Source of the DNA: Schlesneria paludicola DSM 18645
GTDB lineage: Bacteria; Planctomycetota; Planctomycetia; Planctomycetales; Planctomycetaceae
Assembly (NCBI GenBank): GCA_945869955.1
Contig: CAMBQP010000030.1
Span: 1-38,283, forward strand
DNA: 38,283 bases
Direction of reading: 5' to 3'
The position numbers and the translations under genes are program-made. The notes under the pieces are model-generated. The model had not been told where the DNA came from, did no database searches, and saw only the letters and a program-made list of their open reading frames with translations. This document shows positions 1 through 38,283 of this stretch, one piece after another. Numbering within the stretch: position 1 is the stretch's first letter; each line of letters opens with the position of its first letter.

Positions 1-351
1 GCAGCGAATGGCTTATGGGTATCGTGACCAAGTCTATTTCAAACTCAAACTTTATGCCCTACATCACGCCAAGTTCGCACTCATCGGATAAACCCGAGTT
101 TGAAGCCCGCGCACTTGGTTTGTCGTTGAACCAAAAAAAAGAGGATTTGGTTGCCGCCCTCGGTTTGAAATCGGAATCGGAACGGCAGTTTGGGAGGGAA
201 ATGGTTATGCTCTACTCGGTCGCCGCGAGGGGAGCGTGCGCCGGGGTGTGATTAAGCCGAGGTTAATCATCATCTGCAGGAGCCAAGTCGGAGCCGTCAT
301 GGTTTGCCTCTTTTTTTAGCAGTCGTTGGCGCTATTGGGAAAAGTCGTGGA
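1..351. other. Gene-poor left edge upstream of ruvX
   Basis: No convincing gene is visible here. An open frame at 15-251 on the plus strand (78 codons) has no recognisable domain. It runs across a piece of the dispersed repeat described at 925-1142 and 20217-20638, so I do not call it a gene. The stretch just before ruvX shows no clear promoter or Shine-Dalgarno sequence. Confidence 0.5.
108..132 (+). repeat. Fragment of the dispersed repeat (right-end motif)
   Basis: These 25 bases match the right end of the repeat copy at 20614-20638 at 24 of 25 positions. They are also related to 1118-1142, the right end of the copy downstream of ruvX. The rest of the repeat is not recognisable at this site, so it is either a truncated copy or an independent insertion of the end motif. 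Confidence 0.6.
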
Positions 352-894
352 ATGAATAACCAGAGTGACTCGACGAAACGGCTGGCGAAACCGATGCCGC
401 CTGTGATGTTGCCAACGCAGGGGGTGCTGCTCGGCTTGGATTTTGGCACGAAGCGGATGGGGGTGGCGGTTTCGAATTCCGATCAGACCGTGGCGGTTCC
501 GGTCGAGACCTGGCTGGTTCGTGAGCCGGCTCAAAATTTGAAACACCTGCGCGAGCTGATCGAGGATTACCGCGCTGTCGGAGTTGTGTTGGGATTGCCG
601 ATCCGAACAAATGGTGAAGAAGGAACTGCCGCTGCCGTGGTCCGTCAGTTTGGAGTTTGGGTTGCCGAGAAAACCAAACTTCCCCTGGTTTATGTCGATG
701 AACGCTATTCCTCGGCGGAAGCGGAGCTACTGATCTGGCGTCGGGGTGAATCACCTTCGAAACGAAAACAGCCGCTGGATAGCCTGGCGGCGATTGTAAT
801 CCTGCAGTCCTACCTGGATGCTCCGGATCGGATTATTCCACTTCCGGTGGTGGCCGCGAATCGACCTGCCAGCGACATCAATCACAGTGGCTGA
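352..894 (+). CDS. ruvX: RuvX/YqgF-family putative pre-16S rRNA nuclease
   Basis: The protein belongs to the YqgF/RuvX family of RNase H-fold nucleases, which act in maturation of the 16S rRNA 5' end and were earlier proposed as Holliday junction resolvases. The family's three acidic sites are visible: LDFGTKRMGVAVS (D30), VDERYSS (D116) and LDSLAA (D143). The VVLGLPIRTNGEEG segment lies between the first two. I start at the ATG at 352 (180 aa). An in-frame TTG at 304 would add 16 hydrophobic residues with no conservation I recognise. The N-terminal 24 residues before the first beta strand are longer than in E. coli. The gene stands alone on the plus strand, bounded on both sides by repeat sequence. 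Confidence 0.9.
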   Translation: MNNQSDSTKRLAKPMPPVMLPTQGVLLGLDFGTKRMGVAVSNSDQTVAVPVETWLVREPAQNLKHLRELIEDYRAVGVVLGLPIRTNGEEGTAAAVVRQFGVWVAEKTKLPLVYVDERYSSAEAELLIWRRGESPSKRKQPLDSLAAIVILQSYLDAPDRIIPLPVVAANRPASDINHSG

Positions 895-924
895 CTCTCA
901 TTGCTGACTCAGATGCCGGTTTTT

Positions 925-1142
925 GGGTTCAATCACAAACCCAGTGCGAGAGGTAGTAAGGGTTGACTCTGCATCTCACATGACAACTTCGGTCCCTGAT
1001 CCGTGGATCTTGACCGCCATGACGATCGGACTGCTCGGTCTTGACCGGCTGCATGGTCCTCTGCTCACGGCAGCCTTCAATCAAATTTCTGAAAACTGAA
1101 AACTGAATTTTCACCGCCGCGGACTTTGTTTGATGTTGAACC
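925..1142. repeat. Dispersed repeat, copy A
   Basis: This segment is clearly homologous to 20217-20638. Shared blocks occur in the same order: a segment with CACAAACCCAGTGCG near the left end, CTTCGGTCC followed by TGATCCG, GATCGGACTGCTCGGTC followed by GACCGGCT, then GAAAACT heptamers and the motif ending GTTGAACC. The core holds the inverted repeat CGGTC-TT-GACCG at 1036-1047. Copy A has only two GAAAACT units (1091-1104), against ten in the other copy. A 61-codon minus-strand frame (929-1114) lies inside it. A similar peptide can be read in the other copy, but I take this as shadow reading of a non-coding repeat. Confidence 0.8.
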
Positions 1143-1174
1143 GTTTTCTCCGCCCGTGAATCTTGGTTGTGGAA

Positions 1175-1981
1175 TCACGGAACCCAGATTTGGGGTGAAC
1201 CTTCGGCGTGACCCGAGGCGCGCGGTAGGCGTCGCGCTTTCAAGCGGACATAGGGGGGGATGAAGCGACCTCGATAGCCAAAGTGTTCGACGGGGGCTTT
1301 TTCATCAGCACGACGGGGTTCGCGCAGATCTTCGATCACGAATCCAGAACGGCAGAGTCCGCCAACGAGATCTTCCCAGCGATGCAGGTATTCGACGGCC
1401 CCTTTTTCGCGATACGAAGTATCTTCGGTGCGGGGTAGTGGTCCCATATGGTAATACTCGACCCCAACGACAAACTGATTTCGTTCGTCTCGTCGCGTCA
1501 CCTGGGCGCTCGTCGGCTGTTTATGCTGGCTGATATACAGTCCTCCATCACGCAGCACGCGGGCAATCTCTTGGTAAACTTGCACAATATCTGGGACGTA
1601 GCAGGTACTCACTGGTTGATGAACCACGTCGAAAGACTGATCATACAACATGGACAGGTCGTCCATGGATGTCTGGATGGTGCGAACCGACAACCGGCGC
1701 CGGCTTGCTTCGCGTTCGTCCAGCTGCAGCATTCCAGGGCTCAAGTCAACGACCGTCACGTTGGCCCCGGCGGAAGCATACAGGATTGATTGCCAGCCCC
1801 CCCCTGATGCCAGGCAGAGGACATCCAGGCCGAGAACGCTTTTGGGGAGCCAGTCACGGCCATCGAGTGTTTTCAGAGGCTCTCGGCACTCGTCGTCGGT
1901 GGCGAGTCGGGCAAATTGGCTGCCGTCCGCCAGTCGGTCCCAGGCAACCCGGTTTTGACGATAAGACTCGTCTTGTGGCAT
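1175..1981 (-). CDS. Class I SAM-dependent methyltransferase
   Basis: This is a class I (Rossmann-fold) methyltransferase of unknown substrate. SAM-binding motif I is VLCLASGGGWQS (about residues 54-65), followed by VTVVDLSPGML (acidic D79 at the end of strand 2). The region MDDLSMLYDQSFDVVHQPVS corresponds to motifs II and III. I start at the ATG at 1981 (268 aa, MPQDESYRQNR), because this fits the usual N-terminal helix of the family. An earlier ATG at 2080 would overlap the upstream gene by 44 bp and add a low-complexity leader. It is the last gene of a minus-strand row with the FHA protein and the Tat-signal protein. The C-terminal RGRFIPPYVRLKARR is basic. Confidence 0.8.
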   Translation of the reverse strand: MPQDESYRQNRVAWDRLADGSQFARLATDDECREPLKTLDGRDWLPKSVLGLDVLCLASGGGWQSILYASAGANVTVVDLSPGMLQLDEREASRRRLSVRTIQTSMDDLSMLYDQSFDVVHQPVSTCYVPDIVQVYQEIARVLRDGGLYISQHKQPTSAQVTRRDERNQFVVGVEYYHMGPLPRTEDTSYREKGAVEYLHRWEDLVGGLCRSGFVIEDLREPRRADEKAPVEHFGYRGRFIPPYVRLKARRLPRASGHAEGSPQIWVP

Positions 1982-2036
1982 TGTTACGTTTGATCCTGTT
2001 ACCGTCCGAGGTGGCGTGGTGTTTATCGGGAGGGGG

Positions 2037-2459
2037 TTAGTCGGGGCTGCGATAGGCTCGAAACACAAAACAAGGCTCATCGGAATTTTTCAGTGGGATT
2101 TGGCTGAGCATGCGGCTGCGGACCAGATCGCCACGCAGATCACGCAGGATCCCTTGCAAGGCCTCGTCGTGATTCGGTTCGCTCGGATTGCCTGACTGCA
2201 AGCTCGGATAGCGTTGCTGCAAACAGTTCAAGAGCAGCGATTCGTGCGAGGGGAGGGGCGGGGCTGGGGCCGGGATTTCTGGTGTTGGGGAGTTCTCTGG
2301 TGAGGGGGCGGGTTTGGGCTGATGGGTGAGCGTCTTGTTTTGTGCGGCATCGTTCGCAGGCAGTTCGAGGGTCGAGGCCAATACCGCAGCCACTACGGAG
2401 GATCCAGCTCCGAGGCTGGCGGCGAACTGTCGGCGGTCAATTCGGGTTTCAGATCGCAT
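2037..2459 (-). CDS. Small exported protein with a Tat signal, function unknown
   Basis: The preferred start, the ATG at 2459 (140 aa), gives a twin-arginine signal RIDRRQFAAS followed by a hydrophobic Ala/Val-rich stretch, so the protein is probably exported folded through Tat. A Pro/Ala/Glu-rich linker follows, then a short C-terminal domain with HDEALQGILRDLRGDL and ending DEPCFVFRAYRSPD. I do not recognise this domain. The open frame extends upstream to a GTG at 2564, but that start would bury the Tat signal behind 35 residues and abut the FHA stop codon. It lies between the FHA gene and the methyltransferase on the same strand, so co-transcription is likely. Confidence 0.6.
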   Translation of the reverse strand: MRSETRIDRRQFAASLGAGSSVVAAVLASTLELPANDAAQNKTLTHQPKPAPSPENSPTPEIPAPAPPLPSHESLLLNCLQQRYPSLQSGNPSEPNHDEALQGILRDLRGDLVRSRMLSQIPLKNSDEPCFVFRAYRSPD

Positions 2460-2564
2460 TTGGAAAGTGGGCTTGTTGCTCGGGATATTGGCTTTTTGCG
2501 ATGGATGAAGTCGCTTGCGTGGGTGGATCGAGCCAAGGGGATTACCCACGATTGCTGGTCGCAC

Positions 2565-3251
2565 TCAGGCTTCTGGGTTATTGATATTGGTAATACAATC
2601 GGCCAATTCGGCATGTAAAAAAACGAGCTGCAGCCAAGCTTCCCAATCGAGCTGAATTGTTCGTTCGGTTGTCGAGTCGACATCTTCGACAGCTTGCTTC
2701 ACCACGGAGCCAATTCGTTCGTGCAGGAATGCCATCAGGTCAGAGAGTTGCACGCGTTGAAGCGCATTCAGTTTTTCGGGCAACTCGGGACGACCGTTTG
2801 GAAAGAGTTTTGGTCCCTCGGCGGAATGGTCAGCGCCGGCGATAAAGGCCAGATCGGAATCGTTTAACGGCAGGTCGAATTGTTGTTCTGCGTGATACTC
2901 TTCAATACATTTGGTACGAAAGGGGTCGTGGCGATCTTCTGTGACTGGTTCGGACGCGGTTTGTTCGGTAAGCCATAACGAACAGCGGCCAACAGAAATG
3001 ACATCACCCGCCTTCATGACTTTCATCTGCACCGGATGCCCATTCACTCGCGTTCCGTTGGTGCTTCCCAGGTCGGTTAAGATCACGCGTCCTGAGTCGT
3101 TTTGCAGCTTGATGTGAAACCGGCTGATCCGATCATCGTTCAATTGAATACTGTTATCTTCTTCGCGCCCGACAGTAACGGGTAGCGGCAGGTGAGAGTA
3201 AACTCGCCCCTGTTCCATCCCGTCCAAAACTTTTATGGTCACGGAGGGCAT
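2565..3251 (-). CDS. FHA domain protein
   Basis: An N-terminal forkhead-associated domain (about residues 5-97) binds phosphothreonine peptides. Its conserved elements are all present: VGRE (27-30), RISRFH (41-46) and LGSTNGTRVNG (61-71). The C-terminal 100 residues form a predicted helical region (RVQLSDLMAFLHERIGSVV and WEAWLQLVFLHAELAD) with no family I recognise. The start at 3251 (228 aa) places the first FHA beta strand directly after Met. The frame runs on to 3338, but those 29 extra residues are not FHA-like. No Ser/Thr kinase or phosphatase is encoded in the window, so its partner is unknown. Confidence 0.85.
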   Translation of the reverse strand: MPSVTIKVLDGMEQGRVYSHLPLPVTVGREEDNSIQLNDDRISRFHIKLQNDSGRVILTDLGSTNGTRVNGHPVQMKVMKAGDVISVGRCSLWLTEQTASEPVTEDRHDPFRTKCIEEYHAEQQFDLPLNDSDLAFIAGADHSAEGPKLFPNGRPELPEKLNALQRVQLSDLMAFLHERIGSVVKQAVEDVDSTTERTIQLDWEAWLQLVFLHAELADCITNINNPEA

Positions 3252-3694
3252 CAAAAATCCATTAAGAAATGAAACAAAAAGAGAAACTTGCATCCGGCGC
3301 AACGTCGGCGTTGCAATCCACCACAACGAGTTTAACACGCCTCAGGCGAACGTCAAACGGAATTGACCAAGTCGCAAGATCAGAAAGAGACGGAATTGGG
3401 GAATTACGCGAAGTTGAGTAGAGGACTTGGCGTGGATTCGGACCGGTTTCCCTGTAGAGTCAGTGGAAGTTCGCGGAATGATCGCCTACAGTTACCGGCA
3501 CTATTCGCGGAAATGGATGGTGGCGAATGAACTTCGGTTTTCAGCCATGCATCAGCGATTCATTCCGTAAAAGCCCTGTGAACGTGTGCTCGCCCTGGCT
3601 TTGTTGCCACCGCTGCTGGTTTAAAGAAATTGTTATCCGTGTCTGGCAGAGCCACTTGATCATCTCGCCAGATTTTGTTGCGAGGTCGTTCCGT
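3252..3694. other. Divergent intergenic region, FHA gene / thyX
   Basis: About 440 bp separate the minus-strand FHA gene from the plus-strand thyX, so both promoters should lie here. I see no strong sigma-70 match, no palindrome and no repeat. The thyX frame is open back to 3527, but that extension is rich in Cys and Trp and looks non-coding. Confidence 0.4.
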
Positions 3695-4612
3695 ATGTCC
3701 GAGACGTCATCATTGCTTGAGCAATTGCGATGGAAAAAGTTTCCGGTTTTGAATGATGGATTCGTCTGTCTGGTCGACGTGATGGGTGACGACGCCGCCG
3801 TCGTGCAGGCGGCCAGGGTCAGTTATGGAGCCGGAACCAAGCGAGTTTCAGACGACCGGTCACTGATTCGTTATTTGCTCAGGCATCGACACACGACTCC
3901 GTTCGAGATGGCCGAAATCAAGATTCTTGTGCGGGTTCCCATGGATTGCTGGCGACAGTGGATTCGCCACCGCACGGCAAACGTTAACGAGTACAGCACG
4001 CGATATTCGGAAGCCATCGATTCGGCTCAGACGACTTTGCCGGATGCCTGGCGAACGCAGGCCTCGCAGAATCGGCAGGGGAGTGACTTACCGTTGCCGG
4101 TCGGCGTTGGACAACAACTGACCGATGATGAACGTTTGTTGCAGGAACATGCTCGCAGGGTCTATGACGCACGACTCGAAGCGGGAGTGGCTCGCGAGCA
4201 AGCCCGCAAAGATCTGCCACTGGCCACTTATACGGAAGCCTACTGGAAGGTCGATCTGCACAATCTGTTGCATTTCCTGGCTTTGCGAATGGATTCGCAC
4301 GCACAAGAAGAAATTCGTTTGTATGCAACGGCGATCGGACGTGAGATCATTCAGCCGCTCTTTCCCGTGGTCTGGGAGGCGTTCGAGGATTATCGGCTGG
4401 GGGGATCGGCGCTCAGTCGGCTCGAGATCGGGCTGATTCAGCGTTTGACGGCCAATGCGGCGATTTCCCGGACAGCACCCCCCTACAATGAAGCTGACTT
4501 TCTGGCGGCGCAGGACCCGACCTGGAAACCGCTGGAACGATGTCGCGAGCGGGACGAGTGTCGTGATAAGTTGATTGGCCTGGGACTGGTTCAACGTCAA
4601 GAATCGAACTGA
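3695..4612 (+). CDS. thyX: Flavin-dependent thymidylate synthase
   Basis: ThyX makes dTMP from dUMP with FAD and methylene-tetrahydrofolate, replacing ThyA. The signature RHRx7S is present as RHRTANVNEYS (residues 91-101), and the upstream family segment RHRHTTPFEMAEIK (63-76) contributes to FAD and substrate binding. The preferred start is the ATG at 3695 (305 aa), with CGAGG about nine bases upstream. The open frame reaches back to 3527, but that part has no ThyX similarity. The C-terminal 45 residues (LTANAAISRTAPPYNEADF onward) go beyond the catalytic core. No folate or dTMP genes lie next to it; the LarA-like gene follows after 120 bp on the same strand. Confidence 0.95.
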   Translation: MSETSSLLEQLRWKKFPVLNDGFVCLVDVMGDDAAVVQAARVSYGAGTKRVSDDRSLIRYLLRHRHTTPFEMAEIKILVRVPMDCWRQWIRHRTANVNEYSTRYSEAIDSAQTTLPDAWRTQASQNRQGSDLPLPVGVGQQLTDDERLLQEHARRVYDARLEAGVAREQARKDLPLATYTEAYWKVDLHNLLHFLALRMDSHAQEEIRLYATAIGREIIQPLFPVVWEAFEDYRLGGSALSRLEIGLIQRLTANAAISRTAPPYNEADFLAAQDPTWKPLERCRERDECRDKLIGLGLVQRQESN

Positions 4613-4732
4613 TTCGTCGTGAGTGTTCGATCCCATGGGGACGAGTTGCCGTTCTGCCGTTGTTATGGCCGTTCTCCGTTGTTAAAGAAGGAATCGAGCT
4701 GCCACGATTGCAGACGACAAAAGTGCTGAATC

Positions 4733-5962
4733 ATGACGTTGATCTCGCTGGAATACGGATCTTCAGGGCATTGGCAACGGGATTTCCCCGGTGAAAGTCT
4801 GTTGCATTTTCATCGCGGTCCCGACCCCCATGCGGATCCCTCGGTGGCCGTCAATGAAGGGATTCAGCAGCCGTTGGAATTTCCTTCGCTCGAACTGGCG
4901 ATGGTTCCCGGTGATCGGGTGGTTGTCGTGCTGGATCGAAATATTCCCTCAGCCGCCGAAATCATCCGGGGGGTCTGCTGGGCCTCTGCCGCTGCGGGTG
5001 TTGATCCGGAAAATCTGCTGATTTTACAACCAGCATCCATGACAGAGCCGAAGCTGGAGGATCCACGCCGTTTATTGCCTGCGGATGTCCGCGAAAAGGT
5101 CTCTTGGAAAATTCATGATCCCACATTGACGGATGGGACAGGGTACCTGGCATCGAGTGCCGCGGGTGAGCGTTTGTATTTGTCGCGGGATGTTCTCGAC
5201 GCGGATTTTGTTTTGCCGATCAGTCGTTTCGGGTACGACGCGATGCTGGGACGTCGAGAGCTGACGAGTGCATTTTATCCGGGGCTCTCAACGCCTGATG
5301 CCTTCGTGAAAGCTCTTGGGCAAGGCCATCAAGAGCTAGGGCCAGACAACGAGCGACCCTTGCGCCAGTTGGTTCATGAGATCGCCTGGTTGCTGGGGAT
5401 CCAGTTTGCCATTCAAGTTCTTCCCTCACGCAGTCATGCAGGGATGGCGAAGGTTTTGATGGGAAATACGGATCGGGTCGCAGAGCAGGGGCGGGGACTG
5501 CTGGATGACAACTGGCGGGTTTCCCTGGATCAGCGAGGCGAGACGGCGTTGGTCGCGATTCCCCAGAGTGGTGCTGAAACTTCTTGGGGGGACCTGGGCG
5601 CTGCAGTCGAAGCGGCACGTAACCTCATCGTACAGGGTGGGCGAATCATTGTTCTGTCGGATCTGGCCGCTCCGCAGGGACCTGGAATCGATATCATCCG
5701 TGGTTGCCGGTCTGCGAAATCGGCGTTACAGCCCTTGCGGAGAATGGTCCCTCCGGATGTACTGGCCGCTTCACAAATTGCCAATGCCGCCGACTGGGCT
5801 TCGATTTACCTGCTCAGTCGTCTCGACAGTTCTGTCGTCGAAGGGGCGTTTATGACCCCCCTGGACCACGTTCAGGATGCAACGCGATTACTCGAGTCCT
5901 GTGATGGCTGCGTCGTACTTTCCGGAGCCCAGCATGTTTATGGCGAAATTCGGGAAACGTGA
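4733..5962 (+). CDS. LarA-like (DUF2088) protein, probably not a lactate racemase
   Basis: The N-terminal half follows the LarA/DUF2088 pattern: GDRVVVVLDRNIPSA (60-74) stands where LarA has its DxTRxxP loop, and KIHDPTL keeps the first active-site histidine (H128). In LarA the next block reads roughly PHxxAGxSGGxKxxxPG, carrying a catalytic His and the lysine that anchors the nickel-pincer nucleotide. Here the matching stretch is LPISRFGYDAMLGRRELTSA followed by FYPG, with neither residue in place. The C-terminal half looks like the Rossmann-like LarA C domain (GGRIIVLSDLAAPQGPG). Length (409 aa) is close to LarA. No larB, larC or larE is nearby. A related but different activity, or loss of catalysis, is likely. 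Confidence 0.7.
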   Translation: MTLISLEYGSSGHWQRDFPGESLLHFHRGPDPHADPSVAVNEGIQQPLEFPSLELAMVPGDRVVVVLDRNIPSAAEIIRGVCWASAAAGVDPENLLILQPASMTEPKLEDPRRLLPADVREKVSWKIHDPTLTDGTGYLASSAAGERLYLSRDVLDADFVLPISRFGYDAMLGRRELTSAFYPGLSTPDAFVKALGQGHQELGPDNERPLRQLVHEIAWLLGIQFAIQVLPSRSHAGMAKVLMGNTDRVAEQGRGLLDDNWRVSLDQRGETALVAIPQSGAETSWGDLGAAVEAARNLIVQGGRIIVLSDLAAPQGPGIDIIRGCRSAKSALQPLRRMVPPDVLAASQIANAADWASIYLLSRLDSSVVEGAFMTPLDHVQDATRLLESCDGCVVLSGAQHVYGEIRET

Positions 5963-5995
5963 AGCAGAGATCGGTGTTAGATGAATGCCGCATGA

Positions 5996-6027
5996 ATGAT
6001 GGTGATGAGAACCCTCATCACCATCAT
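5996..6027. terminator. Perfect 14-bp hairpin between convergent genes
   Basis: Arms 5996-6009 and 6014-6027 are perfectly complementary (14 bp) around a 4-nt loop. The hairpin lies 33 bp after the LarA-like stop and 58 bp after the PFK stop on the opposite strand. There is no T-run on either side, so it would be a non-canonical bidirectional terminator or a 3'-end stabiliser. Confidence 0.55.
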
Positions 6028-6085
6028 CCATTCAGCCCGATTCAACGCAGCGTTCCGATGCCTCGGCTGATCCGATCACGAAGGG

Positions 6086-7120
6086 TTACTTGCTGAATTC
6101 ATAAACATCTTGAATCCAGTCGGGACTGACTTGCTTCATTTGTCCCACGGCATCCGCAATCGCGACATCAATGATTTTCGTTCCGGCCAGAGCGACCATT
6201 CGGCCAAACTTCTTTTCCTGAACGAGACGACCGGCACCGAGTCCCAGTCGTGTTCCTAAAATCCGATCGAAAGCGGTGGGGGAACCCCCACGTTGAATAT
6301 GGCCGAGCACCACTTCGCGAGTTTCGATCCCAGTCTTTTCCTGGATCAGTTGTGCGACCAGTTGGCCGATACCACCGAGCTGTTCATGGCCAAACGCATC
6401 GAGGGTGGCATTACGAGTGACGACATCCGTCCCGCCGATTAATTTTGCCCCTTCGCTGACGATCACCATTCCCCATTGCTTACCCCCCTCGCGACGTTTC
6501 AGCAGCATCTTGCACATGTCGTCAATGTTCACGGGAATTTCTGGCAAAAGGACATAGTCAGCGCCGACTGCCATGGCGACTTCGCAGGCAATCCAACCCG
6601 CATGACGCCCCATGGTTTCCACAACGCCAATCCTGCGATGCGATTCGACCGTCGTGCGGACTCGCTCGACCGCTTCCATCGCGATGTTGATCGCGGTGTC
6701 GAATCCAAATGTCACATCGGTGCAGCTCAGATCGTTATCGATGGTCTTCGGGCAGCCGATCGTATTGAGCTTGTAGTCTGCGTATAATTTACTCGCAACG
6801 CCGAGAGTATCATCCCCGCCGATGGCCACCAGAGCGTCGAGTCCCAGTCGCTTGTAGGTTTCCAGCAACTTGGGGACATCGCGATCCTTTTCCTTGTAGG
6901 GATTGGTTCGGGATGAGCCCAGAATGGTTCCCCCTTTTCCGATGATATCATCGGTGTTCTCGATCGTCAGCGGCATGGTGACCCCGTTGATGGCACCCTT
7001 CCAGCCATTGATGAAACCGAGGCACTCACCCCCCGCATTATGGATCGAGCGAACAACGCCTCGAATCACCGGGTTGAGGCCTGGGCAGTCGCCCCCGCCT
7101 GTTAGCAGTCCTACTTTCAT
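6086..7120 (-). CDS. pfp: 6-phosphofructokinase, pyrophosphate-type active site
   Basis: A complete phosphofructokinase (344 aa) phosphorylates fructose 6-phosphate at C1. Landmarks are GGGDCPGLN (8-16), GGDDT (101-105), PKTIDND (124-130), MGRHAGW (170-176) and [16 protein letters not shown]-dependent enzymes such as E. coli PfkA have Gly at position 104 (GGDGT) and Gly at 124 (PGTIDND). Asp and Lys at these two sites are the established marks of PPi-dependent PFK, and both occur here. The reaction is therefore probably reversible and PPi-driven. The start at 7120 has a good GGAAGG ribosome binding site. It lies 103 bp downstream of accC on the same strand. The symbol follows the PPi assignment and is inferred from sequence only. 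Confidence 0.9.
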
Positions 7121-7223
7121 AACATCGACCTTCCATCAAATTAATTTGTCAAGAATGAGAATGAGGGGACTGCAGAACCGAAGTGTGGTTTGACTAGACC
7201 ACCGTTTGCAGGCCCGACTCGAA

Positions 7224-8573
7224 TCAGGATTTCGCGAGCAGCTTCTGTTCGATGAACGTGGTGTCCATCTTGCCTTCCACGAAGGCGGTGTGATTCAAGA
7301 TTCGTTTGAGTAGCGGAATCGTCGTTTTGATTCCTTCGATCACGAATTCATCCAACGCCCGTTTCATACAGGCGATGGCCTCGGGGCGTGTCGGTTTGTG
7401 GACGATCAGTTTTCCAATCATGGAATCGTAATAGGGGCCGACGACATAGCCTTCATGGATGTGCGAGTCCCAGCGGACCCCGTGTCCCCCAGGGACTCGT
7501 AACTTTGTGATTTTCCCCGGTGATGGCCGAAAGTCGTTGTCGGGATCTTCCGCGTTGATACGGACTTCAATCGCGGAACCATGACAGGGGATGGCTCGTT
7601 GCTTCCAAGGAAGTGGTTGGCCTGCCGCCACTTTGATCTGTTGCTGAATCAGGTCAATCCCCGTCACCATTTCGGTCACGGGGTGTTCCACCTGAATTCG
7701 GGCATTCACTTCAATGAAATAGAACTGATTGTTCTTATCGACAATGAATTCCACGGTTCCGGCATTCGTGTATTTGGCCAGTTGAATCAATCGAACTGCG
7801 GCCTTACAGATATCCTCGCGGACCGATTGCGGAAGGTTCGGTGCCGGTGATTCCTCGATTAATTTCTGGTGCCGCCGCTGTGAGGAACAATCCCGTTCCC
7901 AAAGGTGAACGACTTCGCCGTGCAGGTCAGCGATGATCTGTACTTCGACGTGACGGGGATTTTCAATGTATTTTTCGAGATAGACACCCGCGTTGTTGAA
8001 TGCCTTTTCGGCTTCCATCGCTGCCGACTTCAGACCCGCTTTCAGCGAAATGTCGTTCCGGGCAACGCGCATCCCCTTACCACCCCCACCGGCGGTCGCT
8101 TTGATCAGAATCGGGTAGCCAATTTTCTCGGCGATGACCAGGGCCTCGACTTCGCTGGTGATCAGGCCATTGCTGCCGGGAACCAGGTTGACTTGGGCTT
8201 GTTGGGCCATTTCCTTGGCGGTGACTTTGTCACCCAGTTTGGACATGGCATCGACCGACGGGCCGATGAATTCGATTTTGCATTCGCGACAGACTTCGGC
8301 AAAATGCTCGTTTTCCGAGAGAAATCCATAGCCAGGGTGAATCGCCTGTACATTGCCGATTTCGGCTGCAGCGATGATATTCTTGATCACCAGATAGCTT
8401 TGATTGGCCGCCGCCGGGCCAATACAGATCGTCTCGTCAGCCGCTTTCAAATAGTCGGCCCCACGGTCTGCTGCACTACAGACAGCAACCGTTTCGATAC
8501 CCATCTCTCGACAGGCTCGGAAGATCCTCAAAGCAATCTCACCACGATTCGCAACCAGGATACGTTGGAACAT
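7224..8573 (-). CDS. accC: Acetyl-CoA carboxylase, biotin carboxylase subunit
   Basis: AccC carboxylates biotin on AccB using ATP and bicarbonate, the first half-reaction of malonyl-CoA synthesis. The start at 8573 ([17 protein letters not shown]) gives 449 aa, the family's usual length. An in-frame ATG at 8675 would add 34 low-complexity residues. Visible motifs are the N-terminal Rossmann IAxR-like [20 protein letters not shown] (80-89), the ATP-grasp glycine loop GGGGKGM (162-168), [15 protein letters not shown], and the active-site segment [16 protein letters not shown]. It follows accB by about 140 bp, probably in one operon. The carboxyltransferase genes accA and accD are not in the window. 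Confidence 0.96.
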
Positions 8574-8714
8574 AAGACGGAACAATTCTGTGTTCGAAGA
8601 CGAAAATGATCCCTCATGTGGAAGCATGCTGGATGAATTTGGAATTGTTGACGATTCTTCACCGAACTTCATCAATTCGAGGAATCAATCCCTTTCAATC
8701 GTCACACTGGCCAA

Positions 8715-9212
8715 TCAATTCTTATAGCGGAACAAAGGCGTATCGAACTCGACCGCGTCACCGCTTTTCACCAGGATTGCCGTGATCGTACCACTGACTC
8801 CCGCTTGAATTTGATTGAAGACTTTCATTTGTTCAATCGTGCAAACGATTGTTTCTGGCGTAACCACTGATCCAACGGAAACAAACGGAGGATCGTTTGG
8901 TGCGGGGGTCGCGTAAAATGTGCCGATTGTTGGACTCTTGATTGTCAGTCCCCCAGGCTGGGGGTCAGCAGCGGGAGCCGCAGCAGCGGGTAATGTGGCG
9001 GCAGCGGGAGCCTGCACCGGAGCGGGTGCAAAATACGTGGGCTGCTGAGGAACTGCCTGGAGCACCTCTTTCGCACCGCGTCGCAGTCGCCATTGTTCGT
9101 CGCCGCGTCGCAAATGGACTTCGCTTAATCCGTGTTTTTCCATCATCTCGATCAGCTGTTGCAATTTATCGAGATCAAATGGAGCATCACCAGTGGATGG
9201 TGCTTCGGCCAT
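8715..9212 (-). CDS. accB: Biotin carboxyl carrier protein of acetyl-CoA carboxylase
   Basis: AccB carries biotin between the carboxylase and the carboxyltransferase. The start at 9212 has AAGGA a few bases upstream and gives 165 aa. A frame start at 9290 would run into the preceding gene. An N-terminal helix region (1-50) is followed by an Ala/Pro-rich swinging linker (about 52-87) and a C-terminal biotinyl domain (about 90-165). The biotin site reads EQMKV, with K130 as the expected biotinylated lysine. E. coli has EAMKM, so the residue two before Lys-Met is Gln here, a tolerated variant. It sits between the M24 peptidase gene and accC, an arrangement seen in many bacteria. Confidence 0.95.
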   Translation of the reverse strand: MAEAPSTGDAPFDLDKLQQLIEMMEKHGLSEVHLRRGDEQWRLRRGAKEVLQAVPQQPTYFAPAPVQAPAAATLPAAAAPAADPQPGGLTIKSPTIGTFYATPAPNDPPFVSVGSVVTPETIVCTIEQMKVFNQIQAGVSGTITAILVKSGDAVEFDTPLFRYKN

Positions 9213-9273
9213 ACGTTTCCTTTTCGTTGGGTTCGGGGGAGTCCCGTGCGTTTGTGTCGCCCGTTTCACGAGA

Positions 9274-10362
9274 TCAGGCCTCCAACTCACGCGAGACAGA
9301 GGTCAAAACCTCACAGCCGTCTCGGGTGATTAATATATCATCTTCAATTCGCACACCACCAATACCCGGAAGATAGATTCCCGGCTCAACCGTGACTACC
9401 ATGCCGGGCTTCAATTCTTCGCTGGAAATCGGACTCAGTCGTGGACCCTCGTGAATATCGAGGCCGATGCCGTGTCCTAAACCATGTCCAAAATATTTTG
9501 CGTAACCTGCTTGGTCAATCACCGTTCTTGCCACACTATCCACGCTTTGGCAACTGACTCCGGGCCGGATTGCTGCGATCGCTGCTTGCTGTGCTTTCAA
9601 CACAACTCCATATATCCGGAGGAGTTTGGGCGCGACTTTACCGGTGCCCCAAACTCTCGTCAAGTCCGAGTGATACCCCCGGGGGCTGATCGCACCCCAG
9701 TCACAGAGTGCAAACGGAGACTCCTGAAACCTTCGTAATCCCGCCCGATAATGGGGCAGGGCGGCATGGTCGCCAACGGCGATGATCGGTTCGAATGCCG
9801 CCTTCAACGCGCCGAACCTCCGCATCCCATGTTCCAGCTCGTGTGCCGCTTGTCGCTCAGTCATTTCCGGCATCAACAGCGACTTCATCAGGCGATAGCC
9901 TTTTTCTGCCTGCTGCACGGCCAGTCGCAATTCGTCAATTTCCTCGGCATCCTTGATTTGACGGAGTTCTTCAATCACGCCGGATTGAGGAATTAAGGGG
10001 ATCGGACTCAGTTTTTCCGTCAGACGATTGAAAAGTTCCACCGTCATCGATGTCGATTCAATTCCAATCCCAGCCAACGAGAATTTGGGAAGTTCCCGTC
10101 CCAAAAGCTCTGACATGTTCAGTTTTGCGTTGCGGATTTCGACCGGAATCGTCGGACATTCGGTTTGCAGCTGGGTCTCGAATCGGGTGTCGCTGAACAG
10201 TTGCAGAATTTCCGGGCCAATCAGCAGTGAGGAATCATCTCCCGTAAAGCCAGTGAGATACGTGACGTTTTTGGGGTTGGTGACAAGCAGTGCGGGGACC
10301 TGCGCTTTGCGGAGGGCCTGCAGGAGTTTTTGTCGGCGGGAAATGTGTCTGTCCGTGGACAT
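9274..10362 (-). CDS. M24-family Xaa-Pro aminopeptidase/dipeptidase
   Basis: This is a 362-residue metallopeptidase of the creatinase-like (pita-bread) fold that removes residues before proline. Residues 1-130 form the creatinase N domain (LLVTNPKNVTYLTGFTGDDS). The catalytic domain follows, with all five metal ligands in place: D221 (CDWGA), D233 (HSDLTR), H297 (GHGLGHGIG), E326 (VEPGIY) and E340 (VRIEDD). The substrate histidine is in ALPHYRAG. Its stop lies 61 bp before the accB start, and its start lies 12 bp after the MMPL gene stop, so it is surely co-transcribed with its neighbours. PepP and PepQ cannot be told apart by eye. Confidence 0.92.
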   Translation of the reverse strand: MSTDRHISRRQKLLQALRKAQVPALLVTNPKNVTYLTGFTGDDSSLLIGPEILQLFSDTRFETQLQTECPTIPVEIRNAKLNMSELLGRELPKFSLAGIGIESTSMTVELFNRLTEKLSPIPLIPQSGVIEELRQIKDAEEIDELRLAVQQAEKGYRLMKSLLMPEMTERQAAHELEHGMRRFGALKAAFEPIIAVGDHAALPHYRAGLRRFQESPFALCDWGAISPRGYHSDLTRVWGTGKVAPKLLRIYGVVLKAQQAAIAAIRPGVSCQSVDSVARTVIDQAGYAKYFGHGLGHGIGLDIHEGPRLSPISSEELKPGMVVTVEPGIYLPGIGGVRIEDDILITRDGCEVLTSVSRELEA

Positions 10363-10374
10363 TCAGGGAAACTC

Positions 10375-12819
10375 TCAAACCGGGGTGGTGGAATTGGAGG
10401 ATGGCTGGGGCTCAAGTGCAGGGCCACCGAGCCAGGTCCCCAGTTTGCCAAAGCGTCCGCTATGGAGGAGCACCAGGTAGGCCGGAACCAGTATGGGTCT
10501 GACGACAAACGTATCAAGCAGCACGCCAAAAGCGAGGGCAAAGCCGAGCTGAATCATCCCCTTCAGTGAACCTGCGCAGAGCGAGGCAAATGTCCCCGCC
10601 ATGATGATTCCACAACTGGAAATGATCCGACCCGTTTTGGAAAGTGCTTCAATCACCCCTTTGATGGGGCCATGTTTTTGCTGTTCTTCATCGATGCGGG
10701 TCATCAAGAAGATATTATAGTCTTCGCCAACAGCGATCAAAATGGTGAACAGAAACATGGGGACTTTCCAGTCCAGTCCGGCGAAATGCGGGTCCGTTAA
10801 CCAGAAAAACGAATAGGTGGCACCTAAGGCGACAAGGTAGCTGAACAAGACCGTTAAGATCAGATAGGTACACAGGGCAAAGCGTCGCAAGAGAATCAAC
10901 AGAATGGCAAAGACGCCCGCGACGACCAGCAAATCAATTCGGATTTGATCCCGATCCGTCACCGCCTTGAGATCGCGAATACTCGCCGTCGACCCCGAGG
11001 TCAAAATCGAGGTACTCGCCTGAAGTTCCTGGGGGAGTAAATTTCGAATTTCCGCTTCAAGTCGCGTAAGGTGATCGATGCTATCGCGTGAAAAGGGATC
11101 CAGTTCGGCAGTCATTTCCAGCCGCGTCACGTGATTCGCCAGCTCGTTTTCCGCGACATAATATTGCAGCGATTTCTGGATCGCGACACGACGTTTTGCC
11201 CCGGCGGGAAGTTCCAGCAGTTTTTCCTCACCCCCCAAGGGGCGAGCCACACTGCGAATGTCAGCCAGTTGAAGCGTTTTTTTCTGTTGAAACAGGTTAT
11301 CGGTTAATTGATCAAGCCAGGCGAGCCCGGTCGCTTCATCAGAAAAATCAACCTGATCATTTCGTAAGAGCACCGCGATCGAACCGGTTGCTCCCGCAGG
11401 GAAATGCTGTCGGACGGCACGAGTTCCCTGGACACTGGGGGAATTTCTGCTGAGGTCGGATAACAGGCCATAACTGAGGTGGGTGTAAAACAACACGCCG
11501 ACGAGGGCAAACGGGAGCATGAGCAGCATGCTGGTGAGCCAAATCGCCATCGGATTCTTGAGGAGGGCACGACCGACGATTTCCCACGTATTTTGCAGCC
11601 AGTGAATTTCGCTCAGCCGGGACCATAACGAGGATGTCGAGACCCACCCACCACTGACCCGCTCGGTCCTCAGTTGTGGCCAGAAGGCCCACTTGCCCGT
11701 CAATCGCAGTAGGGCGGGAGTAAAGGTTAACGAGGCAATCAGGACGATGGTCAATCCAAAGGCAATTGCGATCCCGGCGTCATGAAATTTGCCAAATTCG
11801 GCAAAGTACATCATACCGATGCCGCAAATCACGGTTCCAGCACTCGCGGCAATCGCCGCACCCACTTTGGCAACGCTGTTCGAGACCGCTTCGTCGTAGC
11901 TGACTCCGGCGTCGATTTCTTCTTTGTAACGGGCGATCAGAAACAGGCAATAATCGACTCCAGCACCATACATCAGCACTGCTACGTACGTTTCGATTCC
12001 CTGGAACAACACCACCCATTTTTGTGTGGCAAACAGAATTAACAATGACATCGACAGTTTGACCGCAATGATCACGGTGACCAAGGGAATAATCGCCAGT
12101 GCTGGCGAGCGATAAATCGCGCCGAGCAAAACCAGGACTAACAGCACCGTTAACAGTTCCGTCGATTTAGCGCTGTCGCGTGCGGCGTCAATCATATCCC
12201 GTCCGACAGTCGCCTCGCCGCTCAGGGAAATCGACAATCCCTGAGGAATGTTTTTGGAAAACTCTTCGCCCGCCAACAACTTCTCGATCTTGCCAACAGG
12301 ACCACGGTTGCGACTGTCCATGAATTCGGTCGTTAATTCGACAAGAATCAATCGTGCTTCAGCATCGCGACTTTCCAGCAGCGAGCCGGCATGCTGATCT
12401 CGAAAGGTCCGAATTCGAGAAATAATGGGCGATTCGTTTTTTTGATTCTGGGCCTCATCCTGCATGATTTTGACCAGTTGTTCACGCAGTTCAAATTGTC
12501 GCTGCGGATGATCATGCGGAACTTCGTCCTCTTCATCCGCGCTATCGTCAAGAAACTCCAGGTCGTCTTTCGTGAGTCCCCCTGGCCGACTGGCGATAAT
12601 CACGATCCGGCTCGGCGTGTAACTTTCAGGAAATGCAGTCCGAAACAAGCTTTCCGCCAAGTGACTCGAACTCTCTTTCGGCAGAAACGCAAATTCCTCC
12701 GTCTGGGCGACACGCTCCAGGCTGGGGGCAGCCAGCAGTGCGCAAGCGAGTGCCGTTAGCCATGCGATCAGCACCGCAGGCCACGCACGGACGACGAACT
12801 CGCCGAGCTTTGCAAACAT
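10375..12819 (-). CDS. RND/MMPL-family membrane transporter
   Basis: This 814-residue inner-membrane protein has the MMPL layout: one N-terminal TM helix (about 11-32), a large periplasmic loop, a TM cluster (about 215-400), another TM near 430-455, a second large loop, and a C-terminal TM cluster (about 635-790). The paired MMPL motifs are GAGVDYCLFLIARYKEE and AVGEDYNIFLMTRIDEE, each carrying the Asp-Tyr proposed for proton coupling. The first loop carries an acidic run (DDSADEEDEVPHDHP). The substrate is unknown; MMPL relatives export lipids, hopanoids or drugs. The gene heads a tight minus-strand run into the M24 peptidase, accB and accC, which hints at a lipid link. No membrane-fusion partner is nearby. 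Confidence 0.88.
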   Translation of the reverse strand: MFAKLGEFVVRAWPAVLIAWLTALACALLAAPSLERVAQTEEFAFLPKESSSHLAESLFRTAFPESYTPSRIVIIASRPGGLTKDDLEFLDDSADEEDEVPHDHPQRQFELREQLVKIMQDEAQNQKNESPIISRIRTFRDQHAGSLLESRDAEARLILVELTTEFMDSRNRGPVGKIEKLLAGEEFSKNIPQGLSISLSGEATVGRDMIDAARDSAKSTELLTVLLVLVLLGAIYRSPALAIIPLVTVIIAVKLSMSLLILFATQKWVVLFQGIETYVAVLMYGAGVDYCLFLIARYKEEIDAGVSYDEAVSNSVAKVGAAIAASAGTVICGIGMMYFAEFGKFHDAGIAIAFGLTIVLIASLTFTPALLRLTGKWAFWPQLRTERVSGGWVSTSSLWSRLSEIHWLQNTWEIVGRALLKNPMAIWLTSMLLMLPFALVGVLFYTHLSYGLLSDLSRNSPSVQGTRAVRQHFPAGATGSIAVLLRNDQVDFSDEATGLAWLDQLTDNLFQQKKTLQLADIRSVARPLGGEEKLLELPAGAKRRVAIQKSLQYYVAENELANHVTRLEMTAELDPFSRDSIDHLTRLEAEIRNLLPQELQASTSILTSGSTASIRDLKAVTDRDQIRIDLLVVAGVFAILLILLRRFALCTYLILTVLFSYLVALGATYSFFWLTDPHFAGLDWKVPMFLFTILIAVGEDYNIFLMTRIDEEQQKHGPIKGVIEALSKTGRIISSCGIIMAGTFASLCAGSLKGMIQLGFALAFGVLLDTFVVRPILVPAYLVLLHSGRFGKLGTWLGGPALEPQPSSNSTTPV

Positions 12820-13072
12820 GGTTTTACTCTCACAGCGACAATCGTGGCCGCATCACTGGCCTGTCACGGCAAAACGAAGGGAATTGACATCAATCGGAAT
12901 CTCGACCGCCTGGCATCTTCTTTCGCAGAGCGGTTTTCCAGCGGAACTCGCGGCATCACGCCCTGCTTTTCATGAGTACAAGAATCATTGGTATGCAAAA
13001 ATCGAAAATGGAACAAATCACACCCATTCTTGATGGTGCTTCACACCGATTTTTGTTGGTGTTGGAAAATGC

Positions 13073-13555
13073 TCAATGTGCGTCCTGGTGATCATCATGC
13101 CCATGCTCATCATGCCCATGACTCGCGTCGTGGTGATGATCCCCATGTCCGTGGTGTCCCTCTTCGTCATCTGGTTCCTCAGGAAAACGACAAAGAGATC
13201 CACAGGCTCCAGAGAGTTGCACCGAACCACACAATGCCATGATTGTCAGCAGCATCGTCACATAGATCGCCTTGCCGACGAAATTCGAAGGACGCAGGCC
13301 AAATAAATGGTGAACTCCCTCGGCAGGCGGAGCAATCAATCCCCAAATCAGCACCATGACGACGCCAATCAGCAGGACGCCGATGACCGCCCCCTTCGCC
13401 ATGACCGGATACAGCTTTTCCCAGTTCACCGCCAGCAGCCAGAATGCGACCCAGGCAACTAACGGGGTCCAGGGGATCAGCACTGCCAGCAAATTGATCA
13501 CCACGTCCCAGCCGGCGGCAAGGAGCGTTTGCAAACTGACGACCAATGGTTCCAT
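13073..13555 (-). CDS. Small membrane protein with a histidine-rich tail
   Basis: The protein (160 aa) has three or four predicted TM helices: LLAVLIPWTPLVAWVAFWLL, GAVIGVLLIGVVMVLIWGLI and AIYVTMLLTIMALCGSV. Residues about 115-160 form a hydrophilic tail with two Cys (GACGSLC), an acidic patch (PEEPDDEE) and then a run dominated by His, Asp and Gly. Such tails usually bind Zn, Ni or Co. I recognise no family in the membrane part. It lies between the MMPL transporter and the CNNM/CorC-type transporter, all on the minus strand, so a metal-handling role is possible but inferred only from the tail. The tail's DNA is a low-complexity CAT-rich stretch. Confidence 0.75.
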   Translation of the reverse strand: MEPLVVSLQTLLAAGWDVVINLLAVLIPWTPLVAWVAFWLLAVNWEKLYPVMAKGAVIGVLLIGVVMVLIWGLIAPPAEGVHHLFGLRPSNFVGKAIYVTMLLTIMALCGSVQLSGACGSLCRFPEEPDDEEGHHGHGDHHHDASHGHDEHGHDDHQDAH

Positions 13556-13584
13556 TCTTAAGATTCTTTCAACAGGAGGCGAAC

Positions 13585-13608
13585 GGTGAAATCGGGCGAC
13601 ATTTCACC
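13585..13608 (-). other. Small hairpin between the CorC-type and His-rich genes
   Basis: GGTGAAAT (13585-13592) pairs with ATTTCACC (13601-13608) around an 8-nt loop. It lies downstream of the CNNM/CorC-type gene and 30 bp upstream of the His-rich gene start. No T-run follows. It could attenuate transcription or stabilise mRNA; no specific role can be assigned. Confidence 0.3.
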
Positions 13609-13771
13609 AACGGTTTGGAAAAGAAATAACACAACAGGCGACATGAAACCAGTGTTCGACCGATTGTGACCGTGTTGTGGGGTGCGATGGTCACCCCGCA
13701 ACCATTTTCCGGTCGGCAGGGTCTTTGGGGATTTTCTGAATTTCCCACGGAAAGAACTGCACGAAGTCCTG

Positions 13772-15184
13772 CTAGTCGTCAGCCTTGGTTTCCGGTGCCG
13801 TTTCACTCCGGTCGCTCTGTTGATGGATCAGCAGGCGATCAATTTTCGAGTCGTCCATATCGACGATTTCCAGTCTCAAATCATTCCATCGCATCACATC
13901 CCCGATTTGCGGTGGGCGTTTCAACAGCGACAGCATCAGACCTGAAACCGTACCGACCCCTCTGGGGACGGGCTCTGTCCAGCGAGAAATATCCAGTTTC
14001 GATTCCAGTTCATGCAAGTTACAGGATCCCGCCACGGAAAGACTTCCGTTTTCGCGGCGAACGATGTTGGGGACCTGAGCTTCACCATCCTGGCGATGAC
14101 GGTGCTCATCCTGGCGATGACGAAGTTCATCATGAATATCCCCAACCAGCATTTCCAGCACGTCTTCCAGCGTCACCATCCCCTGGGTACCACCATATTC
14201 GTCGAGCACGATGGCCAGTTGCGTCTTATGTTCGCGAAACAGTTCCAGTAATCGGGTGATCGTAATCGATTTGGGAATAAACAGCGGCGGACGAATCATG
14301 CGTCTCAGTTCAATCGGTCGATTGAGATGCTGTTGCAGGAACACGTCCTTTAAGTAGATAAACCCGACGATGTGGTCGATGGTCCCCTCGTAAACCGGGA
14401 TCCGGGAAAACCCCGACATCGCCAAGGCACCGACCACTTCCGTCGCCGGAGTTTCGAGGTCTAACGCGTCAATATCGATGCGAGGTCGCAGAATTTCTGC
14501 GACCGTGCGATCCCCTAAACGCAATGCTTCCTTGGCGACCTTTTGTTCAGATTCTTCCAGCAGTCCTGCTTTGGTCCCTGCATCAATCAAATGTTGAATA
14601 TCCTCGACCGAGACGGTCGCGGTCTGGTCCGCACGCTGACCGAGAATCGTCAGTACCAAACGCGTTGTGGCCTTGAGCACCCAGATGGCGGGCTGTGAGG
14701 CACGCTGCAAAATCAGCATGGGATAAGCGACGAAGCGCGCCAGGTGCTCGGCATTCTGAAACGCAATCCGTTTTGGCACCAGTTCGCCCACGATCAATTG
14801 CAAATAGGCAACCCCACAAACAACCAAAGAAAAAGCCAGTCCCGAACTCTGTTCCGTGATCCAGGAAAAATTGAGGCTGACGAGCAGTGCTTCGAGCGGT
14901 TCCTTCAGATGAGCCCCTGCAAACGCAGAAGCGATGGTTCCCACCAGCGTGATTCCGACCTGAACGGTCGGAAGGAATCGATCCGTGTCTTTGGCCAGAC
15001 TCAGGGCCACCTTCGCAGCGGCATCGCCGTTTTCCGCCAGTTGTTCAAGCCGTCCCCGTCGTGCGGTCAGAATCGCAATCTCTGCGGCGGCAAAAAAGCC
15101 ATTTAACAGCGCCAACAAAAAGATTACGCATAACTCAAGCGGCCAACTCTGCACAATCGTCTCCGGATGAAAACAAGAACACAT
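13772..15184 (-). CDS. CNNM/CorC-HlyC family transporter (hemolysin C-like)
   Basis: A CNNM (DUF21) transmembrane domain (about residues 15-190, with NGFFAAAEIAILTARR and VGITLVGTIASAFAG) is followed by two CBS domains (TVAEILRPRIDIDALD; KTQLAIVLDEYGGTQGMVTLEDVLEMLVGDIHDE) and a CorC_HlyC C domain (GSCNLHELESKLDI). Members act in Mg2+/Co2+ export or homeostasis. I use the ATG at 15184 (470 aa) rather than the GTG at 15229. Between the CBS and CorC domains is a short 7-residue tandem repeat, HRQDEHR then HRQDGEA, encoded by a 16-bp direct repeat with 21-bp period (14086-14101 and 14107-14122). It faces the divergent exbB gene across about 230 bp. Confidence 0.9.
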   Translation of the reverse strand: MCSCFHPETIVQSWPLELCVIFLLALLNGFFAAAEIAILTARRGRLEQLAENGDAAAKVALSLAKDTDRFLPTVQVGITLVGTIASAFAGAHLKEPLEALLVSLNFSWITEQSSGLAFSLVVCGVAYLQLIVGELVPKRIAFQNAEHLARFVAYPMLILQRASQPAIWVLKATTRLVLTILGQRADQTATVSVEDIQHLIDAGTKAGLLEESEQKVAKEALRLGDRTVAEILRPRIDIDALDLETPATEVVGALAMSGFSRIPVYEGTIDHIVGFIYLKDVFLQQHLNRPIELRRMIRPPLFIPKSITITRLLELFREHKTQLAIVLDEYGGTQGMVTLEDVLEMLVGDIHDELRHRQDEHRHRQDGEAQVPNIVRRENGSLSVAGSCNLHELESKLDISRWTEPVPRGVGTVSGLMLSLLKRPPQIGDVMRWNDLRLEIVDMDDSKIDRLLIHQQSDRSETAPETKADD

Positions 15185-15417
15185 TGCATTATGGGCGAGT
15201 TTGATCAGAACAACCAGCGTATTCGCCACTGATCAACGGGAATGTGGTTCTGAGTCGACGGAGTCTCTGAGCGGACGGTGCTCTTTTTGAACCCCTCTTT
15301 CCCGATTCTCGCTTCGCCTCTAACATCTCGCGACGGGATCACCCGGCGAAACTTGACGACCGCCGTTTTGACGACCGGCGTGGGGTTTGTGGCTTTGTGT
15401 CAGGAGGCGACCGCGAG

Positions 15418-16230
15418 ATGAGAAAACCGAAGTTCGCAGCAACGCTGCTGATCTTGCTGATCACGGCAATCCCCCTTCAGGCCCAGGATGCTGGCGCGGC
15501 ACCGGTCAGGTCCGCCGCACCGACAATTGATATCCGACAGATGTTCGTCGATGGGGGGGCCATTGGATACATCATTGTCGCACTGAGCCTGGTGATGCTG
15601 GCGTTAATTTTTGAGCACATGCTCACGATTCGTCGACAAACGCTGATGCCCCAGGGGCTGGCTGACGAGATTCCGCGGCTGGTCCAGCAGGGGCAGCTGA
15701 AGCTGGCAGAAGAACGTTGTATCGCCAGTTCGAGTTTTCTCGGCTATCTGCTTGCTGCGGGGATCAAAGAGCTGGAACTTGGCTATGCTGCAGTCGAAAA
15801 AGCCATGGAAGACGCTGCCGCACAGCAGGCCGCACGCCTGATGCGCAAAATCGAATATCTCTCGATGATCAGTACGATCGCCCCGATGCTGGGACTGATG
15901 GGGACGGTCTGGGGAATGATTCTGGCGTTCATGGAGTTCGAGCGGAAAGCCAATCCTCAGGTGAGCGAACTGGCTCCAGGGATCTATAAGGCACTGGTGA
16001 CCACCTTGTTCGGACTGATTGTTGCCATTCCGGCGATCGCTGCGTTTGGTTTTTTCCGTAACCGGATTGACGAACTGGTCGCTCAGACGGCACTCACTGC
16101 GGAACAGGTCTTTGCGGATTTCAAGCGGTCGATGTCTCTGAAACGACGTGATGAGCGTCGCCAGGCGCAGACTGCTGAAGCTGGGATTCCTCCCGTCGCC
16201 CCCGTCGTCCGGCGGGAGATACGTGGATGA
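15418..16230 (+). CDS. exbB: ExbB/TolQ/MotA-family proton channel protein
   Basis: This is the proton-channel subunit that, with ExbD, energises outer-membrane processes using the proton motive force. The ATG at 15418 (270 aa) has CAGGAGG at 15401-15407. A cleavable signal peptide (ATLLILLITAIPLQAQ) precedes the first TM helix (IGYIIVALSLVMLALIFEHM). The family core is APMLGLMGTVWGMILAF and ALVTTLFGLIVAIPAIAAFGFF (TM2 and TM3), with the conserved ISTIAPMLGLMGTV loop. The presence of a signal peptide is common in planctomycete homologues. It overlaps exbD by ATGA, showing translational coupling. TonB itself is not nearby. Confidence 0.92.
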   Translation: MRKPKFAATLLILLITAIPLQAQDAGAAPVRSAAPTIDIRQMFVDGGAIGYIIVALSLVMLALIFEHMLTIRRQTLMPQGLADEIPRLVQQGQLKLAEERCIASSSFLGYLLAAGIKELELGYAAVEKAMEDAAAQQAARLMRKIEYLSMISTIAPMLGLMGTVWGMILAFMEFERKANPQVSELAPGIYKALVTTLFGLIVAIPAIAAFGFFRNRIDELVAQTALTAEQVFADFKRSMSLKRRDERRQAQTAEAGIPPVAPVVRREIRG

Positions 16231-16643
16231 AAATCCCGACTCGAAGTCAGGATCGCGGATTTGCCTTTAATATCACGCCACTGATCGACGTGGTGTTTCT
16301 CCTGATTATCTTTTTCCTGGTTGCCAGTCATTTTATTCGTAACGAAAATCTCGAGCAGATCGACCTCCCTTTCGCTTCACAAGGAAAAGATGACGAGGAT
16401 TCTCCCCGTCGGTTGGTGATCACGGTCATGCCCGGGGGCGACTTGATGTCAGGAATGACCATCACAACGGCGACGGATTTCGAGCAACAATTGCTGCGTC
16501 TGATCGATCAACATGGTGCCGCTGCGACGGAACTGCGGATTCGGGCGGATCGGAGTGTCAGCTACTCGAAGGTTGAGCCCCTATTGCTGACCGCAGCGCG
16601 CCACGGCGTGACACGGGTTCGCTTTTCTGTGCTCAAACCCTGA
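16227..16643 (+). CDS. exbD: ExbD/TolR-family biopolymer transport protein
   Basis: A single N-terminal TM helix (about 18-36) carries the family signature NITPLIDVVFLLIIFFLV, with D21 as the protonatable Asp. The periplasmic part (about 40-138) has the usual ExbD beta-alpha fold, ending VTRVRFSVLKP. Length (138 aa) is typical. The ATG lies inside the exbB stop region (ATGA, 4-bp overlap), so the two are made as a stoichiometric pair. The PQQ-propeller gene follows after 135 bp on the same strand and may or may not be co-transcribed. Confidence 0.95.
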   Translation: MKIPTRSQDRGFAFNITPLIDVVFLLIIFFLVASHFIRNENLEQIDLPFASQGKDDEDSPRRLVITVMPGGDLMSGMTITTATDFEQQLLRLIDQHGAAATELRIRADRSVSYSKVEPLLLTAARHGVTRVRFSVLKP

Positions 16644-16778
16644 GGGGATGGCAGGGTAGGATTGAGTTCCACGGGGATTGCTGCCAACATATTCGTAGAG
16701 TTCACCTCGCCACTGTTTTGAGAGCCCGGTTTCGCAGGCCGGGTGTGGTCGCAATCTGATTCCAGGGGGAAACCGTTC

Positions 16779-17993
16779 ATGCGAAAATTGTTTGTTATCG
16801 GTCTTTGTCTGGGCTGGATTTGTTGTGCACAGGGGGGAGACTGGCGGCAGTTTCGCGGCAGCGAATCGAATGGACTGGGCGATGATATTCTGCCTCCGAC
16901 ACAATGGTCCACCACGGAAAATCTCGGCTGGAAGATCGCTCTTCCCGGTCGGGGGCTCTCGTCGCCGATTGTGGTTCAGGATCGCGTGTTTGTCAGTTGT
17001 TCCAGCGGGTTTCGACAGGACCGACTGCATGTCCTCTGTTTTGCCGTCAAAGATGGGGCCAAGCTTTGGGAACGGCAGTTCTCGGCGACAGGTCGAACAT
17101 CGCACTACCCCAAGTCGTCCGTGGCTGCCTCAACGCCAGCCAGTGATGGTCAACGAATCTTCGCCCTGTTTTCCAGTAATGACGTGGTCTGTCTGGATCT
17201 CGATGGCAACCTGCAGTGGTTCCGTGGTTTGACGTATGATCACCCGAATGCCTCGAATAGTCTGGGAATGGCCTCGTCCCCGATTGTGGTGGGGACGACC
17301 CTGATCGCACAAGTCGAAAATGACAGTGAATCATTGGCCACGGGGATTGACGTGGCGACCGGGGTCTCGCGCTGGACGTCGGCTCGACCCAAGAAAGCCA
17401 ACTGGACCTCGGCCACGATCTGGCCCAAGCGTTTTGGCGGAACCGAAGATCTGGCGCTGCTGCAGTCGTCCGAAGGGATCGCTGCGATCAGGCCATTGAC
17501 GGGAGATGTGGTCTGGAAGTACACCGACGGAGCCTCGACGATTCCCTCTTCCGTTGTTTCAGATGGAATTCTTTACGCCGTCTCCAACGGAATCACGGCA
17601 CTGAAGCCGCCAACGGATAGTGCCAGTCTCGAACAAATCTGGCGTGGTGGAAAGCTCGGTCCAGGAACGGGAAGTCCGCTGGTATACCAAGGCCGGCTCT
17701 ATTCGATCAACAACGCCGGGGTCTTGTTGTCTGCTGATTTGAAGACGGGCGAGATCAAATGGCAGCTGCGAGTCGCGGGGCCGTTCAGTGGTTCGCCCGT
17801 GGCAGCAGGTGGCCACTTGTTTGTCTTCAATGAAAAAGGGGAAGGCCATTGCGTCAAGCTGGGGGATGAGGCGGGTGAGCTGGTGTCGACGGGAAATCTG
17901 GCTGACGAAGTCTTTATGTGTACTCCTGCGATTTCGAATGGGGCGATTTACGTCCGAAGCGATCAACACCTCTGGAAAATATCTGCCCCGTAA
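16779..17993 (+). CDS. Secreted PQQ-like beta-propeller protein
   Basis: The protein (404 aa from the ATG at 16779, with AGGGGGA 8 bases upstream) begins with a signal peptide (KLFVIGLCLGWICCAQGG). The mature part opens with DWRQFRGSESNGLG, the hallmark of planctomycete PQQ-propeller proteins related to BamB. Repeated blades follow, for example SSPIVVQDRVFVSC, LDLDGNLQWFRG, ALKPPTDSASLEQIWRGG and SPVAAGGHLFVFNEKGEG. These propellers usually act as binding scaffolds, and whether any bind PQQ is unknown. It is periplasmic or in the outer compartment. No dehydrogenase active-site motif is visible. Confidence 0.88.
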   Translation: MRKLFVIGLCLGWICCAQGGDWRQFRGSESNGLGDDILPPTQWSTTENLGWKIALPGRGLSSPIVVQDRVFVSCSSGFRQDRLHVLCFAVKDGAKLWERQFSATGRTSHYPKSSVAASTPASDGQRIFALFSSNDVVCLDLDGNLQWFRGLTYDHPNASNSLGMASSPIVVGTTLIAQVENDSESLATGIDVATGVSRWTSARPKKANWTSATIWPKRFGGTEDLALLQSSEGIAAIRPLTGDVVWKYTDGASTIPSSVVSDGILYAVSNGITALKPPTDSASLEQIWRGGKLGPGTGSPLVYQGRLYSINNAGVLLSADLKTGEIKWQLRVAGPFSGSPVAAGGHLFVFNEKGEGHCVKLGDEAGELVSTGNLADEVFMCTPAISNGAIYVRSDQHLWKISAP

Positions 17994-18434
17994 AAAATAT
18001 CAGATGACAATGGATGCAATCCTGTTCTGCAGGAAATGTCATGCATGCAATCGCGATGGGATTCGGTTAAGAATCTGTCTATGATGATCGCATGGCATGA
18101 ACGTCGTTCGGCTGGGTGTTTTTGCTACGGGTTGTCCGTCAGTTCGCGCTCGCAGAGGGTCGTGAAAAATTCGATGAAGTGTTATCACCTGCAAGGGCGC
18201 GGTGGTTCCAAGGGGGCCGTCCGATACATCGCGGCAACTCGAATGGCGAATTCGTTTGTTTTCGGACGGATGTCAAGAGTTACCACGCCAGCATTGATCA
18301 TGAAATCCTGATCGGAATCCTGGCCGAGCACGTTGCCGATTCCAGCGTGCTCGACCTGCTGACGCAGTACGTTCAGCATCCGATTTACGAGGGAGGGTTG
18401 TTTGAGGACGTAGAACGGGGGATTTCGCTCGGGT

Positions 18435-18466
18435 GCCCGCTTTCACCGCTGCCCGCTTTCACCGCT
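18435..18466 (+). repeat. 16-bp perfect tandem duplication inside the RT
   Basis: Two identical 16-bp units lie head to tail (18435-18450 and 18451-18466). With one copy the RT reads GCPLSPLMGALYL; with two, the frame shifts by one and the polymerase is cut before the catalytic Asp-Asp block. This looks like a slipped-strand duplication. Confidence 0.9.
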
Positions 18467-18554
18467 GATGGGTGCGCTTTACCTGAAGAGGCTGGACGAA
18501 CGGATCGAAGCCACGGGCCTGATCTACGCGCGATTCATGGATGATTGGGTGATT

Positions 18555-18753
18555 TTAGCACCGACCCGCTGGAAGCTGCGTGCGGCGGTCCGGATCGAAG
18601 TTAGGGGGACAGACACAATTTTCCCGGCAAAACGACGAGTGAATGGTTTGAGCGATTTGGCGGATCTTCACTTGGTCACGGAAAAAATGAGCCAGACCCC
18701 GAGCTGCGGGTTAGCACCGACCCGCTGGAAGCTGCGTGCGGCGGTCCGGATCG
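18555..18753 (+). repeat. 43-bp direct repeats flanking a 113-bp insert
   Basis: Positions 18555-18597 and 18711-18753 are identical over 43 bp and encode LAPTRWKLRAAVRI twice. Between them lie 113 bp (18598-18710) unrelated to RT. The insert carries imperfect inverted ends: GGGGGACAGACACAATTTTC starting at 18604 and GAAAAAATGAGCCAGACCCC ending at 18700. The extra 156 bp equals 52 codons and leaves the frame open. Confidence 0.85.
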
Positions 18754-18927
18754 TCAATGAAACGCTCGCCCAGTTGAAGGTTGAGCAACATCCCGAAAAG
18801 ACATTTATCGGGCGAATCGAGCATCGGGCGAAGCGAACGGGGATTTGATTTTCTGGGATCTGTGATGAAACCCGCGGGGCTGGAAATGGCCCCGCGGGCG
18901 ATTGAACATTGCGTCGAACGTGTCTCC

Positions 18928-18957
18928 CGGCTTGATGCGGCTTGATGCGGCTTGATG
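18928..18957 (+). repeat. 10-bp unit repeated three times in the RT
   Basis: CGGCTTGATG occurs three times in tandem. A single copy gives VSRLDEQGADLIRIG in one frame; the two additional copies add 20 bp and shift the frame. Confidence 0.9.
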
Positions 18958-19112
18958 AGCAAGGTGCGGACCTGATCCGCATTGGGGCGTACCTCAAACG
19001 CTGGTACAGTAGGGCAAAAAGCGGACTGATGTGGGATGGTGGGCAATTTGTTGACCGTGCCATGGAAGCGATCTCACAGCGAGTGGCTGAACTCGCAACA
19101 CCCCACTGGCCA

Positions 19113-19811
19113 TTACCGCCGACATGAGTTCCGCTTGCGCTTGAACGAATACACCAAAGCCGCAAGTCCACCCAGACCCGCTAACATCGCCGTTGAAGGT
19201 TCGGGAACGGCAGAGGGAACTGTTAATATGCTGCTAATGCCGTACAAATGGGGCACCTCGGTTGTAATAGGCGGTCCAAATGCAATCCAGGAGGAGCTGG
19301 CGCTAGATGAGGTGCCGGTTAATGCGTAGTTTGGATACGCTGTTCCCATTTCGCTACCGATGCTTGAGGTCCCGTCCGAGAGTGTTCCTGACCAGACTGA
19401 TCCGTGGTATTGATATGGCCATTGAACCCCCTTGTTTATGGGATTTAATAACGCGCCTGACCATAGATTGCCGGTCGATACTAGCGTTCCACTGACCGTA
19501 TAAATGGGGGTAAGTGAGGTGCTCTGCAGTCCGATATGGTCCCTGGCGTTGATAGTGGTATTGGACACTATCGCTTGCCAAGTGATCTGGTTCCCATTGT
19601 ACGTCGTGCCAGCCGCATTAGTTGATACGAAATTATCATACGTCGCGAGATCATTGCTGGTTGCTGCCGTTTGGGTAGATGTCACGAAGACAAGACGAAA
19701 ACTGTCACCAGGATTGAGTCCTGCGGGCGTGTTAATCGACCCAGCAAATGCGGCACCGGCGGCGATCGCCGTGACTGCGAATACGGACAATACAGACAAC
19801 AATTTCTTCAT
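19113..19811 (-). CDS. PEP-CTERM sorting domain protein
   Basis: This is a 232-residue exported protein. It has a Sec signal peptide (KKLLSVLSVFAVTAIAAGAAFA), a Ser/Thr/Gly/Asn-rich mature part, and a C-terminal sorting tripartite signal: VPEPSTAMLAGL, then hydrophobic GGLAALVYSF, then the basic KRKRNS tail. Such tails are cut by exosortase and the proteins are anchored or released at the cell surface. No exosortase gene is in the window. The start at 19811 has AGGGAAG upstream. The middle part (SFRLVFVTSTQTAATSNDLA) resembles other planctomycete PEP-CTERM proteins of unknown role. Its 3' end overlaps the tail of the RT pseudogene by about 15 bp, on the opposite strand. Confidence 0.85.
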   Translation of the reverse strand: MKKLLSVLSVFAVTAIAAGAAFAGSINTPAGLNPGDSFRLVFVTSTQTAATSNDLATYDNFVSTNAAGTTYNGNQITWQAIVSNTTINARDHIGLQSTSLTPIYTVSGTLVSTGNLWSGALLNPINKGVQWPYQYHGSVWSGTLSDGTSSIGSEMGTAYPNYALTGTSSSASSSWIAFGPPITTEVPHLYGISSILTVPSAVPEPSTAMLAGLGGLAALVYSFKRKRNSCRR

Positions 19812-20216
19812 AACTTCCCTTTCAGGGTGTGAACAATCACATTGGCTGGAAACAATCCAAACTACGCATCGGGAACGAGCGTAGCCGCTTCTCGCGTTGA
19901 CTAGACATTTCGCGTGTGACGCTGCGGTAGGCCATGTTTCGAAAAACGATCTCCATCAGACTCGAAATCGCGGAATCGCATTGATCGGCACGTCGGCGAA
20001 GCTGACGCAAACTGTGAGCAAAGCGAATCCCCCTCATTGCACCCCCAACCCTCACATAGGGAGTAATCGGTTTTAGTAAGGGGCTCGCAACATGAATATT
20101 GAGATTTTGCTTTTTTTTAATGATGAAGAAACGTAAATTCCCATTTCTCAGATTGGCTCGTCCGTCAAGCGAATTGCTTTGCGGTGCGGAGATTTCGAGC
20201 GAATTCGCCAAATTTC

Positions 20217-20638
20217 GGTTCAACCACAAACCCAGTGCGCGAGGTACAAATCCTTGACTTTGTAGCAAACAGGACGAGCAGCAAACAGGACGACTTCGGT
20301 CCTTGATCCGTTTCCTTTGACGTCCATGAGGATCGGACTGCTCGGTCTCGACCGGCTTCGTAATCCGCTTCTCACAGCAGCGTTCAGGCCAATCTGTGGA
20401 ATACGGCATTTGATTCGTGAATCACATCCTTGTCAAAAAATGCGAAGATTGTGAACCACGAATAAAACGAATCGCACGAATAGGAAGAGATTTCAAGATT
20501 CTGCACCCTGCACCCTGCACCCTGCACCCTGAAAACTGAAAACTGAAAACTGAAAACTGAAAACTGAAAACTGAAAACTGAAAACTGAAAACTGAAAACT
20601 GAATTTTCCCAACCGCGCACTCGGTTTGTCGTTGAACC
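20217..20638. repeat. Dispersed repeat, copy B (expanded)
   Basis: This copy is homologous to 925-1142 but longer. It keeps the ordered blocks (ACAAACCCAGTGCG, CTTCGGTCCTTGATCCG, GATCGGACTGCTCGGTC, GACCGGCT, the GAAAACT run and the GTTGAACC end). It also has extra material: a 14-bp direct repeat (20264-20277 and 20280-20293), a segment of about 100 bp at 20395-20500 absent from copy A, and an enlarged heptamer array. The core inverted repeat CGGTC-TC-GACCG is kept, with a changed loop base. Confidence 0.8.
20503..20600 (+). repeat. Heptanucleotide tandem array (4 + 10 units)
   Basis: Four perfect GCACCCT units (20503-20530) are followed without a break in register by ten perfect GAAAACT units (20531-20600), giving 98 bp of 7-bp period. 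Both units share the G..C.CT/G..A.CT frame. The copy near ruvX has only two GAAAACT units and no GCACCCT. Arrays like this are expected to vary in length by slippage. Confidence 0.95.
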
Positions 20639-21020
20639 CAAATTTCTTGCCGATTTCCGGGATTTGTCGTTCCGTTTTGGCGGGTTTCTACCCTGGTGGT
20701 TTCCCAACCGCGTGACCAGACGGTTGAGAAGGATTTCTCGGGTTAGATACCGTCCGCAGAATGACCGCAACGCGAGAATGGCCAATCGATTCCCGCTGTG
20801 GCGAAAGACAATCGTCCGATTAGTGACCTTTCGTTCAACCACAGAAACCTGATCGTGATTCGAAAATTCCGCCATCGACAAATCGCATGCGGATGATACC
20901 TACCGATCGCACATTCCCATGATCATGAAACGCTCGCCGAGTTGAACGATGGCACCGTAAAGCCGGATGGCAAACAGCAGGGGACCCACAAACCCGCAGC
21001 ACGAAAACACTCGAATAAAA

Positions 21021-21063
21021 AAGCCCGCCGCAAGAGAAAACCCTGCGGCGGGCTTGTTTTTTT
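21021..21063. terminator. Bidirectional Rho-independent terminator
   Basis: A perfect 12-bp stem (21021-21032 with 21044-21055) is very GC-rich at its core (GCCCGCCGCA). An 11-nt loop separates the arms. T-rich tails follow on both strands: TGTTTTTTT-like on plus and TTTTATTC on minus. It lies 34 bp after the stop of the DUF4345-like gene and probably ends the type III PKS operon. Confidence 0.85.
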
Positions 21064-21096
21064 GAGCATCGATTCGCCAGCGACAGCGACAGCGAA

Positions 21097-21498
21097 CTAA
21101 CTCTTTCGCAGCGAAAGATAAGCCGCTCCCAGAAAGATCATCCATTCTGTTGCGGCGAGAAAGTAAGTGGTCGATTCAATTCCTGCGTACAGGAAAAAGC
21201 TCAGCGTTCGAAACAGAACCAAACAGGCATGCACGACCAGACACACGAATAAGGGGTAGGAAGTCTCAGTTGCTTGGAGCAATGGCCAGAGAAACACCAG
21301 TCCTAAAGCGAGTTCCAAACCGCCATATACGACCAGAAACTCAGACTGCCCGGACCCAGGAGTCAGGGTAAAGCCAACTCCCTTCGCCGTCTTTTCCGGC
21401 TGAACGGAGCACCATGCTGCGAGAGCAAGATATGCCAAGCCCACGATGGAAAGAAAAACCTTGTTTACCAAAATCGTGACCCCAAATCGTGGTCCCAA
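21097..21498 (-). CDS. DUF4345-like small membrane protein
   Basis: This 133-residue protein has four predicted TM helices: VFLSIVGLAYLALAAWCS, EFLVVYGGLELALGLVFLWPL, PLFVCLVVHACLVLFRTLSF and YFLAATEWMIFLGAAYLSL. The second carries YGGLELALG, typical of DUF4345 and related families. The start is uncertain: the frame opens with TTG at 21498 and has no internal ATG upstream of the first helix. It lies 28 bp downstream of the type III PKS stop on the same strand, so the two are almost certainly one transcript. A role in the membrane fate of the PKS product is only an inference. Confidence 0.7.
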   Translation of the reverse strand: MGPRFGVTILVNKVFLSIVGLAYLALAAWCSVQPEKTAKGVGFTLTPGSGQSEFLVVYGGLELALGLVFLWPLLQATETSYPLFVCLVVHACLVLFRTLSFFLYAGIESTTYFLAATEWMIFLGAAYLSLRKS

Positions 21499-21526
21499 AA
21501 CCAGAACACCAAGTGGATGGACATGC

Positions 21527-22639
21527 TTAGATTTCCGAGTTGAGCAGCATCGCTTCGATCGTCAGCCCGGGGCCAAAACCGAGCCCAACGACGGGACCTC
21601 GTCGTGGTTCCGCTTGCAGGCGATTGAGCAGGAACAGGACCGTTGCGGAAGACATGTTCCCGTACTGTGAGAGGATTTCTCGAGCCGGGGCAACGTCGTC
21701 ACTCGAAAGCGACAAGGTCGTCAAACAGGCGTCAAGGATGCGTGGACCACCGGGATGAATGGCCCAGCCACGAATGTCTTGAATCGTCAGGCCCTCTTTG
21801 GCAAGAAAGGCGGTCATCCAGGGGCCGAGATTCTTTTCGATCAGCGACGGAACTTTCTGTGACAACGTCATTTCAAATCCATGGTCGCCAATCCGCCAGC
21901 TCATCGCGCTGGTGGTTCCGGCCAGCAGATGTGATCCACTGCGAATCATCTGGAATTTTGACTGGATCGGAATTTGGCCTTGTGGAGCGGATCGGCAAAC
22001 GACGGCCGCTGATCCATCCGCAAATAATGCGTTTGCAATCACCTTATCGGTCGACCAGCCGTAGTGATGGTGCAGGCTGCAAAGTTCCACCGAACAGATC
22101 AGGACCACAGCCTTGGGGTCTGCTTCCACAAATCCCTTGGCGACGCGTAGGGCATTAAACGAACCATGGCATCCCATGAAGCCGATGTGGGTTCGGGCGG
22201 TATCAGGGGAAAGCCCCAATTCCTGGATTAAGCCAATGTCCCAGCCCGGAGCATAAAAACCACTGCACGAAACAGTAATCAAATGCGTGATCTCGGCAAC
22301 ATCCTGATCCGCATGGGACAAGGCTGCTTCGCATGATTCCATCGCGAGCGCTAACGCATGTTCTTCGTATTTCTCCATCCGAGCATGCGTGGAGGGGCCA
22401 CGATCGTCTTCATCACTGCGCGGCCTGAAGAATCCATTAGATAGCGTGGGCAATCCATTCGGTTCTTGTAACAACACGGTGCCACGCTCATTGACGCCCG
22501 CACCCTGATAGATCAACTCCATCACGCGACGATGCTCATCAGAATCGCAACACAATTGCTGGGTTGCCTGGTAAGCCAAGGTTTGGGTGACACTACCCGC
22601 CGGTACTGCAGTCCCTAAACCCGTGATCAACATTGTCAT
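21527..22639 (-). CDS. Type III polyketide synthase (chalcone/stilbene synthase family)
   Basis: This 370-residue thiolase-fold enzyme condenses malonyl-CoA units onto a CoA starter without an acyl carrier protein. The Cys-His-Asn catalytic triad is complete: C157 in GFMGCHGSFNAL, H295 in AIHPGGPRILD and N328 in YGNMSSATV. The C-terminal family signature GLGFGPGLTIE is present. The VSCSGFYAPG segment matches the bacterial branch that includes alkylresorcinol/alkylpyrone and phloroglucinol synthases. The product cannot be predicted by eye. The 28-bp gap to the DUF4345-like gene suggests an operon. No methyltransferase or oxidase that often tailors such products is adjacent. Confidence 0.93.
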   Translation of the reverse strand: MTMLITGLGTAVPAGSVTQTLAYQATQQLCCDSDEHRRVMELIYQGAGVNERGTVLLQEPNGLPTLSNGFFRPRSDEDDRGPSTHARMEKYEEHALALAMESCEAALSHADQDVAEITHLITVSCSGFYAPGWDIGLIQELGLSPDTARTHIGFMGCHGSFNALRVAKGFVEADPKAVVLICSVELCSLHHHYGWSTDKVIANALFADGSAAVVCRSAPQGQIPIQSKFQMIRSGSHLLAGTTSAMSWRIGDHGFEMTLSQKVPSLIEKNLGPWMTAFLAKEGLTIQDIRGWAIHPGGPRILDACLTTLSLSSDDVAPAREILSQYGNMSSATVLFLLNRLQAEPRRGPVVGLGFGPGLTIEAMLLNSEI

Positions 22640-23171
22640 CGTTAAACGCCTCTGTCGTAGTCAGCCACTGGCCAACCCGCCTTCATGCAAGAAATTGCTG
22701 TTTGTCCACCATCGATCGATACTCGATCGGCGGTGGTATGCGGAGCAAAAACAGCGTGAACAACAGCCAATTCAAAAGCTACGCTCAAGCCAGTTCGCTC
22801 AGTAACACGCGCCCCAACGTCACACGTGCCCCAACCGCGCGGGAAACTTTTCGTTAAGTCTTCATTCAGACAGACTTCATGGCACATCGCCAACGGCATC
22901 ACCCTTGAAACCGAACGGCCTATCATACGTCGTGCCGCGTTCGCTGCAAGCACTGAAGCCCGCCGTTTTTGCTTTCGAGCAAACTTTGACCCCTCGGAAA
23001 GTTCCCCGAAGAAAAACTGTTAAAAGCTCACCAGCCCGTTAATCTTGACATGACCAGTCGCGTGACCTCGTTCACTTTAATCTGCAAAACCGCTGTTTTT
23101 TAGGGTTTTTCTCTCTCAAACCCTTTTGGTGAGTCAAAGACGATGCCTTTGTATTGAAATGGAGTTTGCGT
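22640..23171. other. Intergenic region between PKS promoter side and the PSD1 gene end
   Basis: About 530 bp hold the presumed type III PKS promoter. I see no gene: the 103-codon minus-strand frame at 22642-22953 has no recognisable domain. A weak hairpin AGGGTTT/AAACCCT (23102-23108 with 23118-23124, 9-nt loop) could be a poor terminator after the PSD1 gene, but it lacks a clean T-run on the minus strand. Confidence 0.4.
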
Positions 23172-26100
23172 TCAGTTAACGAACAGAAACTCATTGCTGT
23201 TGAGTAGCAATCTGCATAGGTTCGTTAAACCATGTTCTGCGGTGAAAATCCGTACATCGTCGATTTCGGTTGCCGCAGGGTTTCGGCCAAGAATTAACCG
23301 GAAGGCTCGTTCGATCTGCTTGTCTGTCTTGCTCTTATCGCTATCCACAATCTGCGATGGATTCACTTCACCCTCGATCCGCAGGGCAATCTGTTCGCAG
23401 TTTTGAGCAATGAAAACATCGTTCCAAAGTGCGAGTGCCTGTTGAACCGTGACACTATTATTCCGCGCCGGGGTGATCTGGTCCCCCGAGGGGCAATCCA
23501 GAGATTCCATGAAGGGGTCGGGGAGTGTTCGAAACAAAAAGCGGTAAATACTTCGTCGCCGTCCCAATTCACTGAGCGGATCAAATTTTCCGTAATCGAC
23601 ACGTGGTGTGACATGAATCCCTGGCTGTAAGTCGAATTGCCGATCTGAAGGGCCCCCCATTCTCAAATCCAGGCGACCCGAGATCGCCAAAACGGAATCC
23701 CGGATCGACTCGCCATCCAAACGAATCCGATTCATTCTCCAAAGCCACCGATTATCCGCATCCAGTCCCACCCTTTGGTCCTGGATCGTGCCCGGCGCCG
23801 TCGACAACGCCACGGAAACTCGCGGGGTCTCGACCTTTTGCCGATAAGTCTGGCTGGTCACAATCCAGCGATGCAGCGACTTCATCGACTGGCCGGAATC
23901 CCGAAATTCTAATGCCAGCCAGTCCAGCAATTCCGGATGCGTTGGTTTTTCACCCGTTTGGCCGAAGTCGTTCAACGTACCCACGATCCCACGACCAAAA
24001 TGATGATACCAGACGCGATTGACAATGGATCGCCATGTCAGTGGATTATCCTGGTCCGTCAACCATTGGGCCAATTCCTTGCGCCGGAGAGACTCGGGCA
24101 TGCCGCTCGGAATTTCAAACCGAGCCGGGATCGCTGTCACGCAACTCAATGCTCCCGGCAGAACTTCTTCACGTGGATGGCGAATGTCGCCTCGATGCAG
24201 CACATGGATCGGTCGCGGGCCAGGCGGAGGTCGTAAAGAACCATCCGGCTCAAAATCAGCGGCAGCAGCGTAAACCAGCTTTGATGCGGGGAGTACCGCC
24301 AGTGCCTGGTTGATCTCGTTCAATTGCTGAAAGGCCGCCAACTCTTGCTGTTGAGCCTCGGTGCGCTTGAGGGGAGGGATCATCAGAATCGCTGCCAAGG
24401 GCCCTGGAGTCTGCTCAATCCGAACTGGCAGTGCCGAGTCCGTCCACGACAGACGCAATCTCCCAATGATGTGTTGTCGACCGTGCCGTTGTTTGAGTAC
24501 GATCCGTAAGCGATCGGGGTGGTGCAACCCGGTGTTTTCTCTTGATTTTTCGTGGGGTGAGGTTGGCAAGCAAGTCGCTTCAAACCCTGCGGAATGGAGT
24601 CGCAGCGGGGTTTTGAGCTCAAAAACCGCCTGATGTGCGGCCCCCTCTTGAGGGTGAATCCCCCAAGCCGTCTCTTCATTGCGATCAATCGACTTCGCAA
24701 TGTCCCAGCCAGATTGGTCAAAGTCTGCCGTTGCGTTCACCAGTTCTAACGGTTTGTCACAGCCATCGATCCAAACCTCGAACTCGGTCAGGTGCAGGTT
24801 GCCATTGTCGGGTTGTCGGCCCGGCCCATTTTTAGGCAAGCTCTCGTGTGTCAGGACTTCCAATCGGATCGCCGTGATCTGCCGCAGTGTTGTTGGCTTG
24901 CTTGCGTGTTGAGGCTCGGGGTGTTGTTCGTGATCTTTCTCTTCCGCCGGCGGTTTTTCAGCGGGCGATTTTTCCTGGGGCGAGCGATTGAATGAGGAAA
25001 ACGGGGCGGAGACGATCGTGACGGTCTCTTTCTCGGGGCAGGGGCCATTGGAAAGGATCGAGCCATCGGGAAGCATGCTGAGCGTTGCTCCGTCAGCGGA
25101 CGTGAACGAATCAATTTTGAAATTCTGCCAAACTGCAGTCTGGCGACCACGCAGATCTTCCCATTCGGCAACCTGACGCTGCACAGCTGCCGACATCAAT
25201 CGAGCGGTCTCTTCTGCGGTTCGCTGTTCGAGGGCCTGTTTTCTGCGGAGAAGATCCTGTCGCAGCCGAGCGGTCCCGGCGTCAGCGTCATACCGGCGAT
25301 TCGCCCGCTCGACTCCAGAAAATACCGCCTGTAACGCATAATAGTCCTGCTGCGAGATCGGATCAAATTTGTGATCATGACAACGAGCACACTGCACCGT
25401 CAGGCTACAGATGTTGTTCATAACCGTCGAAACCATGTCATCCCGGTCAAGATATCGGGCAATCTGGCGGTCAATCGTGTCTTCGCGAATATCTCGTAGC
25501 GAACTTTCATCCCAGGGGCCTGCTGCCAGAAACCCCAGTGCGACAGTCGCTGCGGGGTATTCAGGAAAGAGCACATCACCGGCAATTTGTTCTTGCACAA
25601 ATCGGGAATAGGGCTTATCGGAATTGAACGATTCGATCAAATAATCCCGATAGGGCCAGGCATGTTCGCGAATCCGATCCTGGTCGTGTCCATGAGTTTC
25701 TGCATAGTGAGCTGTATCGAGCCAATGCCTGGCCCATCGCTCACCGTAACGAGGCGAATCGAGTAGCTGGTCAACCCATTTTTCGTAAGCGTGGGGATTC
25801 GGGTCGGCGAGAAAGGTATCGACCTCTTCGGGAGTCGGGGGGAGGCCGATTAAATCGAACGAGACCCGCCGCAGCAGCGTCCGGCGATCCGCTTCCGCAC
25901 TCCCTGTAAAATGCAGTTCATCTCGTTTCTGGCGAACAAACCGGTCAATGATCTCGGCGGGATTGGAGTCCTGTCTGGACGGGGGGCCGCCCGGAACTTC
26001 AGGGAGAACGAGTGGTTTCAACGACCACAAGTCGGATTTGTCGTTGGCTTTTCCTGCCACGTGATCCGGCCAGTCGGCTCCCTGGTCGATCCAGTTGCGA

Positions 26101-26519
26101 AGCAGAGAAATTTCGGCGTCTGACAGCCTTTCCCCCGCAGGGGGCATCACCAGTTCATCGATCCCTGTCACGAACCGAATCAGTGGACTTTGATCGCTTT
26201 TCCCCCGCACAATATTCGGAGCATACGACTCGCCCCCCTTGAACGCCGTTTCTCGCACATCCAGGCGGTAGTCACCTTTTTGTTTGGCTCCGCCATGGCA
26301 GGCAAGACAAGCCCGTTGAAAAATGGGCTGAATCTCGGTCACAAAATCGACACGACGAACGGCGGCCGCCGGGGGGTTGGGGGCCAGCTGGCTTTCCGTC
26401 TGATCTCCCCAACAGTTGTTGGCAAAAGCGACCAAAAAAAGGGGGATGACTCTGAGTGATCCCCCTCGTGATGTCCACAGTAATCTGCGCCAGAATCTCC
26501 GCAAGAATTTTGGATTCAC
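23172..26519 (-). CDS. Cytochrome-c (PSCyt1) + DUF1549 + DUF1553 (PSD1) protein
   Basis: This large exported planctomycete protein (1115 aa) starts at GTG 26519, with GAGG a few bases upstream. A signal/anchor (SLRVIPLFLVAFANNCWG) precedes a planctomycete-type cytochrome c domain with CLACH (71-75) and the likely distal ligand M125 (LVMPPAG). DUF1549 (PSCyt2) follows, for example LLRRVSFDLIGLPPTPEEVD and RWARHWLDTAHYAETHGHD. A central insert of about 150 residues (ITAIRLEVLTHESLP, LTEFEVWID) looks like a discoidin-type carbohydrate-binding module. The C-terminal DUF1553 contains NPLTWRSIVNRVWYHHFGRGIV and HPELLDWLA. The family is linked by context to sulfatases and polysaccharide use, but no member's reaction is established. 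A DUF1501 partner is not adjacent. Confidence 0.9.
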   Translation of the reverse strand: MNPKFLRRFWRRLLWTSRGGSLRVIPLFLVAFANNCWGDQTESQLAPNPPAAAVRRVDFVTEIQPIFQRACLACHGGAKQKGDYRLDVRETAFKGGESYAPNIVRGKSDQSPLIRFVTGIDELVMPPAGERLSDAEISLLRNWIDQGADWPDHVAGKANDKSDLWSLKPLVLPEVPGGPPSRQDSNPAEIIDRFVRQKRDELHFTGSAEADRRTLLRRVSFDLIGLPPTPEEVDTFLADPNPHAYEKWVDQLLDSPRYGERWARHWLDTAHYAETHGHDQDRIREHAWPYRDYLIESFNSDKPYSRFVQEQIAGDVLFPEYPAATVALGFLAAGPWDESSLRDIREDTIDRQIARYLDRDDMVSTVMNNICSLTVQCARCHDHKFDPISQQDYYALQAVFSGVERANRRYDADAGTARLRQDLLRRKQALEQRTAEETARLMSAAVQRQVAEWEDLRGRQTAVWQNFKIDSFTSADGATLSMLPDGSILSNGPCPEKETVTIVSAPFSSFNRSPQEKSPAEKPPAEEKDHEQHPEPQHASKPTTLRQITAIRLEVLTHESLPKNGPGRQPDNGNLHLTEFEVWIDGCDKPLELVNATADFDQSGWDIAKSIDRNEETAWGIHPQEGAAHQAVFELKTPLRLHSAGFEATCLPTSPHEKSRENTGLHHPDRLRIVLKQRHGRQHIIGRLRLSWTDSALPVRIEQTPGPLAAILMIPPLKRTEAQQQELAAFQQLNEINQALAVLPASKLVYAAAADFEPDGSLRPPPGPRPIHVLHRGDIRHPREEVLPGALSCVTAIPARFEIPSGMPESLRRKELAQWLTDQDNPLTWRSIVNRVWYHHFGRGIVGTLNDFGQTGEKPTHPELLDWLALEFRDSGQSMKSLHRWIVTSQTYRQKVETPRVSVALSTAPGTIQDQRVGLDADNRWLWRMNRIRLDGESIRDSVLAISGRLDLRMGGPSDRQFDLQPGIHVTPRVDYGKFDPLSELGRRRSIYRFLFRTLPDPFMESLDCPSGDQITPARNNSVTVQQALALWNDVFIAQNCEQIALRIEGEVNPSQIVDSDKSKTDKQIERAFRLILGRNPAATEIDDVRIFTAEHGLTNLCRLLLNSNEFLFVN

Positions 26520-26589
26520 ATGTTCCTCGACCTGAAAAAAATGGTCTTAATGCCATGAATTCAGCGGGTGGTCTGGTCAATCAGCGAGC

Positions 26590-27399
26590 CTACTGGACGT
26601 TCAGCTCACTTTTTGCGTCCTGTCCCGTCTCTTTCGCCCGCATTTCAATCGTTACTTCTGAGACAGGTTTGTAGTCACTTCGAGGTGCCTGAGCGTCTTT
26701 AGTGTCTCGTGTGAGCTTGGCGCTCCAACGCGCAACACCGAAGGGGACTTCGGTGCTTTTCCAGACCGTTGACAGCTGAACTGTGCGACTTTCCGGGCGT
26801 TCAATCTTGATTTCACCCTGAAGCTGTTTCGCCTTGATCGCACCGATACCGACTTCTGCATCCACATCACTTGCCACCACCTGCAATTCGCGGTAGTAGC
26901 CGACGAGAATTCCCAACGGATAAAGTTGCAGCGCGGGTTCTACGAGGGGTTTGGGGGGGGCTTTGCCGACTTTGCGGAAGCCTTTCACTAAAGGCAGAAA
27001 GCTGTTGGGGACTCCCTCGGAATCGACGTTTTCGCTCATCACAGCCACTTCTGGGACCAGGACTTTATAGATTTCGAGTCCGGTCAGCCCGGTATCGATC
27101 TTGCCATCGCGCTCGCGGCCCCGCTCGATTTTAATCTCGATCCAGCGACAGGGGACTTCTTGCCCCAGAAACGTCCCCGTCTCTGAACCGACTGATTTGA
27201 TCGTGACGTGTTCGATCCAGGGGTCAATTTCGACCTTGCCAGACGCTGTTTCAGGCCGAAGCTCGACCTGGGCATAAGTCCCTTCGAACCGAACCCATGA
27301 TCCGTCTTCTGGCAGTTGAGAAACAACCCCTTGTCCCCAAGCAAGATTGCCGAGAATACAGGTGATTCCCGCGACGGTCGCAGTGAAAAGTCCCCGCAT
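26590..27399 (-). CDS. Secreted protein of unknown function
   Basis: The start at 27399 (269 aa) gives a clean signal peptide (RGLFTATVAGITCILGNLAWGQ); the frame is open to 27447, but those residues would hide it. The mature protein has alternating strand-like segments (WVRFEGTYAQVELRP, CRWIEIKIERGRERDG, EIKIERPESRTVQLSTVWKS), suggesting a beta-rich fold. It contains two lysine/proline-rich turns and no Cys pairs or catalytic motif. I do not recognise the family. It lies 70 bp upstream of the cytochrome/PSD1 gene on the same strand and could share its transcript. Confidence 0.7.
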   Translation of the reverse strand: MRGLFTATVAGITCILGNLAWGQGVVSQLPEDGSWVRFEGTYAQVELRPETASGKVEIDPWIEHVTIKSVGSETGTFLGQEVPCRWIEIKIERGRERDGKIDTGLTGLEIYKVLVPEVAVMSENVDSEGVPNSFLPLVKGFRKVGKAPPKPLVEPALQLYPLGILVGYYRELQVVASDVDAEVGIGAIKAKQLQGEIKIERPESRTVQLSTVWKSTEVPFGVARWSAKLTRDTKDAQAPRSDYKPVSEVTIEMRAKETGQDAKSELNVQ

Positions 27400-28120
27400 G
27401 TGCTGAACCCTTTCGTGAAACGAACCAACATAACTGCTCGGCGGCATCCCGCATCTGAATAATCAACGCCCGCACTGAACGTAGCCTGCTGATTTCCCTA
27501 TTTCTTGAAATGAGGTGAATCAGACGATTTGCGACGATGAGCAGTCTGTCGACAAATAATCCTGTCGAACATCAGTCTGGCAGAGACAGAGGGGGCTGAC
27601 AAGCCTGATTTTGAGGGGCTGGTGACGGTAAAACCGATTCCGTATCGGATGGCGTCCCATTATGACGGCGGAAGGAGGGGCTACACTGCCAAAATGTCGG
27701 TTGTTGGTGGGGGGGTTGCCGGGGCCGCTTCCAGTCCCCTTGTGCCTGAAGTTAAAGCAACCCAATCCTGATCTGTAGGCAAAATCGAGCCCGGGCGACA
27801 GAGCCTCTCGTGAAGAATGAGCTTCTCTCTCCTCATTTCTCATGGTGATGCGAATCATTCCGAGGAACCGATCCGTCGGGCCATTCTGGCAATCAGGCGC
27901 CCCACCTGACTGCTGAAAATTGTCAATTTGACAAAGGAAAATCAACGACGACCAAGGACTTGACATCGCGAAGGCCCCGTATATTCTTGAGCCGGATGCT
28001 TTTTTGCTCGCTGCTAAATTTTTCGGCACGCTTGCTGCATCTCAGATTCCTTGTCGCCATGTTGGCGATGAAATTGTCGATCTGATTTTTGGTCTTCTAC
28101 CTAAGGGGAGGGAGGCTGTT
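27400..28120. other. Divergent intergenic region of about 720 bp
   Basis: The region separates the secreted-protein gene (minus) from the TPR-like gene (plus). Apart from the promoter-like site at 27960-27987 and the ribosome binding site at 28111-28115, I see no repeat, hairpin or credible gene. The 169-codon minus-strand frame at 27520-28029 has a translation without family features and would cover both promoters. Confidence 0.4.
27960..27987 (+). promoter_or_regulatory. Sigma-70-like promoter for the TPR-like gene
   Basis: TTGACA at 27960-27965 is a consensus -35 box. TATTCT at 27982-27987 follows after 16 bp as a plausible -10. It would give a transcript with a leader of about 125 nt before the GTG at 28121. 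Confidence 0.4.
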
Positions 28121-28561
28121 GTGACCACCGAAAACGCTGGTTCCGAGAAGGTTTTGAGTCCGCAACGCGTCGTTCGACGGCTTGCTGCTGCCGAAGGATA
28201 TCTTGAACTCGAGCTTCCTAATTACGCTCTCGCCGAATTGAACGGTCTGACTGATTCTGGGCCGTTCGCTCCGATTGCCGAGTTGTTCCGCGGAGAAGCG
28301 CTCCAAGCTCAGGAAAAATATGCAGACGCGATTGAACCGCTGCATCGAGCCGCTCAAATGTTTCCTGCTCCATTTAATCAAAGGGCACTGCTGGCACTCA
28401 GCAACTGTTACCGACACGATGGTCAGATTCAGCTGGCGGACGAAACTGCGGCCGCACTGGACATGCCCGACGACGTTCCTGTCGGCACGAAGCTGATCAT
28501 TGCACCGATTTTTCACATTTCGAAATCGGTGAGTGGTCGAATTACGGAAGATCAAAACTGA
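28121..28561 (+). CDS. TPR-like protein, function unknown
   Basis: The best start is the GTG at 28121 (146 aa), with a strong GGAGG at 28111-28115. The frame is open to an ATG at 28004, but that leader lacks a good site. The product is mostly helical. The stretch AELFRGEALQAQEKYADAIEPLHRAAQMFP (about residues 49-78) fits one TPR helix pair, followed by a related helix pair (RALLALSNCYRHDGQIQLADETAAAL). TPR proteins bind other proteins; no partner is evident. It is monocistronic and closed by a hairpin terminator. Confidence 0.7.
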   Translation: MTTENAGSEKVLSPQRVVRRLAAAEGYLELELPNYALAELNGLTDSGPFAPIAELFRGEALQAQEKYADAIEPLHRAAQMFPAPFNQRALLALSNCYRHDGQIQLADETAAALDMPDDVPVGTKLIIAPIFHISKSVSGRITEDQN

Positions 28562-28630
28562 TTCTTCGGTAAAGGTTGAGCACGAAAACTGATTGAGAAC
28601 GAAAACGGACTGGGGAAAATCACTCACAAA

Positions 28631-28669
28631 CGGGCTGACCAGGATTGTTCTTGGTCAGCCCGTATTTTT
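28631..28669 (+). terminator. Rho-independent terminator
   Basis: An 11-bp perfect stem, CGGGCTGACCA (28631-28641) with TGGTCAGCCCG (28652-28662), has a 10-nt loop and is followed by TATTTTT. It ends the TPR-like gene on the plus strand. It lies just beyond the convergent proS stop but lacks a T-run on that strand. Confidence 0.85.
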
Positions 28670-28693
28670 CCGCATTAAACCGTTTTTTCTGGC

Positions 28694-30442
28694 TTAACCG
28701 GGCAGGTTGGCCGCGTCGGACTTCTTCTTCTCGGCCAGTTGTCTCACAACGCTTGTTAAAGCATCTGCCAAGGGGACTCGTTCGGAATCCGCAGCAGTTC
28801 GCCACTTCAGTTCGACGACTCCTTCCTTGAGTCCTTTCCCACCAAAGTTGACCCGCAAGGGAATCCCGATCAGGTCTGCATCTTTGAATTTGACTCCGGG
28901 TCTCAGATCGCGGTCGTCCAGTAGCACATCAACCCCGGCAGCCTGAAGTTCTGCGTAGAGACGTTCGGCGGCTGCTAACGTCTCGGGCTCGTTCGCCCCG
29001 ATGACGCTGAGGATCACCTCGTAAGGGGCGATCGAGAGGGGCCAGATCAGGCCCTGGTCGTCGTGGCGGGTTTCCGCCAGCCCTGCCAGAATCCGGTTAA
29101 CTCCAATCCCATAGCATCCCATGATGATCGGCTGCCGATGTTCGGTCTCGTCATCATACAGAGCATCCATCGAGATGCTGTACTTGGTTCCCAGCTTGAA
29201 GACATGGCCCACCTCGATTCCATGGACCAGTTCCAAAGTCCCCTCACCCCGAGGACTGGGGTCGCCCGCTGCAGCATTCCGCAGATCAAACGTCGTTTCC
29301 AGGGCAAAATCACGTCCCACGTTCACATTCGCGAGATGGTAATCCCCTTCATTGGCTCCCGTAATCGCGTTGACAACCAGTGGGACATCATGGTCTGCGA
29401 AGATTGGGCACTTGATTCCGACCGGGCCCGCAAATCCGACTGGTGCACCGGTCACCGCGAGAATGACGGCGGGATCAGCCATTTCCAGACTGGTGACATT
29501 CAATGCGCGGCGAATTTTCCCTTCGTTCGCCTCGTGATCTCCGCGCAGCAACACGGCGACCGGGTTCCCATCGGCGACATAGATCAGCGTCTTGACCAGT
29601 TTTTCTGGTTTACATTTCAAGAGCTTGCAGACGGTTTCGATGCTTCCCACATTGGGGGTATGCAGTCGGGCGACCGGTTTTGCCTCGCCCGAGGTGGCGA
29701 TCAGGGGAGCTTTCCGTCCTGTTTCGGCTCGTTCGAGATTTGCAGCATAGTTGGTCTTCTTACAGAAGACGATGCGGTCTTCGCCGTTTGCAGCGGGGAT
29801 CATGAACTCGTGCGACGCATCGCCGCCGATGGGGCCGCTTTCCGCCTCGACCGGCAGAAATTCGAGTCCGCAGCGCGCGAAGATCCGGCAGTAGGCATGA
29901 TACATTTTCTGATAGACGTCATTGAGCGATTCCAGGGAGGAATGAAAGCTGTAAGCATCTTTCATCAAGAACTCGCTCGTTCGCAAAATGCCGAACCGGG
30001 GACGCTCTTCATTCCGAAACTTGGTCTGGATCTGGTAGACTGTCAGCGGCATCTGACGATGGCTGCTAAGATGCCGTGACATCAGGTCCGTGACCACTTC
30101 TTCATGCGTCGGGCCGAGAGCCAGGTGGACATTTCGATCGCCACGTCGGACATTGAAGTTGATCAGCACATTTCCGAACGCCTCTTTCCGCCCTGTCCGC
30201 TCGAACAGGTCAATTGGCTGCAGCGCCGGCATCAGAATTTCCAAAGCCCCGGTCGCATCCATTTCTTGTCGGACGATCGCCTCGGCCTTTTTCAAGGCAC
30301 GAACCCCCAGCGGCAGGTAGGTGTAGGCACCCGCCATCAACTGGCGGATAAAACCGGCACGCAGCATCAGTTGATGACTGGGAACTTCCGCATCCGACGG
30401 GATTTCTTTCATCGTTGGGATAAATGTCTGAGACCAGCGCAT
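28694..30442 (-). CDS. proS: Prolyl-tRNA synthetase
   Basis: ProS charges tRNA-Pro with proline. This is the bacterial-type class II enzyme (582 aa). It has motif 1 ([21 protein letters not shown]), motif 2 ([19 protein letters not shown]) and motif 3 near [16 protein letters not shown]. Between motifs 2 and 3 is the YbaK-like editing insertion (about residues 225-385) that clears mischarged Ala-tRNA-Pro. The anticodon-binding domain follows ([22 protein letters not shown]). The start at 30442 has AAGGAG seven bases upstream. Nothing is missing. Confidence 0.97.
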
Positions 30443-30591
30443 GGCAGGCTCCTTATTTCAAGAGAATCGGGATTCCGTGGCGAGGCGGGAGTGTATTCCG
30501 AGTTTGACGCGGCGTGAAGCCTTACCCCGCTTTCGTCCTGCGAAAACGTTTCTCTCACCCCTGCATACTCCCACCGCAGATCCGATCGGGT

Positions 30592-30981
30592 TCAGCTCGA
30601 AGCCTGCGTCAGAACCTCCTCAGCCACATAGATCGGTAGGTGGGGATCAAAATGCACCGCCAGGGCCACGGCATCGCTGGGACGGCTGTCGACTTCGATC
30701 AATTCGCCTTCGTGTTGAATGCGGATCGAGGCGTAATAAGTATGTTCTTCGAGTTTATGAATCAGCACATCCTGGATTTCTCCACCCAGGGACTCGATCG
30801 CTGATTTCAGCAGGTCGTGCGTCAGTGGCCGGGGAGGATCTTCCCCTTGAACACAGCGGTCGATACTGGTCGCTTCGAACAGGCCAATCAAGATCGGAAA
30901 TTCCCGAATTCCCTCGACTTCCCGCAGAAAAATCACCTGCTGATCGTTGATTTCGCTGATGATAATTCGAGCCAATTCCAT
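30592..30981 (-). CDS. Bifunctional nuclease family (BFN/DUF151) protein
   Basis: The protein covers the full BFN/DUF151 domain, from MELARIIISE through FLREVEGIREFPILIGLFEA to DSRPSDAVALAV and YVAEEVL. Plant and bacterial members show DNase and RNase activity in vitro, but their cellular role is poorly known. The Met at 30981 matches the usual family N terminus and gives 129 aa. The frame extends upstream to 31122 with 47 more residues (MRLTIDRVRKYRTKIL), which may be leader or real. It lies between proS and the alpha/beta hydrolase, all on the minus strand, with gaps of over 100 bp. Confidence 0.85.
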   Translation of the reverse strand: MELARIIISEINDQQVIFLREVEGIREFPILIGLFEATSIDRCVQGEDPPRPLTHDLLKSAIESLGGEIQDVLIHKLEEHTYYASIRIQHEGELIEVDSRPSDAVALAVHFDPHLPIYVAEEVLTQASS

Positions 30982-31277
30982 CTGAATGAGCACAACCGGG
31001 ACTCCCAATCGTTGAGTAGCGAGACGACCTTGTCGGGTAAAGCCCGGCAAGATTTTTGTACGGTATTTTCGTACGCGATCGATGGTCAATCGCATCCCCA
31101 CCAGTTCAAACAGGGGGTTCAAACTGAGGAGTGATTACAATCACGAACATCGAATGAATCCCAGTATATTCGCCACGCAGCCAAAAGAAACATGACACCC
31201 CGTGACTTTCCTATTTTGCGAATCACTCCCGCTCCCAAGGGGTTCCATCTCGATCGTTGCTGAAAATCAACTGGTCC

Positions 31278-32081
31278 TCAGCGAGTCGTCTGCAAAAAAT
31301 CGGAAATGGCACGGTTCACAGCAGCGGGGTTTTCCATCGGTGCCAGGTGTCCCGCCGCAGGAATTTGCACAAATCGGGCCTGAGGAATCGCGTCGGCAAT
31401 GGTTCGCATTTCTTGCGGGGGCGAGATGACATCGTGTTCCCCCACAATCACCAGTGTGGGGAACCGCAGATTGGGGAGTAACGAGGTGACATCCGGGCGG
31501 ATTGCCATGCCGCGATGGGCCGCAGCAATGGCGACCGGATCTGTTTCCAGCACCATTTTCCGCACCAGATCCGCCAAAGTCTGTTGTTGTGGGGTGACGA
31601 CGGGGGCGAACAGCTTCGGCATCATGGCCCAGGCGACTGGCTCTGGTCCTTCTTTTGACACGATATCGGCCATTTTTAATCGGTTGGCCGCTGCTTCAGC
31701 GGAATCAGCAGCCGCCCGAGTATCGCACAGAATCAAACGACCCAGCCATTCAGGATGCCGCGCGGCAAATTGCCAGGCGATGTAGCCACCCATCGACAGC
31801 CCACAAAATATGACCGGTCGATCGGCCTGCAATGCATCCAACAGCTCTGCTAAGTCGTCGGCATAACGTTCCATCGAAACGGCGTACAAGGCCCCGTCCG
31901 TCCCACCAAACCCCCGCAGATCCGGGGCGATGACGCGATGGGTTTCTGAGAATTCCTCAATTTGTGCTGACCACATGGTGTGATTGAGCGGAAAACCATG
32001 TACCAGCAGCAAGACCGGGCCCGTCCCTTCGTCTGCCACCCGGTAGCGCACCCCGGAAACATCAATTGTTCTGAGCATCAT
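31278..32081 (-). CDS. Alpha/beta-fold hydrolase
   Basis: This is a 267-residue hydrolase of the classical alpha/beta fold with a complete triad: S96 in GLSMGG, D217 in GEHDVISP and H245 in AAGHLAPMENP. The oxyanion segment is HGFPLNHTMW. The cap region (about 120-190) is Ala-rich and helical. It resembles BioH- or RsbQ-like carboxylesterases and 3-oxoadipate enol-lactone hydrolases. Substrate cannot be assigned. Two Met codons open the frame (32081 and 32078). It follows the MazG-like gene by 50 bp on the same strand. Confidence 0.9.
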   Translation of the reverse strand: MMLRTIDVSGVRYRVADEGTGPVLLLVHGFPLNHTMWSAQIEEFSETHRVIAPDLRGFGGTDGALYAVSMERYADDLAELLDALQADRPVIFCGLSMGGYIAWQFAARHPEWLGRLILCDTRAAADSAEAAANRLKMADIVSKEGPEPVAWAMMPKLFAPVVTPQQQTLADLVRKMVLETDPVAIAAAHRGMAIRPDVTSLLPNLRFPTLVIVGEHDVISPPQEMRTIADAIPQARFVQIPAAGHLAPMENPAAVNRAISDFLQTTR

Positions 32082-32131
32082 TCCATTCTCGTGAAGTCCA
32101 CTTGGCCTGGTTTGACCGATTTGGCGAGGAA

Positions 32132-32449
32132 TTAAGGTTTTTCGCTGATGTCACAGCAGCAGAGAAATTGACCACAACCGGGACAGCCGGAACCATATTT
32201 TTTGCGGACAGCGGCATCCAGATCGACCCCGGCCACATTGGCAATTGTTGCCAGCCAGGCCAGTACGTCGGCAAATTCGAGTGCCAGCTCTTCCGGCGTC
32301 CCCTCGCGCAGGGCCGCTGCCAATTCGCCAACTTCTTCCATGAGCCACATGAAGGTTCCGTCAACACCGCGGGCAACGTCTTTGGCCCCGTACATATTTC
32401 TGATCAGGCTTTGCAAATCTTTGAGGGAAAGTGGGGGGGATTCGGTCAT
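32132..32449 (-). CDS. MazG-like nucleotide pyrophosphohydrolase with Cys-rich tail
   Basis: All-alpha NTP pyrophosphohydrolases of this group remove pyrophosphate from nucleoside triphosphates. The metal-binding motif is complete: E38, E39 and E42 (MEEVGE), then E58 and D61 (EFAD). The ATG at 32449 (105 aa) is chosen because the frame upstream to 32557 crosses a strong terminator hairpin. The C-terminal CPGCGQFLCCCD (89-100) holds five Cys and could bind zinc; a short Cys tail occurs in other members of this single-domain group. It acts alone here, 50 bp upstream of the alpha/beta hydrolase. Confidence 0.88.
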   Translation of the reverse strand: MTESPPLSLKDLQSLIRNMYGAKDVARGVDGTFMWLMEEVGELAAALREGTPEELALEFADVLAWLATIANVAGVDLDAAVRKKYGSGCPGCGQFLCCCDISEKP

Positions 32450-32501
32450 ATTTTTATTCTTGATACAAGGCTCAGGATCGGAAAAGTCTGGCAGCTGCAA
32501 A

Positions 32502-32543
32502 ACAAAACGAGGACCATGAGCCGGGGGTGACTCATGGTCCTCG
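32502..32543 (-). terminator. Rho-independent terminator of the acyltransferase gene
   Basis: On the minus strand, a perfect 13-bp stem (32543-32531 with 32520-32508) with a 10-nt loop is followed by TTTTGTTTT. It lies 54 bp beyond the acyltransferase stop and 58 bp before the MazG ATG, separating the two transcription units. Confidence 0.9.
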
Positions 32544-32596
32544 TTCGACTGTACCACACAGTGTTGTACAGTGGGGGTTTAAAAAGAATCAAACGA

Positions 32597-33733
32597 TCAG
32601 CCGCCGGCAGTAGCGGCGGAACGGGCTTTTAAAGGATGTTGATCCCATTTCGCCAGCGCGAGTGATCGTCCTGGCAGGACAAGAATCTGCGTGAGTTGTT
32701 CGGAAATCCAGGAAGTTGTCGGCATCTTCGTTTTGATGAGCAGCACAAGGCTGCTCGTGACGGTCCAAGTCACAATCGCCGTAAGCGCACCGAACTGGAG
32801 ACCTGTGACAATCATCAGCAGCGATAACAACATGGGATGCATCAGATAAACTTCGAACGTCATTCCTGCGATACGTTTCAGCTGTGCCGATGCCGCGAAA
32901 GGAGCGATCCACGCGATCGAAAGAGTGATCGTACCGAGACTGTAAGGAATTACCGCCGACCTGTACCCCAGAATTGAGGAAATCAAGCAAGCCAGCGACA
33001 CACAGGCCGACAGTATGAGAACTCGACGAGTTCGCTCCCCAAGATCATTCATCGTTGGCAATGCCAATCCGATAAATATCGCGGGAACACAAAACAGCCA
33101 ACTGTCGAATGGTTGTGATAGCCATTTTTGAGAGATCCCCCATGAGCACAGGATTATCGCAGCGGCGGCCAGGCCGATGGCGATTGACTTAAATTGCCCC
33201 AAACGGAGAGAGGGCCGACAGAAAGTCGTAATACAGGTTACCAGAAAAATAAATGGTAAATACCACAGATGTAACGCACCTCCGGCAGTCAGCATCGAAG
33301 CGTCAAACGTAGCAAATGTCTCACGGCCAGCTCGCACGTTTCCGATAAGTCGCCAAGTTGCATAAGCCAAACTGCAGAGGATCCACGGTCCGAGCAAGCG
33401 TCTGGCTCGCTTCCGAATGCCCACGAGCGGCGATTCGGAAGATTTGCTAGCGGTTGTCAGCGCGACAGAAATGGCAACAAACACCGGCAACCCTGCGTAG
33501 CCTACTTCAGCATAGGGGGCCTTGCAGTGAAACCAGACAATTCCCAAGCAGGCAACAATTCGAAGGATTTCAATCGATGCTCGATTGAAATCGCTTTGAG
33601 TTTGCTGAATCGGCAGAGAGAAGTTTGATTCAAATGGCGTTCGAATTTGATGGAATTGCATTTGAGACCACACTGAAAGATTCCAAGCGGACACTGTAAG
33701 GCAGGATTGGGTAGGTTGGTGGAGATCGATCAT
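32597..33733 (-). CDS. Acyltransferase 3 family membrane protein
   Basis: The protein (378 aa) belongs to the acyltransferase-3 (OafA/OpgC-like) family, which moves acetyl or other acyl groups onto surface sugars across the inner membrane. About ten TM helices are predicted from residue 55 onward. The conserved His lies in the first helix (EILRIVACLGIVWFHC). The loop GALHLWYLPFIFLV matches the family's LWFL block, and RKRARRLLGPW is a typical cytoplasmic arginine segment. The first 50 residues are hydrophilic; the ATG at 33733 is the only good long start, although an internal Met (residue 25) is possible. It is monocistronic. Confidence 0.85.
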   Translation of the reverse strand: MIDLHQPTQSCLTVSAWNLSVWSQMQFHQIRTPFESNFSLPIQQTQSDFNRASIEILRIVACLGIVWFHCKAPYAEVGYAGLPVFVAISVALTTASKSSESPLVGIRKRARRLLGPWILCSLAYATWRLIGNVRAGRETFATFDASMLTAGGALHLWYLPFIFLVTCITTFCRPSLRLGQFKSIAIGLAAAAIILCSWGISQKWLSQPFDSWLFCVPAIFIGLALPTMNDLGERTRRVLILSACVSLACLISSILGYRSAVIPYSLGTITLSIAWIAPFAASAQLKRIAGMTFEVYLMHPMLLSLLMIVTGLQFGALTAIVTWTVTSSLVLLIKTKMPTTSWISEQLTQILVLPGRSLALAKWDQHPLKARSAATAGG

Positions 33734-34170
33734 TCAGCACACCACCCCTATCAGTGGAGCCGCAGGGAGGATTGAGCGCACATCAACTTTAGAGATCGAT
33801 TTTCAAGGATTCCAGAAAATGGGAATTTGTTGTTAGCCGGGGGCGGTGTTCAATCAACCACCCTGAGAAATGCAGATTTCTCGCCTGACGAAGATTTCGA
33901 CGCTGAGGGAATGTTGCATGATTTGAAAAAATATTTTGTCGTTTTCTCGACAATTTTCTCGTAATCGAGCGGAAAATCGTGTCGTAGCGTCAGAGTTTGC
34001 CGCATCGTCGTGAACACCGTTTGCAGAAGGGGGCATCACGATCGGCCATGGCCACGGGTTGACTCAATGAGGTTGATTCCCCTCCCCCCCACCACGCGTT
34101 CGCCAGTTTCTGCGGTCGTCTGAGAAGTGCTTTCGCGGGAGCTCTGCAAAATCAAACGGAATTATCGCGA
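33734..34170. other. Intergenic region of about 440 bp
   Basis: It lies between the acyltransferase start and the convergent-side lipase-like stop, both genes on the minus strand. It should hold the acyltransferase promoter. I see a pyrimidine-rich run (34079-34095) and no gene. A 61-codon minus-strand frame at 33854-34039 has no features. Confidence 0.4.
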
Positions 34171-34797
34171 TTACTCACCAATCAGCTCGACGATCCGCTC
34201 GACGACCAGTTCCGTCACACGCCGGTTTGAAGGGATGAAGGTATGGGTCACCCGCACGCGGATTTCTTCTGTGATCCAGTCGGCGGTAATCTCAGAATGC
34301 GAGACCACTCCGTCGTTTTCTTCCTCACCAAATAATCGCGACAACACCAGGATCCGGCAGGTTCCTACGATACTTGTCGTGGGAACGTCACAGCGAGCCA
34401 CCTGTTCCATCCGTGATTCCGACGCAAGTAATTGACCGCAGTCGCGAGTCATCAATCGGAACAGCCAGTTGCGATGGATGCGCTGTGCCATCCGCGACGG
34501 TCGAATGGGTGAACCCAACAGAAAAATACGCTGCGGTCTGCGAACCTCGGGGGGGAGACACGCCACCGCATCGCGAATCAGTACCCCACCGAGCGAATGT
34601 CCAATCAGGACATATTCACCCCTCGCGGCGACGATGGCGATTTTCCGCTGCAAACGTTGACTGATCCCCGTGAAAGACTGAAAGGTGACGCTATAGAAAA
34701 AACCATGCGTCGAGATCCCCCGCTGCCGCAGGCGTCTCAACAAAGAAAATCCTGAAAGCGGGGTTCGCCCCATCCCATGCACAAACAACGCCTGCAT
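34171..34797 (-). CDS. Alpha/beta hydrolase, EstA/lipase-like
   Basis: This short (208 aa) lipase-like hydrolase has S68 in GHSLGG, D162 in ENDGVVSHSE and H185 in THTFIPSN, completing a triad. The oxyanion region is VHGMGRTPL at the N terminus. There is no signal peptide, so it is likely cytoplasmic. The layout matches PGAP1-like or EstA-like lipase relatives common in Planctomycetes. I use the ATG at 34797; the upstream TTG at 34800 adds one residue. It lies about 60 bp downstream of the DUF1501 gene on the same strand, possibly in the same transcript. Confidence 0.85.
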   Translation of the reverse strand: MQALFVHGMGRTPLSGFSLLRRLRQRGISTHGFFYSVTFQSFTGISQRLQRKIAIVAARGEYVLIGHSLGGVLIRDAVACLPPEVRRPQRIFLLGSPIRPSRMAQRIHRNWLFRLMTRDCGQLLASESRMEQVARCDVPTTSIVGTCRILVLSRLFGEEENDGVVSHSEITADWITEEIRVRVTHTFIPSNRRVTELVVERIVELIGE

Positions 34798-34859
34798 CAA
34801 TCTGCTTTCTCGACTCGATCCGCTTTTTCAAGACCCTTGTCCGAAGCTTGGGTCGCTGA

Positions 34860-36281
34860 TTATGACCAGATCTCATGAACGACGTTCCCCGCCACATCCG
34901 TCAGACGAAAATCGCGGCCGGCATGCCGGTAGGTGAGACGCTGGTGGTCGAGTCCCAATCCATGCAGGATTGTTGCATGCAAATCATGCATGTGGACGGG
35001 ATTCTCGACCGGACGATAACCATACTCGTCGGTCGTACCATAAGTAAATCCCCCTTTGACACCCCCTCCCGCCATCCACATCGTAAATGCCTGCGGATGA
35101 TGACCCCGGCCGTTCCCATTCTCGACCATCGGTGTGCGACCAAATTCGGCGCCCCAGACAACCAGCGTTTCCTCCAGCAACCCCCGTCGCTGCAGATCCT
35201 GCAGTAATCCGGCGATCGGACGATCCACCTTGGCCGACTCACCAATTAATCCCTCTTTCACCTTTTGGTGGTGATCCCAGGTGTAGTCGGTCGAAACCTG
35301 AATGTAACGCACCCCCGCTTCGGCAAATTTCCGCGCTAGCAGGCACTGCCGTCCAAAATTATCCGTCGGTTCGCTCCCGACACCATACAGATCCTGCGTT
35401 TCTTTCGTTTCGCTCTCGAGATTCATCAACTGCGGGATCGTCGTCTGCATCCGGAATGCGAGTTCATAATTGGCAATCAACCCCTCGACTCCCGGATCGG
35501 TCTGGGCGTCACTCAGGTGTCTTTGATTCAGCGTCTGAATCAAATCCAATTGTTGCCGCTGCAAACCACGATTCAGTCGAGGATTTTCGAGATGCGAGAC
35601 CCGCGATTTTGCGATCGGGGTTTCCGCCGAGCCGATCGCGGTCCCCTGATGAATTGCCGGAAGAAAGGCGCTGCCGTAGTTCTGAGCCCCACCATGCCCC
35701 CGTGGTGGCGAAATCGTCAGGTACGCGGGCAAATTACTGTTTTCACTCCCCAACCCATAACTCAACCACGCTCCGATGCTCGGACGAACCAGATTGGCTT
35801 GCCCGGTATGCAGCCGGAGCAGTGCTTCGCCGTGCGCTGTCCCCTCGGTATGCAACGAGCGAATCACGCAGAGCTGATCGGACTGTTTGGCAAGGTGCGG
35901 AAACAGTTCGCTGATCCAGACACCTCCCTGACCATGCTGCGCAAATTGAAACGGAGAACCCAGCGCATTCCCCAGCGAGGTTTTTTCGGCGGCAACCGCT
36001 TGCGGCGAGATCGGCTTGCCATCCTCTTCATTCAAACGTGGCTTCGGATCAAACAAATCGACATGACTGGGGCCACCCCACATGAACAGAAAAATCACCC
36101 GTTTTGCACGAGGTCGAAAATGGGGCTGCGGCAACCCTGTCGGCACCACTCCCTTCACGGCTGACGAACCGATCGCCTGTTGTGCGAGCATCCCTGAGAG
36201 TGCGATCTGGCCAAACCCGCAAGCCGTATTACGCAGCATGGCACGACGCGTTGAACGGGACAAAAATTGATGGCAGCTCAT
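34860..36281 (-). CDS. DUF1501 protein, Tat-exported
   Basis: The N terminus has a Tat-like signal (STRRAMLRNTACGFGQIALSG). The mature part opens the DUF1501 domain with AKRVIFLFMWGGPSHVDLFDPKP, and continues with GHGGAQNYGSAFLP, GVRYIQVSTDYTWDHH and VVWGAEFGRTPM. DUF1501 proteins have a sulfatase/alkaline phosphatase-like fold and are a planctomycete hallmark; they are nearly always paired with a PSD1 protein, as here. Length 473 aa. The PSD1 gene lies 127 bp upstream on the same strand, so the pair forms an operon. The substrate is not established. Confidence 0.93.
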   Translation of the reverse strand: MSCHQFLSRSTRRAMLRNTACGFGQIALSGMLAQQAIGSSAVKGVVPTGLPQPHFRPRAKRVIFLFMWGGPSHVDLFDPKPRLNEEDGKPISPQAVAAEKTSLGNALGSPFQFAQHGQGGVWISELFPHLAKQSDQLCVIRSLHTEGTAHGEALLRLHTGQANLVRPSIGAWLSYGLGSENSNLPAYLTISPPRGHGGAQNYGSAFLPAIHQGTAIGSAETPIAKSRVSHLENPRLNRGLQRQQLDLIQTLNQRHLSDAQTDPGVEGLIANYELAFRMQTTIPQLMNLESETKETQDLYGVGSEPTDNFGRQCLLARKFAEAGVRYIQVSTDYTWDHHQKVKEGLIGESAKVDRPIAGLLQDLQRRGLLEETLVVWGAEFGRTPMVENGNGRGHHPQAFTMWMAGGGVKGGFTYGTTDEYGYRPVENPVHMHDLHATILHGLGLDHQRLTYRHAGRDFRLTDVAGNVVHEIWS

Positions 36282-36408
36282 GGAAAAACCTCGTCTTGCG
36301 GCGAATCATTCGAAAAATACAGGATTGACCAGACACGACCGAGAAAGCGAAACACGGAAAATACAGCCCCCAAACCGAAAAGCGCGATCATCGATTGTCC
36401 CTCAAATT

Positions 36409-38283
36409 TCAGTCCAGGAATTGAAAGGGACTCGAAGCAATCAGTGCATGGCAAGCCAAGGCGATCGCTCGGCGTTCAGGAGCCTCAGCCCCCTCAGAGA
36501 TCAGACGCGTTTCGGTTTGCCGCAGGTAGGTTTCGAGCGCCTGTTGCACTTCACTGGTCGGACTGGTATTCAGAATGATCCGATACAGAAACTCGACCCG
36601 CCCCTGCAGATCCTGGGTCGGAACCTCAGCCAGGACCCGCTGCGCAATCGCCTCGGCAGCATCCATCACCATATCATCATTCAGCATAAACAATGCCTGA
36701 TTCGGAGCGGTTGTGCTGGGGCGAGCCCCGGTGGCTGTGTGGGGATTGGCAAAGTCAAAGACTTCAAATAACTCAGGTAAGTCATTGCGGATCACGGGAA
36801 GATACACACTGCGGCAGGGGAAATTCGTGCGACGGCGAACCGTATTCGGTCCGACTGCGGTTGCCTGATCACCCAAATACCAGACGGTCGAATCCATCGG
36901 TGAAAGATCCAGTTGCCCGGCCACCGTGAGCATCGCATCGCGATACGATTCCGGATCCAGCCGCCGACGATTGGCTCGCCACAACCAGCGATTGTCCGGG
37001 TCGACCGCATGGTTCTGCGGATCGTAGTGACTGCTGAGGGCGAACGTATGACTCGACACCATGTCACGAACCATTTTCTTCAGGGACCAGCCCGAGCGAA
37101 TGAGGTCCCCGGCCAGATAATCCAGCAACTCTGGATGCGTTGGCTCTTCTCCCGTACGACCGAAATTATCAACGGTTCGCACAATCCCCCGGCCAAACAG
37201 ATGGTGCCAGCCCCGATTGGCGAGGACTCGTGCCGCCAGTTGACCGGTTCGCTGCTCGCCGTTCGTCAACCACCCCGCCAACGCGATCCGGCCACTTTGC
37301 TGCGGAGGAATCTCGATCCGATCCCCATCACACAATACAGACAGAAATCCCCGTGGCACGAGTTTGCCCAGCTGATCAAACTGACCCGCCAACCGGATCT
37401 GTTCATCTGTGGGTTGTTCCACATCCATCGGAATCATCGCACGAGGCGGAATCTTGGGAGGGTTGGCGAGACGTTTGGCAATTTCCGCAACCTGTCCCAC
37501 TTGGGCCGCAATTCGTTCTTCCTGTGACCGGACAGGCTCTGCCGTCGGCTTGGCCTCGGCCGCAACCGCCTCAGGATGCTTTGCCAGGATTGCGGTCAAG
37601 TCGTCCGGTTTTTCTTGCTTGATCGCTTCCAGTGCAGCCTCGGCCTGCTTCTTCTGTTCGACCAGTCGTGGTTGCTCGCGCCAGAAGGCTTCGTAAACCT
37701 CATCCGCTTCCAGTCCTTCCGGACCCAGTCCGACCAGCCGTTCCATGCTCCGTTGTTCCCCCAGCATGTAGCGGGTTTCCATCACGCGGGTCGAAGAAAA
37801 GATTCCGGCCAATGCGTAATAGTCAGCGGTCGGAACCGGATCAAATTTATGGTCATGGCAGCGGCAGCAACCGAGCGTTTGGCCCAGGATCGTCTTGCCA
37901 ACCGTGTCGATCAGTTCGTCTGCCACCTCCATCCGCTGATTTTTCTCGTTATTCCCCAGCAGCACCTTGGGCCCAAGCACCAGAAATCCCGCTGCAATCC
38001 GCTGTCGATCCCGTTGTGCGATCGAGTCGAAGGGGAGCAGATCACCGGCGAGTTGCTCGAGAATAAACCGATCAAACGGCATTCCCGTGTTGAGGGCGTC
38101 GATGACCCAGTTGCGATAACGCCAGGCTTCCCGAAACAAAAAGTTTTCATCGAGGCCATTCGAGTCGGCATACCGCGCCAGATCCAGCCAGTGTCGGCCC
38201 CAGCGTTCACCAAAATGAGGTGACGCCAAGAGCTGATCCAGAATCCGATCGAAGGCGTCGGGGCGTTCGTCCGCCAGAAAGGC
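36409..38283 (-). CDS. PSD1 (DUF1549/DUF1553) protein, 5' end outside the window
   Basis: The frame stays open through the right edge of the window (ADERPDAFDRILDQLLASPHFGERW is readable in its last part), so the N terminus, any cytochrome c domain and the signal peptide lie beyond. Visible are DUF1549 (RWGRHWLDLARYADSNGLDENF, GCCRCHDHKFDPV) and C-terminal DUF1553 (GRGIVRTVDNFGRTGEEPTH, HPELLDYLAGDLIRSGW). CRCHDHKFDP contains a CxxCH-like motif typical of the family. A lysine/glutamate/alanine-rich central coiled stretch (about 100 residues) replaces the discoidin-like module of the other PSD1 protein. It is co-transcribed with DUF1501. Confidence 0.9.
   Translation of the reverse strand, partial: AFLADERPDAFDRILDQLLASPHFGERWGRHWLDLARYADSNGLDENFLFREAWRYRNWVIDALNTGMPFDRFILEQLAGDLLPFDSIAQRDRQRIAAGFLVLGPKVLLGNNEKNQRMEVADELIDTVGKTILGQTLGCCRCHDHKFDPVPTADYYALAGIFSSTRVMETRYMLGEQRSMERLVGLGPEGLEADEVYEAFWREQPRLVEQKKQAEAALEAIKQEKPDDLTAILAKHPEAVAAEAKPTAEPVRSQEERIAAQVGQVAEIAKRLANPPKIPPRAMIPMDVEQPTDEQIRLAGQFDQLGKLVPRGFLSVLCDGDRIEIPPQQSGRIALAGWLTNGEQRTGQLAARVLANRGWHHLFGRGIVRTVDNFGRTGEEPTHPELLDYLAGDLIRSGWSLKKMVRDMVSSHTFALSSHYDPQNHAVDPDNRWLWRANRRRLDPESYRDAMLTVAGQLDLSPMDSTVWYLGDQATAVGPNTVRRRTNFPCRSVYLPVIRNDLPELFEVFDFANPHTATGARPSTTAPNQALFMLNDDMVMDAAEAIAQRVLAEVPTQDLQGRVEFLYRIILNTSPTSEVQQALETYLRQTETRLISEGAEAPERRAIALACHALIASSPFQFLD

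Follow-up and report, generated by a model that had tools for sequence, protein, structure and literature searches.

In Microcystis aeruginosa, a 187-nt MITE is mobilised by ISL3-family elements, according to the sections available of the report on it (PMC11448079). In Porphyromonas gingivalis, the available portion of another report describes BrickBuilt, a minisatellite-bearing MITE (PMC4596501). Heptamer repeats of the unit TAACTGA occur in Beggiatoaceae, Cyanobacteria, and Bacteroidetes, and the study concerned, in the parts at hand, found no mechanism by which heptameric repeats are transmitted (PMC4679880).

The repeat described here lies in a stretch of 38,283 nucleotides from Schlesneria paludicola DSM 18645 (hereafter, the window), which carries PSCyt1, PSCyt2, and PSD1 domains. 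The repeat family is, with a probability of about 93% as judged from the sequences, a MITE moved in trans by an ISL3-family transposase.

Structure and copy number of the repeat family

A sequence-only reading of the window had proposed a dispersed repeat present at least twice. The family is far commoner and is not limited to the two copies of the window, as the collection of genomic copies revealed. At least 64 matches to a 134-base core sequence model (E ≤ 0.01) were found on many contigs of the assembly (6.25 Mb, 394 contigs), a lower bound obtained with 150 of 2482 first-look candidates scored. A BLAST search yielded at least 75 matching pieces in the same genome from 40 scored candidates out of 164, so that this copy count is a lower bound as well. 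A complete copy is bounded by 25-bp terminal inverted repeats (TIRs), with the consensus GGTTCAACCACAAACCCAGTGCGCG on the left (41 left ends) and GGTTCAACGACAAACCGAGTGCGCG on the right (26 right ends). A 16-mer of the TIR, allowing up to two mismatches, occurs 130 times genome-wide vs 18 times for its reversed control; within the window, allowing up to three, it is matched 5 times where 1.02 matches are expected, and none of 100 shuffles reached 5. The MITE-type copies with both ends are 120-428 bp long (n = 22), rows L042 and L054 being set apart as IS remnants. Core sequences diverge from their consensus by 8% to 26%, and amplification therefore lasted long.

The two copies of the window (Table 1) both start with GGTTCAAYCACAAACC and end with its inverted partner. 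Aligned end to end, they are identical at 177 of 217 bases (82%), with an alignment score of 84.8 vs a maximum of -23 among 200 shuffles. The ordered blocks previously noticed over 200 bp are thus real, and they are bounded by the 25-bp TIRs. The limits given for copy B (20217-20638) were right, whereas those given for copy A (925-1142) started one base early, the true start being 926. The inverted repeat in the core differs in its loop and preserves its stem, as had been claimed (CGGTC-TT-GACCG vs CGGTC-TC-GACCG). Copy A is an older copy that has undergone an interior deletion and is devoid of the nonamer module. Elsewhere in the window, a 43-base direct repeat (18555-18597 and 18711-18753) is present as two 100% identical units 156 bases apart.

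Target duplications were compared across 24 elements for which both termini are available; two of them are IS remnants, and two, L044 and L059, are odd copies. Flank identity peaks at 8 bp, where five elements are perfect and three more match at 7/8 positions; at the other lengths from 3 to 12, never more than one flank pair is perfect. The mean identity of the 8-bp flanks (0.61) lies above all of 2000 re-pairings (maximum 0.50). The duplicated bases are 70-72% A+T, and the neighbouring ones 41-44%. The flanks of copy B form a perfect duplication, CAAATTTC, and those of copy A a decayed one (5/8 matching), as in 16 of the 24 elements, copy A among them, whose duplications have decayed to 6/8 or less. 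TIRs, 8-bp target duplications, and a high copy number have all been found, in agreement with the earlier suggestion of a MITE-like element.

Table 1. Features of the two MITE copies, of the IS end, and of an overlapping ORF, in window positions
Feature	Positions	Strand	Remarks
3' end of ISL3-family IS, truncated where the contig begins	1..132	+	95% and 93% matches to C83 and C9
Last 29 codons of the IS transposase	2-88, stop 89-91	+	
Right TIR of ISL3-family IS	108..132	-	24/25 bases as in the MITE right-TIR consensus (by eye)
MITE copy A, 217 bp	926..1142	+	core 26% from consensus
Left TIR, copy A	926..950	+	18/25 bases agree with its own right TIR
Palindrome CGGTC-TT-GACCG, copy A	1036..1047	none	read from the sequence
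Short CTGAAAA heptamer array, copy A	1089..1106	+	
Right TIR, copy A	1118..1142	-	
ORF of about 190 aa, overlapping copy B	19837-20409	-	probably spurious; no Pfam match
Left target-site duplication CAAATTTC, copy B	20209..20216	none	
MITE copy B, 422 bp, complete	20217..20638	+	
Left TIR, copy B	20217..20241	+	23/25 bases agree with the right TIR
AGCAAACAGGACG tandem repeat, period 16, present twice in copy B	20264..20292	+	from the copy alignment
Family-specific core (model R1), copy B	20292..20425	+	best match of the core model search
Palindrome CGGTC-TC-GACCG within the core, copy B	20343..20354	none	
Nonamer module ACCACGAATAAAACGAATCGCACGAAT, copy B	20455..20481	+	in relatives also without the MITE
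Heptamer array, copy B	20501..20603	+	CTGCACC (20501-20531), then CTGAAAA (20529-20603)
Right TIR, copy B	20614..20638	-	
Right target-site duplication CAAATTTC, copy B	20639..20646	none	

The ISL3-family IS and its proposed role

ISL3-family IS have TIRs beginning with GG and an 8-bp duplication. The contig starts inside such an element: positions 1-129 are 95% identical to the IS at contig C83 of the same genome and 93% identical to that at C9. An end-motif fragment had already been pointed out at 108-132; it is real, has 0 mismatches to the TIR 16-mer, and constitutes the right end of this IS. The accompanying statement that no gene of the window would mobilise the repeat proved wrong in detail, since its first 132 bases belong to an ISL3-family IS, of which they form the 3' end. 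As this tail includes 29 transposase codons, a remnant of the putative mobiliser lies inside the window itself.

The ORF at C83 matches PF01610 (DDE_Tnp_ISL3) over positions 1-239 of the 240 of the profile, with 217 bits. The putative N-terminal zinc-ribbon part is a 128-aa fragment at the end of contig C171, which truncates it; it scores 25.3 bits to PF14690, slightly below the cut-off (25.5), and, for the HTH, 18 bits to PF13542 (cut-off 27.4). The IS copies terminate in GGTTCAACGACAAACCAAGTGCGCG or close variants, which by eye is one base from the right-end consensus of the MITE. The GG start of the family is seen in these TIRs. No match to MITE interiors was found in 11 IS loci; with interiors unrelated and ends alike, the MITE has only the TIR in common with its presumed helper.

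No intact copy of the IS is present in the assembly. The N- and C-terminal parts of the C83 element lie in different frames, and the other copies are fragments. Contigs C30 (the window) and C171 break inside the IS, as is usual for repeats in draft assemblies, so that an intact IS may be unassembled. The two paired IS remnants of this genome are without an 8-bp duplication (3/8 and 1/8 matching). At L054 (C76:6985-7855 of the same genome), a remnant of 871 bp between two good IS TIRs comprises the left part of the ISL3 element and, after it, DNA of unrelated sequence, which may stem from a further insertion or from a rearranged end. G009, a different species of the genus, harbours a related IS of 1361 bp, with 51% protein identity to the IS of the present genome, a different 25-bp TIR of its own, and the 8-bp duplication GTATTTTG. 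In G009, no MITEs carrying the TIR of that IS were found, one TIR pair being the only one detected.

The transposase of the ISL3-family IS would bind the TIRs of the MITE in the same genome, mistaking them for its own ends, and would insert the MITE into A/T-rich target sites, thereby duplicating 8 bp. Since only the TIRs would be needed for movement, the interior of the MITE would be free to drift, and it may have picked up or grown its tandem arrays, both those of the 16-bp unit and those of heptamers. The sequences compared show directly that the TIRs are those of the IS, that the 8-bp duplications are A/T-rich, that copies are numerous, and that the interior is unrelated. We infer the ISL3 transposase to be the mobiliser and to have been active recently enough to leave perfect duplications.

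Mobilisation by some other transposase, the likeness to ISL3 being a later capture or a coincidence, is quite improbable. It would accord with an assembly that lacks an intact ISL3 IS, but the TIR is near-identical to the IS ends over 25 bp, and a duplication length of 8 recurs both in the related IS of G009 and in the ISL3 MITE of Microcystis, as far as the available text on the latter goes (PMC11448079).

The MITE ends also fit the core motif of integron attC sites, RYYYAAC/GTTRRRY. An attC reading of the ends was set aside, given the 25-bp TIR and the 8-bp duplications.

RNA and gene readings of the core

The sequence-only reading had alternatively suggested a structured RNA. A regulatory RNA family spread through intergenic regions is very unlikely to account for the core, given that TIRs and target duplications suffice to explain the repeat. 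In its favour, the palindrome is found in most copies: 91% of the stem cells are paired among 39 copies, a value reached by 6 of 500 shuffles, and the covariation score is reached by 10 of 500. Nevertheless, changes on both sides affect only one of the five stem pairs, a count reached by 404 of 500 shuffles, so that the proposed test for stem covariation gave nothing convincing. In addition, a loop of 2 bases leaves too little room for the full stem to form, the window has no Rfam match, and RNAalifold predicts a consensus fold of -4.0 kcal/mol with 12 weak pairs for one strand and no pairs for the opposite strand. The core alignments A1/A2 comprise 39/47 copies, those that were too short or had long insertions being left out. 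An RNA riding on the MITE may have a minor role, and the palindrome may be no more than a well-conserved segment, or else a protein site.

A small gene family with a real minus-strand peptide can practically be dismissed: the frame is open through the core in both window copies, as had been noted, and has no stops in 18 of the 28 core copies without gaps, but its pN/pS is 1.01 (28 of 39 copies used), so that the purifying selection taken beforehand as the mark of a gene family is absent, a plus-strand frame is about equally open (17/28), and the window ORF through copy B matches nothing in Pfam. For the peptide, stops were counted and pN/pS was computed in all six frames. Minus frame 0 (pN/pS 0.65) and plus frame 0 (pN/pS 0.74) were rejected, with stops in 24/28 and 28/28 copies, respectively. 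No promoter or terminator cargo was found in copy A or copy B. As far as these alignments indicate, the interior of the MITE is under neither coding nor RNA constraint.

Distribution, tandem modules, and known systems

Matches to the MITE are present in 9 of 99 genomes, its own included, with up to 7 candidates scored per genome. In the eight others, they cover the nonamer or heptamer module only, and the MITE family is therefore specific to its own genome among those sampled. The TIR pattern has 0 matches in the named genomes and 0 in viral contigs, no relatives of the transposase were confirmed in the named genomes, and searches of plasmids for the element gave no match, although these collections may lack entries for the present genome and its closest relatives. 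Stop-free spans of at least 150 codons cross 21 of 39 joined insertion sites vs 75% of 195 nearby random controls. A rank test on these sites and controls gave P = 0.097, and no intergenic preference is therefore claimed.

The modules inside the MITE vary. The 16-bp unit is present in one to four copies according to the copy alignment, and the (CTGAAAA)n array differs in length between copies. The nonamer was detected in 11 of 59 genomes, the own genome included (reversed control 0), and 5 of 59 have the heptamer array. The listing of heptamer matches covers 100 of 124; among the 46 arrays it gives for the own genome, 25 have a MITE core or TIR no more than 400 bp away. By eye, remnants of the MITE persist at C61, C29, and C19 as well, and two or three of the remaining arrays are decayed pieces of the element. 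Most other listed arrays look MITE-free, and some are fused to other heptamers.

The MITE could conceivably serve as a vehicle that captured the nonamer module and the heptamer array, both of which are also met without it elsewhere in the class, goes on growing them, and spreads them to new places in the genome. In that case, much of the way in which heptamer arrays are scattered would be due to a mobile element and not to independent slippage. Such a vehicle, if it existed, would also provide a mechanism behind the puzzling distribution of heptameric repeats among bacteria.

Several further repeats were observed. CTGAAAA arrays without clear MITE remains by eye occur in the own genome at L170-L172, L174-L176, L179-L183, L185, and L186, and in L185 a CATCAAC array is joined to the CTGAAAA array. 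Arrays of other heptamers are joined in the same way within MITE copies, namely CCCTAAA in L023 and TTCTAAC in L187. Intergenic-looking inverted pairs of 9-bp-phased repeats were seen in G075 (L190-L197), G009 (L203), and G036 (L204). They consist of ACCACGAAT-NNN-ACGAAT-NNN-ACGAAT and its reverse complement, separated by unrelated spacers of some 30-90 bases, and they abound in one representative of a different family in the class. They are not known to belong to a described family; they are possibly hairpins or another small mobile element.

No planctomycete MITE of a comparable kind was found in the literature searched, which is no proof of absence. With the present family, a planctomycete would join the few described cases of ISL3-mobilised MITEs. 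The annotation of the window is corrected accordingly: two of its intergenic stretches are transposon copies, and the contig starts inside an IS.

In the available parts of the respective reports, mobilisation by ISL3 elements and internal tandem arrays in MITEs are both precedented (PMC11448079, PMC4596501). Like the present family, the Microcystis MITE is short, exists in dozens of copies, makes 8-nt direct duplications, and has a TIR in common with an ISL3-family IS. Its TIR, however, is 9 nt long and begins with GGCTCTTCG; the element is unrelated in sequence; its copies are identical, whereas those described here are 8-26% from the core consensus; and the portion of the report at hand makes no mention of tandem arrays, which the present family possesses (PMC11448079). 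The present family resembles BrickBuilt, as the accessible sections portray it, in its internal tandem array, its intergenic position, TIRs resembling those of a resident IS, and an interior with no transposase remnant. BrickBuilt has an IS5-type TIR and a 23-bp unit, in contrast to the ISL3-type TIR and the 7-bp and 16-bp units found here (PMC4596501). The TAACTGA repeats are likewise intergenic direct repeats of a heptamer, and CTGAAAA, rotated to AAACTGA, is one base from TAACTGA; in the sections available, those repeats are not described as part of a MITE, and planctomycetes are unmentioned (PMC4679880).
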